Assembly (NCBI GenBank): GCA_947175605.1
Contig: CAMWNH010000005.1
Location: 1 to 64,000 of the forward strand
Source of the DNA: an uncultured Porphyromonadaceae bacterium
GTDB taxonomy: Bacteria > Bacteroidota > Bacteroidia > Bacteroidales > Muribaculaceae
DNA length: 64,000 bases
Reading direction: 5' to 3'
The notes under the pieces were generated by a model that was given only the letters and a program-made list of their open reading frames with translations, was not told where the DNA came from and ran no database searches. Each line of letters begins with the position of its first letter. The stretch's first letter is position 1. Below, piece by piece: positions 1 to 64,000 of the stretch. Both the position numbers and the translations under genes were made by a program.

Positions 1-3
1 GGG

Positions 4-252
4 TTACACGGGTTTGGAGGTGTGGAGGATGCGGCGGGAGAGCCAGGTGCGCACGGGGATGTCGTAGAGTTTCATGGAGGCGTAGGCCAGGGCGATGGCT
101 ATGACGAAGTAGCAGCCGCCCATGAAGATGTGGGTGGACAAGGGGGCGTCGGCATGGGTTGCGGCCCAGGACATCTGCATGTATATGAGGGGATAGTGCG
201 TAATGTAGAGGGGATGTGATATTTGGCCCAGGAAGTTTGCTTTTTCGGGATT
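4..252 (-). pseudogene. Acyltransferase-3 family C-terminal remnant
   Basis: On the minus strand an open frame of about 82 codons runs from an in-frame stop (TAA at 253-255) to a TAA at 4-6. It reads FLGQISHPLYITHYPLIYM followed by a hydrophobic span, the usual C-terminal end of OafA/YrhL-type membrane acyltransferases. Those proteins normally have about 350 residues and ten membrane segments, and only the last one or two are present. No start codon suits the piece, and the rseC promoter sits inside its 5' end. I read it as the 3' scar of a decayed or interrupted gene. A sequencing frameshift cannot be the whole explanation, because the upstream 300 codons are absent and rseC follows directly. 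Confidence 0.6.
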
Positions 253-267
253 TTATCGCTATTTTTG
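236..267 (+). promoter_or_regulatory. Bacteroidota-type promoter of the rseC-rnf operon
   Basis: TTTG at 236-239, a 20-base spacer, then TATTTTTG at 260-267 matches the Bacteroides consensus TTTG-N19-21-TAnnTTTG. Transcription would start near 271-275, giving a leader of about 55 bases before the rseC ATG. Confidence 0.75.
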
Positions 268-329
268 CAGTGAAAAATCAACCGATATCCTTCTTCGCTT
301 TTACACCTGTTTTTACTGTATCCAAGTTT

Positions 330-788
330 ATGAGTTCAGCCTTGCAGCATGAAGCCCTCGTCATAGAGTGTCTACCGGGGGGTGAAGTGCTTGTGCGTAT
401 GGAACCCTCGCAATCCGAGAGCTGCTCGGGCTGCGCGCTTGCGGACAGTTGCGGTCCCCGCCGCCATAAAAGCGGGGAGAGCATAGAGCTTCGCGCGACA
501 AGGGAATACTCCAGCACGGATGCGGAGCTGAAACCCGGAGAGCGCGTGCTTGTGAGCCCCTCAGCAGGGAGCACTTCGCGAGCTGCTACCTTGCTTCTCA
601 CACTGCCGCTTGGCGGTCTTGTGGGTTGTGCGGTCATAGCCTCCGCCTTGGGGGCCTCGGAGGGCTTTTCGGCCCTATGGGGTTTCGCCGGCGCGGCGGC
701 AGGTTTCGTTCCGGCACTGCTATGCCGAGGCGATAGAGGAAAGCTACGCTGGAGGATTGTCGGAAGGCTCGGACAAACAAACGATTAA
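330..788 (+). CDS. rseC: SoxR-reducing system / RseC family protein
   Basis: This 152-residue membrane protein belongs to the RseC/MucC family. It has an N-terminal cysteine motif, SCSGCALADSCG, that could bind a metal or Fe-S centre, followed by two hydrophobic segments (LLLTLPLGGLVGCAVIASAL and a second one). RseC-type proteins commonly precede Rnf operons and are thought to help assemble or couple the Rnf/Rsx complex. The ORF track starts at 216, but the ATG at 330 is preferred because the extra 38 codons overlap the promoter and encode nothing family-like. It lies 8 bases upstream of rnfB and is presumably cotranscribed with it. Confidence 0.85.
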   Translation: MSSALQHEALVIECLPGGEVLVRMEPSQSESCSGCALADSCGPRRHKSGESIELRATREYSSTDAELKPGERVLVSPSAGSTSRAATLLLTLPLGGLVGCAVIASALGASEGFSALWGFAGAAAGFVPALLCRGDRGKLRWRIVGRLGQTND

Positions 789-796
789 ATTCAGAT

Positions 797-1636
797 ATGA
801 CAATATTTCTGGCAAGCATAGCAATTCTTGGCCTTACGGGACTGGCGGGAGCGTTGCTGCTCTACGCTACCTCGAAGCGATTCGCCGTGGAGACCGACCC
901 GCGCGAGGAGGCAGTGCGCGATGCGCTTCCGGGCGCCAACTGCGGCGCCTGCGGCCTGAAGGGTTGCGCGGACTTTGCGCGCGAATGCGTGGTGCGCGGC
1001 CGTCTCGACGGCCTCACATGTCCGGGCGCGGGCGCGGAGGGCATGGCGCGCATAGCGTCAATCCTTGGTGTGAAGGCCGAAAGCAGGGAGCGCCCTGTGG
1101 CTGTGCTGCGCTGCAACGGCAGCTGCGAGGCACGGCCGCGGCCTTACGCCTACGACGGCGCGCGCAGCTGCTCGATAATGAACGCCGTGGGCGTTGGCAC
1201 GTCGGGCTGCGCCTTCGGATGTCTCGGCTGCGGCGACTGCGTGGAGGTGTGCCGCTTCGATGCGCTGAAAATGAATCCGGAGACCGGACTGCCGGAAGTG
1301 GACGAGACCAAGTGCACGGCCTGCGGGATGTGCGTGGCCGAGTGTCCGCGCCGGCTCTTCGAACTGCGTCCCCGCGGGCGTCGCGACCGCCGTGTGTGGG
1401 TGGCATGCTCGAGCCGCGACAAGGGCGCCGTAGCCCGCAAAGTGTGTGCCGCGGCCTGCATAGGCTGCGGCAAGTGCTTCAAGGCCTGTCCTTTCGAGGC
1501 TATTACGATAAGCGATAATCTGGCATACATCAATCCGGACGCCTGCCGGGCGTGCGGCAAGTGTGTGGGGGTATGCCCCACGGGCGCAATACATGCCACT
1601 TTCACTCCCGTAGCTCCCAAACAAGATGAGAACTAA
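797..1636 (+). CDS. rnfB: Rnf electron transport complex subunit B
   Basis: RnfB is the ferredoxin-like entry subunit of the Rnf complex, which oxidises reduced ferredoxin and passes electrons to NAD+ while pumping Na+ or H+ across the inner membrane. The 279-residue product has one N-terminal membrane anchor (residues about 2-25). A 4Fe-4S domain follows (NCGACGLKGC with a later cysteine), then several ferredoxin cysteine clusters, including CTACGMCVAECP, CIGCGKCFKACP and CRACGKCVGVCP. It overlaps rnfC by 11 bases. The number of clusters is normal for the long RnfB form found in Bacteroidota. Confidence 0.96.
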   Translation: MTIFLASIAILGLTGLAGALLLYATSKRFAVETDPREEAVRDALPGANCGACGLKGCADFARECVVRGRLDGLTCPGAGAEGMARIASILGVKAESRERPVAVLRCNGSCEARPRPYAYDGARSCSIMNAVGVGTSGCAFGCLGCGDCVEVCRFDALKMNPETGLPEVDETKCTACGMCVAECPRRLFELRPRGRRDRRVWVACSSRDKGAVARKVCAAACIGCGKCFKACPFEAITISDNLAYINPDACRACGKCVGVCPTGAIHATFTPVAPKQDEN

Positions 1637-2960
1637 GACATTCCGCATAGGAGGGATTCATCCTCCGGAACACAAGGACGCCTCGACGGCCATCGAATGG
1701 CTCGAGCTGCCGCGACAGGTGATCCTGCCATTGAGCCAGCACATCGGCGCGCCGGCGCGGGCCAGCGTGGAAAAGGGGCAGCACGTGGAGCGTCTGCAGC
1801 AGGTGGGCGAATGCCCGAGCTTCGTTTCCGCCGGGATACACACACCGATTTCCGGTACGGTCAAAGCTATAGAAAATCTGCCCATGGCCGGCGGAATGCC
1901 GCAGCAATGCATAGTGATCGTGGCCTCTGAGGAGGATCACGCCGCAGACACTGCCGCCTACGAGAATTATCGCCGGCAACTCGAAGAGGGCACGGGGCCT
2001 GACATCGCCACCGCCATGGCCGAGAGCGCCGAGAACATACGCGCGGCCATCCGCGATGCAGGCATCGTGGGTCTGGGAGGCGCGGCCTTCCCCTCGCATG
2101 TGAAGTACACGCTCAAGGCCGATCAACGGCCTGAAGTGCTGATTATAAATGCCTGTGAGTGCGAGCCCTATCTTCGCTGCGACGATGCGCTGATGCAGGC
2201 CTTCGCCAGCCACATCATCGGCGGCATCGAGCTGCTGATGAAGGCTATCGGCGCTCCGCGGGCCGTAATCGGTATTGAAGAAAACAAGCCGGAGTCCATT
2301 GCGGCACTCGCGGCACGGATACCCGCCGGCAGCCGCATAGAGATTCAGGTGCTGAAAACGAAATATCCCCAGGGAGGAGAGAAACAGCTCATCGAAGCGA
2401 TAACGGGACGTCGCGTGGCGTCGGGAGCGCTACCCATCAGCGTGGGAGCGGTCGTGGCCAATGTGGCCACGGCCTTTGCCGTGCGGGAGGCCTGCGTGGA
2501 CGGCACTCCGCTTACGCATAGGGTGGTGAGCGTGACGGGCGAAGGTATTCCGGCGGAGATGCGTCGCAACTACATGGTGGCCATCGGGACTCCTTTAGGC
2601 GAGCTTCCGGGCGTGCCGGCCGACGGCGCCAAGGTGATTGTGGGCGGTCCGATGATGGGTCGCACGGCCGTGGACCTTCGCGGCCCGGTGACCAAGGGCT
2701 GTTCCGGCCTCACCATACTGCCCCCGCAGACACGTCCTGCGCCGGGTCCGTGCATACGCTGCGCCGCATGCGTATCGGCCTGTCCCATGGGCCTTGAGCC
2801 TTATCTGCTAAGCCGCTACGGCATGCTGCGCATGTGGGACGAAGCCCGCGCGCTCGACGTGGCCGACTGTCTCGAATGCGGTGCATGCTCCTACTCGTGT
2901 CCTTCGGGGCGTCCCCTTCTCGATTACATCCGACTTGCAAAACAACGTTCGCGCAAATGA
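1626..2960 (+). CDS. rnfC: Rnf electron transport complex subunit C
   Basis: RnfC is the peripheral subunit that binds NAD(H) and FMN and carries two 4Fe-4S clusters at the membrane face. The 444-residue protein shows the N-terminal RnfC barrel, a Rossmann-like region with GLGGAAFPSHVKY, an SLBB-like middle section, and C-terminal ferredoxin motifs CIRCAACVSACP and CLECGACSYSCP. The length fits the short RnfC class without the repetitive C-terminal extension seen in enterobacteria. It shares an ATGA stop/start overlap with rnfD. Confidence 0.96.
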   Translation: MRTKTFRIGGIHPPEHKDASTAIEWLELPRQVILPLSQHIGAPARASVEKGQHVERLQQVGECPSFVSAGIHTPISGTVKAIENLPMAGGMPQQCIVIVASEEDHAADTAAYENYRRQLEEGTGPDIATAMAESAENIRAAIRDAGIVGLGGAAFPSHVKYTLKADQRPEVLIINACECEPYLRCDDALMQAFASHIIGGIELLMKAIGAPRAVIGIEENKPESIAALAARIPAGSRIEIQVLKTKYPQGGEKQLIEAITGRRVASGALPISVGAVVANVATAFAVREACVDGTPLTHRVVSVTGEGIPAEMRRNYMVAIGTPLGELPGVPADGAKVIVGGPMMGRTAVDLRGPVTKGCSGLTILPPQTRPAPGPCIRCAACVSACPMGLEPYLLSRYGMLRMWDEARALDVADCLECGACSYSCPSGRPLLDYIRLAKQRSRK

Positions 2961-3886
2961 TACTATCGCCATCGCCTCATCTGCACACCTCGCGCACCGT
3001 ACGCGGCACCATGCTGCGTGTGTGCGCGGCACTGCTGCCTGCCTGGGCCACGGGCCTGTGGGTCTTCGGGCTGCCGGTGCTATGGCTCACGCTTGTGTGC
3101 ATCCTCAGCTGCATGCTCACGGAGTGGGCCATCACCCGTCTGATGCTTCGCCGCTCATGCACGCTCGGCGACTGCTCGTCGCTTCTGACGGGTCTGCTTC
3201 TTGCCATGAACCTGCCCCCCACCCTTCCGCTATGGATGGCCGTGGCCGGCTCGGTAGTGGCCGTGGGCATAGCCAAGATGTGCTTCGGCGGCCTGGGCTG
3301 CAATATCTTCAACCCCGCGCTTGCGGGGCGTGTATTCCTGCTGATATCCTTTCCGGCGGCCATGACGGAATGGCTGCTTCCGGACGGCACGACCGGCGCT
3401 ACAATCCTCGGACAGCTGAAAGCCAACATGATAGCTCCTGCGGATGCACCTCTGACGGGTCTTTTCTTCGGCGATATGGCAGGCTCGGCAGGCGAAATAG
3501 GCTCGGCCGCACTGATTTTGGGCGGCATTTACCTGTTATGCACACGCATAATCCATTGGGAGATTCCCTGTGCCATTCTTGTTGCCGTGGCGCTTATGGA
3601 CCTCTGTCTGGGCTTCCCGCCACTTGTGGATATCTTCAGCGGCGGACTGCTCTTAGGCGCAATATTCATGGCCACGGACTACACGACCTCGCCCATGACC
3701 TCGCGCGGCATGCTGCTCTACGGCGCGGCCATTGGCATCATCACGGTGTGCATCCGCCGCTGGGGCGCGTATCCCGAGGGAATGTCCTTCGCCATACTGC
3801 TGATGAACGGCTTCACGCCTCTGATAAACACCTACATGCGCCCGAAACGCTTCTCGCCCAAGCCTGCGGAGGGGGCAGCGAAATGA
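2957..3886 (+). CDS. rnfD: Rnf electron transport complex subunit D
   Basis: RnfD is an integral membrane subunit related to NqrB that holds a covalent FMN and forms part of the ion-translocating core. The 309-residue product is strongly hydrophobic with about nine or ten membrane spans. TTGAT near the middle fits the threonine site for FMN attachment. DYTTSPMTSRG near the C-terminus is typical of the family. The track ORF begins at 2834, but the ATG at 2957 is chosen because it overlaps the rnfC stop as ATGA and begins the family-like sequence MILSPSPHLH. Confidence 0.95.
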   Translation: MILSPSPHLHTSRTVRGTMLRVCAALLPAWATGLWVFGLPVLWLTLVCILSCMLTEWAITRLMLRRSCTLGDCSSLLTGLLLAMNLPPTLPLWMAVAGSVVAVGIAKMCFGGLGCNIFNPALAGRVFLLISFPAAMTEWLLPDGTTGATILGQLKANMIAPADAPLTGLFFGDMAGSAGEIGSAALILGGIYLLCTRIIHWEIPCAILVAVALMDLCLGFPPLVDIFSGGLLLGAIFMATDYTTSPMTSRGMLLYGAAIGIITVCIRRWGAYPEGMSFAILLMNGFTPLINTYMRPKRFSPKPAEGAAK

Positions 3887-4506
3887 AAAGTACACTACGC
3901 AACATGACGCTCTCGCTGGGCGTGCTGGTGCTTGCCTCCGGTGCTTTGCTGGCGGGAGTGAAACTGCTCACGGAAAAGCCTATCGCGGAGGCTTCGGAGC
4001 GTGCGCGCCTCGAGGCCTTCTCGGAAGTACTCGGAAGCTTCGACAACAATCCGGCAGACGGAGCTGTGAGGCTCGAGGACGGTACAATCGTGTATCCGGC
4101 CACACTGGGCGGCGAGCCGGCCGGAGGGGCCGTGGAGATTACGGCTCCGCAAGGTTTCGGGGGCCCCTTCTCTCTGATCGTGGGCTTCGACGCCAAATGT
4201 GCCGTAACGGGCTATAAGGTTCTGAGCCATGCAGAGACTCCGGGACTCGGAGCCAAGATGGATGTATGGTTCTCGGATGCCGAGCGCCCCACGCGCAGCA
4301 TCATAGGGCGTTATCCCGGCGAGGCTGACGGCCGCAGCGGCGCCTCGCAGCAGGCTTCGACTCCGAAGCACGGAGGCCTGGCCGTGAGCAAGGACGGCGG
4401 GGAGATTGATGCGATAACCGGTGCTACAATCACATCGCGTGCGTTTCTGCACGCCGTGAACGCGGCGGCTGACGCATACCGTAAAGTTCTGGAGGACAAG
4501 CAATGA
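3883..4506 (+). CDS. rnfG: Rnf electron transport complex subunit G
   Basis: RnfG is the periplasmic flavoprotein subunit that carries FMN on a threonine. The 207-residue product has one N-terminal membrane anchor (LSLGVLVLASGALLAGVKLL) and an FMN-binding domain ending in DAITGATITSRAF, where the second threonine of GATIT is the expected attachment point. FMN transfer would need an ApbE-type transferase, which is not in this window. The track shows a longer ORF from 2881 that is out-of-frame noise over rnfD. The real ATG at 3883 overlaps the rnfD stop. Confidence 0.95.
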   Translation: MKSTLRNMTLSLGVLVLASGALLAGVKLLTEKPIAEASERARLEAFSEVLGSFDNNPADGAVRLEDGTIVYPATLGGEPAGGAVEITAPQGFGGPFSLIVGFDAKCAVTGYKVLSHAETPGLGAKMDVWFSDAERPTRSIIGRYPGEADGRSGASQQASTPKHGGLAVSKDGGEIDAITGATITSRAFLHAVNAAADAYRKVLEDKQ

Positions 4507-5093
4507 AAGCACTGACAGTATTTCTCGACGGCCTCGTGCGCCGCAATCCGACCTTCGTCCTGATTCTGGGCATGTGTCCCACGCTGGGCACGACATCCTC
4601 AGCCCTCACAGGCTTCTCGATGGGTGTAGCCACGCTATTCGTGCTGGCACTTTCGAACATGGCCATCTCCTCGCTGAAGAATTTCGTTCCGGAGAAGGTG
4701 CGCATCCCCGCGTTCATCGTGGTCATCGCCTCCTTCGTGACAGTGCTTCAGATGCTTATGCAGGCCTATCTTCCGGCACTTTATACCACGCTGGGCATTT
4801 TCATCCCGCTAATTGTGGTAAACTGCATCCTGCTGGGACGCGCCGAGGCCTTCGCATCAAAGAACAGCGTAGGCCTATCGCTGGCCGACGGACTGGGCGT
4901 GGGCCTGGGCTTTACGCTTGCACTCTCGCTGCTGGGCAGTGTGCGTGAGTTTTTGGGATCGGGCAGTGTTTTCGGCCTTCAGATATATCCCGAGGAGTAC
5001 GGCGCGCTTCTGTTTGTGCTCGCGCCCGGAGCCTTCATCGTCCTCGGACTGCTCATCGCCCTGTTCAACCGCCTAATTGTCAAACCTGAATAA
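4503..5093 (+). CDS. rnfE: Rnf electron transport complex subunit E
   Basis: RnfE is a six-helix membrane subunit of the NqrD/RnfE family that pairs with RnfA to form the ion channel and a membrane-embedded iron-sulfur site. The 196-residue protein shows NPTFVLILGMCPTLG near the N-terminus and VNCILLGRAEAFAS in the middle. These carry the conserved cysteines of the two half-sites. It starts in an ATGA overlap with rnfG and is followed three bases later by rnfA. Confidence 0.96.
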   Translation: MKALTVFLDGLVRRNPTFVLILGMCPTLGTTSSALTGFSMGVATLFVLALSNMAISSLKNFVPEKVRIPAFIVVIASFVTVLQMLMQAYLPALYTTLGIFIPLIVVNCILLGRAEAFASKNSVGLSLADGLGVGLGFTLALSLLGSVREFLGSGSVFGLQIYPEEYGALLFVLAPGAFIVLGLLIALFNRLIVKPE

Positions 5094-5096
5094 GCC

Positions 5097-5672
5097 ATGC
5101 TTGAGTACCTAAGTATAATCTTCACCGCCATTCTGGTAAACAACATCGTCTTCGCGCAGTTTCTGGGCATATGCCCTTTCATCGGCGTGTCGAAGAACCT
5201 CGAGAGCGCCTATGGCATGGGGGCTGCCGTGGCCTTCGTAATGGCCATAGCCACAGCCGTGACGTGGCTGCTGCAGACCTATGTGCTGGTGCCATTAGGC
5301 GTGGAATATATTCAGACGATAGCCTTCATACTTGTCATAGCCATCCTTGTGCAGATGCTCGAAATCATCATGAAGAAGAGTGCTCCCGGGCTTTATGCCT
5401 CTCTGGGCGTATATCTGCCGCTGATCACCACGAACTGCGCCGTGCTGGGCGTGGCGATAATGGTGACGCAGAAGGCCATGAGCTTCCCGCAGGCCATCGT
5501 GTATGCCGTGGCTACGGCCGGGGGCTTTGCCCTTGCGCTGACGATATTCGCGGGCATACGCACGCAACTCGAACTCACGGAAGGAATGCCGCGCTCGATG
5601 CGGGGAGTGCCCATTGCGCTGATCGTAGCGGGCTTTCTGGCCATGGCCTTCATGGGCTTCGCCGGATTTTGA
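5097..5672 (+). CDS. rnfA: Rnf electron transport complex subunit A
   Basis: RnfA is the six-helix partner of RnfE (NqrE/RnfA family). The 191-residue product contains NNIVFAQFLGICPFIGVSKN and ITTNCAVLGVA, which hold the paired conserved cysteines. It is the last gene of the operon, giving the order B-C-D-G-E-A. The region downstream has only a weak stem (GTAGCTCC/GGGGCTGC around 5725) and no clear T-tract, so the end of the transcript is uncertain. Confidence 0.96.
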   Translation: MLEYLSIIFTAILVNNIVFAQFLGICPFIGVSKNLESAYGMGAAVAFVMAIATAVTWLLQTYVLVPLGVEYIQTIAFILVIAILVQMLEIIMKKSAPGLYASLGVYLPLITTNCAVLGVAIMVTQKAMSFPQAIVYAVATAGGFALALTIFAGIRTQLELTEGMPRSMRGVPIALIVAGFLAMAFMGFAGF

Positions 5673-5796
5673 GGAAATTTCAGGGGGTGATGCAATAAAT
5701 CCGCAGGTACGGCGTTTCTTAGATGTAGCTCCCGCAGGGGCTGCAGAGATAATTCCATTCATCACACAACCATCACAAATCCCCCGTAGCTTGCCT

Positions 5797-5994
5797 ATGG
5801 AAGAATGTTTTACCCCTCAACTCAAGGTCTATCGCTCGCTTGAATGTCCGCCTGTCGCGACGGCATCGACAGAAGGAGAGTCGGCCCCGGGTCCTAAAGA
5901 AAGCACGCTTGCGGCACTCCGCAGTTTTGCCCGCGCATATTGCGCCGTGAAACTCGCTTCGATGCCGGATGCACCCGGAATGGTACTCAACTGA
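5797..5994 (+). CDS. Small conserved-looking protein, function unknown
   Basis: An ORF of 65 codons from the ATG at 5797 ends in LRSFARAYCAVKL and then PGMVLN. From memory, short Bacteroidales hypothetical proteins often end in a similar pattern, an aromatic- and arginine-rich helix such as LRxFARxY followed by a C-terminal G-x-x-LN. This makes a real small gene more likely than chance. The ORF track begins two codons earlier at TTG. It is followed directly by a strong intrinsic terminator. No domain, signal peptide or membrane span is visible, and the function is unknown. Confidence 0.5.
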   Translation: MEECFTPQLKVYRSLECPPVATASTEGESAPGPKESTLAALRSFARAYCAVKLASMPDAPGMVLN

Positions 5995-6024
5995 ATCACC
6001 GGACGATAAGACACAACAACAAGG

Positions 6025-6063
6025 ACAGAGGCTGTGATCCGCAATCAGGAGCACAGCCTCTGT
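6025..6063. terminator. Bidirectional intrinsic terminator
   Basis: A perfect 12-base inverted repeat, ACAGAGGCTGTG and CACAGCCTCTGT, surrounds a 15-base loop and is followed on the plus strand by a T-rich stretch. It lies between the small ORF and the convergent PepSY-like gene and can serve both. Confidence 0.8.
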
Positions 6064-6087
6064 TATTTCTATATGTCTCGGGCAGGG

Positions 6088-6531
6088 TCAGCGATCGTAG
6101 CGCAGGAAATTGCCCTGCGCGTCGAAGCGGGCTTCGATGCCGTTGGAGAGTGTGGCTTCATATCCGCCACGCGACTTCTTCTCGAGGCCTACGATGGAGG
6201 CTCCCTTATGGTTTTTCTTCACATAATCGGCCATAGCCTTAGGGACGAAGACCGCGGGGACGCTCTTGTCGGCCGAGGTTTCTATTTCCTTCCAGTTGCC
6301 GCTGCGGTCGAATGAAATTTCCGTGCCGTCCGTGAGTACGACGTCGTATTCGCTGATACGTCCGAAATCCTTGTCGACCTTTACAACCGACACCTTGGCC
6401 TTGAAATTCTTACTGATAGTGGCCTTGGCAGCCTGAGGGAGCGGGGAATCGTCGTGATAGTACTTGTCGCCGGCCGATGCAATCGACACGGACATTATCA
6501 ATGCCACAAGGGCGAGGAGAGCTTTCTTCAT
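6088..6531 (-). CDS. PepSY-like periplasmic protein
   Basis: The 147-residue exported protein has a signal peptide (MKKALLALVALIMSVSIASA) and two PepSY-like/BLIP-like repeats. Each carries the pattern of a strand, V-x-K-x-D, then DGTEISFDRSGNWKEIE or NGIEARFDAQGNFLRYD. Bacteroidales encode many such small periplasmic proteins. They resemble inhibitory PepSY folds but mostly lack an assigned partner. The start at 6531 is preferred over the track start at 6570 because it begins the signal peptide. The gene stands alone, with its own terminator and an upstream palindrome. Confidence 0.8.
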   Translation of the reverse strand: MKKALLALVALIMSVSIASAGDKYYHDDSPLPQAAKATISKNFKAKVSVVKVDKDFGRISEYDVVLTDGTEISFDRSGNWKEIETSADKSVPAVFVPKAMADYVKKNHKGASIVGLEKKSRGGYEATLSNGIEARFDAQGNFLRYDR

Positions 6532-6550
6532 AATTCGGGTTTGTATTAGA

Positions 6551-6569
6551 TGTTTATATTTTATAAACA
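6551..6569. promoter_or_regulatory. Perfect palindrome upstream of the PepSY-like gene
   Basis: TGTTTATATTTTATAAACA is a perfect inverted repeat with 8-base arms and a 3-base centre. It lies 20 bases upstream of the start codon, between the channel gene and the PepSY-like gene, in an AT-rich patch. It could be an operator for a dimeric regulator or a weak terminator for the channel gene. The regulator is not known. Confidence 0.4.
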
Positions 6570-6588
6570 TGCATGCGCCGAATACGGT

Positions 6589-7323
6589 TCACGACTGCGA
6601 GCCGGAATCCGGGGCTGCGGCGTTGGGGTCTGTCTGGCCGGCGTTGTGCTTGTGTGTGATGAGGCTGGTGATGTAGACAGTGAAGATAGGGAACATCATC
6701 ATGCCCAAAGCGGCAAGCACGACGGCCAGAATGCGGCCTTCCACGCTCACGGGCGAGATGTTGGAGCCAACGGTCGTGACGTCCATGGCCGCCCACCAGA
6801 GGGCATCGGAATAGGCCGTGACGCCCGGATTTACACCCTGCTCGAACATGAAGAACACGAGCGAGGCAAAGTAGACACTGGCCATGAGCGTGATCAGGTA
6901 TGTGGCGAAGAGGTCGGCGGCCCGGTTGCTGGTGATCCAGCCTACGACCATGGCGAGGGCATAGCCGCCGCGCACGAGCGGAATGTACTGCAACATGTAT
7001 GCGGCCTTAGGCGAGAAGAACTCGAAGCCCATGCGGTGTATGATCCACAAATACGGGATAGACACGAAGAAAAACAAGATGTGTGTGAGCAGGTAGCGCC
7101 ACTTGCGCTCTGACATGAAGAGCTCCACGAAAAAGTCAAGGAGGAAAACCACGCATATTATGACCTGCGTCTTAAGGAAGCGAGGCTGATCATAGTACTC
7201 GATTCCCTGACCGCGGAAGGAGTCGATGGAAATGCTTATGACAAGGAATACCGACAGCACCAGCACGCAGATGTGCAGGAAGTTGGATATCCACTTCTGT
7301 GTTTTCATCAGGGTCTTGTTCAT
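6589..7323 (-). CDS. Potassium-channel-like ion channel with atypical filter
   Basis: The 244-residue inner-membrane protein has the layout of a voltage-gated-like channel subunit, with about four or five hydrophobic helices followed by a pore region and a last helix. The pore reads ALWWAAMDVTTVGSNISPV, in the position of the usual TVGYG filter, so the tyrosine-glycine of the classic signature is replaced by serine-asparagine. The C-terminal tail is short and has no RCK domain. It overlaps the next gene (AI-2E family) by four bases as ATGA and is probably cotranscribed with it. The ion carried is unknown. Confidence 0.75.
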   Translation of the reverse strand: MNKTLMKTQKWISNFLHICVLVLSVFLVISISIDSFRGQGIEYYDQPRFLKTQVIICVVFLLDFFVELFMSERKWRYLLTHILFFFVSIPYLWIIHRMGFEFFSPKAAYMLQYIPLVRGGYALAMVVGWITSNRAADLFATYLITLMASVYFASLVFFMFEQGVNPGVTAYSDALWWAAMDVTTVGSNISPVSVEGRILAVVLAALGMMMFPIFTVYITSLITHKHNAGQTDPNAAAPDSGSQS

Positions 7324-8453
7324 TCTTGCGACGAGTCCGTTTCGCCCTCGTCGACAGCAGGCTCACACTGCTTGCGAGGTGCGGGGTTAGAAATATATTT
7401 TTCGTAATATGCCATTATCAGGGCCGTGGCAGGCAGGGCTATGATCATGCCTATGATGCCCAGGAGCGAGCCCCAGATGCTCAGGGAGAGGAGAATCATG
7501 GCGGGATTGAGGCCCATCTCCTTGCCCATGATGTGAGGGGTGACAACATAATCACAGAGGCCCTGGGTGATGGCATATACCAGACAGCACTTGCCCATCA
7601 TGGGCCAGAACTCGGCGTAGCCGCCCAGGGAGTAGATGACGCATATGGCGGCTACGGGAATCAATGTGACATACTGGAAATAGGGAATCATATACAGTAT
7701 GCCCACAAGCAGCCCCATAGGGATTGCGAGCGGGAGCCCGACTATCGAAAATCCCGTGCAATACAACACGGCGGCAACAAGGGCCACGCATCCCTGACCG
7801 CGGAAGTAGCTGTTCATGCTCTGCTGCACATCGCGCACCACGTTCCAGCCGCGGGAACGGTACTTTTTAGGGAAGATGAGCTTGAATCCGCGCACGATCT
7901 GCTCGTAGTCGATGAGGACGAAGACGATATAGATTAGGGCCAGAAGCCATGAGAGGATGTGCAGGACAGTATCAAGCGATTCCTCGAGGATGCTCGAGCC
8001 CTGGCTTAGGAGGGCGGCGAGGTGGGTGCCGCTGACCATGTCGCGGAGGTTCTCGGCATCGAAGTAGCGCGTGACGAAATCGACCACAAACCTGTAGGCC
8101 GGAGGCAGCTCGCGTTCGCCTGACGAAAGCTGATGAATGATGCCGCCGAGCATATCTATTTCCTTGACTATTAATGGCAGAAAGAGATAGACAGCGAGGG
8201 CGATAACGGCCGTTACCTCAACGAGCGTAAGAATCACGCCGACCACGCGCTTGCCTGTGTGCACAAGATGCATGTTGCGGGACACGAGAGGCTCAAGGAT
8301 ATAGGCGATGAAGCAGGCTGCGACGAAGGGCAGGAGCACATCACTCAGATAACCGATAAGCCAGATCAGGGCCACGCCGCAGACGAGCGTTATTATAAGC
8401 TTCATGATGCGGTCGGTAGTCCAGTACTGGGAGGCAATGGCAGTTTTAGGCAT
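7320..8453 (-). CDS. AI-2E family transporter (PerM-like permease)
   Basis: The 377-residue inner-membrane protein has about eight spans in the arrangement of the PerM/YhhQ-type AI-2E exporter family. A paired-helix start precedes a long amphipathic soluble region (about residues 100-200), then a cluster of helices containing MGLLVGILYMIPYFQ and a late segment with GNEMGLN-like HIMGKEMGLNPAMILLSL. Substrates in this family range from AI-2 to Na+/H+ and are mostly unassigned. The start at 8453 (MPKTAIASQY) is chosen because the track extension to 8570 overlaps the folC stop and looks non-coding. Confidence 0.85.
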   Translation of the reverse strand: MPKTAIASQYWTTDRIMKLIITLVCGVALIWLIGYLSDVLLPFVAACFIAYILEPLVSRNMHLVHTGKRVVGVILTLVEVTAVIALAVYLFLPLIVKEIDMLGGIIHQLSSGERELPPAYRFVVDFVTRYFDAENLRDMVSGTHLAALLSQGSSILEESLDTVLHILSWLLALIYIVFVLIDYEQIVRGFKLIFPKKYRSRGWNVVRDVQQSMNSYFRGQGCVALVAAVLYCTGFSIVGLPLAIPMGLLVGILYMIPYFQYVTLIPVAAICVIYSLGGYAEFWPMMGKCCLVYAITQGLCDYVVTPHIMGKEMGLNPAMILLSLSIWGSLLGIIGMIIALPATALIMAYYEKYISNPAPRKQCEPAVDEGETDSSQE

Positions 8454-8520
8454 AGGACAAGTTGAAACGTTTAAATATAAACGGCAGGGCCGAGGTGAAG
8501 GTTCACGGTCGAGGGCTTTT

Positions 8521-9834
8521 TCATGCCAGCAGGTCGGCCACGACGAATGTGCTTCCGCCCACGAAGACAAAGGAGCCGGGGGCAGCTTGCTCCAGAGCGA
8601 TCCGGCATCCCTCTTTCACGGAGCCGGGGCCGGAGACAGCAATACCTTCCGGCAGACCGGCCTCGAGGGCGAGAGCGGCTGTGGATTCAGCGCTCCGCGC
8701 ACGCGGAATAGAGGGCTCAACGAAGATATAGCGCACGTTGGTCCGGGGCATTTGGCCCATGATGGCTGTGACATCCTTGTCATTCACGAATCCAACGACC
8801 ATGGTGAGCGGACGCGTGTATGCAATATCGCGCAAACGCGGGCCAAGCAGTCGCCAGCCGCCAATGTTGTGGCCCGTATCGCACACAAGGTCTATTCCTT
8901 CGGGAGCAGGCAGGCGCATCCAGCGGCCCATAAGCCCTGTGAGGGAGCAAACCTGCGCGAATCCCTGCCGCACGGCAGCATCATCGAGGGCGGGGAAGGA
9001 GCGCGCGAGAACTGTAAGGGAGGCGAGGATGGTTGCGGCATTCTCCGTCTGGCAATCGCCCGTGAGAGCTCCTTCCAGCGTGCCGAAGGGTGTGCCTGTA
9101 TAGACTATCCTGTCGCTTTCACGGTGCGCCTCGCGATATGGGCGCTGCTCGGAAGCGAACAGCAGGAAGGCTACATCTGCCTCCTCAGCCTTGCGCACGA
9201 ACACATCGTGCACTTCCGGAGTTCCGGGATTGCCCACGACCGCTGGGACGCCAGGTGCGAAAATGCCGGCTTTCTCTGCCGCGATTTCCGCCTCCGTATT
9301 GCCCAGTAGCACCGTATGGTCAAGGGATATATTGGTGACTATCGTCAGCAGCTTATCGGCAAGGATATTGGTGGAATCCAGACGTCCGCCAAGTCCCACC
9401 TCCACGACGGCCACGTCCACCTTCTCGCGTGCAAAATGCTCGAAAGCCATTACGGTGGTAAACTCGAAGAAACTTGGCGTAAGTTTTTCGGACAGAGGCA
9501 TCTCGCGGAAACGGCGCACAAAGTCCACCACGGCTTCCTCGGAAATGGGACGGCCATTCACGCGTATGCGTTCACGGAAGTCCACAAGATGCGGCGATGT
9601 GTAGAGTCCGACCTTATATCCTGCGCTCTGAAGCACGGCTGCGAGCGTGTGCGATACGGAGCCCTTGCCGTTGGTTCCACCCACATGAATGGCCGGGAAG
9701 GCCTTATGCGGGCTTCCGAAGGCATCGGAGAGGGCAAAGGTAGCACCGAGGCCGGGCTTGTAGGCCTCGGCCCCGGTGCGGGAAAACATCGCCAGCTGCC
9801 CGAACAGATATTCGAGTGTCTGACTATAGTTCAT
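8521..9834 (-). CDS. folC: Folylpolyglutamate / dihydrofolate synthase
   Basis: FolC adds glutamate to dihydropteroate or tetrahydrofolate with ATP, in the cytosol. The 437-residue product has the P-loop HVGGTNGKGSVSH near residue 50, the SPHLVDFRERIRVNG motif, VGLGGRLDSTNI, and the C-terminal Mur-ligase-like domain with CDTGHNIGG (the usual DGAHN motif, here altered to DTGHN). The start at 9834 (MNYSQTLEYLF) is chosen over the track start. It is closely followed upstream by the secreted-protein gene ending at 9842. Confidence 0.93.
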   Translation of the reverse strand: MNYSQTLEYLFGQLAMFSRTGAEAYKPGLGATFALSDAFGSPHKAFPAIHVGGTNGKGSVSHTLAAVLQSAGYKVGLYTSPHLVDFRERIRVNGRPISEEAVVDFVRRFREMPLSEKLTPSFFEFTTVMAFEHFAREKVDVAVVEVGLGGRLDSTNILADKLLTIVTNISLDHTVLLGNTEAEIAAEKAGIFAPGVPAVVGNPGTPEVHDVFVRKAEEADVAFLLFASEQRPYREAHRESDRIVYTGTPFGTLEGALTGDCQTENAATILASLTVLARSFPALDDAAVRQGFAQVCSLTGLMGRWMRLPAPEGIDLVCDTGHNIGGWRLLGPRLRDIAYTRPLTMVVGFVNDKDVTAIMGQMPRTNVRYIFVEPSIPRARSAESTAALALEAGLPEGIAVSGPGSVKEGCRIALEQAAPGSFVFVGGSTFVVADLLA

Positions 9835-9841
9835 AATCGGA

Positions 9842-11434
9842 TTACTTGATGATCTTGAATGCCTTGTCGCCGTTGCGTACGATATAGACGCCACGGGGCA
9901 GATTGCCGCTCTTGTAAGCCTCTGCGCTTATGCTTCGGCCGGCAAGATCGAATACAAGCGTCTCGCCCTCCGCGGGAGCTGCTTCCACAATAGCGGGAAC
10001 TTCCACGCCGGATACGCTGAAGTCAGCAGCAACGATGTTAAGGGCGGCGTACTTCATAAAGAAGCCATAGCGGGCCTTTCCGGGCAACTGGACATTGGCA
10101 ACGCTCCACGATTTATTGTCAAGAGGGGTATCCCATTCAATGTCGAGTGCTTCGTCAGCAAAGGTGAAACGACGGTTGTCGGAATCGTAGCTTTCAACGG
10201 GATAGACTTTAATGAAGGCTCCCGTGGCGGGGAGGTCCGTAAACGCGGCACGGAGCATCATCTTGCCCTCGAGCTCGGGCGACACGATGTAGAAATACTG
10301 CCAGTAGAGGTCGGTGTTAGCTGCCGGATTCACATGATTCCAGCACATGCCCGTGCTGCCATCCACCGAGTATGTTCCGAAATGATAATACGAGGGGAAG
10401 AAGGCATAGTCGGCAGTCGTGTCGCTTATGGAGTTATCAGCGGCAAAAAGCTCCACTGCGTAGGGCGTCCATCCTGCGGGGAGAGTCTGGTCGTAGCTCG
10501 GAGCGTTGAACACCATGCGATAGTCGGAGGGAACGTCAAGGGCTGTACCTTCGAGAGCAACTTCAAAGACACCGGCCTCGCCCATATCGATTGTCATAGT
10601 GGCGGCGTCGTCGCCTGTTGCTTTCGGGGAGTACATCACGTCGAGCTCATACGATTCGCCCACAGGGATTTCGATCGTATTTACATCCGTCGAGAAATAC
10701 CCGGAACCTTCGATCTTCACGATGCCCGTGACAGGTTCGGAACCTACGTTGTAGACAATCACGGATTTCTCGGAAGAGTCATCGGTGAAGGTAAGCGGAT
10801 ATGACAGTGACTTCACGCTGACGGAAGCCAACGCTCCTACCAGATCAGCCGTATAACTTATCTCGACTTTGGGAAGGAAGGGAATGCCGCGCAGACCGTT
10901 GGCCTTGGCAATGGCTGTATTCTCGCTCTGATTTTCACCGGTCCAGTAGATTTTGGGGGCAGTGCCTTTAGCGGGATTCGTGAAGTCCACAAGAAGATTT
11001 CCACCTTCGTAGGTATAAGGCGTAGTAAATTCGATGGTCCATTCGGCGGCAGTTGTAGCAACGTTGACTTCGCCACTGAAAACGGTCTGTGCCGTAGCAT
11101 CATTGTAGGCCAGAGTGGAGTTGTCGCCACCCACGCCGAAATTGGTTTCGGATACAGTTGCCAGGGAGATGTTCATGTCTGGATTCGTCCAGTCCCTGGT
11201 GGCGGGAGTGGCGATGAAGAACTTGAATCCGGTGAGGGTCTTGCCCTTCAGATCCTCCAGCATTGAAGCGGGATATATCAGCTGCGAGCGGTTCGCACGA
11301 TCCATCCAATAGGCATATACGGGAGCTCCGTCGTTCTTGGCGGTTCCGTCACACAGGGTCAATGTCTCTGCGCTTGAAGCCGCAGGGGCCAGCGAAGCCA
11401 AAGCCAGAGCAAAAAGTGTAAAAAGTTTATTCAT
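9842..11434 (-). CDS. Secreted protein with Por-type C-terminal tail
   Basis: The 530-residue protein starts with a signal peptide (MNKLFTLFALALASLAPAASS) and ends in VFDLAGRSISAEAY followed by LPRGVYIVRNGDKAFKIIK, a type-A-like sorting tail of the kind seen on Bacteroidota secreted and surface proteins. The body is beta-rich. Residues about 20-210 look like a jelly-roll binding module. Residues about 210-310 resemble an Ig-like ASPM/choice-of-anchor-D repeat (SVIVYNVGSEPVTGIVKIEG). Residues about 320-480 form another beta-sandwich. No catalytic motif is seen. It has its own strong promoter and lies eight bases upstream of folC. Confidence 0.75.
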   Translation of the reverse strand: MNKLFTLFALALASLAPAASSAETLTLCDGTAKNDGAPVYAYWMDRANRSQLIYPASMLEDLKGKTLTGFKFFIATPATRDWTNPDMNISLATVSETNFGVGGDNSTLAYNDATAQTVFSGEVNVATTAAEWTIEFTTPYTYEGGNLLVDFTNPAKGTAPKIYWTGENQSENTAIAKANGLRGIPFLPKVEISYTADLVGALASVSVKSLSYPLTFTDDSSEKSVIVYNVGSEPVTGIVKIEGSGYFSTDVNTIEIPVGESYELDVMYSPKATGDDAATMTIDMGEAGVFEVALEGTALDVPSDYRMVFNAPSYDQTLPAGWTPYAVELFAADNSISDTTADYAFFPSYYHFGTYSVDGSTGMCWNHVNPAANTDLYWQYFYIVSPELEGKMMLRAAFTDLPATGAFIKVYPVESYDSDNRRFTFADEALDIEWDTPLDNKSWSVANVQLPGKARYGFFMKYAALNIVAADFSVSGVEVPAIVEAAPAEGETLVFDLAGRSISAEAYKSGNLPRGVYIVRNGDKAFKIIK

Positions 11435-11469
11435 TCGGTTTAGAAAATTTGGTGTAGCAGATTACTGTG

Positions 11470-11501
11470 CAAAAGTAGCAAAAAAAAACGAAAACCTCAA
11501 A
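11470..11501 (-). promoter_or_regulatory. Promoter of the secreted-protein gene
   Basis: On the minus strand TTTG (11501-11498), a 20-base spacer and TACTTTTG (11477-11470) match the Bacteroides consensus exactly. The upstream element lies next to the terminator of the preceding gene. Confidence 0.75.
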
Positions 11502-11506
11502 AAAGA

Positions 11507-11537
11507 GCCCGTGAAGCACACAAATTACTTCACGGGC
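11507..11537 (-). terminator. Intrinsic terminator of the upstream secreted-protein gene
   Basis: GCCCGTGAAG and CTTCACGGGC form a perfect 10-base stem with an 11-base loop, followed on the minus strand by TCTTTTTT. It ends the transcript of the gene at 11563-12180. Confidence 0.85.
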
Positions 11538-11562
11538 CAATCTAAATCTACTATATTCTCGC

Positions 11563-12180
11563 TCAGTTCAGAATCTCGACATCATCGAAATCCACCTTAC
11601 ATTTTCCGAAGGCAAAGAAGCCGAAACCGTTGGACGTTATAGGGACATACTTACAAAGCAGCGCCTGTACGTCATTGACGCGGAACTCAAGCTCGCCACC
11701 CATATAAGTGACCTGTATATCGAGAGCGGTATTCTTCTTGCCCTTCTGCAACTTGAACTGATTCTTCTGCTGGCCTGTGATCTTGCCTTCCTTCATTTTA
11801 TAGAGCCAAGCACAATCGCCCTTGATCATAAACACGATGCAGTTCATGTCGTCGATATAATCAAGGATTATGCCGAACATCTTCTTGCCCTCGAACTTCT
11901 CAAGGATTGCCGTGCAGCTGAGATTAAACCCCTTAGCGGGATCCATCGGGAGGAAAGAATGAGTGGCCACGCTGCCAACCATATCCGCAAGTGTGATATT
12001 GCCATTGTCCGATTTACTTTCAAGGCGCATCACACCATCAATGATGTATGCCTTGCCCAGATCGGCAGAATACTCGGTCCACTGCCAGGAATTGGAATCA
12101 AATGTCTCTTTTACCTGCGAGAAGGCAGCAGAGGCAGCCAACATCACAAAAGTCATTAAACAAAAAATTCTATTTTTCAT
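11563..12180 (-). CDS. Secreted beta-sandwich protein, function unknown
   Basis: The 205-residue exported protein has a signal peptide (MKNRIFCLMTFVMLAASAAFSQ) and a body that reads like a LamG/concanavalin-type or 3-keto-disaccharide-hydrolase-like sandwich (FGIILDYIDDMNCIVFMIKG and the ending GFFAFGKCKVDFDDVEI). These folds usually bind carbohydrate. I see no catalytic residues. An alternative start at 12207 overlaps the upstream stop as ATGA, which suggests translational coupling, but it would put acidic residues in front of the signal peptide, so 12180 is preferred. It is likely the last gene of a three-gene operon with the duplicated pair upstream. Confidence 0.65.
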   Translation of the reverse strand: MKNRIFCLMTFVMLAASAAFSQVKETFDSNSWQWTEYSADLGKAYIIDGVMRLESKSDNGNITLADMVGSVATHSFLPMDPAKGFNLSCTAILEKFEGKKMFGIILDYIDDMNCIVFMIKGDCAWLYKMKEGKITGQQKNQFKLQKGKKNTALDIQVTYMGGELEFRVNDVQALLCKYVPITSNGFGFFAFGKCKVDFDDVEILN

Positions 12181-12203
12181 ATCTTCAGGAGTTTTTGAAT
12201 AGT

Positions 12204-12944
12204 TCATTTGTCGCCCAGACGGGTCTGGAATTCGCTCATAAAAGTTTCAAATTCCTTAGCCACACGGGTGGTCTCGATGAAAGCATCTTCGTTGGCGCGC
12301 GACTGCATGGGTGCAATTTCAGCGGAAAGCTTCACCTGAAACGTGAGGTCTCCGCCTATATTGGACTCTTTGACAGTGACTCTGTGGCGAAGCGTTTTTC
12401 CCGCTTCAATGTAATTCTTATACAGCCATGGAGTCTGAATAAACCCGGAGGTCATATCGGACGTCATAATCTCATTGAAATACTTAAGGAGCACACTGTG
12501 AGCCATTTTCCACGCATTCTCAGTGTTGCGGGCACCGCTACGCTTATCTTCGGTGTAAAGGTTCTTGTTCACTTTCACGGTGAAAAAATTGTTGGCAACG
12601 GAAGATTCAGCGGTCTGCTGTAGAAGCATGTCTTTTTTCAGCTTGATTTCCACAGTCTTTCGTCCGTCATTCCCATAGATCCGGGTTGTGAGGGTTTCAT
12701 AGCCCGGAGCGGAGCATTCCAGAGAAATGAAGTCTTTTTTCTTTATCAATACCTTGGCTGAACCCTCACCATAATAAGAGCCGTTGACCTTAATCGTGGC
12801 ATCCGAAGGAATCACGACTATATTGATTTCCTTTTCGCGGCCAAAGAATTTATTTATCTTTCCCGTTACTTCATCCAACTGGGCATTCGAGTTGAAAACA
12901 CTCGTAATGAAAACCGCGACAAGGAGGAAAATTATTTTCTTCAT
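12204..12944 (-). CDS. Exported PEGA-like protein, copy A of a tandem pair
   Basis: The 246-residue protein has a signal peptide (MKKIIFLLVAVFITSVFNSNA) and a PEGA-like surface beta domain, IPSDATIKVNGSYYGEGSA, typical of repeats found in cell-surface proteins. An alpha/beta domain of unknown class follows, with WKMAHSVLLKYFNEIMTSD and SGFIQTPWLYKNY. It is about three quarters identical by eye to the neighbouring protein at 12950-13636, except that it has an extra 15 or so residues after the signal peptide. No known function. Confidence 0.7.
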   Translation of the reverse strand: MKKIIFLLVAVFITSVFNSNAQLDEVTGKINKFFGREKEINIVVIPSDATIKVNGSYYGEGSAKVLIKKKDFISLECSAPGYETLTTRIYGNDGRKTVEIKLKKDMLLQQTAESSVANNFFTVKVNKNLYTEDKRSGARNTENAWKMAHSVLLKYFNEIMTSDMTSGFIQTPWLYKNYIEAGKTLRHRVTVKESNIGGDLTFQVKLSAEIAPMQSRANEDAFIETTRVAKEFETFMSEFQTRLGDK

Positions 12945-12949
12945 GGCGC

Positions 12950-13636
12950 TTATTTTTCACCAAGACGTGACTGGAATTCACTGATCAGAGTTTCAAACTC
13001 CTTCATAATTCTATTGGTCTCCAGAAAAGATTCCTCGCGGCTACGGCCCTGTATGGGAGCCATTTCAGAAGCCATCTTTATCTGGAAAGTGAGATCGCCA
13101 CCGATATTGGATTCCTTGATGGTTACGCGGGTGCGGAGCGTCTTGCCGGCTTCCACGTAATTCTTATAAAGCCAGGGGGTCTGGATGAAGCCCGAGGCGG
13201 CGTCGGAGGTCATTATTTCATCGAAGTACTTCAGGAGCACGCTGTGAGCCATTTTCCAGGCGTTCTCCGAATTGCGCTTACCGGTCTTGGGATCATCCGT
13301 ATAAAGCGATTTATTGACCTTAACAGAGAAGAAGTTATTGGCGATGGACGATTCCGTGGTCTGCTTAAGGAGCATATCTTCCTTAAGCTTGATTTCAATA
13401 GTTTTACGTTCATCGTTGCCGTAGATACGGGTATTGAGTGTTTCATACCCCGGACAGCTGCACTCAAGCGAGACAAAATCGTTCTTCTTGATTTTGAGAG
13501 TAGCGCTTCCTTCTCCGTAATAGGAACCATTCACTTTAATGGTAGCATCTGAAGGAATCACAACGACTTTAATGTCCTTTGCCCACACTCCGGCTGACAC
13601 AATCAGAGCCAAAAGGACAAACAAAATTCTTTTCAT
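12950..13636 (-). CDS. Exported PEGA-like protein, copy B of a tandem pair
   Basis: The 228-residue protein has a signal peptide (MKRILFVLLALIVSAGVWA), the PEGA-like segment VVIPSDATIKVNGSYYGEGS, and the same C-terminal region as copy A (FIQTPWLYKNYVEAGKTLR). The gap between the two copies is only five bases, so they arose by tandem duplication and are cotranscribed. The gene sits 44 bases downstream of a strong intrinsic terminator with no promoter between. Its transcription therefore probably depends on read-through of the structured RNA. Confidence 0.7.
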   Translation of the reverse strand: MKRILFVLLALIVSAGVWAKDIKVVVIPSDATIKVNGSYYGEGSATLKIKKNDFVSLECSCPGYETLNTRIYGNDERKTIEIKLKEDMLLKQTTESSIANNFFSVKVNKSLYTDDPKTGKRNSENAWKMAHSVLLKYFDEIMTSDAASGFIQTPWLYKNYVEAGKTLRTRVTIKESNIGGDLTFQIKMASEMAPIQGRSREESFLETNRIMKEFETLISEFQSRLGEK

Positions 13637-13677
13637 TTTCAGGTTTCATAGCGGTCCCCAGCTCCATGAACCATTTA

Positions 13678-13711
13678 AAGACAAAAAGAAGCGTGGAACT
13701 GAATGCCACGT
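13678..13711 (-). terminator. Intrinsic terminator of the structured RNA
   Basis: On the minus strand ACGTGG and CCACGC form a short stem with a 9-base loop, followed by TTCTTTTTGTCTTT. It lies between the structured RNA and copy B of the exported pair. Confidence 0.75.
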
Positions 13712-13896
13712 CTTAAAGTGAAGGTGCTAGGAAAACCTGTGAGAAAAGATATGGAAAACCGCCCCACGCGTACGCGCGGAAGCTGCCAGCCGTCTCTTGT
13801 TCTCGTGATATAAGTTTCCTAGGCTTTTCACTTACAAGAAGAAGACATAACGCCTCTGTATTTCAAAATGTAGCGGAACAATCTAAGTCATTCCGC
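13680..13896 (-). ncRNA. Candidate structured RNA, about 217 nt
   Basis: Between a Bacteroidota promoter and an intrinsic terminator lies a non-coding stretch with strong folding signals on the minus strand. It begins with a hairpin GCGGAA/TTCCGC (13873-13896) right at the expected start site. A long rod follows at 13716-13833, with arms AAGTGAA/TTCACTT and CTAGGAAA/TTTCCTAG, an inner GAGAA/TTCTC stem and asymmetric internal loops. A GC-rich apical part contains CGCGTACGCG. The transcript ends in a terminator 40 bases before the next gene. A long bulged rod is the general architecture of 6S RNA, and from memory the Bacteroidales-1 RNA motif is also bounded by this kind of promoter and a terminator. 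It could equally be a leader controlling the downstream operon. Confidence 0.6.
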
Positions 13897-13899
13897 CTG

Positions 13900-13930
13900 C
13901 AAAGATATATATATTTTTTTGGAATTGCAA
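13900..13930 (-). promoter_or_regulatory. Promoter of the structured RNA
   Basis: TATCTTTG on the minus strand (13907-13900) matches the -7 consensus. The -33 element is weaker, a TTG at 13930-13928 with a 20-base spacer. The predicted start falls at the first base of the 5' hairpin. Confidence 0.65.
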
Positions 13931-13976
13931 TCCCCCTTTAAAAATAAAGCAATATATGGGCGGTAGGCAAGCCCGA

Positions 13977-14459
13977 CTACACATACTTCTTCAACTCGGC
14001 GGAAATGAACTCCGTCTCATAGCCTCGGGAGGCGGCCGCGCGGAAAAGGCGCGTGCGGCCTTCGTAGGTGCATGCGTCAGCTCCGATAGCCCGGGCCCGC
14101 GCCGCTATCAGCCCTGCGAGGATTTCGCGGTACTCTCTCTCGTCGATCTCTGCGAGCGCTTCATCTATCATGGGACGCGATATGCGCTTGAGCGCAAGAG
14201 CGTATGTAATCTTGCGCCGTCCCCAACGCTGGAAACGATATTTGTCGCGGACAAAGGCCCGCGCGAATCGTGCGTCATCTATGAATTTGCGGGCCTTCAG
14301 CGAATCCAGAATCGCGGATGCCTCCGCAGCCGGAAGGCCCCAGCGCGCCATCTTCTCCATGGCCTCGCGGGAGCACATCTCGCTGCGCGCACAGCGCGTC
14401 TCGAGACGCAGCATGGCCTTCTCGGGCGTAAGGGGTTTCTTATCGGCGGGCAATGGCAT
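13977..14459 (-). CDS. recX: Regulatory protein RecX
   Basis: RecX binds RecA filaments and limits their extension, modulating recombination and the SOS response. The 160-residue, arginine-rich helical protein shows the RecX three-helix repeats, with SREAMEKMARWGL, then FIDDARFARAFVRDKYRFQRWGRRKI, which is the family signature. The start lies inside the end of prmC (20-base overlap), so the two are translationally linked. The 3' side is free DNA leading to the structured-RNA promoter. Confidence 0.93.
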   Translation of the reverse strand: MPLPADKKPLTPEKAMLRLETRCARSEMCSREAMEKMARWGLPAAEASAILDSLKARKFIDDARFARAFVRDKYRFQRWGRRKITYALALKRISRPMIDEALAEIDEREYREILAGLIAARARAIGADACTYEGRTRLFRAAASRGYETEFISAELKKYV

Positions 14460-15294
14460 ATCGGTCGCGACCCGTAAAGTCTTTCAGTATTTCTATGGAA
14501 CTGCGATCGAAGCCTTTGTCGGCAAGCATCTTACGCATAGCCCCGCCTTCGGCCTGATTAATTTCGAAGAAGAGCATTCCGCCCTGCCGAAGCGCCTTGA
14601 GAGCATAGTCCGCGATCGCTTCATAGAACAGCAGAGGGCTATCTTCTGGCACGAACAGGGCCAAGGCTGGCTCGTGGTCGAGCACGCGCGCATCCATCCC
14701 TGCCTTCTCGGAAGGAAGGACATAAGGCGGATTACTGACTATAAAATCATAGCTGCCGGAAGCCTGAACCGGAAGGCGCAGAGCGTCGGCCTTGAAAAAT
14801 TCAACGCCCGGCGCAAGGCGCTTGCCATTAGCCCGCGCCAGGGCAAGCGCTTCGTCACTTATATCACAGGCTTTAATTTCGCTGAATGGCAGGGCTCGGG
14901 CAAGAGCCACGGCGATGCATCCGCTGCCGGTGCATACGTCGAGGCCCCTGAGATCGCGGCGACCGGCGAGGCGGTCCGTCACAAGATCCACCAGTCCTTC
15001 TGTCTCGGGACGCGGGATGAGCACGGCAGGAGAGACCCCGAGGTCGAGCCCGCAGAAACGTGCGCTGCCTACGGCGTACTGCACGGGCTCGCCGTCGAGG
15101 ATGCGCTTGGTCGCAGCGTCAAGCTTGTCCTCGATGAAGTCGAGGAGCGTGCGGTCGCCGTCGGCAAAGAGCTTCTTGCGGTCAAAACCGGCCAGATCCT
15201 CCATGAGGATACGCGCGGCGGCCTCGGCCTCCGACGCACCGAGCGCCGGAGTGAGCACACGCCTGAGCTCCGTAAACTTCTCGCGGGCCGTCAT
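14440..15294 (-). CDS. prmC: Release factor glutamine methyltransferase
   Basis: PrmC (HemK) methylates the glutamine of the GGQ motif in peptide-chain release factors using S-adenosylmethionine. The 284-residue product has the helical N-terminal release-factor-binding domain, PRPETEGLVDLV, the SAM-binding motif LDVCTGSGCIAVALA, and the catalytic NPPYV motif (SNPPYVLPSE). The gene lies five bases downstream of obg and overlaps recX. Confidence 0.95.
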   Translation of the reverse strand: MTAREKFTELRRVLTPALGASEAEAAARILMEDLAGFDRKKLFADGDRTLLDFIEDKLDAATKRILDGEPVQYAVGSARFCGLDLGVSPAVLIPRPETEGLVDLVTDRLAGRRDLRGLDVCTGSGCIAVALARALPFSEIKACDISDEALALARANGKRLAPGVEFFKADALRLPVQASGSYDFIVSNPPYVLPSEKAGMDARVLDHEPALALFVPEDSPLLFYEAIADYALKALRQGGMLFFEINQAEGGAMRKMLADKGFDRSSIEILKDFTGRDRYAIARR

Positions 15295-15299
15295 GAGTA

Positions 15300-16583
15300 T
15301 TACTTATCGTCGTTGATCTGTTCGAAAATGAATGTATCGTCATCGTCTGCACCGCTGTAGCCCGGCACGTCGATATCATTGCCGTCAAAGCCCACGGAAT
15401 CATCATCTACGTCCACGTCGTCCCAGTCGATATCGTCGCCCCAGGAAGCAGCGTCAATGCGTCGCAGATCCTCGGCTTCCTCATCCGGCTCTTCGGGCGT
15501 GTGTTCGAATATGAACTCATCTTCCTCGCGCACACGATGGTGGCCGTCCAGCGGACGGTGGGTGATTTCGGAGGGCTCGATACGGTTGTTCTCATCGGTA
15601 ATGGCCTTCCACAGCATATCCTTAAGTTCAGTCAGGCCTTCACCGGTCACAGCCGAAATGAATACCGAGGGGACATCCGTGGGCACGGTCTTGGCTATCT
15701 CGTGCTTGAGTTCCTCGTCGAGGAGGTCGGTCTTTGTGATGGCCAGCACACGCTGCTTGTCCATCAGCTGCGGATTGAACTGTTCGAGTTCGCGCAACAG
15801 GATTCGGTATTGGGCGTCAATATCATCAGCATCGGCCGGAACCATGAACAGCAGCACGGCATTGCGTTCAATATGACGCAGGAAGCGCAGGCCCAGGCCC
15901 TTGCCCTCGCTGGCACCCTCGATGATACCGGGGATATCAGCCATGACGAAGGAGCGGTTGTCGCGATAGCTCACGATGCCCAGCTGCGGCTCCATAGTGG
16001 TGAAGGGATAGTCGGCAATCTTAGGCTCGGCAGCGGAGATGGCTGAAAGCAGAGTGCTCTTGCCCGCATTAGGGAAGCCCACGAGACCAACGTCGGCCAG
16101 CATTTTAAGCTCCAGTATGACAGATTTTTCAATGGCAGGCTCGCCGGGCTGAGCATAACGCGGAGTGCGATTTGTGGACGACTTGAAATGCCAGTTGCCC
16201 AGGCCGCCACGGCCGCCGCGCAGGAGCTTCACTTCCTGTCCGTCGTCCGTCACCTCGCAAAGATACTGGCCCGTCTCTGCATCGAAGACCACCGTACCGC
16301 AAGGCACCTCGATAATCTGGTCCTCGCCGTCCTTGCCGAACGAGCGACCTCCCGAGCCACTCTGGCCGTTGCCGGCAAAAATGTGTCTGCGGTAGCGCAG
16401 GGGCAGCAATGTCCACATATTGCGGTTGCCTTTGAGGATTATATGACCTCCCCGGCCGCCGTCGCCGCCGTCAGGACCGCCTTTGGGCACATATTTCGCA
16501 CGATAAAAATGACGCGAACCCGCACCGCCCTTACCCGAGCGGCAAAGTATCTTTACGTAGTCTATGAAATTGCTGTCTGCCAT
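15300..16583 (-). CDS. obg: GTPase Obg with long acidic C-terminal tail
   Basis: Obg/CgtA is an essential GTPase that acts on the 50S ribosomal subunit and links ribosome maturation to stress signals. The 427-residue protein has the glycine-rich Obg fold ([19 protein letters not shown]), then the G domain with [30 protein letters not shown] and TKTDL. From about residue 340 the tail is very acidic and contains two similar hydrophobic patches, [10 protein letters not shown] and [10 protein letters not shown], set in aspartate runs. Such a tail is long for the family but acidic Obg tails are known. It heads the obg-prmC-recX group. Confidence 0.95.
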
Positions 16584-16635
16584 AGTTGAAATTAGTGTGT
16601 TTTATGTTTCGGAATTAAAACGCCTTCAGTGCCGC

Positions 16636-17721
16636 TTAGGTTCGGGAATCCATGGCCCGGTGATGCTTCATAAGCTCGGAGGCCTGACGGAAATCCGTGG
16701 GCGAACCGACGTCTATCCACGTGCCTTTGATGGTATAGTGACACACGCGTGCACCTTCGGCGATGGCCTGTTCTATCAGGTCGGTGGCATCCGTGCGGGT
16801 TGCCGGTGCGATACGCCGCAGTATCCGGTTGTTGAAAATATAAATCCCGGCATTGGCATAGTGCGAATAGGTAGGCTTCTCCTCCAAGGCCACGACCCGT
16901 TCCGAGTCCGCGGGGTCGAAGCTTAGGATGGCGAATGGCACGCTCACCTGGAAAGGCACCGTGGCAATCGTGATGTCCGCACCCGTGTCGATATGACGGA
17001 GGTAGAGGTCTTCATAGGAAATCGAGGTCAGGAGATCGGAATTCATCACCAGGGTATCGCCATCGTCGAGCGCAACCGTCGTGAGGGCTACGGCACCGAT
17101 AGTGCCCAGCGGCTCGCGCTCGCGCACACACTTCACACGCAGGGCCCGGGGGCCGAAGGGCGATGCGAAATGCGCCTCGATCTGCTCGGCCAGATAGCGC
17201 GTGCACACCGTGATGTCGCGTATGCCGGCGGCCGCGAGGGCCTCGATGTTGTAGTCGATTATAGCCTTGCCCTCGATCTGCAGCAGGGGTTTGGGCGTGT
17301 CCAGCGTGAGCGGACGCAGACGCTCGCCCTTCCCACCGGCCATGAGCACGGCGCGCAGCGGGAGGAGCGTATGCGTGGACGTAAGGTCTATGATACGCAC
17401 GAGCGCTCCGTCGGCATCAATCTCGGGCACAAGCGCTATGCCTTTCTCGCGGCACTCGCGCAGGATCTCTATGCGACGGCGCGGCGAGTCGGCCAGCGAC
17501 AGATGCCGGAACTTCCGGCAACAGGCCTCCGCGACAGACGATTCGAGCGTCAGGCCCTGCAGGAGCCCGCGACGGATATCGCCATCGGTGAGGGTGCCGG
17601 TGACATGCGTACCGTCGAGCACGAACAGAGTCATGTGTGCTCGGTCGGTGAGCAGGTTCAGTCGGCCCAGGGCATCAATCAGGGAAGCCGTTTCGGCTAT
17701 GGTGTTCGTTTCCGTAATCAT
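16636..17721 (-). CDS. CBS-domain sugar nucleotidyltransferase (PtmE-like)
   Basis: The 361-residue protein joins an N-terminal CBS-domain pair (about residues 1-115) to a sugar-1-phosphate nucleotidyltransferase domain with LMAGGKGERLRPLTLDTPKP, VMNSDLLTSI and a C-terminal GTWIDVGSPTDF. This architecture is that of PtmE, the glucosamine-1-phosphate guanylyltransferase of legionaminic acid synthesis, and of related enzymes in nonulosonate loci. It overlaps the CMP-sugar synthetase by four bases, completing a neuC-neuA-ptmE order. The exact nucleotide and sugar cannot be read from sequence. Confidence 0.8.
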   Translation of the reverse strand: MITETNTIAETASLIDALGRLNLLTDRAHMTLFVLDGTHVTGTLTDGDIRRGLLQGLTLESSVAEACCRKFRHLSLADSPRRRIEILRECREKGIALVPEIDADGALVRIIDLTSTHTLLPLRAVLMAGGKGERLRPLTLDTPKPLLQIEGKAIIDYNIEALAAAGIRDITVCTRYLAEQIEAHFASPFGPRALRVKCVREREPLGTIGAVALTTVALDDGDTLVMNSDLLTSISYEDLYLRHIDTGADITIATVPFQVSVPFAILSFDPADSERVVALEEKPTYSHYANAGIYIFNNRILRRIAPATRTDATDLIEQAIAEGARVCHYTIKGTWIDVGSPTDFRQASELMKHHRAMDSRT

Positions 17722-18437
17722 TTGGCTATATCGGATATTTGAGCCTCGGCGAGCATCCAGTCGGCCGGAGTGTCCAGATCGAGGCTACGGTTACGGGGCA
17801 TCACATAAGGCAGTCGCACGGGGAATTCGCCCAATGTCATGCGGCGTATGGATTCGGGGCGTATCACATATACCGCGCCATTGTATTCCCACACGGGTGG
17901 CGCATCCTGACGGCGGGTGTAGAGTCCCGACCCCTTGCATACATGCAGGATGCCGTCGGGCCCCGTCTCGAAGAGATTGTAGTAGGGATTGGCGGCGCTC
18001 TCGCATACGCTCACCACCATATCAGGATTCCCGGACGAGGAGGCGTAGAGCTCGCAGGCGCCGAGAATGTCGGCTGACGTGCGGAAGGGGCTCGTGGGCT
18101 GGAGCAGTACTACGGTATCGTAGTCTATGCCACGGGCATCGGCCCAATCCATCACATCAAGAATCACTTCTCGCGAACCGGCCGTGTCCGTAGCTAACTC
18201 GGCAGGACGCATATAGTCCACCGTAAGCCCAAGCGCACGACCTGCTTCCGCTATTTCCGAATCGTCGGTGGAGAGAATTATTCGCTCTAAATCACAGGCC
18301 GGGCCCAGGGCCTCCTTAGCCGCGTCCACAGTCCACGCCAGGAGGGGACGACCGCCCAGAGGCTTGATATTCTTGCGTGGAATTCCCTTGCTGCCTCCGC
18401 GGGCAGGAATCACGAAAAGTGGAAGGAGCTGCTTCAT
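17718..18437 (-). CDS. CMP-nonulosonate cytidylyltransferase (NeuA/LegF-like)
   Basis: The enzyme activates a nonulosonic acid such as legionaminic or N-acetylneuraminic acid with CTP to give the CMP-sugar donor. The 239-residue product has the nucleotide-binding motif IPARGGSKGIPRKNIKPLGG, the LSTDDSEIAEAGRALG segment, QPTSPFRT, and a C-terminal LDLDTPADWMLAE that is typical of CMP-sialate synthetases. It lies in an overlapping ATGA chain between the NeuC-like and PtmE-like genes. Whether the substrate is sialic or legionaminic acid is open. The PtmE-like and LegB-like partners favour the latter. Confidence 0.88.
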   Translation of the reverse strand: MKQLLPLFVIPARGGSKGIPRKNIKPLGGRPLLAWTVDAAKEALGPACDLERIILSTDDSEIAEAGRALGLTVDYMRPAELATDTAGSREVILDVMDWADARGIDYDTVVLLQPTSPFRTSADILGACELYASSSGNPDMVVSVCESAANPYYNLFETGPDGILHVCKGSGLYTRRQDAPPVWEYNGAVYVIRPESIRRMTLGEFPVRLPYVMPRNRSLDLDTPADWMLAEAQISDIAK

Positions 18438-19615
18438 ATATCGTAAAATTTTTTAGGCTCGCAGGGCAGCGATGCGGCGAAGTCGCGCACGGCCCGCACC
18501 TGAAGGTCCAGCGTATCGGCCTTGTAATATGGATTAGCTATCTCGGGCAAGCGGCGTTTCATTTCCGGCGAGAGAGCATAGCGGATAGCCCCGGCGATTT
18601 CCTTGCGCGAATCGCCGCAGTGAATCACGGATTCAGCCGCAATCCGCCCCCTTTGCCGCATGCCTATATCCACCGTGGGAATGTGGAACGAGGGCACTTC
18701 GACTATGCCGCTGGATGAGTTTCCGGCGCAGAGATCGGCGCACGCAAGCAGGGATAAATAGCGCCGCATTCCCAGCGAGCGGACGGCAAGCACACGTGGT
18801 CTGGCGGCTGCATAATTCTGTATTTCAGCGATGATTTCCTCGGAGCGGGCGTCGTTGTTGGGATATGTTATCACGGACGTGAGCTCCGGAAACTCATCGA
18901 GCGCGGCCAGCAGTTCGCGCACACGCGCGGCCGGCGATTCTCCGCTGTCGAGCGTGGCAGGATGGTAGGTCACCACGGCCACGGGGCCGGAGCTAAGCGA
19001 GAAGCCCAGATCGTGCTCAAGCTCCGAACGCGAAAGCCGAGCCACGTGCAGGGCATTCCACACGCCAATGGCTCCGGTGTTTATGACGCGCGACGGATCT
19101 TCGCCAAGCTGTATCACACGCCGGCGATAAGCCTCCGTAGCCGTAAGATGGAGGGTGGACAGTTTGGTCACGGCATGGCGGATCGAATCATCCACCGCTC
19201 CCTCGGAGATTTCGCCACCGGCGATGTGCACAATCGGAATATTCATCAGCGCGGCCGCCGAGGCCACGCCCAAAATCTCATAGCGATCGCCGAGAAGCAC
19301 CACAATATCGGGCCGGAGAGACTCGAAAGCGTCGGCCATTGCCGACGTGCAACGCGCCAGTGCGCGCACCCGCGAAGCCTCGTCGGACCCTTCCACGCGC
19401 ATGTCGGCACACAGGGGTTCGAATCCGTCGTGACGGATTTCATCCACGGTCATGCCGTATTCAGGCAAAAGGTGCATATTGGTGGCGACGACGCTCACCT
19501 CAAGTTCGGGCGCGCCGTCGCGCAATACTCTTGCCAGAGGTGAGAGCAGCCCCCAGTCGGCACGGGTGCTCGACACAAAAACCACACGATGCACCGAACA
19601 CAAACTATCGGCCAT
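18434..19615 (-). CDS. Hydrolysing UDP/GDP-GlcNAc(-like) 2-epimerase (NeuC/LegG-like)
   Basis: The enzyme releases a ManNAc-type sugar from a nucleotide sugar, giving the substrate for the NeuB-like synthase. The 393-residue product has STRADWGLLSPLARVL near the N-terminus, LLGDRYEILGVASAA, HIAGGEISEGAVDDSIRHA (the family signature around the catalytic residues) and GNSSSGIVEVPSF near the C-terminus. The ATG at 19615 is used, since the codon before it is only GTG. It is the first gene of the three-gene group and is separated by only a few bases from the TM2 gene upstream. Confidence 0.88.
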   Translation of the reverse strand: MADSLCSVHRVVFVSSTRADWGLLSPLARVLRDGAPELEVSVVATNMHLLPEYGMTVDEIRHDGFEPLCADMRVEGSDEASRVRALARCTSAMADAFESLRPDIVVLLGDRYEILGVASAAALMNIPIVHIAGGEISEGAVDDSIRHAVTKLSTLHLTATEAYRRRVIQLGEDPSRVINTGAIGVWNALHVARLSRSELEHDLGFSLSSGPVAVVTYHPATLDSGESPAARVRELLAALDEFPELTSVITYPNNDARSEEIIAEIQNYAAARPRVLAVRSLGMRRYLSLLACADLCAGNSSSGIVEVPSFHIPTVDIGMRQRGRIAAESVIHCGDSRKEIAGAIRYALSPEMKRRLPEIANPYYKADTLDLQVRAVRDFAASLPCEPKKFYDI

Positions 19616-19627
19616 CACGTGCGGGAA

Positions 19628-20038
19628 TCAAAAAATGGGGAAGGTCGATGTGCTGTAGACGTATTTTCTTTCGAACTCCTCGTCAGTCATCATCAGCATC
19701 ATGATACCCTGAATCAGAGTGACGATGCCCCACAGTCCGCAAGTAACGATGGACAGCAGGATAGTGATAACACCTGCTACGGGCTTGTCGAGGATGAAAT
19801 ATTGGACGCCTAATGTGCCCACAATGATAGCGCAGATACCGGCAATGAGCTTCTTGTTGTCAACAGCATTGTTCGAGGCTCCGTTGATCATACCCATCAG
19901 TTCGGGATAATTGTAGAGCGGCGACCAATTGACGCCGTCGACACTCACGGGTGTATTCTCATTCACTTTGTACGCAGCCACTTGCGATGCCGTCATGGGG
20001 CCAACGCAGTTGCCGTTGAAGGTAATATAGTACATCAT
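19628..20038 (-). CDS. GYF-2/TM2 domain membrane protein
   Basis: The 136-residue protein starts with a GYF_2-like domain (NGNCVGPMTASQVAAYKV, then VDGVNWSPLYNYPELM). It continues into a TM2 domain of two hydrophobic spans, with LIAGICAIIVGTLGVQYFILDK and VTCGLWGIVTLIQGIMMLMM. This combination is common in Bacteroidota and is of unknown function; GYF-type folds usually bind short peptides. The start at 20038 is preferred over the track start at 20077, which runs into the promoter. It is divergent from floA. Confidence 0.8.
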   Translation of the reverse strand: MMYYITFNGNCVGPMTASQVAAYKVNENTPVSVDGVNWSPLYNYPELMGMINGASNNAVDNKKLIAGICAIIVGTLGVQYFILDKPVAGVITILLSIVTCGLWGIVTLIQGIMMLMMTDEEFERKYVYSTSTFPIF

Positions 20039-20063
20039 AGCTAAAAAGTATTTTTCTATCTTG

Positions 20064-20095
20064 CAAAGATAATACAAATTTTTTGAGTATATTTG
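20064..20095. promoter_or_regulatory. Divergent promoters for the TM2 gene and floA
   Basis: The minus strand shows TATCTTTG (20071-20064) for the TM2 gene, and the plus strand shows TATATTTG (20088-20095) for floA. Both match the TAnnTTTG box and are 16 bases apart, so the two transcripts may compete. Clear -33 boxes were not found. Confidence 0.55.
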
Positions 20096-20122
20096 TGCAC
20101 TGAACCAAAATTATCCGTAAAA

Positions 20123-21109
20123 ATGGAACTTACAGTGATATTGCTTGCCATAGCGGTGATCGTACTGCTGGCAGTCTTCTTCTATTATTGCCCCTTCTTC
20201 CTATGGATTTCGGCCCGCGTGAGCGGTGTGCGTATCTCGCTGATGCAGCTTGTGCTGATGCGAATCCGTCAGGTGCCGGCCACGGTGATAGTCCGCGCAC
20301 TGATCGAAGCTCACAAGGCTGGCCTGAACGATGTGACGCGCGATGATCTCGAGGCCCACTACCTTGCCGGCGGCAATGTGGAGCGCGTGGTGCATGCGCT
20401 CGTATCGGCTTCGAAAGCCAACATCGACCTTGGCTTCAAGATGGCTACGGCAATAGACCTTGCAGGCCGCGACGTATTCCAGGCCGTGCAGATGAGCGTA
20501 AATCCCAAAGTCATCGACACTCCTCCCGTGACGGCAGTGGCCAAGGACGGCATTCAGCTTATCGCAAAAGCACGCGTGACCGTGCGTGCCAATATCCGTC
20601 AGCTCGTGGGCGGCGCCGGTGAGGATACGGTTCTTGCCCGCGTGGGCGAAGGCATTGTATCGTGCATCGGTTCGTCCGAAAGCCACAAGCAGGTGCTCGA
20701 AAATCCTGACTCTATTTCCAAGCTCGTGCTGAGCAAGGGACTGGACTCGGGCACGGCCTTTGAAATCCTATCCATCGACATCGCCGACATCGACATAGGC
20801 CGCAACATCGGCGCAACCCTGCAGATCGACCAGGCCCAGGCCGACAAAAACATCGCACAGGCCAAGGCAGAAGAACGCCGAGCAATGGCTATCGCCCGCG
20901 AACAGGAGATGAAGGCTCTGGCGCAAGAGGCCCGCGCGAAAGTAATCGAAGCAGAATGCGAGCTGCCCAAGGCTATGGCACAGGCATTCCTCAGCGGAAA
21001 TCTCGGCATCATGGACTACTACCGGATGAAGAACATGGAAGCCGACACGACCATGCGCGAGAACCTCGGACGTCCTGCCGAAGGTCCCGCCACGATTAAC
21101 AAGAAGTAA
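20123..21109 (+). CDS. floA: Flotillin-like protein FloA
   Basis: FloA forms oligomers in membrane microdomains and affects membrane fluidity and protein assembly. The 328-residue product has an N-terminal membrane hairpin ([21 protein letters not shown]), a PHB-type domain (about residues 60-230) and a coiled-coil tail rich in Ala, Glu and Lys ([20 protein letters not shown]). It ends in a short proline-glycine segment. The start at 20123 ([10 protein letters not shown]) is chosen over the track start, which overlaps the promoter. It is followed after four bases by cstA. Confidence 0.93.
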
Positions 21110-21113
21110 ATCA

Positions 21114-22550
21114 ATGACTGCATTTCTCATAGCCCTCGCCGTCCTGGTGGGGGGCTATTTCGTATATGGCCTTATAGCCGAGAAGATTTTCGGAGTCGAA
21201 CCGCAGCGGGAGACTCCGGCGCTGCGCCGTGCCGATGGCGTGGACTTTGTGCCCATGCCCACATGGAGGGTATTTCTGATTCAGTTCCTGAACATAGCCG
21301 GCCTCGGCCCGATTTTCGGCGCCATCATGGGCGTGATGTTCGGTCCGGCGGCATTCATCTGGATTGTGGCCGGCACTATTTTCGGGGGAGCCGTGCACGA
21401 CTTCATCTCGGCCATGATGTCGCTACGTCACGACGGCGAGAGCCTTCCGGAGATCGTAGGACGTGAACTCGGCCCTGTAATCAAACAGATTATGCGTGTT
21501 GTGTCAGTGGTGCTTCTCGTTCTCGTAGGTGCGGTATTCGTGCTCACGCCCGCCGGTCTGCTCGCGGACATGACGCCGCAGTGGGCCGGAACACTATTCT
21601 GGACCAGCGCTATTTTCCTCTATTACATGCTCGCTACCGTACTACCGGTCGATAAGCTCATCGGAAGGCTCTATCCCGTTTTCGGCTTTGCCTTGCTCTT
21701 TATGGCCGGCGGCCTCCTGGTGGTTCTACTAAGCGGCTCCGTATCCATTCCCGACGGCTTCTCCGACGGGCTTTACAGCCGGTCGGGCAGCGGACATCCG
21801 ATATTCCCTATGATGTTCGTGAGCATTGCCTGCGGCGCTATTTCGGGCTTCCACGCCACACAATCGCCCATGATGACGCGCTGTCTGAAAAACGAGAAGC
21901 TTGCTCGCCCCATCTTCTACGGAGCAATGGTGGCCGAGGGCATCGTGGCTCTTGTTTGGGCAGCTGCGGCCATCGCATTTACCGGCAGTTACGAAGGACT
22001 TCACGCATACATGGCCTCGCACTCCGGCGCCGGCGCGCTGGTGCATGAGCTGTCGGTGGATTGGCTCGGTGCTTTCGGGGGCTTCCTGGCTCTTTTGGGT
22101 GTAATAGCCGCACCCATTACCACGGGCGACACGGCGCTGCGTTCAGCGCGGCTTATCATCGCGGATGCCGCGAAGGTCGATCAAAAGCCCGTGTGGAAGC
22201 GTCTGCTCGTATGCATTCCTATCTTTGCAGCCACATTCGGCTTGATGCTTATAGACTTTAACGTGCTATGGCGCTACTTCGCGTGGACCAACCAGACTCT
22301 CGCCGCCTTCACGCTGTGGGCGTGCACTTTCTATCTCGCTCGCAAGCGTAAATTCTACTGGATCACACTTATTCCGGCGCTGTTCATGACCGTTGTGGTG
22401 ATGAGTTATATCATTTTCGCGCCTCGGCCCGAAGGGTTTGGGATGCCGCTCGCGTGGGGCATCGCAAGCGGCCTGCTGATAGACGCTGTATGTTGTGCGG
22501 CCTTTGTGCGCCATCTGCGTATGCGCGCCGCCACGGCCAAAGCTAACTGA
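21114..22550 (+). CDS. Carbon starvation CstA-family transporter
   Basis: CstA-family proteins are inner-membrane transporters; E. coli CstA and BtsT take up pyruvate or peptides. The 478-residue protein has about fourteen hydrophobic spans. It shows the N-terminal family block GIDFVPM-like DGVDFVPMPTWRVFLIQFLN, AGLGPIFGAIMG, GTIFGGAVHDF and a later GFHATQSPMMTRCLKNE. It is shorter than the 700-residue E. coli protein, as is usual in anaerobes. The gene follows floA closely and is followed by the PHP phosphatase. Confidence 0.88.
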   Translation: MTAFLIALAVLVGGYFVYGLIAEKIFGVEPQRETPALRRADGVDFVPMPTWRVFLIQFLNIAGLGPIFGAIMGVMFGPAAFIWIVAGTIFGGAVHDFISAMMSLRHDGESLPEIVGRELGPVIKQIMRVVSVVLLVLVGAVFVLTPAGLLADMTPQWAGTLFWTSAIFLYYMLATVLPVDKLIGRLYPVFGFALLFMAGGLLVVLLSGSVSIPDGFSDGLYSRSGSGHPIFPMMFVSIACGAISGFHATQSPMMTRCLKNEKLARPIFYGAMVAEGIVALVWAAAAIAFTGSYEGLHAYMASHSGAGALVHELSVDWLGAFGGFLALLGVIAAPITTGDTALRSARLIIADAAKVDQKPVWKRLLVCIPIFAATFGLMLIDFNVLWRYFAWTNQTLAAFTLWACTFYLARKRKFYWITLIPALFMTVVVMSYIIFAPRPEGFGMPLAWGIASGLLIDAVCCAAFVRHLRMRAATAKAN

Positions 22551-22559
22551 TTGCTATCT

Positions 22560-23384
22560 ATGGATATCGTCACTGAACTCAAGGATTCCAAACTATACAC
22601 CCTGCACAGCCATACGCAGTTTTGCGACGGACATGCGACAATGGAAGCCATGGCCCGCGCGGCTCTGGCCGAAGGCTTCACGCACTACGGATTCTCGCCC
22701 CACTCTCCTGTGCCGATCGATTCGCCATGCAATATGCGGGCCGAGGATGTGCCTGCATATCTTGCGGAAGTGATGCGTATCCGCGACCTGTATGGCGACC
22801 GCTGCCACTTCTATGCAGGCATGGAGATTGACTATCTCGGACCTGACTGGGGCCCTGCGAATGATTATTTCAGGGGACTACCGTTGGATTACCGCATAGG
22901 ATCCGTGCATTTCATACCTACGCAAGAAGGCGTACTGACGGATATCGACGGCAGTATCGACCGCTTCCGCGAGCGTGTGATACACGACTTCCACGGCGAC
23001 CTGCGATATGTGGTGGATACATTTTTCGCCCACACGCTCGACATGGTGTATGCCGGAGGATTCGACATCATCGGACATGTCGACAAAATCGGACTTCGCG
23101 CCTCTGTATGTCAGCCGGGCATAGAGCAGGAGCACTTCTATCAGCAGCATCTCGAGAATCTCATCGACTCCATAGTCGAGGCAGGTCTGATTGTCGAACT
23201 CAATACAAAATCGTATAAAGACCAGCTGCGGATGTTCCCGGACATCCCTCTGCTGCGAAAATTCATAGAACGGCGTGTTCCTGTAATAGTCAACAGTGAC
23301 GCACATCGCCCCGAGCGCGTGAATGCTTCCCGGCTTCAGGGCCTGGCAATGGTGGAACGTATCAAAGAAGAGCTGCATCAATGA
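22560..23384 (+). CDS. PHP-family histidinol-phosphatase-like enzyme
   Basis: The 274-residue protein shows the PHP metal-site motifs: HSHTQFCDGHATMEAMARAA at the N-terminus, AGMEIDYLG, GSVHFIP, FDIIGHVDKIG and VNSDAHRPE at the C-terminus. These supply the histidine, aspartate and glutamate ligands of a trinuclear metal centre. HisJ-type histidinol phosphatase is the closest named class; no other his gene is nearby, so the substrate could be another phosphate ester. The start at 22560 is an ATG; the track begins at TTG nine bases earlier. It overlaps the U32 gene by four bases. Confidence 0.85.
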   Translation: MDIVTELKDSKLYTLHSHTQFCDGHATMEAMARAALAEGFTHYGFSPHSPVPIDSPCNMRAEDVPAYLAEVMRIRDLYGDRCHFYAGMEIDYLGPDWGPANDYFRGLPLDYRIGSVHFIPTQEGVLTDIDGSIDRFRERVIHDFHGDLRYVVDTFFAHTLDMVYAGGFDIIGHVDKIGLRASVCQPGIEQEHFYQQHLENLIDSIVEAGLIVELNTKSYKDQLRMFPDIPLLRKFIERRVPVIVNSDAHRPERVNASRLQGLAMVERIKEELHQ

Positions 23385-25255
23385 GCAAGGAGCCTGTAAA
23401 ACTTGAACTTCTGGCGCCCGCAAGGACAGCAGAAGTGGCCATAGAAGCCATCCGGCATGGCGCCGATGCCGTGTATATCGGCGGTCCTGCCTTTGGCGCG
23501 CGTGCAGCGGCAGGTAATTCTATCGAGGATATACGCAAGGTCGTGGAATATGCACACAGCTACCACGCACGAGTGTACGTGACTGTGAACACGATACTGT
23601 ATCCTGATGAAATAGAGGATGCCAAAGCTCTTGTCCACAAGCTGTATGAGGCGGGCGTGGACGCTCTGATAGTTCAGGATATGGCATTTATTGAGATGCG
23701 CGATCAGCTCCCCCCCATCGCACTTCACGCGAGCACACAGTGCGATATCCGCACTCCCGAAAAAGCTGTCGCACTGGCCAATGCAGGCTTCGAGCAACTT
23801 GTGCTCCCGCGCGAATTAAGCCTTGAAGAAACTCGGATAGTACGGAGCGCCGTGCCGCCGAAGGTCGAGCTGGAGGCTTTTGTGCATGGGGCACTATGCG
23901 TGAGCTATAGCGGTGACTGTCAAGCCGGGTTCATTGCCAACGGCCGAAGCGCCAATCGAGGCGAATGTCCGCAGATGTGCCGTCTGCCCTACTCTCTTAC
24001 GGATGCCCGGGGAAATGAACTTGCGCCGGCGGCCCACTACCTCTCCCTCAAAGACTTGAAACGCATCGACAGCCTGCGCGAAATGGCTGATGCTGGTGTG
24101 ACCTCATTCAAAATCGAAGGACGCCTGAAAGATGAAAGCTATGTCAAGAATGTCGTTGCCGCATACTCTGCTGCAATGGACCGTCTGGTAGCCGAAAGCA
24201 GAGGAAAATACGTGCGCCGTTCGCACGGACACTCTTCACCGGGCTTCAAGCCGGACATAGACCGAACTTTCAATCGCGGCTACACACCATATTTTCTGAA
24301 CGGACGTCCTTCCAACGGTTTCAGAATGGCCTCCATGGCTTCTCCCAAATGGGCAGGTCGCGCCGTGGCGCGTGTGCTTTCCGCACCTGACCCCCGAAAA
24401 GGCGGGAGCGTGGAGGTGGAAGCCTTTGATACATTGAATAATGGTGATGGCCTGACATTCACGCGCAGCGATGGAAGTTTCGAAGGCTTTCGACTCAACC
24501 GTGTGGAGGGTTGCAGAATCTTCCCTGCTTCCCCCGTGGCGCTTAAGCCCGGAATGACTCTATTCCGCAACGTGGACAAGGCCTTCATGGACAGCCTCGA
24601 ACGTAACGCCACACGGCGTACGATCCCGGTGGATATAACATTGCAACGCGGTGAAAAGAAGGATGAAATCACACTCACAATTCTTGCACCGGAAGGACTG
24701 CAGGGCAAGGCAAGCATGACTTGCGAGTACCAACAGGCCCGTACGGAGCAGGAAGCAGCGCGCCGACGCGTGCTCGAAAAGCTGGGAGACAGCGAGTTCG
24801 AGCTTCACGAGCTCCACGACACCCTCGGAGACAGCTTCGTGGCGGCATCATTGCTCAGCGATCTGCGCCGACGCGCGGTGTCGGAGCTTCAGAAAGCGTA
24901 TGCCAACGCTCTTCCCGAGCCGGCGAAGCCGAGCCCCGGAGGAGATTCAAGCTTTGACGCGGAGCTTGATTATCACGCCAATGTGTCCAATCCTCTGGCT
25001 CGGAAGTTTTATGAAGACCATGGCTCAAGCGTAAATGAGGAGGCCGTGGAGCGCCATCGTCCGTCGGGACCAATGCGTGTTATGACCACGCGCTATTGTC
25101 TTCGCCGTGAGCTGGGCGAATGTCTGCGCGAAAATTGCAGGAGACGTCTTCCCGACGGCCCCCTATATCTGCGGAGCACCGAAGGCACCTCCGTCCGCTA
25201 CCGCCTGAAATTCGACTGCAACACCTGCCAAATGGAAGTCTGGACCACAGAGTGA
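23381..25255 (+). CDS. U32-family peptidase-like protein (RlhA/PrtC type)
   Basis: The 624-residue protein has the U32 core: LELLAPARTAEVAIEAIRHG, a DAVYIGG block, and EAFVHGALCVSYSGDCQAGF with the cysteine cluster CPQMCRLPYSL. A DUF3656-like and C-terminal extension follows, with a late cysteine set (CLRENCRRRL and FDCNTCQME). The cysteines fit a 4Fe-4S cluster. RlhA members hydroxylate 23S rRNA, and older work called the family collagenases. Either name is only a family guess here. It is the last gene of a floA-cstA-PHP-U32 run. Confidence 0.85.
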   Translation: MSKEPVKLELLAPARTAEVAIEAIRHGADAVYIGGPAFGARAAAGNSIEDIRKVVEYAHSYHARVYVTVNTILYPDEIEDAKALVHKLYEAGVDALIVQDMAFIEMRDQLPPIALHASTQCDIRTPEKAVALANAGFEQLVLPRELSLEETRIVRSAVPPKVELEAFVHGALCVSYSGDCQAGFIANGRSANRGECPQMCRLPYSLTDARGNELAPAAHYLSLKDLKRIDSLREMADAGVTSFKIEGRLKDESYVKNVVAAYSAAMDRLVAESRGKYVRRSHGHSSPGFKPDIDRTFNRGYTPYFLNGRPSNGFRMASMASPKWAGRAVARVLSAPDPRKGGSVEVEAFDTLNNGDGLTFTRSDGSFEGFRLNRVEGCRIFPASPVALKPGMTLFRNVDKAFMDSLERNATRRTIPVDITLQRGEKKDEITLTILAPEGLQGKASMTCEYQQARTEQEAARRRVLEKLGDSEFELHELHDTLGDSFVAASLLSDLRRRAVSELQKAYANALPEPAKPSPGGDSSFDAELDYHANVSNPLARKFYEDHGSSVNEEAVERHRPSGPMRVMTTRYCLRRELGECLRENCRRRLPDGPLYLRSTEGTSVRYRLKFDCNTCQMEVWTTE

Positions 25256-25421
25256 GAGGCTAATTGCTGATAGTAAAATCGGGCCCGGGATTATTGTATT
25301 TTATGTAAAATAAGGCATTCCGAGCCTCGATTTTTTGTAGAATAGTGCAGTCTGCTTCTCTATTATGTGTAAATTTTTCCGTACTAAAACTTACATAAGG
25401 TCTGATCGAGGAGGAATGCAC

Positions 25422-25538
25422 ATGGCATCTCGCCCTGAAACACCTGTACTATTGAATCATTCCGAATATAAAATGATGTCGGCAATTCTCTTGCTATCAT
25501 TTTATCATCAGCAGTCAACTCCACAAGCTGAAATGTAG
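25422..25538 (+). CDS. Weak candidate small ORF, 38 codons
   Basis: The ATG at 25422 has GAGGAGG at 25408-25414, a good ribosome binding site at 7-base spacing, unusual in an organism that seldom uses one. The short product (ending in QQSTPQAEM) has no recognisable domain. It may be chance or a leftover of a decayed gene. Confidence 0.2.
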   Translation: MASRPETPVLLNHSEYKMMSAILLLSFYHQQSTPQAEM

Positions 25539-25594
25539 GGTGGATGTGATAGGAATTTGGGGCGGGGGATGGTGGCTGAATGGATTTTTTGTGC

Positions 25595-25602
25595 TATTTT
25601 TG
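25595..25602 (+). promoter_or_regulatory. -7 box of the wzi-leg operon
   Basis: TATTTTTG followed by C matches the -7 consensus and lies 18 bases before the wzi ATG. No good TTTG box was found at the right distance. Confidence 0.5.
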
Positions 25603-25620
25603 CAAAAAATACACAAGCGA

Positions 25621-27147
25621 ATGGATTTACGGCACTTACTCATCGGCGCCCTGATGACGGGAGTATGCTTTTCAGGGGCGGCCGAACGCCCCGACAGCAT
25701 AAGCTATCGTGCTTCGGCCATACTCAATGCCTCGTCAGGAGACTGGGCTCCCTACCTGATCGGAGCGGAGAATGACGGACGCGTGACCGATGCATCAGGC
25801 GGATGGCTTGACGTTGCTGCTTCGAAAAGCCTCGACATGAGCAAGCGGTTCTCGTGGAGCGCCGGAGTCGAAGCCATGTTCGGTGGCTGTCAAGGAGCCG
25901 AATACTCAAGATGGGACGAGGCCAATAAACATTTTTACTCCCATCGGCTCGGGCAAGCAAACGCGCGCCTTATTCAGCTTTGGGGTGAAGTGAAGTTCCG
26001 CGGTGTATTCGCCATGGCTGGAATGCGCGCGGAAAAATCGCTCATCACGGCCCGAGGCTTATCGTCGGGCGACATTACACGCAGCCGCAACGCAAGGCCT
26101 GTGCCGGGTATTACAATAGGTTTCGTGGACTTTCAGAATATCCCCTTCACAAATGGCTGGGTGCAGATCGAGGGGCAGATAATGTATGGCCGTATGATGG
26201 ATTCCGGATTTAAGGAGAAGGAATTCAACTACTACACGGGGATGCTTGCACGCGACCTGATGTACACTTACAAGCGCTGCTATTTCCGCACCAAACCGAC
26301 AGAACGCGTGTTTGTGACTGTGGGAATGCAGGCTGCGGGCTTGTTCGGGGGTAACTCGACCACCTACCTGCGCGGTGACGAAAGCTCGCGTGTGGACCGC
26401 GGATTCAAGTTCAAAGACCTGTGGAATGTTTTCCTCCCCAAGGGCGGCGAAGACTTCGTGATAGGCAGTTCGCTCGGCAGCTGGGATCTGCGTGTCGATC
26501 TGCGGCTGAACAACGACACTGGCCTGGCCGCATATTTTGAATGGCCATGGGAAGATGGCTCGGGCATCGGCCGACGCAACGGCTGGGACGGCCTGTGGGG
26601 CATTGAATACCGTGCGCCCCGAGCAAGCTGGATCGATGGTGCGGTGATTGAGTATCTGGATTTTACAAACATGTCCGGTCCTATACACTATGCTCCCGGC
26701 GATCATCCCGGCACTTCGCTAACGGGTTATGCCACAGGAGGTGACGACTACTACAACAACAACGCATACGGAGCCTGGACCAATTACGGGTTGTGCATGG
26801 GCACACCGTTCCTGCGGTCACCGCTCTACAATGCGGACGGCGAACTGAAATTCCAGCACAACCGTGCCCGCGGTTTTCATGCAGCCGTCGAGGGGCAAGT
26901 GGCTCCACAATGGCGCTACAAGGCCGTTGTGAGCTATCAGAAGGCATGGGGCGACGGGCGCCGACCACTTGGGACGGCTCTGCACGACACCTCGGCCATG
27001 CTCGAAGCCCGCTGGACCAAGGGCGCGGACAGCCCGTGGAGCGCACGACTGCAATTGGCGCTTGACGCCGGAACACTTCGGGGCGACAACTTCGGTGCTA
27101 TGCTGACGGTGAACTATAGCGGCGCGTTAAGCTTTAAGAAGCAATGA
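25621..27147 (+). CDS. Capsule assembly Wzi family outer-membrane protein
   Basis: Wzi proteins are 18-strand beta-barrels that anchor capsular polysaccharide at the outer membrane. The 508-residue product has a signal peptide (MDLRHLLIGALMTGVCFSGA), a beta-barrel body with many aromatic residues, the family block PGITIGFVDFQNIPFTNGW and GQIMYGRMMD. It contains a loop with WPWEDGSGIGRRNGWDGLWG and a late DDYYNNNAYGAWTNYGL. The start at 25621 is preferred over 25540. It overlaps the lipoprotein gene by four bases, placing capsule assembly and nonulosonate synthesis in one transcript. Confidence 0.85.
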   Translation: MDLRHLLIGALMTGVCFSGAAERPDSISYRASAILNASSGDWAPYLIGAENDGRVTDASGGWLDVAASKSLDMSKRFSWSAGVEAMFGGCQGAEYSRWDEANKHFYSHRLGQANARLIQLWGEVKFRGVFAMAGMRAEKSLITARGLSSGDITRSRNARPVPGITIGFVDFQNIPFTNGWVQIEGQIMYGRMMDSGFKEKEFNYYTGMLARDLMYTYKRCYFRTKPTERVFVTVGMQAAGLFGGNSTTYLRGDESSRVDRGFKFKDLWNVFLPKGGEDFVIGSSLGSWDLRVDLRLNNDTGLAAYFEWPWEDGSGIGRRNGWDGLWGIEYRAPRASWIDGAVIEYLDFTNMSGPIHYAPGDHPGTSLTGYATGGDDYYNNNAYGAWTNYGLCMGTPFLRSPLYNADGELKFQHNRARGFHAAVEGQVAPQWRYKAVVSYQKAWGDGRRPLGTALHDTSAMLEARWTKGADSPWSARLQLALDAGTLRGDNFGAMLTVNYSGALSFKKQ

Positions 27148-27605
27148 AAAAAGTATTTATATTACTCTCAATCCTAATGCTTTCGCTCTGCGCCTGCAAG
27201 AACGAAGGCAATATAGGCCCTCTCTTCGGGACGTGGGCGCTGACGGATATAACCGTCAACGGCGAGAAGCCTGCGGACTTCATCAAGGGTCAGACTACCT
27301 GGAGTTTCCAGAACAATATCGTCCGGATTGTCTTCGATCTCGGGCCATCCGAGTATGACGATCGAGTGGGCTCGTGGGAAAAGACAGCAAGCGAGGGCCA
27401 CAAATATCTTGAGTTCAACTTCACACACAGTCAGGATGGCGTGGAACCGGGCACAGGTCCTTATCTTGCGCCTGAATGGCTGGGCTGGCCCACAAACCGC
27501 ATCATCCGACTGGAATACGTCAAGGATTCGAGCCGCGAGATGGTGCTTACGTGGATGTCGGACGGGGGCGACAGCTTTACATACACACTGAAAAAGACCT
27601 GGTAA
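27144..27605 (+). CDS. Lipocalin-like lipoprotein
   Basis: The 153-residue protein has a lipoprotein signal (MKKVFILLSILMLSLCAC) with cysteine 18 as the likely lipidated residue. A small beta-barrel-like body follows, with GTWALTDITVNGE and YLEFNFTHSQD, typical of lipocalin-like proteins in Bacteroidota. It starts inside the wzi stop and ends 10 bases before the legB-like gene. It could act with Wzi at the outer membrane, but no function is known. Confidence 0.7.
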   Translation: MKKVFILLSILMLSLCACKNEGNIGPLFGTWALTDITVNGEKPADFIKGQTTWSFQNNIVRIVFDLGPSEYDDRVGSWEKTASEGHKYLEFNFTHSQDGVEPGTGPYLAPEWLGWPTNRIIRLEYVKDSSREMVLTWMSDGGDSFTYTLKKTW

Positions 27606-27615
27606 GCATACGATT

Positions 27616-28608
27616 ATGATAGATAAAAATAAGCCGGTAGTAGTGACGGGAGCTGACGGATTCATAGGTTCCCATCTCACAGAAGCCCTGCTTGAACGCG
27701 GCTATCGCGTGAGAGCTCTGGCGCAATACAACTCGTTCAATAACTGGGGATGGCTCGAGGGCATGAGCTATCCCGGGCTGGAGGTCGTGTGCGGCGACGT
27801 GCGCGATCCAAACTTCTGCCGTGAACTCTGCCGAGGAGCCGGAACAGTGTTCCATCTGGCAGCACTGATAGCGATACCATATAGCTATGTAGCGCCTGAT
27901 TCTTACGTAGATACGAATATAAAGGGAACTCTGAACATGCTACAGGCCGTGCGCGATACGGGTTGCGACCGCATCGTAGTTACCTCGACAAGCGAAGTAT
28001 ATGGCACAGCGCTCTATGTGCCTATAGATGAGAAACATCCGCGTCAGCCACAGTCGCCCTACTCCGCTACCAAAATCGGAGCTGATGCCCTTGCAGAGAG
28101 TTTCTATCGGGCGTTTGAACTGCCTGTCGTAATTGCACGTCCGTTCAACACATATGGTCCGAGACAGAGCGCTCGAGCTATTATCCCCACCATTATCAGC
28201 CAGATAGCATCCGGTGCAGAGGAAATCAAGGTTGGCGACCTATCGCCGACACGCGACTTCAATTTTGTGGCTGACACTGCCCGCGGATTCATCGCCCTTG
28301 GCGAGGCGGAAGGCATTGAAGGTCGGGACATCAATATCGCAACGGGAACGGAAGTGACCATGGCTGAAACCCTTAAGCTTATCGCAGAGCTGATGGGCAA
28401 GCCGGAAACCCGTTATGTGGTTGATCCGGCGCGTCTGCGTCCGAGCAAAAGCGAGGTGAACCGCCTGTGCGGCGACTCGACGCTGATACGCGAGCTTACG
28501 GACTGGCGCCCGGCATATGACCTGCGCGAAGGTCTCGCGAAGACTATAGAGTGGTTTGTAAATCCGGAGAATCTCGCTAAATATAAGCCTGATATCTACA
28601 ACCGATGA
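27616..28608 (+). CDS. NAD-dependent 4,6-dehydratase (LegB-like)
   Basis: The 330-residue protein is an extended short-chain dehydrogenase/epimerase with GADGFIGSHLTEALLERG at the N-terminus and the SSSEVYG-type TSTSEVYGTALYVPIDE, with the catalytic tyrosine and lysine in SPYSATKIGADA. The block FNTYGPRQSARAIIPTIISQ is characteristic. This matches LegB/PseB-like GDP- or UDP-GlcNAc 4,6-dehydratases at the first committed step of legionaminic-type sugars. It overlaps the ATP-grasp gene by four bases. Confidence 0.82.
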   Translation: MIDKNKPVVVTGADGFIGSHLTEALLERGYRVRALAQYNSFNNWGWLEGMSYPGLEVVCGDVRDPNFCRELCRGAGTVFHLAALIAIPYSYVAPDSYVDTNIKGTLNMLQAVRDTGCDRIVVTSTSEVYGTALYVPIDEKHPRQPQSPYSATKIGADALAESFYRAFELPVVIARPFNTYGPRQSARAIIPTIISQIASGAEEIKVGDLSPTRDFNFVADTARGFIALGEAEGIEGRDINIATGTEVTMAETLKLIAELMGKPETRYVVDPARLRPSKSEVNRLCGDSTLIRELTDWRPAYDLREGLAKTIEWFVNPENLAKYKPDIYNR

Positions 28609-29573
28609 GCACTCCCGAACTTAAGCCATATCCTATCCTGCTGCTGGGCGGAGCAAAACGGGTGTCGATTGCCCGGCATCTCGAAGCTGCTTTCCGCGCA
28701 AGAGGGTATAAAGCCTTGTTTTTCAGCTATGAAATTGAAAAACGCGTGCCCATCGCTGTACTTGCCGAAGTAATCAGTGGCAAACGTTGGAGCGATCCGG
28801 AGTTATACACCCATCTTCGTGAAATAGTTGAGAATAAGGGCATTAGAATGATCGTCCCCTTTGTGGACGGAGCTGTGGGAGTTGCGGCACAGATGTGCGA
28901 GCGCTATCCAGAACTCGGCCTTTTCGTGCCCGGAAGTGATTCGCGTCTATCGGAAATAATGTTCGACAAAAGAGCTGCAGCCGAGCTCTTTGAGCGCTGC
29001 GGACTGCCTGTTCCGCGTACAGACCGCGGAAATGAACCGCCCCGTTTCCCTCTGATTGCCAAGCCCCGGCACGGGTCGGCCTCGAAAGGCATCGCGGTGC
29101 TTGAAAACGAGGAAGAATATCGGGCGCTCTGCCATCCGGAGGCTTATCTGATTCAGGAGTATATAGCTGACAGAGAAGAGATTTCCATTGACTGCTATGT
29201 GGGTGTCCACAGCGGCAAGATTCTCACGGTAAGTCCTCGTCGAAGGCTCGAGACTCTGGGCGGAGAAGCTGTGAGAAGCGTGACACTCGATGACACTGCA
29301 GCCGAAGACCTTGCGCGCCGAACGCTTGAGGCAACGGGGCTTAGAGGTGCCGTTACTATCCAATTAATCAGAGATTTAAGCAAGCCTGACCGCCTATTGA
29401 TTATGGAGATCAATCCCCGACTCGGCGGCGGCGTGGTGTGTTCGATAGGGGCCGGCGCCGATATAGCCGGCAATATCGCAGATGAAGCCATAGGGATGGA
29501 TGCACAGGAGTCGAGAGCAAAACCCGGGACAGAAATGTATCGTTATTTTCAAGAAGTTATATTCAAAGCATGA
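28605..29573 (+). CDS. ATP-grasp family ligase in the nonulosonate operon
   Basis: The 322-residue protein begins with a Rossmann-like pre-ATP-grasp domain (LLLGGAKRVSIARHLEAAFR) and continues into an ATP-grasp fold with FPLIAKPRHGSASKGIAVL, YLIQEYIADREEISIDCYVG and LLIMEINPRLGGGV. The layout is like carbamoyl phosphate synthase large-chain-related ligases and PylC. ATP-grasp enzymes join a carboxylate to an amine or similar group through an acyl phosphate. Its position between LegB-like and NeuB-like genes, with four-base overlaps on both sides, implies it modifies a sugar intermediate or the final nonulosonate. The substrate is unknown. Confidence 0.8.
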   Translation: MSTPELKPYPILLLGGAKRVSIARHLEAAFRARGYKALFFSYEIEKRVPIAVLAEVISGKRWSDPELYTHLREIVENKGIRMIVPFVDGAVGVAAQMCERYPELGLFVPGSDSRLSEIMFDKRAAAELFERCGLPVPRTDRGNEPPRFPLIAKPRHGSASKGIAVLENEEEYRALCHPEAYLIQEYIADREEISIDCYVGVHSGKILTVSPRRRLETLGGEAVRSVTLDDTAAEDLARRTLEATGLRGAVTIQLIRDLSKPDRLLIMEINPRLGGGVVCSIGAGADIAGNIADEAIGMDAQESRAKPGTEMYRYFQEVIFKA

Positions 29574-30577
29574 GTCATCATACGATAATCATAGCCGAAG
29601 CGGGCGTCAATCATAACGGATCGCTCGAACTGGCACGCAAAATGGTTCTGGCAGCCAAGGCGGCCGGAGCAGATTATGTGAAATTTCAGACGGCCGTTCC
29701 CGAGCTTGTCATCTCAAGCATCGCGCCAAAGGCTGAATATCAGAAAGAAACGACAGGGAAAGAGGAAAGCCAGCTGGAAATGTGCAAGGCTATCCATCTG
29801 CCACTCTCGGATTATGCAGGACTAAAAGCCCTGTGCGATGAAGCGGGCATAGGATTCATGAGTACACCTTTTGACCTTGTGAGTATCGACTGCCTTGCCG
29901 ACCTCGATATGGACTGGTGGAAAATTCCATCGGGGGAAATCACTAATCTGCCATATCTCAGGAAGATAGCCGCATTGGGGGGACGTGTAATTCTCTCCAC
30001 TGGGATGAGCACACTCGCCGAGGTGGAACAGGCCGTGGAAGTGCTGGAGAAAGGCGGGACAGCCCGCGAGAATATAATCCTGCTGCACTGCACGACGCAG
30101 TATCCCACGCCTATGGAGGCCGTCAATCTACTTGCAATGAAGGATTTGGACAAGTTGGGCTGCGGTGGCACGGGCTTCAGCGACCATACCCAAGGCATAA
30201 CGGCCGATATTGCGGCCGCAGCTCTGGGTGCACGAGTGATCGAGAAGCACTTCACGCTCGACCGCACGCTTCCGGGGCCCGACCACAAGGCATCGCTGGA
30301 GCCGGATGAGTTAGGTGAAATGGTGCGTGCGATACGCGACGTGGAAAAGGCACTGGGCAACGGCGTCAAGGAAGTTGCCGATGCTGAAAGACCGAATATC
30401 GAAATTGCACGCAAGAGTATCGTGGCTGCGCGAGATATAGCTGCAGGTGAGATATTTAGCGAAGAGAACATCACATGCAAACGTCCCGGAAACGGCATCT
30501 CACCCATGGAGTGGGACCGTGTGGTGGGTGCTCGGGCCAAGCGCAATTTTGCTGCCGACACACTTATTGAGCTATGA
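29570..30577 (+). CDS. Nonulosonate synthase (NeuB/LegI-like)
   Basis: The enzyme condenses phosphoenolpyruvate with a six-carbon aminosugar to form a nine-carbon acid. The 335-residue product has IAEAGVNHNGSLELARKM at the N-terminus, APKAEYQKETTGKEESQLEM, DWWKIPSGEITNLPYLR, GFSDHTQGITADIAAAALGA, EKHFTLDRTLPGPDHKASLE, and a C-terminal SAF (antifreeze-like) domain with SIVAARDIAAGE. The KAEYQKETTGKEESQ stretch resembles the LegI branch more than classic NeuB. It overlaps ispE by four bases. Confidence 0.9.
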   Translation: MSHHTIIIAEAGVNHNGSLELARKMVLAAKAAGADYVKFQTAVPELVISSIAPKAEYQKETTGKEESQLEMCKAIHLPLSDYAGLKALCDEAGIGFMSTPFDLVSIDCLADLDMDWWKIPSGEITNLPYLRKIAALGGRVILSTGMSTLAEVEQAVEVLEKGGTARENIILLHCTTQYPTPMEAVNLLAMKDLDKLGCGGTGFSDHTQGITADIAAAALGARVIEKHFTLDRTLPGPDHKASLEPDELGEMVRAIRDVEKALGNGVKEVADAERPNIEIARKSIVAARDIAAGEIFSEENITCKRPGNGISPMEWDRVVGARAKRNFAADTLIEL

Positions 30578-31455
30578 TTCTGTTTCCAAACTGCAAGATA
30601 AATTTAGGGCTGCGCATAACATCCAAAAGAACAGACGGTTACCATGACATCGTAACGGTAATGGTGCCCGTGGGCTGGTGCGATGTGCTGGAACTCGTGC
30701 CCTCGGAGAGCGGCAAGACCACTCTTAGTCTTTCGGGCAATGCGCTATGTGACTGCCCTATGGAGAAAAACCTGGTTGTCAAGGCATTGAGGGCGACAGA
30801 GCGAGCCGTGGGACGCGAACTTCCGACCGACATCTATCTTCGCAAAATAGTGCCTGACGGCGCAGGACTTGGCGGTGGATCGTCGGATGCCGCCTTCACC
30901 ATACTGGGGCTGAACGAGCTGTACGGACTCGGATTGGGACGCGAGGAGATGGCCCGGATTGCGGGTGAGATTGGCAGTGACTGCCCGTTCTTCATCTACA
31001 ATCGCCCGATGCTGGCCACGGGACGCGGAACTGATTTAGAGGGCGTTGAGATTTGCACAGATGGCATCGGGGGGATCGTAGTTGCCAAGGGGCCGACCGA
31101 GGCAGTTTCGACGCGTGAGGCATATGCGGGCGTGACGCCGCGTGCGATGGCGCCCGGCGAGGATTTGCCGGGGGCTCTCCTGCAGGACTTTTCGAAATGG
31201 GAGGGAGCGGTGAGCAATGATTTCGAAGCGTCCATCTTCGCGTTACGGCCGAATGTCAAAGAGCTGAAGGACCGGATGTTATCCTTAGGCGCGAGCTATG
31301 TGGCCATGAGCGGAAGCGGAGCGGCCGTGTTCGGGCTCTTCCGTAATGCGGATGAAGCCGAACAGGCCGCCAATTCGCTTGAATCGCAAGGTTTTGCAGT
31401 ATTCTATTCTTCCTCCACGGCATCCGGGGCCTCGCCTTTCGGAAGCGTGAAGTGA
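30574..31455 (+). CDS. ispE: 4-diphosphocytidyl-2-C-methyl-D-erythritol kinase
   Basis: IspE phosphorylates CDP-ME in the MEP isoprenoid pathway. The 293-residue GHMP kinase shows PNCKINLGLRITSKRTDGYH at the N-terminus, the ATP-binding PDGAGLGGGSSDAAF, ECPFF-like GSDCPFFIYNRP, and GASYVAMSGSGAAVFGLF at the C-terminus. It ends the wzi-leg operon. Isoprenoid supply for the polyprenyl carrier of surface sugars is a plausible but unproven reason for the pairing. Its 3' end overlaps the convergent nhaA by 52 bases. Confidence 0.95.
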   Translation: MILFPNCKINLGLRITSKRTDGYHDIVTVMVPVGWCDVLELVPSESGKTTLSLSGNALCDCPMEKNLVVKALRATERAVGRELPTDIYLRKIVPDGAGLGGGSSDAAFTILGLNELYGLGLGREEMARIAGEIGSDCPFFIYNRPMLATGRGTDLEGVEICTDGIGGIVVAKGPTEAVSTREAYAGVTPRAMAPGEDLPGALLQDFSKWEGAVSNDFEASIFALRPNVKELKDRMLSLGASYVAMSGSGAAVFGLFRNADEAEQAANSLESQGFAVFYSSSTASGASPFGSVK

Positions 31456-32819
31456 AGCCAGATGTAGGCCAGGACGCCGGAAAGAACCGAGCCGACGACG
31501 ATACCCAACTTGGCATGGTCGAGGAGTGAGGCCATGGCCGGCGAACCGAAGGAAAGTGTTGCGATAAAGAGGGATACGGTGAAGCCTATGCCTCCAAGCA
31601 TGGAGATGGAGGCCATCATCTTCCAATTGGAATGGGCGGGCATCGGAGCAAGGTGGAGTTTAACGGCGAGCCATGAGAAGGTGAAGATACCCAGGAACTT
31701 GCCAAGCACCAGACCGAGGATAATTGCCAAGGAAATGCCTTCGAAAATGCTTGCCGGATCCATGTCGAGCAGGAATATGCCTGCATTGGCAAAGGCGAAC
31801 AGGGGGATGATGAAGAAATTGACAACCGGATGGAGCGAGTCCTCGAGATCCTGAAGCGGGGAAATGACTTTATCGGAAGCTGATTCCACCTGTTTGAGCC
31901 AGTTGAGCTGATCGCGGTTGAGAATCGTTTTCTGCGAGAGGAGCTCATCGTCCTCGCCACGGAAATGGGCAATCGAATTTCGGATTATGCGGATGTACTT
32001 TTTGGGAGCAAATACGGGAGTCGCAGGCACGCAGAAGGCAACGAGCACGCCGGCGATCGTGGGGTGCACTCCGGAATTGAGGAAGAGGAACCACACAACA
32101 CCGCCCACGGCGAGATAGAAAACCTTGCTCTTGATGTGCATGGCCGAGCCGAGCAGGAGAATGCCGAGGCAGATGGCGGCATAAACGAGCAGCATGTACT
32201 CGATATGGGAGGAGTAGAAAAGGGCGATTACGATGATGCCGCCGATATCATCCACGACGGCGAGTGTGGTGAGGAAAATCTTGAGGGACAGCGGAACACG
32301 CTTGCCGAGCATGGCAAGGACGCCGAGGGAGAAGGCAATATCCGTGGCCATGGGAATGGCTGCGCCTCCTGAATAATCGGTGCCTCGGCTCATCAGGAAG
32401 AATATCAGCACGGGCACGGCCATGCCGCCGATAGCGCCGATTATCGGCAGGAGTGCCTGACGGATGGAGGAGAGCTCGCCGACGAGGACCTCGCGTTTGA
32501 TTTCCAGACCGATGGAGAAAAAGAACACGGCCATGAGGGCATCGTTGATGAACGCGAGAAGGTCCATCGGATGGCCGCTATGGCTGAAAATGTTGAAATC
32601 GCCGACCTGGAGGCGCACCTGCTGTGTCCAGAATCGGAAATATAAGTCGTTGAGTCCCGGTATGTTTGCAACGATGAGTGCTAACAGCGTGGCAGCGATA
32701 AGGATATTGCCGCCCGTTGCGTGGCGGCGCAGGGCCTGACGCGCCGAGTAGAAAACGCTGTGGTTTTCATCGAAATTGGAATTGTGGCCGCCGGCGGGGC
32801 CTTTGTGTGTGGTGGTCAT
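31404..32819 (-). CDS. nhaA: Na+/H+ antiporter NhaA
   Basis: NhaA exchanges Na+ for H+ across the inner membrane. The 471-residue protein has about twelve spans and the family motifs FFFSIGLEIKREVLVGELSS and ATDIAFSLGVLAMLG, with the transport-linked aspartates in LAVVDDIGGIIVIALFYS. A longer loop of about 60 residues (about 250-320) before the last half is seen in Bacteroidota members. The start at 32819 is an ATG; the track start at 32825 is TTG. The 3' end runs into the ispE coding region, so the two converge and overlap. Confidence 0.95.
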   Translation of the reverse strand: MTTTHKGPAGGHNSNFDENHSVFYSARQALRRHATGGNILIAATLLALIVANIPGLNDLYFRFWTQQVRLQVGDFNIFSHSGHPMDLLAFINDALMAVFFFSIGLEIKREVLVGELSSIRQALLPIIGAIGGMAVPVLIFFLMSRGTDYSGGAAIPMATDIAFSLGVLAMLGKRVPLSLKIFLTTLAVVDDIGGIIVIALFYSSHIEYMLLVYAAICLGILLLGSAMHIKSKVFYLAVGGVVWFLFLNSGVHPTIAGVLVAFCVPATPVFAPKKYIRIIRNSIAHFRGEDDELLSQKTILNRDQLNWLKQVESASDKVISPLQDLEDSLHPVVNFFIIPLFAFANAGIFLLDMDPASIFEGISLAIILGLVLGKFLGIFTFSWLAVKLHLAPMPAHSNWKMMASISMLGGIGFTVSLFIATLSFGSPAMASLLDHAKLGIVVGSVLSGVLAYIWLHFTLPKGEAPDAVEEE

Positions 32820-32962
32820 AAACAAATAGTTGATTTGACGTTGGTGGGGTGAGAAGTGAACTCACAAAATATCAACAGCCGGAGGGGCGTGTTTGTTTGT
32901 GGGGTCGAATGTTAAACGGTGAGCGGCGGATGAAATTGTGTATGATGCGACCGTCCGAGGGC

Positions 32963-32970
32963 TAACTTTG
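32963..32970 (+). promoter_or_regulatory. -7 box of the lysis-like cassette
   Basis: TAACTTTG followed by C, 23 bases before the amidase ATG, matches the TAnnTTTG consensus. A TTG at 32936-32938 would be the weak -33 element, with a 24-base gap. Confidence 0.45.
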
Positions 32971-32993
32971 CAGCACAAACAGGAAATCGCATC

Positions 32994-33398
32994 ATGAGAA
33001 AAATCACAGAAATCATCATTCACTGCACGGCGACTCCGGCCGGCAGAGACGTCACTGCAAAGGATGTGACGGCATGGCACCGCGAACGCGGATTCAGGAC
33101 AATAGGCTATCACTACCTCGTCGGGCTAAGAGGGAATGTGGAAAAGGGACGTCCGGAACACGAAACAGGAGCCCATTGCAAGGGGCATAATGCTGGCTCG
33201 ATCGGAGTTGCGTACGTCGGGGGCCTGAACGCGGCAGGGCAGCCGGCGGACACCCGCACCGAAACACAGAAGATGGCCCTGAAACGACTTGTAGCCGATC
33301 TGCGGCAACGCTATCCGGGAGCAAGCGTGCATGGACACAGGGAGTTTGCAGCGAAGGCTTGCCCTTGTTTTGATGCGGGAAAGGAGTACGGGCAATGA
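32994..33398 (+). CDS. N-acetylmuramoyl-L-alanine amidase (T7-lysozyme/PGRP type)
   Basis: The 134-residue protein is a zinc amidase that would cut between muramic acid and the first peptide residue of peptidoglycan. The zinc and catalytic residues are visible as IIIHCTATPAG (first histidine), FRTIGYHYLVG (tyrosine, histidine) and VHGHREFAAKACPCFD (C-terminal histidine and the lysine-cysteine region). There is no signal peptide, as in phage endolysins that depend on a holin or spanin. It overlaps the spanin-like gene by four bases. Confidence 0.88.
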   Translation: MRKITEIIIHCTATPAGRDVTAKDVTAWHRERGFRTIGYHYLVGLRGNVEKGRPEHETGAHCKGHNAGSIGVAYVGGLNAAGQPADTRTETQKMALKRLVADLRQRYPGASVHGHREFAAKACPCFDAGKEYGQ

Positions 33399-33829
33399 AA
33401 CATGCAATATTTGCAGCAATCCTGATTCTGATATTGACGGGATGCCGCAGCGCGAAAGAGGCACGGACAAGCGAGGAACTCCAAGCTACCGAGGAAGTGA
33501 CTGCGGGTTGCAGGATCGAGATTGTGCGGGACGAGCTTCACAGTTCGCTCGGGCGGATGGAGATTGAGCTGGACAGTGTGATGATATGCGGAGCGGATGG
33601 CACCAAACTGGAGGCGCAGAGAGCGCGCATCGTGGCACGGAGCAAGCGGAAAAGTCTCGTAACGGAGGCGGTGGTGAGCGAGGACAGCGTGTGGAGTATA
33701 AGCACAAGCCACGAAATAAAAGAGAACATTGAAAAACGAGATCGCCGGAAGAATCCGTGGCTCAGCATAATTCTGACGGTAGCTATTGCCGCTTTAGTTG
33801 GGTGGATAATATGGAGGAATCGAACTTGA
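33395..33829 (+). CDS. Spanin-like lipoprotein with C-terminal membrane span
   Basis: The 144-residue protein has a lipoprotein signal (MKHAIFAAILILILTGC), a charged, helical central section (about residues 20-115), and a C-terminal membrane span (WLSIILTVAIAALVGWIIW). An outer-membrane lipid anchor plus an inner-membrane tail in one chain is the layout of unimolecular spanins, which fuse the two membranes at the end of phage lysis. The overlap with an amidase without signal peptide is consistent. Small lipoproteins with a tail anchor can also have other roles, and there is no prophage nearby, so the spanin name is inference. Confidence 0.55.
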   Translation: MKHAIFAAILILILTGCRSAKEARTSEELQATEEVTAGCRIEIVRDELHSSLGRMEIELDSVMICGADGTKLEAQRARIVARSKRKSLVTEAVVSEDSVWSISTSHEIKENIEKRDRRKNPWLSIILTVAIAALVGWIIWRNRT

Positions 33830-33983
33830 GTATTATTTAGACTCGCGCAGAATACGGCAAATATCATCCGCAATAATTCAATTGGATGCAATACAGACTT
33901 GTCAGTTCCTGAAAAAGGAGGGATGTTAGGGATTATTTGCGGGGGGATCGACATTTGTTGAGATGAGTGTGGAAAGTTTTTGC

Positions 33984-33991
33984 TATCTTTG
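33984..33991 (+). promoter_or_regulatory. -7 box upstream of the lipoprotein gene
   Basis: TATCTTTG, 21 bases before the ATG at 34013, matches the -7 consensus. A TTG at 33958-33960 is a possible but weak -33 element. Confidence 0.45.
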
Positions 33992-34012
33992 TGGGAGTTT
34001 TGATGATCTAAG

Positions 34013-34753
34013 ATGAAAGCTTATATGAATAAACTGACTATACCTTTCCTTTTTCTTGCCTGTCTGTTTATGGCAGCTTGCAGCAATGATGAACCGGAGA
34101 TGCCTTCGGAGGCTATTGCCTTAAATATGATGAGCGGGGACAGCAATACGACTATCGGTGGGTCGGACGTTTACATCAATGCTTCCAACAATTTCACAAG
34201 CTCCTATTGCGGCATCGCTGATCTGGGAAAGAAGGGCGGCGCGAACAAGAGCCCCAATCTGACGCAGATAGCACAGGAGGCGGCGGTGATACCCGGAAAT
34301 TATTACCAGATAACGCTCGCGAGAGACATCCGCACCGTGGCCGGGGAGCGAGCCTACCCTATAGACGCTTCTTTCTATAATGTGTACGTTGAATCGTGGA
34401 TCTACGATAAGGACAATGCCATCGAGGGTGCGAGAATCCGTTATGCGGAGTGCTATCCCGAGCCAAAGGGCCTCCCGGAGTGGGACGCCCGTATAGACGG
34501 GAATATGAAATTTGATTTCGATAACAGTGAGGTGTATACGTATACTTACACGTTCTCCAAGGGCAGCTGCATCGAAAAGGGATATACTTACTTCACCAAC
34601 GGCTATGCCAATCTGACGGAGGCGCTGAATTTTGAAATAAACGGAAACGTTATCAAGGTTTCGTACCGCAGGGATCTGAGTAGCTCCAAGCCTGATGTAG
34701 AGCTTTTCGTGCGAAACGGCAGTACATATACACGTGTGTATTTGAATTTCTGA
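34013..34753 (+). CDS. Surface lipoprotein, DUF5036-like
   Basis: The product (246 residues from this ATG, or 242 from the ATG at 34025) has a lipoprotein signal ending in LFMAACS. The body is beta-rich, with DVYINASNNF, a repeated aromatic pattern YTYTYTFSKGSC, and an ending in NGSTYTRVYLNF. It resembles the DUF5036-type lipoproteins of Bacteroides as I remember them. Its role is unknown, and it stands alone. Confidence 0.6.
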   Translation: MKAYMNKLTIPFLFLACLFMAACSNDEPEMPSEAIALNMMSGDSNTTIGGSDVYINASNNFTSSYCGIADLGKKGGANKSPNLTQIAQEAAVIPGNYYQITLARDIRTVAGERAYPIDASFYNVYVESWIYDKDNAIEGARIRYAECYPEPKGLPEWDARIDGNMKFDFDNSEVYTYTYTFSKGSCIEKGYTYFTNGYANLTEALNFEINGNVIKVSYRRDLSSSKPDVELFVRNGSTYTRVYLNF

Positions 34754-34795
34754 TAAGAATGTTACGGGCCGGCCGAGGCGGGGAGTGTCGCTGTT

Positions 34796-34814
34796 GACGT
34801 GCCGAAGGCACGTC
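34796..34814. repeat. Short perfect hairpin, REP-like or terminator
   Basis: GACGTGCC-GAA-GGCACGTC is a perfect 8-base stem followed by CCTACAATTCG. Very similar GACGTGCC...GGCACGTC palindromes are, as I recall, dispersed in some Bacteroidota genomes. No T-tract follows, so a repeat is as likely as a terminator. Confidence 0.45.
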
Positions 34815-34892
34815 CCTACAATTCGCGGGGATATTTGCTCTGTATTTTATTAGTAATTAATAGGATGCTATTCTTGATTCGCGTTTTCGGAT

Positions 34893-34909
34893 TATTTTTG
34901 CTAACTTTG
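34893..34909 (+). promoter_or_regulatory. Overlapping -7 boxes upstream of the TetR gene
   Basis: TATTTTTG (34893-34900) and TAACTTTG (34902-34909) both fit TAnnTTTG. Use of the second would give a nearly leaderless mRNA, since the ATG is at 34918. Confidence 0.45.
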
Positions 34910-34917
34910 TGGCGAAA

Positions 34918-35487
34918 ATGAAAACGAGAGAGAAGCTAATCGACGTGGCACGTCAGCTTTTTGCCCGCAAAGGGATGGAGCATACCACCATCTCCGATAT
35001 TGCGGAGGCAGCCGAAAAAGGACGACGGACTATCTACACTTACTTCAAGGATAAGGTGGATATCTACAACGCTGTGCTTGCGGAGGATGCGGACAAGATA
35101 GTTGAGACTCTTGAGGAAATCGTGAGCAATCCATCGCTGTCGAGCGAGGAGAAGCTCCGCCTTTTCATTATCGAACAATTCCGCATACACAAGAAGGGAA
35201 ACGGATGGGAAGGCCTGCGCAATCTGCTGAAGCTGGACATGGGCCGTCTGGAAAAGATGCGCAAGCTGGCTCTGGAGCGCGAGGAGCGCCTGCTGGAGCG
35301 TCTGCTGGACGAGGGCATCCAGCGAGGTGAATTCCGCGCGGACCGGGCCATGGACGTGCGCCGCTTTCTCGTTCAGGTTATACTGGCTATGGGCGTGAGC
35401 GTAGACTCGCACAAAGGCGATGCGCAGCTGCTGGGAGCTGTGGAAGGGCTGGCTGATTTCGTGAGCGAGCATATGGGGAGGGATTGA
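34918..35487 (+). CDS. TetR/AcrR family transcriptional regulator
   Basis: The 189-residue protein has a classic TetR N-terminal helix-turn-helix (TTISDIAEAAEKGRRTIYTYF) and an all-helical ligand/dimer domain. The ATG at 34918 is used; the track starts at GTG. It lies 70 bases upstream of fabG, on the same strand but with a separate strong promoter for fabG between them. Control of fatty acid genes is an attractive but unproven idea, since FadR/FabR-like TetR proteins often sit beside fab genes. Confidence 0.9.
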   Translation: MKTREKLIDVARQLFARKGMEHTTISDIAEAAEKGRRTIYTYFKDKVDIYNAVLAEDADKIVETLEEIVSNPSLSSEEKLRLFIIEQFRIHKKGNGWEGLRNLLKLDMGRLEKMRKLALEREERLLERLLDEGIQRGEFRADRAMDVRRFLVQVILAMGVSVDSHKGDAQLLGAVEGLADFVSEHMGRD

Positions 35488-35519
35488 TTTGCTCGCTTGG
35501 AATATATTTCGTAACTTTG
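35488..35519 (+). promoter_or_regulatory. Promoter of fabG
   Basis: TTTG (35488-35491), a 20-base spacer, then TAACTTTG (35512-35519) match the consensus exactly. The -33 box begins right after the TetR stop codon. The predicted start is about 30 bases before the fabG ATG. Confidence 0.8.
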
Positions 35520-35557
35520 CCTCAATAATTAACACCAACCATATAACACAGAAGACA

Positions 35558-36304
35558 ATGAAATTACTGGAAGGAAAAACGGCGCTGATCACGGGTGCAG
35601 CCCGCGGCATCGGCAAGGCCCTTGCCCTGCGCTTTGCACAGGAGGGTGCCAATATCGCATTTACCGACCTCGTGATAGACGAAAACGGCAAGGCCACGGA
35701 GGCAGAAATCGCAGCTCTGGGCGTGAAGTGCAAGGGCTATGCCTCTAACGCTGCCGACTTTGAGCAGACCAAGGCCGTGGTTGAAGAAGTGAAGAACGAC
35801 TTCGGCCGCATCGATATCCTCGTGAACAATGCGGGCATCACCAAGGATGGTCTTATGCTGCGCATGACTGAGGCTCAGTGGGATGCGGTAATCGCCGTGA
35901 ACCTCAAGAGCGCGTTCAACTTCATCAACGCCGTGCTGCCCATCATGATGCGCCAGCGCAGCGGCTCTATCATCAACATGGCCTCCGTAGTGGGTGTGCA
36001 TGGCAATGCCGGCCAGGCCAACTACGCAGCCTCGAAGGCCGGCCTTATCGCTCTGGCCAAGAGCATCGCACAGGAAGTAGGCTCGCGCGGCATCCGCGCT
36101 AACGCTATCGCTCCGGGCTTTATCGAAACAGCCATGACGGCTGCTCTGCCCGACGATGTGCGCGCTGAATGGACCAAGAAAATCCCCCTGCGTCGCGGCG
36201 GCAAGCCCGAGGATATCGCAGACGTGGCCACGTTCCTCGCATCGGATATGAGCTCCTACGTTACGGGCCAGGTTATCCAGGTGGACGGCGGTATGAACAT
36301 GTAA
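35558..36304 (+). CDS. fabG: 3-oxoacyl-ACP reductase
   Basis: FabG reduces 3-oxoacyl-ACP with NADPH in fatty acid elongation. The 248-residue short-chain dehydrogenase has TGAARGIGKALALRF, NNAGITKDGLMLRM, the active-site serine in INMASVVG, YAASKAGLIALAKS, and the C-terminal GQVIQVDGGMNM. All catalytic residues (Asn, Ser, Tyr, Lys) are present. It is expressed from its own promoter and terminated by a strong hairpin. Confidence 0.94.
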   Translation: MKLLEGKTALITGAARGIGKALALRFAQEGANIAFTDLVIDENGKATEAEIAALGVKCKGYASNAADFEQTKAVVEEVKNDFGRIDILVNNAGITKDGLMLRMTEAQWDAVIAVNLKSAFNFINAVLPIMMRQRSGSIINMASVVGVHGNAGQANYAASKAGLIALAKSIAQEVGSRGIRANAIAPGFIETAMTAALPDDVRAEWTKKIPLRRGGKPEDIADVATFLASDMSSYVTGQVIQVDGGMNM

Positions 36305-36332
36305 TCCGCAAGCGAAAAACGAATCCAATATA

Positions 36333-36375
36333 CAGCTCCCTCCCCGGCGCCACATCGACGCCAGGGAGGGAGCTG
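36333..36375 (+). terminator. Intrinsic terminator of fabG
   Basis: CAGCTCCCTCCC and GGGAGGGAGCTG form a long stem, with an inner GGCG/CGCC pair, followed by CGTTTTAT on the plus strand. Confidence 0.85.
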
Positions 36376-36419
36376 CGTTTTATATACGTCTATTTTCCCT
36401 TTTTCGTGAAAAGGATTGA

Positions 36420-36734
36420 TTACAATAAGGCTGCTTTATTACGGATGGTGTTCAGCAATTTCATGAAAGATGCATCCGACTTCGCACGCTGCATGTTATA
36501 ATCGCTCTGCAAGTTAAGCAATAAATCAGCCGGAATATCAATAGCGGCCTCGACCAGCAGAGCTATTTCAGTATTAACCGCCCGTTTGCCCTTTATAATC
36601 TCATTTAATATAGATCGCGAGATGCCTATGCTCCGAGCAAGCCGGGACTGAGTAATACCCCTTGCCTCCAGCTCATCCTTAATCAACTCGCCTGGGTGTG
36701 TGGGCTCGAAAGGCGTAAGGTTGTTCGCTATCAT
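36420..36734 (-). CDS. HigA-family antitoxin-like regulator (orphan)
   Basis: The 104-residue protein has the HigA signature: HPGELIKDELEARGITQSRL, the helix-turn-helix ISRSILNEIIKGKRAVN, and a C-terminal LLLNLQSDYNMQRA as in antitoxins of type II systems. The usual HigB toxin would be just upstream on the minus strand, but only about 130 bases separate it from secA, with no such ORF. It may therefore be an orphan regulator of its own promoter or of other genes. Confidence 0.85.
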   Translation of the reverse strand: MIANNLTPFEPTHPGELIKDELEARGITQSRLARSIGISRSILNEIIKGKRAVNTEIALLVEAAIDIPADLLLNLQSDYNMQRAKSDASFMKLLNTIRNKAALL

Positions 36735-36755
36735 ATCCTGTATATTATCACGCCA

Positions 36756-36787
36756 CTAAGATAAGGATTATTTCTTAAGTTCGCAAA
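36756..36787 (-). promoter_or_regulatory. Promoter of the HigA-like gene
   Basis: On the minus strand TTTG (36787-36784), a 20-base spacer and TATCTTAG (36763-36756) give a near-consensus promoter; the -7 box has A in place of the second T of TTTG. Such autoregulated promoters are common for antitoxins. Confidence 0.55.
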
Positions 36788-36812
36788 TTTGTGAACCACT
36801 TCTTATATCGAA

Positions 36813-36847
36813 AAAGGCCGAGCTCCGGGAGATGGAGCACGGCCTTT
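36813..36847. terminator. Bidirectional terminator next to secA
   Basis: AAAGGCCGAGCTCC and GGAGCACGGCCTTT form an imperfect stem with A- and T-rich ends on both sides. It ends the secA transcript on the minus strand and insulates the HigA-like gene. Confidence 0.7.
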
Positions 36848-36869
36848 GTGTGTATTGCGCGGCAGGGGC

Positions 36870-40232
<3,363 letters not shown>

Positions 40233-40285
40233 AATATTTATATGAAGCGCCGGGCACACAGGCCGGGGCGCAGGATTTTAAAGTA

Positions 40286-40317
40286 CAAAAATACAACTTT
40301 TTGCGCAAATATGCAAA
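40286..40317 (-). promoter_or_regulatory. Promoter of secA
   Basis: On the minus strand TTTG (40317-40314), a 20-base spacer, then TATTTTTG (40293-40286) match the consensus exactly. The leader is about 50 bases. Confidence 0.8.
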
Positions 40318-40349
40318 TCGGACGAATTCATCCGTGCGTCCCCTGTGCT

Positions 40350-41969
40350 TCAGGGGCGACGCAATGCCAGCGGAGGCAGTGCGGCGCCGTTGGGGCTGCG
40401 TATGCGAAGGATACGCGCCAGCGTGGGGGCTACGGCGCGGACATCGACGGGTGTGTCGATGGTGCGGGGGTCCACACCGGGAGCGAAAATATACACGGGA
40501 GCCGTCGACGATACGGCGCGATGGGCCATGGGCACACCGGCCTCGGACAGGTTCATACCGTCCAGATCATCGATAACTTCAAAGCCGGGTGCGATGCTCA
40601 GAAAAACATCGCCGCAGGTCTCCAGCGGTGTATTGCGGCGGAGCGCCTCGGAGTGATGTCCGGCGCGTCCTGCAATAATGTCCTCGACCGTATAGGCGGC
40701 CTCGACGCCGGTCATCTTCACGAGGAAATCGGCCACCTCGGCACGCACCTGATCGAGGCGCAGCTCCTTGTTCTTTAATGTTTTATGATTCAGATAGAAG
40801 CTATCGTTGTGATAGCCGCTCACGTAGTCGCCGTTGCCGTGCAGGGCGATAAGATACATGTTGAGGAGCGATGCGGCCTTGCGTGTGGAGAACTCTCCGT
40901 GGGGGATGGCCCAGCGCTCGTCGTCGCGTCGCGACAGGGGCGCGGCAGGCGTGCCGCCGAGCATTATGGCGATACGTCCGCCCGAGGGCGCGTCGGCAGC
41001 GCGGAAGAGGCGACCAAGATCGCGGTCGAGGCGCACATAGGCGTCCATGCGCTCCAGACGTGTGTCGGGGCTCTTGGTGTAAGGAAAGGGAGCGAGCGTG
41101 TAGGCCAGCGAGAGCACGTCGGTACCGTCGTGCTTGCCCAGCGAAAGGCCGCGTATGAGCTCGATGGCAAGATCGGTGATCTCGGCATTGCCCATAGGCG
41201 AGGCCGTGAGGCGCTCTACCCTCTCGGCAGTCTGCTGTCCGCGCGGAATCACGTATCGGAAAGGATACTTGCGCAGATGCTCGGGCAAGGCGGGATACTC
41301 GGCGGGCGGGAGGAGCGTGGTCCAGCTCATGGTGTCCATTCGCGTGGCGAGCGGGCGCATACGGTTGCGCGAAGCCACGGTCGCGGGCATGTCGCTGTAG
41401 AAGGTCGAGGAGGCCCAGTTGGCGCCTGCTGGATCTATCCAGAGGGCGGAGTTGGCCGTGTGTCCGCCCAGGACTATCGCCTGCGAAGCCACGGGAGCGA
41501 GAGCATAGGCCACGTTGACACCGCCCGAGGCTATCCGGGCCTCGTCCACAATAGTGCTGACGCGCAGAGCGGCGGGCGAGAAGGTGTCGGAGGTGAAGTT
41601 GCCCAACACGGCGGGATCATGGAAGAGAGGCAATGTGCGGAGCTTCTCACGGTCGAATATCTTGGCCTCGGCCACTCCGCTCACGGAGGGCGCAGCGCCG
41701 GTCATCAACATGGCCGCGGCGGCTGTGGGGTCGAGGTATGTGCCGTAGTCGGCATTGGAGAGCGTGATCGAACCATCGCGCAGCTTGCGGAAGCCGCCGT
41801 CGGGCGCGAACTTTTCGTTGAGCAGCTCGAGGGTCTCGGCGTCCAGCCCTTCGACCACGATATTGAGCAGCAGACGCGGCTCCTCGCCCGGCACGGCGGC
41901 GTGCATGCCGGCGGCCGCGGCTATTCCGGCCACGAGCGCAAGCACAAAGGGAGGAAGCGAACGTTTCAT
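40350..41969 (-). CDS. Alkaline-phosphatase-superfamily protein, probable pseudoenzyme
   Basis: The 539-residue exported protein (signal peptide MKRSLPPFVLALVAGIAAAAG) follows the fold of the PafA/NPP-type alkaline phosphatases, with IVVEGLDAETLELLNEKF, a substrate-side region with MLMTGAAPSVSGVAEAKIF, and the late SVSGV and AVAPTLARIL patterns. Where active members have a T-x-x-GH nucleophile region this one reads DPTAAAAMLMTG. Where they have ADHG it reads LGGTPAAP, and near the end DTHVP is replaced by SSTAP. So several metal ligands are absent. It is in tandem with DUF4105 and is probably exported to the periplasm as a binding or structural protein. Confidence 0.8.
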   Translation of the reverse strand: MKRSLPPFVLALVAGIAAAAGMHAAVPGEEPRLLLNIVVEGLDAETLELLNEKFAPDGGFRKLRDGSITLSNADYGTYLDPTAAAAMLMTGAAPSVSGVAEAKIFDREKLRTLPLFHDPAVLGNFTSDTFSPAALRVSTIVDEARIASGGVNVAYALAPVASQAIVLGGHTANSALWIDPAGANWASSTFYSDMPATVASRNRMRPLATRMDTMSWTTLLPPAEYPALPEHLRKYPFRYVIPRGQQTAERVERLTASPMGNAEITDLAIELIRGLSLGKHDGTDVLSLAYTLAPFPYTKSPDTRLERMDAYVRLDRDLGRLFRAADAPSGGRIAIMLGGTPAAPLSRRDDERWAIPHGEFSTRKAASLLNMYLIALHGNGDYVSGYHNDSFYLNHKTLKNKELRLDQVRAEVADFLVKMTGVEAAYTVEDIIAGRAGHHSEALRRNTPLETCGDVFLSIAPGFEVIDDLDGMNLSEAGVPMAHRAVSSTAPVYIFAPGVDPRTIDTPVDVRAVAPTLARILRIRSPNGAALPPLALRRP

Positions 41970-41975
41970 CTGCTG

Positions 41976-43166
41976 TTATTTCTTTAGTCTTTTATAATTC
42001 ACGACATAGCTGCCGGCCCTGACAAGATCGGCGGCGATGAGGGGCCAAAATGCGGGGTTGGCGCTTTGGACGCAGAAAGGCCATGCAATTATCAGGCCAA
42101 TCAGCACTGCAAAGTTAAGTATTTGATAGCAGAAAACTACTTTTTTTGTCCTTTTTGACCAAATAAAAATGCAGGGAATGAGACACAGGGGGTTGAGCCA
42201 CCATATCAGATAGTTCGGAGAGGTGGCATAATGCTCTGATACAAAGACCAGAAACGCAAGCAAGAGTCCGAGCAGGCCAAAGATGCCATAGAGCACGGCA
42301 TCGAAACCGCGAGAAAGGCGACGGCGACGGTAATCCCACACGCTGACGGCCACGGAGGCAATGAACACGGCAAGGGCCACAGCCATAGGGCTAAACAGCC
42401 AAGCCGTGGGGCCTGCGGCGGCGCTCCCGTCAGGATTGCCGTGCACTATCTCCTGCGCCTCACCGACATGCGGAGAGCCTTCGAGAGCCTGCATCAGTGA
42501 CACGGGCGCGAACAACTGCGCCTGTCGCGAGATGGGGAGGTCGATGAGGGGCCCGAGCGCAAGGTCGATGCCGAACTGATACCATGGATAATTCCTGTGA
42601 TACCAGGCCATTACCTTGCGGAAAGTATCGCATCCGGCGAGCTCGGGGGCAGGAGCCGCAGGCACAAGGCTGTCGGGCACGAGGGCCTTTTCTATGAAAT
42701 CAAAGGGCCGCGTGGCGCAGTTGTCGAGCACATAGTTGTAGCGATAGGTATTGGCTGGCGGAGTGAGCTGCGCAGCCAGCGCGGCGAGCAATATCCTCGT
42801 TTGTTCGCGGTCGAGCTCGATAGGCTGCTGAACAATGCGCCGACCGGAACCGGCATAGCCTGCCACGAAATATGGCCATGGGTAAGCACCGACCATATAG
42901 TCTGTCTCGCCCTTGACGAAGCGCCAGACAAAGTTGGGCGAGTTGAAGTCGAACAGACCGAAGTTGACGGCCATATCGCTGTGTCCGTCGGTGATACGCA
43001 GGGCCGTATGTCCTTCCAGCTCATATATCTCGCTGCCGGGAAAGACCGTCACGAGGCTCACGGACGGCAGGGGCGGAAGCGAGTCGTCAGCAGAGGTCTC
43101 CACTGCCCGCAGAGGCGTGAGGGAGACCAGAAGCATGGTCAGGAAAAGGACGATGCGCGAAATCAT
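41976..43166 (-). CDS. DUF4105 membrane protein, possible lipoprotein N-acyltransferase
   Basis: The 396-residue protein has a signal sequence, a periplasmic DUF4105 domain (about residues 25-260) and five or so C-terminal membrane spans. The family's likely catalytic pair is present: a histidine in YELEGHTALRI and a cysteine in YVLDNCATRPFD. I recall that a member of this family was recently named Lnb, the lipoprotein N-acyltransferase of Bacteroides, and this protein has the same layout. The start overlaps the queE stop by four bases. Confidence 0.75.
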   Translation of the reverse strand: MISRIVLFLTMLLVSLTPLRAVETSADDSLPPLPSVSLVTVFPGSEIYELEGHTALRITDGHSDMAVNFGLFDFNSPNFVWRFVKGETDYMVGAYPWPYFVAGYAGSGRRIVQQPIELDREQTRILLAALAAQLTPPANTYRYNYVLDNCATRPFDFIEKALVPDSLVPAAPAPELAGCDTFRKVMAWYHRNYPWYQFGIDLALGPLIDLPISRQAQLFAPVSLMQALEGSPHVGEAQEIVHGNPDGSAAAGPTAWLFSPMAVALAVFIASVAVSVWDYRRRRLSRGFDAVLYGIFGLLGLLLAFLVFVSEHYATSPNYLIWWLNPLCLIPCIFIWSKRTKKVVFCYQILNFAVLIGLIIAWPFCVQSANPAFWPLIAADLVRAGSYVVNYKRLKK

Positions 43167-43720
43167 TGTATATCTATAAGTTTATGCGTCTGCAGGGACA
43201 GACGCCAATGAGGATGGGCGAGGATATATGCCACGGTCTCGGCTGTATTCAGGCCCGAACAGGGCTGCAGGAACAGGCGGGGTGCCGCCAGGAGACGGGC
43301 GAGCTCCTCGACATCCTGCCCCTGATAGACGATCTTGAGCTCGTCGATGCGGTCCACGCACCAGGGGGCGTCCTTGGGCGAGCACGTCACCCAGTCCACG
43401 CCCGTAGGCACGGGGCAGCTGCCATTGGTCTCCACCTGCACATAGAAGCCCTTGAGCTTGAGCTGTCGGAGCAACTCGCAATCAAGCTGCAGGAGGGGTT
43501 CGCCTCCGGTGGCCACGAGATGGCGGGCCGGGAAAGCGGATACGGCATCGGCAATCTCCTCGGCCGTCATCTCGCGGAAGGAGTGGAAATCCGTGTCGCA
43601 GAAGCTGCATGCGCGGTTGCAGCCCGAGAAGCGCAGGAACACGGCCGGTGTGCCCGTATAGTAGCCTTCGCCCTGCAGGGAGTAGAATATTTCGTTTACG
43701 TGATATTTCTTCATAGCCAT
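43163..43720 (-). CDS. queE: 7-carboxy-7-deazaguanine synthase
   Basis: QueE is a radical-SAM enzyme that converts carboxytetrahydropterin to 7-carboxy-7-deazaguanine, a step toward queuosine. The 185-residue product has YSLQGEGYYTGTPAVFLRFSG and the cluster CNRACSFCDTDFHSF (CxxxCxxC), then ATGGEPLLQ and VQVETNGS, all usual. The track ORF begins at 43993 but the real start is at 43720 (MAMKKYHVNEIFYS). The longer track frame only reads through queD on another frame. It follows queD after eight bases. Confidence 0.95.
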   Translation of the reverse strand: MAMKKYHVNEIFYSLQGEGYYTGTPAVFLRFSGCNRACSFCDTDFHSFREMTAEEIADAVSAFPARHLVATGGEPLLQLDCELLRQLKLKGFYVQVETNGSCPVPTGVDWVTCSPKDAPWCVDRIDELKIVYQGQDVEELARLLAAPRLFLQPCSGLNTAETVAYILAHPHWRLSLQTHKLIDIQ

Positions 43721-43728
43721 GCGTCGTG

Positions 43729-44061
43729 TCAATCGAGCTCGTAAGCGGCCATGTTTCCCTCGCTTTCCTGCACCTCCACGCGATAGCAGTTCTCGACGTT
43801 CTCGCATATCCAGCGCGCAATGTTTTCGGCGGTAGGATTGAAGGGGAGAGTGTCGTTGAGACAGCGGTGATCGAGGCGCTCGGTGACGATGCGCTTGATG
43901 TCGGTGAAGTCCGTGACCATGCCGTTGCGGTTCAGTTCGCGTGCGCGACAGTGAACGGTTATTATCCAGTTGTGGCCGTGGAGGGATGTGCACTTGCTCT
44001 CGTAGTCGAGCTCAAGGCAGTGCGCGGCAGATATTTCAAGACGTTTGCTGACGTAGTACAT
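43729..44061 (-). CDS. queD: 6-carboxy-5,6,7,8-tetrahydropterin synthase
   Basis: QueD makes carboxytetrahydropterin from dihydroneopterin triphosphate in the queuosine pathway. The 110-residue protein shows the zinc-binding histidines in SAAHCLELDYESKCTSLHGHNW, the NGMVTDFTDIKR block, LDHRCLNDTLPFNPTAENIA, and a late EVQESEGNMAAYE. It forms an operon with queE and is preceded by cca on the same strand. Confidence 0.95.
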   Translation of the reverse strand: MYYVSKRLEISAAHCLELDYESKCTSLHGHNWIITVHCRARELNRNGMVTDFTDIKRIVTERLDHRCLNDTLPFNPTAENIARWICENVENCYRVEVQESEGNMAAYELD

Positions 44062-44074
44062 TCGATAAGTTTCT

Positions 44075-45514
44075 TTAATTCAGGAGTTCCTTAGGATCGA
44101 TGGCGGGCTTGTCGCCGCGCTCGGCGGCAAGGCTCAGAAGGTATTCGATGGCGGCTTCGCGTGTATCCTCGATCTCGCAATCCTTCACGGCCTGCTGCAG
44201 ATGCTTGATGTAAAAACCCACCGCAGGGCCCGTTGGGAGGCCGAAAAGACGCATCACATCCTCACCGTCGAGAGGGTATTTACGGGCCCGTTCGGCATCC
44301 TTGGCGCGAATGGCCGCGATCTTCTCCTCGACGATGTCGAAATTGGCGAGGAAGCGGGCTTTCTTGGCCTCATCCTTGCTCGTGATGTCGGCGCGGGCCA
44401 GAATCATCAGGTCGGGCAGATCCTCCTCGGCGTAGTTAGCCAGACGGCGTACGGCGCTGTCGGTGACCTCCTCCTCGACCAATGCAATCGGGCGCATGTG
44501 GAGCTCGACGATCTTTTCGACGTAACGCATGAACTCGCCCTGAGGGAACTTGGAGCGCGCGAAGATTCCGGGAATCATACGGGCACCTATGTAGTTGTGA
44601 TTGTGAAAGGTCCATCCGCGACCCTCGTCCCATGCTTTGGTGACGGGCTTGCCGATGTCGTGGAAAAGCGCAGCCCAGCGCAGCTCGGGCTTCTCGCTCC
44701 GTGCAGCTACGGAATCGAGCACCATGAGCGTATGGTAGAAGTTGTCCTTATGCCCGCGGCCATGACGCACTTCCACACCACGCAGCTTCTCGAGCTCGGG
44801 GAGAACGAACTTGAGCAGTCCGGTTTCGTGCAGCAGTCGCCAGCCTATCGAGGGCTTGGGAGCGGCCATGATCTTGAAGAGCTCGTCCTTGATGCGTTCG
44901 CGGGTTATTATGCCGATGCGCGAGGCATTGCGGGTAATGGCATCTTTCGTAGGCGGATACAGCTCGAAGCCAAGCTGCGTGGCGAAACGTATGGCTCGCA
45001 TCATGCGCAGGGGGTCGTCGCTGAAGGTTATGTCCGGGTCGAGCGGCGTGCGGATGACTCCGCGCCGAATGTCGCCCAGGCCGTCGAACATGTCTATCAC
45101 CTCACCGAAACGCGCCTCGTTGACGCACATGGCCATGGCGTTGATGGTGAAGTCGCGTCGGGAAAGGTCCTCTTCCAGAGTTCCGTCTTCGACGATGGGA
45201 TTGCGGGAGTCGCGCGTGTAGGACTCGCGTCGCGCACCCACGAATTCCAGTTCGAGATCACCGCGCTTGATCTGAGCGGTGCCGTAGGTGCGGAACACGT
45301 TCACCTTCGTGCGCGGCCCCAGGTGTTTGCCCACGGTCTCGGCAAGCTCTATGCCCGAACCGACCGTGACGAAATCGATGTCCTTGGACGGACGTCCGAT
45401 GACAAGATCGCGCACGAAACCACCCACGGCATAGCACTCGCGGCCCATCTCATCGGCCGCCGCGCCCACCATGCGGAATACCTTGGGGTTGGATAATGAT
45501 TCGCTTAAATTCAT
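44075..45514 (-). CDS. cca: CCA tRNA nucleotidyltransferase with HD domain
   Basis: The enzyme adds or repairs the 3' CCA end of tRNAs. The 479-residue product has the class II nucleotidyltransferase core YAVGGFVRDLVIGRPSKDID, LSRRDFTINAMAMC, DPLRMMRAIRFATQLGF, and an HD phosphohydrolase domain with LFHDIGKPVTKAWDE and FHNHNYIGARM. The start at 45514 (MNLSESLSNPKVFRM) is chosen; the longer track start at 45562 overlaps the M24 gene. It is one of the housekeeping genes in this block. Confidence 0.95.
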   Translation of the reverse strand: MNLSESLSNPKVFRMVGAAADEMGRECYAVGGFVRDLVIGRPSKDIDFVTVGSGIELAETVGKHLGPRTKVNVFRTYGTAQIKRGDLELEFVGARRESYTRDSRNPIVEDGTLEEDLSRRDFTINAMAMCVNEARFGEVIDMFDGLGDIRRGVIRTPLDPDITFSDDPLRMMRAIRFATQLGFELYPPTKDAITRNASRIGIITRERIKDELFKIMAAPKPSIGWRLLHETGLLKFVLPELEKLRGVEVRHGRGHKDNFYHTLMVLDSVAARSEKPELRWAALFHDIGKPVTKAWDEGRGWTFHNHNYIGARMIPGIFARSKFPQGEFMRYVEKIVELHMRPIALVEEEVTDSAVRRLANYAEEDLPDLMILARADITSKDEAKKARFLANFDIVEEKIAAIRAKDAERARKYPLDGEDVMRLFGLPTGPAVGFYIKHLQQAVKDCEIEDTREAAIEYLLSLAAERGDKPAIDPKELLN

Positions 45515-45519
45515 TGATA

Positions 45520-46740
45520 TTAAACGAGGTCTGTAATTTCTTCCCGTGCTCCGGTGATGCACTCCATAGGACCGTCCGGACGCACGACGTATGTATTCTC
45601 GATACCAACGGCACCGATACCGGGAAGAACGAATTTAGGTTCGAGGGCTATGACGTTTCCGGCCTCGAGAAGATCCCGCGAACGGGGTGCTATCACGGGC
45701 AGTTCGTTCACTTCGATGCCCACGCCGTGTCCGACGAAGCCCGCATGGCTGTGAAAGCCCATGAAGTTAGCCTCAAGGCCTTCTTCAGCCGCAATGGCCC
45801 GTGCGCGCTCGTAGAGGCTCTTGGCCTCGGCTCCGGGACGTCCCATATCAGCGAGCTCGGCGCATATGCGGCGGGAGCATTCATTGGCCCGCACGGCCTT
45901 GTCGTCCGGACGCCCGGCGCAGTAGCATCGGGTCATGTCGGTCATATAGCCCGTGAAGTTGCCGTTGACATCCACCATCACAGGCTTTCCGGGCTGAATC
46001 ATCGTGCCGTTGGCACCTACGGGAATGCTCGGGTCAAGCCCGGCACCTCCCATGGCGAAATCGTAGGGCGAGGGATTGTCGGCATTGTCGCCCGTGAGCA
46101 CGTTGCCCATGAAAAGCTCCATATCGTCGCCCGACACACGGAACTGCCCGAGGCAGCCTTCGAGACGCAAGGCGCGTTCAATTTCTATCTGGAGTTCGAC
46201 GTCCGTCATCCCCTCGCGATAAAGCTTGGGAATGCGGTTGTATATCATCGTCTGCTTGCGGCCCGAAGCCTTGAGCTTTTCAATTTCAAACTCTGTCTTT
46301 ACGGAGCGGGCGTGACGCAGCACGGGGGTCGCATCAGTGAATTGCGAACCGGTGAACACCTTCATCAGGCGCTGCGCGGCGGAGTAGCTTAACGCTCCGA
46401 GTTCGAGCGCGAGGCTCGAAGGGACGTCGAGTCCCCGCTCATGAAGCTTTGCAGGGATTTCCTCCGGCTTGCGAATCATCACCACCTGTTCACCCGCGAG
46501 ATGGTTCGGACGGCGGACAAAGTAGAGTGGTTTCAAGGCCGGGTCGGCCGGCACATAGACGTAGCCTGCGAACACGCGTCCGCAGAGATAGTATACGTTG
46601 GCATTATCGCTTACGAGCATGGCCTCAGCCTGCCGGCCGAGTGCGGCACGTATGCGCGAGAGGCGGCGCACCTGTTCGCTATCGGTCAGTAACACCATGC
46701 GAGTGTCGGAGCTGTGGTGGTCGTGAAATCCGGATTCCAT
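45520..46740 (-). CDS. M24-family Xaa-Pro aminopeptidase-like protein
   Basis: The 406-residue cytosolic protein has a creatinase-like N-terminal domain and an M24 pita-bread peptidase domain. The five metal ligands can be traced: DVNGNFTGYMTDMTRCY (two aspartates), FVGHGVGIEVNELPV (histidine), IALEPKF (glutamate) and GIENTYVV (glutamate). Methionine aminopeptidase or Xaa-Pro dipeptidase activity is the family guess. A more internal start (M15) is possible. It precedes cca with a five-base gap. Confidence 0.85.
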   Translation of the reverse strand: MESGFHDHHSSDTRMVLLTDSEQVRRLSRIRAALGRQAEAMLVSDNANVYYLCGRVFAGYVYVPADPALKPLYFVRRPNHLAGEQVVMIRKPEEIPAKLHERGLDVPSSLALELGALSYSAAQRLMKVFTGSQFTDATPVLRHARSVKTEFEIEKLKASGRKQTMIYNRIPKLYREGMTDVELQIEIERALRLEGCLGQFRVSGDDMELFMGNVLTGDNADNPSPYDFAMGGAGLDPSIPVGANGTMIQPGKPVMVDVNGNFTGYMTDMTRCYCAGRPDDKAVRANECSRRICAELADMGRPGAEAKSLYERARAIAAEEGLEANFMGFHSHAGFVGHGVGIEVNELPVIAPRSRDLLEAGNVIALEPKFVLPGIGAVGIENTYVVRPDGPMECITGAREEITDLV

Positions 46741-46764
46741 CTGTCTGTGTTCTAAAGTATAACA

Positions 46765-47406
46765 TCAATCCCGCACTGCCGCGGGGAGATCTGTGAATGC
46801 CGCAAGCACGATATCGGCTTCGGAGGGGTTGAAGTCGAGGCCGAAACCATAGGACGCCCATGCGAAAGAGGCTCCTGCACGGCGCGTGCTGCGCAGGTCG
46901 CCCACGGTGTCGCCCACATAGAGCGGCTTCTCCAGATTATAACGTTCGACAAGCGTGCGAATGTTCACATCCTTGTCGCAGCCCGTGGAGCCATAGCTGA
47001 GCCAGTCCCGGAAATACGGACGGAGGCCGGTATAATCCATGAACATAGGCAGGCCCTCGGGCCCGCAGTTGCTTACCAAATAGAGGGGGATTCCGCTCCC
47101 GGAAAGCTCGCGCAGGGTATCCTCGACACCCGGATAGAGCCTTCCGCCCAGACGGGGCATCATCTCAAGGTCATTGGCCTCGAGCTGCGCGAAAAAAGCG
47201 TCGAGCGCCGGGCCGTCGAGCCCGGGCACAAGGATGGACGCGATAACCTTGAGCGGCTTGCCCATCAGGGCGATAAGCTCCCGGCGCGTCACAGGCTCGC
47301 GCTCCACGGCGCAGTCATGCAAGGTCTTGTTCCATATCGCGGCATAGGAGTCGACGGCGTCCCAGAGTGTGCCGTCCATGTCGAATATTATCGAATCGTA
47401 ACGCAT
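46765..47406 (-). CDS. HAD-family phosphatase (phosphoglycolate-phosphatase-like)
   Basis: The 213-residue haloacid dehalogenase-type phosphatase shows the aspartate nucleophile motif IIFDMDGTLWDAVDS, the LYLVSNCGPEG motif 2, and the C-terminal YVGDTVGDLRSTRRAGAS that binds Mg2+. A helical cap lies between. The substrate could be phosphoglycolate or a nucleotide phosphate. It lies 24 bases upstream of the M24 gene and three bases from gldH. Confidence 0.88.
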   Translation of the reverse strand: MRYDSIIFDMDGTLWDAVDSYAAIWNKTLHDCAVEREPVTRRELIALMGKPLKVIASILVPGLDGPALDAFFAQLEANDLEMMPRLGGRLYPGVEDTLRELSGSGIPLYLVSNCGPEGLPMFMDYTGLRPYFRDWLSYGSTGCDKDVNIRTLVERYNLEKPLYVGDTVGDLRSTRRAGASFAWASYGFGLDFNPSEADIVLAAFTDLPAAVRD

Positions 47407-47409
47407 CGC

Positions 47410-47901
47410 TCAATCGGGGATAAACACTATTCCTACCTGTTCGACATCGGGGAGCGTGTCAAGACGCATGACGTGGCGCAGGCGCACCGGAGCGCCGCGG
47501 TAAAGCCTGAACTTGCGCACGAGTGTATCCTCGCGCATATACGACGCACCGCTGCCGCGGCCGAGCCAGCGACCGTAAGGGTCGGCCAACTCGAGGCTCA
47601 TCGTGTCGCGCTCCATGACGAGGGAATCGCCGGAGGCCACGGGATAGGCCACTTCCAGCCAGAGATTCTGATAGCGATAGCCTCGGGTGTGACGAAGGGC
47701 CACGAGCAAAGTCCCGTCCACGATCGAGTCCGTCGTACCGGCGGGGGTAAAACTCAGAGAGTCGGTATAAAGCCATTCGGCCCCGGACATGGTCTCGAAC
47801 TCGCTGTAGAGATTCTCCTCGGGCGTACATGCAACGAGCATCCACAAGGCCGCGAGGGCCGTGGATGCGCGAAGAATATATTTTTTCAGTGCGTCAGGCA
47901 T
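47410..47901 (-). CDS. gldH: GldH-like lipoprotein
   Basis: The 163-residue lipoprotein (signal ending in LWMLVACTPEE) has the GldH layout: a short linker, WLYTDSLSFTP, YQNLWLEVAYP, and RKFRLYRGAPVRLRHVMRLD. GldH is an outer-membrane lipoprotein of the gliding machinery in flavobacteria and is retained in non-gliding Bacteroidales, where its role is unclear. The start at 47901 is inside the end of ricT, an eight-base overlap; the track start at 48246 reads through ricT in another frame. Confidence 0.85.
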   Translation of the reverse strand: MPDALKKYILRASTALAALWMLVACTPEENLYSEFETMSGAEWLYTDSLSFTPAGTTDSIVDGTLLVALRHTRGYRYQNLWLEVAYPVASGDSLVMERDTMSLELADPYGRWLGRGSGASYMREDTLVRKFRLYRGAPVRLRHVMRLDTLPDVEQVGIVFIPD

Positions 47902-49186
47902 CGTTGGATGATTTGTCGTTCTGTTCGCCCGACTCCTTGCGTGCGGCGCGGGGTTTGCGTTGCGGGCGTTTGTCGCGTCGCTTCTCGGCCTGCTGCTTAT
48001 CGGGCTGCGGCGTCCCGGCTTGCTTTTCGGGCTTCGGTGTTTCGGGGCGCTTCTCCGCCTTGGGAGCCTCCTGCTTCTCTGCCTTCGGCTTCTCGGGCTT
48101 CCGCTTCTCGGCTTTGGGCTTCTCGGGCTTGTTCTTGCGTTTGCGCTTCTTCTTTTTGTCAAAGCGCCCCAGATCGTCCTCGCCACCGAGAATGTCTCCG
48201 AACTCCGAGCGGGGCTTTTCAGCACCGTTTTCGCTTTCAGGCGCAAGCGTCAGGGGTTTCTCTCCGGCCTTGTTGAGCTTTATCACCTCGAAGGCGCGGT
48301 CGGCCGTGATAGTGGTCAGGTTGGCCGCGAGATTCTTGTCCGTGGAGTAGGTTATGAGCCGCTTGAACAGGTCCGTCTTGAAATGGAACCACGTGGAGTC
48401 GGCCGTCTCGAGGCGCACATCCTTAGGCGGCACACGCTTCGAAGCCTCCACATAAGCATCCACCTCGAAGTTGAGACAGCACTTGAGCTTGGCACACTGT
48501 CCGGCAAGCTTCTGCGGATTCAGCGACAGGTCCTGATAGCGGGCCGCTCCCGTTGCCACGGACACGAAATTCGTCATCCATGCCGAGCAGCACAGCGGGC
48601 GTCCGCAGGGTCCGAGACCACCTATACGCCCTGCCTCCTGACGCACGCCGATCTGCTTCATTTCGATGCGCACCTTGAAGGTATCGGCCAGCACACGTAT
48701 GAGCTGACGGAAGTCCACGCGCTCGTCAGCGATGTAGTAGAAAATAGCCTTGTTGCCATCGCCCTGATACTCCACATCGCCTATCTTCATATCCAGATTG
48801 AGCGAAGCGGCGATCTTGCGCGCACGGATCATGGTGTCGTTCTCGCGAGCCTTGGCCTCCTCGAACTTCTCGATATCTGCCGGTTTGGCCTTGCGGAACA
48901 CGCGGCGTACCTCATCGCGCCGCGAGGCGGCTACTCGCATACGCTTTTCGGCCAGCAGCCCCAGCAGCGTGACACGGCCGATGTCGTGGCCGGGCTGGGC
49001 TTCGACAGCCACCAGATCGCCCACCGCCAGGTCCAGGCCCGTAGTGTTGCGGTAGTAGCCTTTGCGCGCGTTCTTGAACTGGACTTCCACCACATCCGAA
49101 GCGGCCTTCCCGCCGGGAACATCGGCCAGCCAGTCGAAACTATGGAGCTTCGAACGCGAGTCAGGCAGTTTCTTATAATCGTCCAT
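47894..49186 (-). CDS. ricT: PSP1-domain protein RicT with Lys/Pro-rich tail
   Basis: RicT (YaaT) is a PSP1-domain protein that works with RicA and RicF in Firmicutes to control RNase Y processing. The 430-residue product has the PSP1 domain and the cysteine cluster GPCGRPLCCSAW and CAKLKCCLNFE, which can hold a 4Fe-4S centre. After about residue 320 the tail is low complexity, with KPEKPKAEKRKPEKPKAEK-like repeats, unusual for the family and possibly an RNA-binding or disordered extension. Its adjacency to rny suggests the RicT-RNase Y link is conserved here. Confidence 0.9.
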   Translation of the reverse strand: MDDYKKLPDSRSKLHSFDWLADVPGGKAASDVVEVQFKNARKGYYRNTTGLDLAVGDLVAVEAQPGHDIGRVTLLGLLAEKRMRVAASRRDEVRRVFRKAKPADIEKFEEAKARENDTMIRARKIAASLNLDMKIGDVEYQGDGNKAIFYYIADERVDFRQLIRVLADTFKVRIEMKQIGVRQEAGRIGGLGPCGRPLCCSAWMTNFVSVATGAARYQDLSLNPQKLAGQCAKLKCCLNFEVDAYVEASKRVPPKDVRLETADSTWFHFKTDLFKRLITYSTDKNLAANLTTITADRAFEVIKLNKAGEKPLTLAPESENGAEKPRSEFGDILGGEDDLGRFDKKKKRKRKNKPEKPKAEKRKPEKPKAEKQEAPKAEKRPETPKPEKQAGTPQPDKQQAEKRRDKRPQRKPRAARKESGEQNDKSSNDA

Positions 49187-49192
49187 CGCAGC

Positions 49193-50734
49193 TTATTTGG
49201 CAAAAGCCACGGAGCGGGTTTCGCGGATAACCGTTATCTTCACCTGACCGGGATAGGTCATTTCGTCCTGAATGCGGCGTGCAATCTCGGAGGAGAGACG
49301 TTCGGTCTCGGCGTCGTCGATCTTATCGGCACCGACAATCACGCGCAGCTCGCGACCGGCCTGAATAGCATAGGTCTTGAGCACGCCGGGATAGGAGAGA
49401 GCCAGCTGCTCGAGGTCGTTGAGACGCTTGATGTATGCCTCGACGATTTCGCGACGGGCGCCGGGACGGGCACCGGAAATAGCGTCGCAAACCTGCACGA
49501 TGGGCGCCAGGAGTGAGGTCTGCTCCACCTCGTCGTGGTGAGCGCCGATGGCGTTGCAGATATCGGGTTTTTCCTTGTATTTTTCGGCCAGCTTCATACC
49601 AAGAAGTGCGTGCGGCAGTTCGGGCTCCTCATCGGGCACCTTGCCGATGTCGTGCAGCAGACCTGCGCGGCGGGCCTTCTTGGGGTTCAGACCAAGCTCG
49701 GATGCCATGACGGCACAGAGGTTGGCCGTCTCGCGCGAGTGCTGCAGCAGGTTCTGGCCATAGCTCGAGCGATATTTCATCTTACCCACGAGGCGTATAA
49801 GCTCGGGATGCAGACCATGGATGCCAAGGTCGATGGCCGTACGCTGGCCAGTCTCGATGATTTCCTGCTCGACTTGCTTGCGCACCTTGGCCACGACTTC
49901 CTCAATGCGGGCCGGATGGATACGGCCGTCGGCCACGAGCTGATGAAGGGCCAGACGGGCAATCTCGCGACGCACAGGGTCGAAACCCGAGAGCACGATG
50001 GCCTCAGGGGTGTCGTCGACAATGATTTCAATGCCTGTAGCGGCTTCAAGTGCACGAATGTTACGTCCCTCACGCCCGATGATACGGCCCTTAATCTCAT
50101 CAGAGTCGATATGGAACACGGTCACGGAATTCTCGATGGCCGTTTCCGTGGCCACACGCTGGATGCTCTGCACCACAATGCGCTTGGCCTCCTTGTTCGC
50201 CGTGAGCTTGGCGTCGTCCATGATGTCGTTGATGTAGGATGCGGCGGCAGTCTTGGCCTCGTCCTTAAGGCTCTGCACGAGCTTTTCCTTGGCTTCTTCG
50301 GCAGTCAGGCCCGAAATTTTTTCGAGCTGCTGCTGGGCCTGACGCGTGAGCTCGTTGAGCTCATGGCGCTGTGCTTCGAGGGCGCGCTGCTGGCTGTCGA
50401 TGTTCTGACGGAGACCTTCGATTTCGTTGCGCGCACGCTGATTCTCGCTCTGCTGCTGATTGAGCTGTGCCTCGCGCTGTTTCTGACGAGCTTCGGCACT
50501 CTGCACCTTGGAGAGGCGCTGCGATGCCTGCTTCTCGGCCTCGGCCGTAATGCTCAGGGCCTGTTCGCGACCTTCGAGCGCCTTGGATTTCTTGATGTCC
50601 TCGGCCTCACGCTCGGCCTCGGCAATGATGAATTTTGCCCGCGTGGAAGCCGCGCGGCGCTGGAAAACGAGGGTCACCCCTACGGCTATTGCTGCGGCTA
50701 TAATCGCCGCGGCTATCACTATCGCTATTGTCAT
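49193..50734 (-). CDS. rny: Ribonuclease Y
   Basis: RNase Y is a membrane-anchored endoribonuclease that starts mRNA decay. The 513-residue product has one N-terminal membrane span ([20 protein letters not shown]), a long coiled coil (about residues 30-190), a KH RNA-binding domain with [19 protein letters not shown], and an HD domain with [15 protein letters not shown]. It lies six bases upstream of ricT. The leader holds a strong intrinsic terminator and no visible promoter. Confidence 0.96.
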
Positions 50735-50789
50735 TTGTATTGCTTTTGAATTAGTTCTTTATGTGAGTAAGCGGTTTAGTTGTCTGTTC

Positions 50790-50850
50790 AAAAAAAAAAA
50801 TTACCGCACACTCGCCGGCGCTTTGAGCGCCACGGAGAATGTGCGTGCGG
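50790..50850 (-). terminator. Strong intrinsic terminator between zapA and rny
   Basis: On the minus strand CCGCAC...GTGCGG encloses GGCGCT-CAA-AGCGCC, a stem of about 47 bases in total, followed by TAA and eleven T residues. It should stop transcription coming from zapA, about 55 bases before the rny ATG. Confidence 0.85.
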
Positions 50851-50929
50851 CAGCAGGGCCGTCGGATGGGCCTGCGCATTATTTGGAAAAGGATCGGACA
50901 CAGCCGACACCGCAATCAGCCGTGCGCGT

Positions 50930-51232
50930 TCACAGCGCTCCGTCGCGGAGGAGCTTGTCGAGCTGCTCCTCGAATTCGGCCATGGCCTTCGACTGCTCGG
51001 AGACCAGAGAGGCCTTGCGGTAGTACATCTCGGCAAAATACAGCGCCACCTTGGCGAGAGCCAGCTGCGAGGGCACACCCCCGGGGCCGAAATGCATCTT
51101 GTTCCACAGCTTGTTGAGCTGTTCGATTATATAACGGTAGAACGCCTCCTCGCTCTCGGGCACAAGCAGTTTGAAAGGCTCCACGTCGGCGATTCGGGCC
51201 GTTATGTTATGTCGTCTGTTCGATTCGTCCAT
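50930..51232 (-). CDS. zapA: Cell division protein ZapA
   Basis: ZapA binds FtsZ polymers and stabilises the division ring. The 100-residue protein has the ZapA beta-hairpin start (RRHNITARIADVEPFKLLVPE), a helical body with EAFYRYIIEQLNKLWNKM and a C-terminal coiled coil ending in EEQLDKLLRDGAL. The start at 51232 (MDESNRRHNI) is preferred over the track start. It follows the ZapB-like gene after about 56 bases and is followed by the rny terminator. Confidence 0.85.
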   Translation of the reverse strand: MDESNRRHNITARIADVEPFKLLVPESEEAFYRYIIEQLNKLWNKMHFGPGGVPSQLALAKVALYFAEMYYRKASLVSEQSKAMAEFEEQLDKLLRDGAL

Positions 51233-51288
51233 TTTACTGCGCAGGCGGGACAATTCCGTGGCAAAGCCTGAAGGATCGGCCTGTAAAG

Positions 51289-51585
51289 TCAGCTCCTAAG
51301 GTCGGCGATGCAGCGGTCGAGCTCCCGCACGATATTCGAAATCATTTCCGCGGCGTCGCGCCGATCGCTTGCCGATGGGCTCACCACCGAGGCCACACGC
51401 AGGTATTCCAATTCAAGCCTCAGCTTTTCGAGCTCGCTGTCCCGAGCCATCAGAGCACCTTTCAGCTCATCGCGCTCCTCCTTGAGAGTCTTAATCTCCC
51501 GGGCAAGCGCATCATTGCGTAAAAGCAAGAGCCGGGTCTTGTCTATGATGCGTTGAAGCTGTTCTCGGAAATCCGTCTGCGGCAT
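51289..51585 (-). CDS. Small coiled-coil protein, ZapB-like
   Basis: The 98-residue protein is nearly all coiled coil (REQLQRIIDKTRLLLLRNDA through LEKLRLELEYLRVAS), ending in a short helix. Its position just upstream of zapA and its size fit a ZapB-type partner, as is usual next to zapA in Bacteroidota. The start at 51585 (MPQTDFREQL) is used. No enzymatic motif. Confidence 0.65.
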   Translation of the reverse strand: MPQTDFREQLQRIIDKTRLLLLRNDALAREIKTLKEERDELKGALMARDSELEKLRLELEYLRVASVVSPSASDRRDAAEMISNIVRELDRCIADLRS

Positions 51586-51602
51586 AAGATTCCAAATTTC
51601 CA

Positions 51603-51635
51603 CAAAAGTAATAAAAATTTTCCGAATCTCACAAG
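51603..51635 (-). promoter_or_regulatory. Promoter of the zapB-like/zapA genes
   Basis: On the minus strand CTTG (51635-51632), a 21-base spacer and TACTTTTG (51610-51603) give a near-consensus promoter. It begins only about 25 bases after the TIR-gene stop. Confidence 0.6.
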
Positions 51636-51659
51636 CCCCGCCCGATTTTTATTCTACAT

Positions 51660-54600
51660 TTATTTTTTTTGCTCTTTATAGCCCTCGAAAGCCTGCTCAA
51701 GGAACTCGGAAATCCCATCGTAGTTTGAATCCATCAACCGTACACCAAGTGGTCCGGGAGGGAAAACTTTGTCTACAATCTCTCCCGGCGTCACACGTCC
51801 ATCCTTATTTACGAGCGGAAGGAAGATGATGCGTCGCTGCTTTGAAGATGTCGACTTCATTACCTTCTCAAACTCCTCGAGCGATTGGTAAATATCCCAG
51901 CTATCGAACTGAAGCACATAAAAGACTCCCGAAAGTCCCGAATCCTGAAACGAACCGGCAGTTTCTACTACGCCCATTACCTGCGTTGCATTGGATTTCT
52001 TACCCAGTGTATTCCCAAAGGCGCGCTCGCTTTTGGAATCCACATATTTCCCTCCATCCCATCGGAAATATTTAGTATCCGCCTTCCGGCCATAATCATC
52101 ATAGGCCATCTCAATACGGCTGACTTCACTCATAGCCATTTCCTTGTTCACAGGTTGGCCGTCGGGACCAATATAGTCAATTCGTTCAACGAGATTTCTG
52201 TCGTTATATGTTGTGTTTTCCCTATGCCATCCCAACGCACGTACAGACACGGGCTTGTCTTTCGTATCATACGTAGCCGTAGAAATCGCCCGGTTCTTGT
52301 CGTCGTACGTCTTTCGTATAAGCGCATAGCCGTTACCGGCATCCATAAGTTTTCCTTTTGCGTCGTAATATCTTGTTTCTATATTATTCCCGTGGGAGTC
52401 GTAATCCACCTCCATACGCGCGTATCGTTCCGTCATGCCAATTGTCTGTCCAATCTTGGGAACACTATCCTCGTCAAGCGATACACGTTCTACGAACTGC
52501 CCGACATTGTTGTATCTGAACGCAGCGCTGTATATGAAATCCCCGGAGGCGGAATATTCCGTAAAACGGCTCATTCGGCCCAACTTGTCGTAGGAAATTA
52601 TCGTCTTGCTCCCCGAGCCGTAGTCAACCGGTTTTCTATATTTATCCAGATACTCCAGTCGAATAAGTTTTCGTCTTTCGTCGAAGTCATGCTGTTCGTA
52701 CATATAAGGCCTCACGGTATCCGTAGCCTTATAAAACGCAGTCTCCTTCAGTAGTCCATGCTCATCGAACGTGCACCTTAGCATGCTTCCGGACACAGAA
52801 TTTATATCACGTTGATAGTCGTGTGGATACATTTTATCGTCGTAGAAACTATATTCCACGGCATTCCCCTTGCCGTCCCAGCTCCAGCGTCCTACAGCAT
52901 ATTGATAGACCGTCCTCGGGTGCATCAATTTGCCGTCGCTTGCGTAGCGACGCTCCTCAATGAGAAGTCCGCGCATATTATACTCCTTCTCATATCTATG
53001 CACATCATCACCATTCACGGCGGGACTTCCGTCGGCACTAAAGAAAGCATTCAAAATCATTTTTCCCCTTTCGTCATAGGCCACGGTGTCCCTATGGTAC
53101 AAACCCTTGAAGAGCCCCGGCTTACCATCCGCGAGAAAATACCGGTGGCTAACCGGACGTCTATATTCATCCATGCGGGGTTGCACCAAATGATACCCGC
53201 CCTTACAATTTATCGGCTCACCGGATTTTCCAAAGAAAGCGATCTCTGTAATATTTCCTCCGGAACCATAAGTATACGAAATACTTGCCGCATAGCTATC
53301 TTTATCCAACACCGGGAGAGAATCCTTGTCAAAATAAGCTTCTCTGATCATGCGTCCTTTATCATCGAATTCGCGCCGGCGAACGGCCCACCATTCCGGG
53401 CCCGTCATCAGCTTTCCTTCCTTATCCACATACCTCTTTTCCACCTGCTGTCCGCGCTCTGAGTAGCTTGCTTTTTCACCAAATCTACCCTCCACAAACA
53501 CAGGAGCGTCCTTATCGTCATAATACGATATTCCGACCACATTTCCTTTGGCATCATACGCTCGCCGGATAACCGAAAACCCGCCACTCTGCATAGTGAG
53601 ATTTCCATCCGGGTCAAAGAACCTTTTTTCTATCTCATTACCCCTACTGTCATATTTATAATTTACGCCTGCGTGCCCCCCGGCTAGTCTCACATTCTCG
53701 CCTCTTTGGTTAAGGAAATACATCGAAATACACCTGTGATACTTATCATATACATAACAGATGGTTGAATAGCTATTTTTCTGGCTGTCAGCTATCTTTC
53801 CGTCGGCGCCCAGAAAATCTATTCGAGTAACATCGCCATGGTCGTCATATTCATACCTCTCTCCAAAGTTTCCTTTTTTATGGTGATAGGCCGGCGCTCC
53901 GTCTGTTCCATAATATCTCATTTCCGTAGCCTGTCCTGCCGAGTTATAACCAAAGGTCATTACCGAATAGATTGCATCCTCCAAGGCAGGTTCTCCGGAC
54001 ACATCGAAATATGAAACACGCACAGCTTTTCCTTGATGGTTATACTCAATCTCTCTCCGATGCCATCCTGATTTCGAAACCACCGGCTCTCCGTTCAAGC
54101 CAAAACAGCTCACGCTCTTCTCCTGTCCTTCATCGGTATAATCATACGTAGCCGTATGCACATATTCTTCACTCAGCATCGGACGTCCCGAAAGGTCATA
54201 ATAGCTCTTCTTAACTCCTCTGTAATATTCATTACAATCCACCACCATTTCGGCAACTCCAAGATTGCCGTAAGTCGGGACGCCGGCTGCGTTAAAGAAA
54301 TTCACCACAATCCTCGATGGTTCTTGTTTGTATTTCACGGTAGCCACCCCACGATAGTCTTCAGTCGGACCGCCCGAAATATCGAGATAAGTGATGCCGG
54401 TCACACGTCCTACATCATTTCGGGTAAAGCTCATTCCATAGAACCCGTTGTTATCCGAAGTCAGGCTCACCGAAAGGTCGTCGTCGTTGTTTGAATGGAA
54501 GGTCATTTTTTCTACCATTCCCCTCTTGTCTCTTTCCAGATGTATGCGCTTTATTTTCGAGTGGATTTTGGTCGCATCTTTTTCCGTACTGCTTCCTACT

Positions 54601-55646
54601 GCTAAAGAAGCCGACAGATAGCCCGCGCTTTCCTCAATCTCTCCACCGGTTATATCGTATATCGCTGCCGCATTCCCTTCAATATCATCCTTCACCGTAT
54701 ACCTCAGGCGCACTCGTTCCTGATCATCCTTATTAATAATCTCAGCGAGTTTCCCATCTTGATAACGGAATTCTTGAACAGGGAAGAACATGACATATCG
54801 GTCCGGACGGTCTTTGTCTACATTACCGTTAGCCGCGACATATTCAACTTTGTCCAGCCTCCAGCGGAGCGCTCCTTCCTCGCCAAGGGGTATTCGCGAA
54901 TATGAAAAACGGAAACTCCTACCCGCATCGGCCATCTTGCTTTTATCTATCCTGTCAATACCCTCCGGAACTCCGAAAACCTCAGCATAATCCAGATAAT
55001 ATTCCGTCCGCAGTCGCTTGTATTCGTAAACACACCATATCCCCGCAAACACAAGAGCCATGAGAATAGCAGCAATGATACGCCTGCGCCTCTCACGCCT
55101 CTTATGTCTTTGCCATAGGGTATCGAATTTAACGCCCAACATAGTGGCTATTATATCTATCAGAGCACGCTTACGTCCCTGCGCAACAAGATTTATTCCA
55201 CGGAGCTCGCGATTACGACTGAGACTACGCAGAGCCGCCGGGAAACATTCTGTGTCAGCATTACCCGAATTGGGCTCCCCTGCAACAATTACCGGAATAA
55301 TCTTAGCCTCCTTACCCTGCTCTATGAAAGTTGCAACCTCGTCGTTCACCCACTTCGAGGATGCTCCGCTCGGTGAGCATATCACAATGAGGTATTGTGA
55401 ATCAGCAAGATTAGTTTTCAGCGACTCGCTCAGCACCGTACCGCTTAAGTCTTGCTTGTACCAGAAAATAGGACGAAGATACTTGCGTTTTGATCCTGCC
55501 GACGACACGCCCGAATCCGAGGCTACGGACGTCGGAATACGATAATTTTCAAGACGGGTATGAAGCCACTTTACAATCTTCTCATCTATACTCGAATAAC
55601 TTATAAAGGCGTAAAATTTCTTGTTGGTCTCAGTCGGCAATTTCAT
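51660..55646 (-). CDS. TIR domain - membrane span - YD-repeat protein
   Basis: The 1,328-residue protein starts with a cytosolic TIR domain (residues about 8-170; AFISYSSIDEKIVKWLHTRL). The SARM1-like catalytic motif WVNDE places a glutamate at about residue 103, so NADase activity is plausible. An arginine-rich stretch (KRRERRRR) and one membrane span (about 190-207) follow. By the positive-inside rule the rest would be periplasmic. From about residue 260 to 1200 it is built of many related 40-50 residue units with patterns such as YYDxxGxP and YDxxGNxxE, close to RHS/YD-type repeats. The last 120 residues look like a PDZ-type fold. The gene stands alone and has lower GC than its neighbours. 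The start at 55646 (MKLPTETNKK) is preferred. Confidence 0.85.
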   Translation of the reverse strand: MKLPTETNKKFYAFISYSSIDEKIVKWLHTRLENYRIPTSVASDSGVSSAGSKRKYLRPIFWYKQDLSGTVLSESLKTNLADSQYLIVICSPSGASSKWVNDEVATFIEQGKEAKIIPVIVAGEPNSGNADTECFPAALRSLSRNRELRGINLVAQGRKRALIDIIATMLGVKFDTLWQRHKRRERRRRIIAAILMALVFAGIWCVYEYKRLRTEYYLDYAEVFGVPEGIDRIDKSKMADAGRSFRFSYSRIPLGEEGALRWRLDKVEYVAANGNVDKDRPDRYVMFFPVQEFRYQDGKLAEIINKDDQERVRLRYTVKDDIEGNAAAIYDITGGEIEESAGYLSASLAVGSSTEKDATKIHSKIKRIHLERDKRGMVEKMTFHSNNDDDLSVSLTSDNNGFYGMSFTRNDVGRVTGITYLDISGGPTEDYRGVATVKYKQEPSRIVVNFFNAAGVPTYGNLGVAEMVVDCNEYYRGVKKSYYDLSGRPMLSEEYVHTATYDYTDEGQEKSVSCFGLNGEPVVSKSGWHRREIEYNHQGKAVRVSYFDVSGEPALEDAIYSVMTFGYNSAGQATEMRYYGTDGAPAYHHKKGNFGERYEYDDHGDVTRIDFLGADGKIADSQKNSYSTICYVYDKYHRCISMYFLNQRGENVRLAGGHAGVNYKYDSRGNEIEKRFFDPDGNLTMQSGGFSVIRRAYDAKGNVVGISYYDDKDAPVFVEGRFGEKASYSERGQQVEKRYVDKEGKLMTGPEWWAVRRREFDDKGRMIREAYFDKDSLPVLDKDSYAASISYTYGSGGNITEIAFFGKSGEPINCKGGYHLVQPRMDEYRRPVSHRYFLADGKPGLFKGLYHRDTVAYDERGKMILNAFFSADGSPAVNGDDVHRYEKEYNMRGLLIEERRYASDGKLMHPRTVYQYAVGRWSWDGKGNAVEYSFYDDKMYPHDYQRDINSVSGSMLRCTFDEHGLLKETAFYKATDTVRPYMYEQHDFDERRKLIRLEYLDKYRKPVDYGSGSKTIISYDKLGRMSRFTEYSASGDFIYSAAFRYNNVGQFVERVSLDEDSVPKIGQTIGMTERYARMEVDYDSHGNNIETRYYDAKGKLMDAGNGYALIRKTYDDKNRAISTATYDTKDKPVSVRALGWHRENTTYNDRNLVERIDYIGPDGQPVNKEMAMSEVSRIEMAYDDYGRKADTKYFRWDGGKYVDSKSERAFGNTLGKKSNATQVMGVVETAGSFQDSGLSGVFYVLQFDSWDIYQSLEEFEKVMKSTSSKQRRIIFLPLVNKDGRVTPGEIVDKVFPPGPLGVRLMDSNYDGISEFLEQAFEGYKEQKK

Positions 55647-55665
55647 ATGTAAGCATATCTTTCTG

Positions 55666-55673
55666 CAAAAATA
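55666..55673 (-). promoter_or_regulatory. -7 box of the TIR gene
   Basis: TATTTTTG (55673-55666) followed by C lies 20 bases before the ATG. No good -33 box is visible. It is divergent from the ilvA -7 box about 55 bases away. Confidence 0.5.
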
Positions 55674-55727
55674 GCAAAATTTTTTCACTGCCCTTTATTA
55701 GGGTGCAGGTTTTTACCGATTTTTTTG

Positions 55728-55735
55728 TACCTTTG
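55728..55735 (+). promoter_or_regulatory. -7 box of ilvA
   Basis: TACCTTTG followed by C matches the -7 consensus. No convincing TTTG box was found upstream at 19-21 bases. Confidence 0.5.
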
Positions 55736-55773
55736 CATTATTAGTATCACAATCAATTTGTCATATCACGCAC

Positions 55774-56970
55774 ATGCTTGAAATCAGCGAGATATTCAAT
55801 GCCGCGGCCGTGCTGAAAGGCGTGGCTCGACGCACCGCCATCATCCCGGCGCCGAAAGTGAACCCCGATGTCGAAACATATCTGAAGACCGAAAACCTGC
55901 AGCTTACGGGCTCCTTCAAGCTCCGTGGCGCATACTACAAGATATCCCAACTGTCGCCCGAAGAAAAATCCCGCGGCGTGATCGCGTGCTCGGCAGGCAA
56001 TCACGCACAGGGGGTTGCCCTCGGCGCCACTCACAATGGAATCAAGAGCCTCATTTGCCTCCCGGCCGCCGCTCCGATCTCGAAGGTGGAAGCCACCAAA
56101 GGCTATGGAGCTGAGGTTTGTCTCGTGCCCGGCGTATACGACGACGCTTATGCCAAGGCCTTAGAGCTCCAGAAAGAACATGGATACACCTTTGTCCATC
56201 CCTTCGACGATGAAAAAGTAATCGCCGGGCAAGGGACCATCGGCCTCGAAATTCTCGACCAGATGCCCGACGTTCAGGCCGTGGTCGTGCCCATCGGTGG
56301 CGGCGGTCTCATTTCAGGCGTGGCTTTCGCAATCAAGACCCTGCGCCCCGACGTGAAGGTCTACGGCGTGCAGGCCGGCGGCGCGCCCTCCATGGCTACA
56401 TCGCTCAAAGAAGGAAAGATTGCCCATCTCAACGACGTAAGCACCATTGCCGACGGCATTGCGGTGAAGGAGCCGGGCGTGAATACATTCGACATGTGCA
56501 ACCGCTATGTCGACGAGGTCGTAACCGTGACGGACGAAGAAATAGCCGCCGCCATATTGCTGCTTCTGGAGCAGCAGAAGCTCGTGGCCGAAGGTGCCGG
56601 AGCTGTTAGCGTGGCTGCCGTGATGTTCAATAAGCTCCCCGTGCAGGGGCTCAAGACCGTATGTCTGGTTTCCGGCGGCAACATCGACGTGACAACACTG
56701 AGCCGCGTCATCAATCGCGGCCTCTCGAAAGCCGGGCGCAACTATACGTTCGTAATCGACCTCCCCGACAAGCCCGGACAGCTCTCGGGCGTATGCGCCG
56801 TAATTGCCGAGCATGGAGGCAACGTGATTTCCGTGAACCACGAGCGCATCAACTCCAGCGCCGCCATAAGCGGCTGTACCATACGCGTGGAACTCGAGAC
56901 CCGCGATAATGCCCACATCCAGAATATTCGTGAGGCTCTGAAGTCTTCGGGCTACGATGTCCTCAACTGA
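55774..56970 (+). CDS. ilvA: Threonine ammonia-lyase
   Basis: The enzyme deaminates threonine to 2-oxobutyrate using pyridoxal phosphate. The 398-residue product has the PLP lysine motif LTGSFKLRGAYYK, the glycine-rich phosphate loop SAGNHAQGVA, the VVVPIGGGGLISGVA motif, and a C-terminal ACT domain (about residues 325-398, FVIDLPDKPGQLSGVCAVIA) that would confer regulation. One ACT domain and this length fit the short catabolic-type or YpfR-like class. It has its own promoter and is divergent from the TIR gene. Confidence 0.93.
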   Translation: MLEISEIFNAAAVLKGVARRTAIIPAPKVNPDVETYLKTENLQLTGSFKLRGAYYKISQLSPEEKSRGVIACSAGNHAQGVALGATHNGIKSLICLPAAAPISKVEATKGYGAEVCLVPGVYDDAYAKALELQKEHGYTFVHPFDDEKVIAGQGTIGLEILDQMPDVQAVVVPIGGGGLISGVAFAIKTLRPDVKVYGVQAGGAPSMATSLKEGKIAHLNDVSTIADGIAVKEPGVNTFDMCNRYVDEVVTVTDEEIAAAILLLLEQQKLVAEGAGAVSVAAVMFNKLPVQGLKTVCLVSGGNIDVTTLSRVINRGLSKAGRNYTFVIDLPDKPGQLSGVCAVIAEHGGNVISVNHERINSSAAISGCTIRVELETRDNAHIQNIREALKSSGYDVLN

Positions 56971-57011
56971 AACAACCATATGTCTTACATCCGGTAATCC
57001 AATTCGACTCA

Positions 57012-58214
57012 ATGAAATACTTAGCAGCAGCACTCCTTGCAGCCCTCGCCTGCCCCGCATTCGCGCAGGCTCCCGCTGACTCGACGGCTACTCCGGCCGA
57101 CACAGCCTTCGTCTTCACGGACATAATCTCGATTCCCGTCACCTCCGTAAAGGATCAGAACAAGTCGGGCACCTGCTGGTGCTTTGCCGGCACCTCCCAC
57201 CTCGAAGATGAAATCCTGAAACAGGGCGGCGACTCTCTGGACCTGTCAGAAATGTTCACCGTGCGCCAATGCTATGCCGACAAGGCCGAGCGCTTCATCC
57301 GCCTATACGGCGAGACCAACTTCTCACCCGGCGGTTCGATATGGGATGTTCCCTACGTGTGGGCGAAATACGGCGCCGTCCCTGAAGAAGTGTATGCGGG
57401 CCTGCAGTACGGCGAGGACAAGCACGTGCACGGCGAGCTTGACGCCGCCCTCTCGGCCTACGTGAAGGCCGTGGCATCGCGCCCCAACCGCAAGCTTTCC
57501 ACCGCATGGCTCAAGGGCCTCAACGCCATCCTTGACGCATATCTCGGCGAGGTGCCGGAAACCTTCACCTACAAGGGCAAGACCTACACCCCCAAAAGCT
57601 ATGCCGAAAGCCTTGGCCTGGACATGGACAACTACGTGGCCCTGACGTCCTTCACCCATCATCCTTTCTACACCGACTTTGCAGTAGAAGTGCCCGACAA
57701 CTGGCTCTGGGCATCGTCCTTCAACGTGCCTCTCGACGAACTTGAAGCCGCCGTGGACAATGCGCTCAAGGAAGGATATACCGTAGTGTGGGCCGCCGAC
57801 GTCAGCGAAGGCGGATTCAAGTGGAACGACGGCGTGGCCCTCATGCCCAAGGGCAAGACCGAAGGCGACATGAACGGCACCGAGCTCGCACGATGGGTGA
57901 AGCTCAGCGACCGCGAGCGCCAGAACGATAAATACAACTTCAAGGCCCCCGTGGAGGAGATTGAAGTGACGCAGGAGTCGCGACAGGAGATGTTCGACCG
58001 TCAGGAAACGACCGACGACCACGGCATGGTGATCGTGGGAACGGCCACCGACCAGAAAGGCAACAAGTACTATAAGGTGAAGAACTCCTGGGACACCAAT
58101 CAGGTCTACGACGGATATTTCTACGTGTCGATGCCCTACTTCCGGGCCAAGACCATGAACGTCCTTCTCAACCGCAAGGGTCTGCCCAAGGACATTGTCA
58201 AGAAAATGAAATAA
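57012..58214 (+). CDS. Exported C1B aminopeptidase (bleomycin-hydrolase-like)
   Basis: The 400-residue protein has a signal peptide (MKYLAAALLAALACPAFA) and a papain-fold C1B domain. The catalytic cysteine is in QNKSGTCWCFAG (about residue 55), the histidine in TDDHGMVIVG, and the asparagine in KVKNSWDT. Members of this class are oligomeric aminopeptidases; the signal peptide places this one in the periplasm or outside. It follows ilvA after about 40 bases and precedes the phosphodiesterase. Confidence 0.9.
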   Translation: MKYLAAALLAALACPAFAQAPADSTATPADTAFVFTDIISIPVTSVKDQNKSGTCWCFAGTSHLEDEILKQGGDSLDLSEMFTVRQCYADKAERFIRLYGETNFSPGGSIWDVPYVWAKYGAVPEEVYAGLQYGEDKHVHGELDAALSAYVKAVASRPNRKLSTAWLKGLNAILDAYLGEVPETFTYKGKTYTPKSYAESLGLDMDNYVALTSFTHHPFYTDFAVEVPDNWLWASSFNVPLDELEAAVDNALKEGYTVVWAADVSEGGFKWNDGVALMPKGKTEGDMNGTELARWVKLSDRERQNDKYNFKAPVEEIEVTQESRQEMFDRQETTDDHGMVIVGTATDQKGNKYYKVKNSWDTNQVYDGYFYVSMPYFRAKTMNVLLNRKGLPKDIVKKMK

Positions 58215-58232
58215 CATCATCAGGAACCGAGA

Positions 58233-58742
58233 GTGAAAAAGATAGGCATCATATCCGACACACACGGGCTGGTGGATGCACGCTATGCCCACCATTTCGC
58301 CGAATGTGATGAAGTGTGGCACGCAGGCGATGTGGGCGACTACGCCGTCATCGAAGCCCTGCGGGCCATTCGCCCGGGCATCACCGTCCGCGCCGTAGCC
58401 GGAAACATCGACGGCATGGACATACGCCGCGAATTCGGCGATATACAATGCTTCGACGTGGAAGGCGTGCACGTGTGGATGACACACATCTGCGGCTATC
58501 CCGGGAAATATGCCCCGGGCGTCCGCCCGTATCTGCGCAAGGAGCGCCCTACCCTCACTGTCGGAGGACACAGCCACATTCTGCGGGTGATGTACGACAA
58601 CGAGTTCGAGACGCTCTACGTCAATCCGGGCGCCGCCGGCTATCACGGCTGGCAGAAGGTGCGCACACTGGTGCGCCTGACCATCGATGGTTCGCAGATC
58701 AAGGACCTGGAAGTGATAGAACTAAGCCGCGACAAGGCTTGA
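58233..58742 (+). CDS. YfcE/MJ0936-type metallophosphoesterase
   Basis: The 169-residue protein shows the metal-binding motifs of small calcineurin-like phosphodiesterases: KKIGIISDTHGLVDAR (Asp, His), HAGDVGD, VAGNIDGMD, MTHICGY, and the ligands in LTVGGHSHILRVM. It starts with GTG at 58233; the preceding bases offer no better ATG in frame. Substrates in this group are mostly unknown phosphodiesters. Confidence 0.88.
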   Translation: MKKIGIISDTHGLVDARYAHHFAECDEVWHAGDVGDYAVIEALRAIRPGITVRAVAGNIDGMDIRREFGDIQCFDVEGVHVWMTHICGYPGKYAPGVRPYLRKERPTLTVGGHSHILRVMYDNEFETLYVNPGAAGYHGWQKVRTLVRLTIDGSQIKDLEVIELSRDKA

Positions 58743-58758
58743 ACAATCTCCGAAACAC

Positions 58759-59280
58759 ATGCGAAAACTCCTCATACTTTTACTGCTGCTGGGCGCCATG
58801 TGTGCCTGCAAGACCACGGAAGCCAACTATCGCGCCGCCTACGAAAAGGCCATAGCCGGACGCGACTCCGCCGATGCCATCGAAAACACCATCTACGGCC
58901 GCGAGCGCAGGCAGGTCGGGTTCAGCTATGTGGTCGCTCCCGATGGCGATACCGTGGCCGTCAAGAAGCAACTCGTGCGCATCACCGAAGGCGGTGGAGG
59001 AATCCGCGAGAATCTCAAGCCCTATTGCGTGGTGGTCGGACAGTTCAAGCAGAAGTTCAACGCCGTGTCGATGCGCGACCGCCTCGCCATCGAGCAGGGA
59101 ATCCTGCCCGGCGCCTTCGTAGTAGAGACGGGCGAACCATACTATTATGTTGTGGGCGCCTCCTTCAGCTCCCTCGCCGAAGCAACGGCGTGTCTAAAAA
59201 AAATCACCGGAGAAAAGGCCATACCGTTCCGCAGCCCTCTGCCCTTCATCCTGCAGGCTACAGCTTCGCGGAAGCGATAG
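58759..59280 (+). CDS. SPOR-like lipoprotein
   Basis: The 173-residue protein has a lipoprotein signal (MRKLLILLLLLGAMCACK) and a C-terminal SPOR-like domain (about residues 90-170, YCVVVGQFKQKFNAVSMRDR and YYVVGASFSSLAEATACLKK). SPOR domains bind peptidoglycan stripped of stem peptides and target proteins to division sites or the wall. It is short and has no catalytic part. It lies 16 bases after the phosphodiesterase and 18 bases before the porin. Confidence 0.7.
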   Translation: MRKLLILLLLLGAMCACKTTEANYRAAYEKAIAGRDSADAIENTIYGRERRQVGFSYVVAPDGDTVAVKKQLVRITEGGGGIRENLKPYCVVVGQFKQKFNAVSMRDRLAIEQGILPGAFVVETGEPYYYVVGASFSSLAEATACLKKITGEKAIPFRSPLPFILQATASRKR

Positions 59281-59298
59281 AAAAAACATTCACTTGCA

Positions 59299-60621
59299 AT
59301 GCAGAAACTCAGACACATTCTATCCGCTGCCGCGCTCGGACTGGCAATTGCCGCATCGGCCGCACCGACACATGTCGATTCACTGGTCAGTCTCAAAAGC
59401 GCTTCCACCCGCGTGGTGCATATCGACGGCCGTCCCACGGACGAAAAGGAACTCAAGGCCACACGCGACTCGATCATCCGCGTAATCAACGCTTTTTACT
59501 ACGACCAGTTCCGTCACTTCCAGGACCCCGACGCGCCCTACTTTCTCTTTATGAGCAAACAGGCCGGCCTTTCGATGGGCATAGGTGGCAGCGTGCGCAT
59601 GCGAGCCTACTACGACTGGAACGGCGCCGTGCCCACGAGTTCTTTCGCGCCATACACCATCCCCATTCCCGCCAATCCGCTGTCAATGCGCCACTTCGGC
59701 TCTACTCCGGCAGGAACGGCATTATTTTTCAGGGTAATCGGCCAGCACTCCCGCATCGGCGATTATCAGCTGTATATCGAGACGGATTTCACCGGCTATC
59801 AGAGCCGAGGCCTGAAGCTCAAGAAAGCCTACGCCATGGTGCGCGACTTCACCGTGGGCTACGCTAACTCCACCTTCTCCGACCCGGCCGCACTGCCTCC
59901 CGTGATAGACGGCGCGGGCGATAACAACAAATTCGCGCACACGGCCGTGCTGGTCCGCTACATGCCTTGCTTCAAAGGGCGTTGGAATCTTGGTGTATCC
60001 GTTGAGACACCCGAAACATCCGTCGACCAGACTTCTCTTGCAGCCAAGCCTCGCTCGGAATGGCTGCCTGATGCCGCTGCTCTGGTGCAGTATCAGTGGG
60101 CTCCGGGCCAGCACGTGCGCCTCAGCGGTATAGTCCGTTCGCTCCCCTACCGCGACATGACAGCCGGCAAGGACCACAATCCCGCCGGATGGGGCTTACA
60201 CCTTAGCTCCGTGGCCCACCCGACGCAGCAATTTACCACATATCTCAACTTCACGACAGGGCGTGGAATTGCCGGTCTCGGAAGTGATATGCAGTATGGA
60301 CATTACGACCTTATCGTCGATCCTTCGGACAAATCCGAATTATACGCTCCGCTCACGCTCGGATGGTCGCTGGGTCTGCAATACAACTTCCGCCCCGAAG
60401 TCTTTATGTCCGTCACAGCCAGCCAGACCCACCTGCGCACGCGCAAAGGCACACCGGGCGATGAATATAAGTGCGGAACCTTTGCCTGCGCCAACGTGTT
60501 CTGGTATATCGTGCCTCGTCTCAGCATTGCCGCGGAGCTCGACTTCGGCCGGCGCGCGAATGTTTCCGGCGAGGCCCGCAACGCATGGCGCGCCAACGCC
60601 ATGTGCGCCTTCACATTCTGA
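59299..60621 (+). CDS. Outer-membrane porin, DcaP-like
   Basis: The 440-residue protein has a signal peptide (MQKLRHILSAAALGLAIAASA), then a predicted helical stretch and a 16-strand-type barrel with alternating aromatic strands. A block of the DcaP-like porin type reads FRVIGQHSRIGDYQLYIETDF followed by YAMVRDFTVGYANSTFSDP. The last residue is phenylalanine (CAFTF), as expected for barrel insertion. Its cargo is unknown. A strong terminator follows. Confidence 0.75.
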   Translation: MQKLRHILSAAALGLAIAASAAPTHVDSLVSLKSASTRVVHIDGRPTDEKELKATRDSIIRVINAFYYDQFRHFQDPDAPYFLFMSKQAGLSMGIGGSVRMRAYYDWNGAVPTSSFAPYTIPIPANPLSMRHFGSTPAGTALFFRVIGQHSRIGDYQLYIETDFTGYQSRGLKLKKAYAMVRDFTVGYANSTFSDPAALPPVIDGAGDNNKFAHTAVLVRYMPCFKGRWNLGVSVETPETSVDQTSLAAKPRSEWLPDAAALVQYQWAPGQHVRLSGIVRSLPYRDMTAGKDHNPAGWGLHLSSVAHPTQQFTTYLNFTTGRGIAGLGSDMQYGHYDLIVDPSDKSELYAPLTLGWSLGLQYNFRPEVFMSVTASQTHLRTRKGTPGDEYKCGTFACANVFWYIVPRLSIAAELDFGRRANVSGEARNAWRANAMCAFTF

Positions 60622-60644
60622 TCTTTCTCACGCATAAATATTAT

Positions 60645-60673
60645 CGCCGCCTGCGAACAATCCGCAGGCGGCG
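60645..60673 (+). terminator. Intrinsic terminator after the porin gene
   Basis: CGCCGCCTGCG and CGCAGGCGGCG form a perfect 11-base GC-rich stem with a 7-base loop, followed by ATTGTTTTA. Confidence 0.85.
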
Positions 60674-60718
60674 ATTGTTTTAGCTGTGTAATTCTACAAC
60701 GAAACTCTCATACTCAAT

Positions 60719-61300
60719 ATGGAACAGAAAAGCATAAAAGGTACACGCACCGAAAAGAATCTTCTCGCCGCTTTCGCAGGCGAAAGCCAGGCCCGTAGCC
60801 GCTACACCCTATTTGCACAGAAGGCACTCGAAGAAGGCTATCAGCAGATTGCCGCAATCTTCCTTGAAACAGCCGAACAGGAGCTCTCTCACGCCCGTGG
60901 CTTCTTTGCCTTCCTCGAAGGTGGCACAGTTACCATCACGGCAGGCTATCCCGCAGGCGTCGTAGGTTCCACCAAAGAAAACCTCGCAGAAGCCGCTGCC
61001 GGCGAACGCGAAGAATGGAGCGACCTTTATGACACTTTTTCCAAGACCGCACAGGAAGAAGGCTTCCCCCAGATCGCCAACCACTTCAAGCTCGTGGCTT
61101 CCGTCGAACAGATGCACGAAGCCCGTTACATGAAGCTTCTGGAGCGCATGGAGAACGAACAGGTGTTCCAGAACCCCGAAAGCGTAGAATGGATGTGCCG
61201 CAAGTGCGGTTTCACCGTCAACGCCAAGGCCGCACCCAAGCGCTGCCCCGTCTGCGGCGCCGATCAGGGCTGGTTCGAGCGCAAAGCCAACAACTATTGA
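60719..61300 (+). CDS. rbr: Rubrerythrin
   Basis: Rubrerythrin reduces hydrogen peroxide with electrons from rubredoxin and protects anaerobes. The 193-residue product has the diiron four-helix domain ([47 protein letters not shown] carry the Glu and His ligands) and a C-terminal rubredoxin-like domain with two Cys-x-x-Cys pairs (CRKCGF and CPVCGA). It is monocistronic, between two strong terminators. Confidence 0.96.
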
Positions 61301-61328
61301 TCCATACCTATATCCCCCACTCAACGAG

Positions 61329-61367
61329 AGAGAGGCTGCCTAACAACCAAAGTTAGACAGCCTCTCT
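61329..61367. terminator. Bidirectional terminator between rbr and the glucanase gene
   Basis: AGAGAGGCTG and CAGCCTCTCT form a stem extended by CTAAC/GTTAG, with a loop of about 7 bases and T-runs on the right. It ends rubrerythrin on the plus strand and, with the A-rich left side, may also end the convergent gene. Confidence 0.8.
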
Positions 61368-61390
61368 TTCATTGTGGAATTACAAACTCT

Positions 61391-64000
61391 TTATCTTACA
61401 AACACTTTTTTACCATCGATTATATAGAAGCCGCGGCTAAGCTGCGAGCGATCAACATCGAGGCGTCGGCCTTCGATCGTGTAGATTCCGCGCAGAACCT
61501 TCGGCTCCGACTTCTCGGCATATACGGCCTCGATACCCGATGCACCCAGATTGTCGTCGCGCTTGGGGTTGGTATTGCGCCAGAAGAACACGTTGTCGAA
61601 CTGGAGCTTCGTGCCCGGACGGGCGCCGCAGTCGAAGTGGAGCAGATTCTTCGTGAACGAATTCTCCGTGGCGAACAGATCATGGCCGGCCACATCATTG
61701 AGTGCGCTCACGGGAATGTCGATATAATACCATTTACCGTCGCGGGGGAAGTCCGTCACAAGGCCGTCGCCCGAGCTTGCCGTGGTGAACCATACGGCAT
61801 CCTCGCAGAGGCCCATCTTATAAGGCGTGTGGCTAACATAGTCAGCGCTCCGCATGGCCAGATGCAGATAGTAGCCATTCTCGCTCAGCATGCTCAGGTC
61901 GCGGGCGGTTTCGAACTTGTAGGCAGCGCCCGACCAGTTCATCGAGCCGACAACGAGTGCCGGGAAGCCTTCGTCCATACCGAACGAGTTGGGACCTTCC
62001 ACATCAGTATCCTCGTCGTATGTACCCTCCCATACATAGAAGCAAACGTTGGATTCATCCACATTGTAATCAGCACGGATCTTACCGGCGAACTTCTCGC
62101 GCACACCCTCCGAGATTGCTACAGCCACGATGTCCTCAGCCGAGTCGAAATCGAATGTGGAGTTGCCCGAAGCATCGAGTGCCGCGTGTACATACGGGCC
62201 ACAGGGCGTATCATCCTTGCGATCCTCGTTGGCACGCGCATCGTTGCGGTAGAAGAAGATATTGTCGAACTGCACCTTTGCACCCGGAACACCACCCGTG
62301 GACAGAGCCACGATATTCTCGCCGAATGAAGTTGCATCGGGATAGAGCGGATTCGATATAATCAGAAGATCCTTCAGAGGAATATCGAACGAATACCACT
62401 CGCCGTCGCGGCGATAGTCGCCCAAAGCGGGTGTCACACCATCCGACGCACCGATGATGAACTGCACCTTACCCAGCGTGATTACCTGCGATGCGTGCTG
62501 GAGCACGTCATTACCCTTGAAGGCAATGTGGAACCAGAAATTCTCGTCAAGAACCGAAAGATCCTGAGGCTCAAGGAGCTTGAAACCACAGCCGCTCCAG
62601 GCCTGGTCGCCACGAACCGACATCGAGAAGTAGCTCACGTCCTCACCCATGGAGTTGCCAGGTTCGGCCTCAAGCTCGTCATATGTAGGAGTCGTCGTGT
62701 ACTCATACACCCAGTTGTAGAAGGCATTCTTGCCACCGTCCACATTCAGGTCAAGGAGCACCTTACCCTCGGCTGCGCCGCGCGTCGCATCGCTGGCCGT
62801 CACGAACACATAATCGTAGCTGTTCTCGAAGTCGAACGTGGGATTGCCCTCCGCATCAAGCGATTTCGATGCATAGCGGCCGATCTCCGTTTCCGTATCC
62901 GTTTCCGGGATATCCTTCACAGGCTCCACCGAACGGTAGAAGAACACATTGTCAAACTGAAGCTTAGCGCCACCGAAACCGCCCGAAAGGAAAGCGACGA
63001 CATTGTCGGAATACGATCGGGGATTGGTGAAGACAGGATCCTTGAGCGTGCGCAGCACTTTCAAAGGAATGTCGAATGAATACCACTTGCCGTCGCGCGG
63101 ATAGTCGCCCAGCGAGGGGTCCGTGCCGTCGGCGCGGCCGATCACGAACTGCGTGTTGCCCACCATCACGGTCTGCTTGCGGTGAGCCGCAACATCCGTA
63201 CCCTTCATGGCAAAATGGAGCACCCAGTCGTCGCCCTCGAGCATCGAAAGGTCCTTGGGCGTTCCGCCCGTAGAGGCGAAACCTGCACCCGACCATCCGA
63301 TATTGCCCACTTCCAGAGCCTGATAGTCCTCTTCAAGGCCGAATGAGTTAACGCCGCTCGGCGTCAGTGGATTGTAAGTGCCTTCCCATACATAGAAGAA
63401 ATTCTTCACGTCATCGACGTTGTAGTCGGCAGCGATATTCTTGCCCATGCCGATCATCATTTCCTGCACGCCGGCCGATGTGCCTATCAGCACGAAATCA
63501 TCGGCATTGTCCCAGTTGAAGGTCGAGTTGCCGTTGCTGTCCAGCGAGGCCGTGCCCCACAGACCGGGCTTCGTGTTCGGATCTTCCACGCCCTCTTCCT
63601 TCTCCTTATACTCCTCGCAGAAGGTGAAAGCCTCGTTGTCCGGCTGGCAGATGCGCACCCAGTCCACCTTGAGCTGTGCAGGCATCGCGGCCGTTATTCC
63701 ACCGGCGTTCATGATGCCCGGGAACATGCCGCCCACAGCCAGATTGAACAGAATGTGGAAAGGCTTGTGCATGTAAAGCCCTGCCGAGGTAGCCGACGAA
63801 ACATCCGATATGGACATTTCGTAGTAAGGAGCCGCATCGGCATTACGGTCGAGGTCGAGATACATCCGGATATAGTCCTCGTCCCATACGCAGGTGAACA
63901 GGTGATAGGCGCCATCCTGCAGACTGTAGGGAGCGTTCCCCGCCACGCCATACATGGGATAAGTATTATTCGAATTATAGAAACCCCAGTGGCATGCGCC
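61391..64000 (-). CDS. GH16-like secreted glucanase, 5' end outside the window
   Basis: This minus-strand gene is open to the window edge, so about 870 codons of its 3' part are seen. The N-terminal part here (ACHWGFYNS upstream of residue 1 of the track, then WDEDYIRMYLDLDRN, KPFHILFNLAVGGMFPG and LKVDWVRICQ) is the second half of a GH16 laminarinase-type fold; the catalytic E-x-D-x-x-E would lie beyond 64000. Three related modules of about 215 residues follow, each starting like GNSTFNWDNADD or GNPTFDFENSYD and ending in KLQFDNVFFYR. The tail (VLRGIYTIEGRRLDVDRS, GFYIIDGKKVFVR) looks like a Por-type sorting signal. Beta-1,3-glucan or similar polysaccharide is a plausible substrate. Confidence 0.8.
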   Translation of the reverse strand, partial: GACHWGFYNSNNTYPMYGVAGNAPYSLQDGAYHLFTCVWDEDYIRMYLDLDRNADAAPYYEMSISDVSSATSAGLYMHKPFHILFNLAVGGMFPGIMNAGGITAAMPAQLKVDWVRICQPDNEAFTFCEEYKEKEEGVEDPNTKPGLWGTASLDSNGNSTFNWDNADDFVLIGTSAGVQEMMIGMGKNIAADYNVDDVKNFFYVWEGTYNPLTPSGVNSFGLEEDYQALEVGNIGWSGAGFASTGGTPKDLSMLEGDDWVLHFAMKGTDVAAHRKQTVMVGNTQFVIGRADGTDPSLGDYPRDGKWYSFDIPLKVLRTLKDPVFTNPRSYSDNVVAFLSGGFGGAKLQFDNVFFYRSVEPVKDIPETDTETEIGRYASKSLDAEGNPTFDFENSYDYVFVTASDATRGAAEGKVLLDLNVDGGKNAFYNWVYEYTTTPTYDELEAEPGNSMGEDVSYFSMSVRGDQAWSGCGFKLLEPQDLSVLDENFWFHIAFKGNDVLQHASQVITLGKVQFIIGASDGVTPALGDYRRDGEWYSFDIPLKDLLIISNPLYPDATSFGENIVALSTGGVPGAKVQFDNIFFYRNDARANEDRKDDTPCGPYVHAALDASGNSTFDFDSAEDIVAVAISEGVREKFAGKIRADYNVDESNVCFYVWEGTYDEDTDVEGPNSFGMDEGFPALVVGSMNWSGAAYKFETARDLSMLSENGYYLHLAMRSADYVSHTPYKMGLCEDAVWFTTASSGDGLVTDFPRDGKWYYIDIPVSALNDVAGHDLFATENSFTKNLLHFDCGARPGTKLQFDNVFFWRNTNPKRDDNLGASGIEAVYAEKSEPKVLRGIYTIEGRRLDVDRSQLSRGFYIIDGKKVFVR

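Follow-up and report, generated by a model that had tools for sequence, protein, structure and literature searches.

A chromosomal amidase-lipoprotein gene pair of Bacteroidales as the probable endolysin and unimolecular spanin of a cell-owned lysis system

Two overlapping genes on a Bacteroidales chromosome, one for an amidase and one for a small lipoprotein, are probably the endolysin and the unimolecular spanin (u-spanin) of a phage-type lysis system that belongs to the cell, is inherited vertically and has its holin gene elsewhere in the chromosome. The pair lies in a stretch of 64,000 nucleotides, here called the window (Table 1). A sequence-only reading of the window had described both genes, the missing signal peptide of the amidase and the four-base ATGA overlap between the frames, and all of these were recovered as described. 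It had left the choice between a domesticated lysis system and the last remnant of a phage.

Table 1. Features of the window around the amidase-lipoprotein pair
Feature	Position	Strand	Description
Promoter-like site TAACTTTG	32963..32970	+	fits the Bacteroidales -7 consensus TAnnTTTG; 23 nt 5' of the amidase start
Amidase gene	32994..33398	+	ATG 32994 to stop 33398, 134 aa; residues H10, Y39, H115, K121, C123
Stop/start overlap ATGA	33395..33398	+	4 bases; couples amidase and lipoprotein
Unimolecular-spanin-like lipoprotein gene	33395..33829	+	ATG 33395, stop 33829, 144 aa; lipobox, C-terminal membrane helix
Second promoter-like site TATCTTTG	33984..33991	+	5' of the DUF5036 lipoprotein gene
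DUF5036 lipoprotein gene	34013..34753	+	directly 3' of the pair
25-base sequence ACGTGCCGAAGGCACGTCCCTACAA	34797..34821		possible REP-like repeat
Small HTH_3 regulator gene	36420..36734	-	PF01381; HigA-type-antitoxin-like

The overlapping gene pair

The amidase begins with MRKITEIIIHC and has no signal peptide. It matched Amidase_2 (PF01510, E = 1e-16), the PHROG lysis amidase phrog_822 (E = 3e-58) and T7 lysozyme (E = 6e-30); its AmpD-like match was weak, the best matches being T7 lysozyme and phage lysis families. Residues H10, H115 and C123 together with Y39 and K121 align with the zinc ligands and the catalytic tyrosine and lysine of T7 lysozyme, and they are invariant in 14 chromosomal copies. 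Judged by these alignments, the protein is an Amidase_2 enzyme of the T7 lysozyme type with a complete set of catalytic residues. Comparisons with congeners gave dN/dS values of 0.08-0.27, and the gene is under purifying selection.

The lipoprotein carries the lipobox LTGC with Cys17, and a cysteine at the matching position is invariant in 17 homologues of the genus. A hydrophobic membrane helix at about residues 121-143 was indicated by both an AlphaFold2 model and a rule-based scan, and the ectodomain contains no other span. The u-spanin layout suggested earlier, a lipobox plus a C-terminal membrane span, is therefore present. The AlphaFold2 model (mean pLDDT 64) consists of a signal helix, a long beta hairpin (53-66/77-90) with a pLDDT of about 60-67, i.e. 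low confidence, and the C-terminal helix; comparison of this model with viral structures by Foldseek gave no significant match. Two cysteines, C39 and C65, are found in the ectodomain of the window protein, their number varying among the other homologues. Protein-family searches returned no convincing match, and direct searches with the sequence in 60 relatives and in phage records were empty because the sequence diverges too fast. Homologues in relatives were recovered via their position after the amidase. The dN/dS values between congeners were 0.30-0.75; in other words, the gene evolves fast and yet its frame stays open.

The architecture of u-spanins was expressed as a fixed rule: a lipobox, a polar middle and a C-terminal span in a protein of 110-200 aa. 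A single one of the 56 open reading frames of the window qualified. In related loci 16 of 335 size-matched frames did so, and all 16 lay directly 3' of an amidase. The spanin-like architecture is not a chance pattern. It is by this architecture, not by a sequence match, that we call the lipoprotein a putative unimolecular spanin.

Most chromosomal copies in the genus retain the ATGA overlap. Since TAnnTTTG sites precede the amidase and again the DUF5036 gene, the pair probably has its own transcript and would form a separate transcription unit. The same promoter-like core was found 5' of many homologous amidase and holin genes, and in the whole window 25 such sites were seen where 17.0 are expected, which is suggestive only. 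The pair is flanked by nhaA on the opposite strand and by the DUF5036 lipoprotein gene, which has a promoter-like site of its own (TATCTTTG); genes for a TetR regulator, an SDR reductase and secA follow. The neighbours bear out the earlier remark that phage genes are not near: none flank the pair in the window, and no tRNA was found there either. A genome-wide search for two phage families, PF10145, the tape-measure family used by the prophages of this genus, and PF04984 (tail sheath), gave no match to either.

Two minor features were noted downstream. The HTH_3 regulator had no apparent adjacent toxin gene. The 25-base sequence ACGTGCCGAAGGCACGTCCCTACAA occurs repeatedly in two related genomes, and a contig of a sister genome, G033, breaks near the matching position.

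Distribution and inheritance in the genus

The amidase was present in 26 of 49 genomes of the genus, and a profile search recovered the same 26. Exactly one chromosomal copy, with cellular neighbours, was found in 23 of the 49. In 21 of these 23 copies the amidase is followed by a diverged lipoprotein with a C-terminal span, usually with the four-base overlap; in two genus genomes the amidase stands without an adjacent lipoprotein. Ten chromosomal copies face ligA in convergent orientation; in eight, a divergent tRNA-Met(CAT) lies just 5' of the amidase. Because two genomes (G014 and G070) have both neighbours, 16 species can be assigned to one ancestral locus. On the ligA tree the pair requires 3 changes.

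The other kind of amidase in the genus belongs to intact prophages, where it lies between genes of tail or baseplate type and a tape measure gene of about 1500 aa. The pair is thus not always part of an intact prophage: prophage copies exist, but they group elsewhere in the amidase tree. With viral and prophage copies included, the main group had 24 copies of phage type, all in one supported clade; for the 23 chromosomal copies, the hypothesis of a single clade was not rejected (AU p 0.66). As judged from trees and loci, the history of the pair in the genus is one of vertical inheritance under selection rather than that of a fading remnant.

This bears on the possibility that the two lysis genes are the functionless remainder of a decaying prophage. 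The homologues are indeed phage lysis genes, and some copies in the genus still reside in prophages. The tRNA beside eight copies could mark a former attachment site as well, though the amidase is on the 5' side of the tRNA. Against this, the overlapping frames are intact in 21 species and share loci, the amidase shows the dN/dS values and invariant catalytic residues given above, and the chromosomal copies stand apart from the phage copies in the tree. Moreover, genomes lacking the pair showed no empty tRNA-ligA site, and an origin from a tRNA attachment site was rejected. A remnant is highly unlikely, and the last-remnant half of the earlier reading is not supported. Its other half, a domesticated lysis system, gains support because the pair has been kept intact and in register at common chromosomal positions in many species, with an amidase under purifying selection.

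Conflict with phages was also considered: the host might encode early lysis as a form of abortive infection, or the amidase might interfere with phages. T7 lysozyme is also an inhibitor of T7 RNA polymerase. Genes of phage derivation, kept widely and patchily in species that also carry prophages, would suit such a role. However, the loci examined had no evident defence islands nearby and the fast change of the lipoprotein suggests that it has no specific partner, which makes phage conflict distinctly improbable.

The pattern of absences calls for some care. In the sister species G033 the pair is seemingly absent, but the contig ends exactly at the expected place, so this is no demonstrated loss; as the genomes are draft assemblies, some other absences may be gaps too. 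In one free tree Salinivirgaceae amidases fell beside the window copy, but on a long branch, and kinship was not accepted.

A putative holin at a separate locus

The genome of the window (G000) contains one free-standing gene for a Phage_holin_4-like protein of 139 aa on contig 36 (C36). The protein had no direct Pfam match; it matched a profile built from three congeners (G003, G023 and G065) with E = 1e-21, and as a putative holin it is assigned through this genus profile only. The profile search found a single homologue per genome in 30 genomes of the genus, the copy of G072 being in two fragments on two contigs. At the loci examined these genes are free-standing, with cellular neighbours and no phage genes. 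Ten of 13 genus members match Phage_holin_4_1 (PF05105) at E <= 0.1, and the curated cut-off of that family is passed by the proteins of G065 and of G357 and G411. The holin is rare in the remaining order.

In G003 and G023 a small membrane protein, the holin-like product, directly follows the pair in the order amidase-lipoprotein-holin, in cellular surroundings, and in G065 the holin homologue is about 2 kb away from the pair. The sequence-only reading had taken the pair for a minimal lysis module. The genes are of lysis type, but the two-gene form is not what we found: they are rather two of the three genes of a split module, whose holin-like gene lies at a different locus in this genome but within the cassette in relatives. 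A holin was present in 22 of the 23 pair-bearing genomes (Fisher p 4e-6, kinship uncorrected). Because both traits track the tree, which leaves about 3 independent contrasts, this co-occurrence is not used as proof. One pair-bearing genome had no detected holin, and five to eight holin-bearing genomes had no detected chromosomal pair.

Proposed mechanism and comparison with known systems

In phage lysis the holin opens the inner membrane, the amidase cuts the murein and the spanin removes the barrier of the outer membrane. The products described here probably divide the work in the same way. With the genes expressed, the holin would open the inner membrane, and the amidase, until then cytoplasmic, could reach and cut the peptidoglycan. 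The lipid of the lipoprotein would hold it in the outer membrane, and its C-terminal helix would fix it in the inner one; by disrupting or fusing both membranes the lipoprotein would cause the cell to burst. Proteins, vesicles and DNA would be released from the cytoplasm and the population would benefit, as in type 10 secretion systems. The lytic activity, the joint action with a holin from a separate locus and release as the benefit are what we infer from the nature of the genes.

Type 10 secretion systems are holin/endolysin/spanin clusters outside phages, which act by lysis in Yersinia and Serratia (PMC10847048). ChiWXYZ of Serratia marcescens and the lysis cassette of Yersinia entomophaga are cell-encoded, phage-derived and located outside prophages (PMC10847048), and the occurrence of holin, endolysin and spanin-like genes outside a prophage is likewise true of this genome, with the holin identified via the genus profile, and of the cassettes of its relatives. 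In contrast to those systems, the host here belongs to the Bacteroidales, the predicted spanin is unimolecular instead of consisting of separate i- and o-spanins, and the endolysin is an amidase of T7 type. The holin is often encoded at a separate locus, and a linked cargo or regulator was not seen; the promoter-like motifs were the sole regulatory features noted, and these are of a general kind. No system of this type was found for Bacteroidota in the open-licence papers searched.

The u-spanin gp11 of phage T1 shares with the lipoprotein an N-terminal lipobox, a C-terminal span, a single ectodomain and a gene adjacent to the endolysin (PMC6139136). It differs in that the window protein has no sequence match to it, is encoded on the chromosome and contains two ectodomain cysteines. 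An ectodomain cysteine is absent from all 58 of the 58 u-spanins surveyed, a regularity and not a definition (PMC6139136). The ectodomain of gp11 is mainly beta, whereas that of the window lipoprotein offers only the low-confidence hairpin. T7 lysozyme and the Amidase_2 endolysins of phages belong to the same family as the amidase and have the same catalytic residues; the gene described here is chromosomal, vertically inherited and coupled to a spanin-like gene. Release by means of a cellular holin is known from the UviB holin and amidase associated with Bcn5 bacteriocins in clostridia and from TcdE-type holins (PMC9527704). Those systems share a cellular holin and amidase with the present one but, unlike it, are Gram-positive and spanin-free and have their cargo encoded adjacently.

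Related genes beyond the genus

In the family, 145 of 297 genomes contained the amidase (E <= 1e-45). Forty loci were read; four were clearly prophage and most others had cellular surroundings. A lipoprotein with a span follows the amidase in the genera g193 and g184 and in part of g192 and g206. Genomes of g193 (G357, G411 and G433) possess an overlapping holin-amidase-lipoprotein cassette beside cellular genes, e.g. rpoC and a YitT-like gene, the gene 5' of the amidase encoding a Phage_holin_4_1 protein (25 bits, cut-off 22.2). The same overlapping order is found elsewhere in the Bacteroidales in prophage L227, directly before the tape measure, and shows the source of such cassettes. Bacteroidales prophage cassettes of this kind have tail genes on one side and the tape measure on the other, unlike the window pair, which has no phage context. 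The family-wide amidase tree was poorly resolved and some cellular copies fell among phage copies, so a single family-wide origin is not claimed.

No lipoprotein with a span adjoined the amidase in the loci read from g186, g187, g194 and g201. There (e.g. L318, L320, L321 and L326) the amidase is kept as a chromosomal gene alone, and G429 and G462 have a lone amidase at a common position. Since it is kept without an adjacent lipoprotein in two genomes of the genus and in several genera, the amidase may also have another job. A rival reading is that it does ordinary murein work, muropeptide recycling or remodelling during growth, in the cytoplasm or periplasm, and that the lipoprotein is an unrelated envelope protein. 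Such solitary genes, the missing export signal and the weak AmpD-like match would be in keeping with that. Yet T7 lysozyme and phage lysis families match best, ahead of AmpD, the spanin-like architecture was found only after this amidase, and tight cassettes with a holin exist; murein housekeeping is accordingly unlikely. Like phage defence and a prophage remnant, it is less well supported than a lysis system owned by the cell.

Extended to the whole family, the cell-owned lysis system takes a broader form, in which we see an even balance of chances. Gut Bacteroidales of this family would have their own holin-amidase-u-spanin system, inherited vertically over many genera, by which some cells undergo programmed lysis to release proteins, enzymes or vesicles. 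It would be similar to type 10 secretion, with a new type of spanin and a split-locus form. If this is true, abundant gut commensals hold a built-in lysis programme that has been kept over long evolutionary time, Bacteroidota have a way to let out DNA, vesicles and cytoplasmic products that are large or folded, and secretion of the type 10 kind extends past the enterobacteria in which it has been described to date. Deletion of three small genes would then put altruistic lysis in the gut to a direct test.

Holin-amidase cassettes were also encountered at six loci (L181, L182, L184, L187, L190 and L200) of rumen Salinivirgaceae and a Bacteroidetes MAG, with no phage genes evident nearby. The cassette of L187 includes a lipoprotein-like open reading frame and the genome RGIG9951 has two holin-amidase cassettes. 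Several of these cassettes are preceded by a conserved protein of 98 aa without a Pfam match, which might be a cargo. In prophage-like loci of Bacteroidaceae (L202, L208 and L210) a related holin and a spanin-like lipoprotein flank a different endolysin, by its sequence of the phage-lysozyme type; here the enzyme of the lysis cassette has been swapped.
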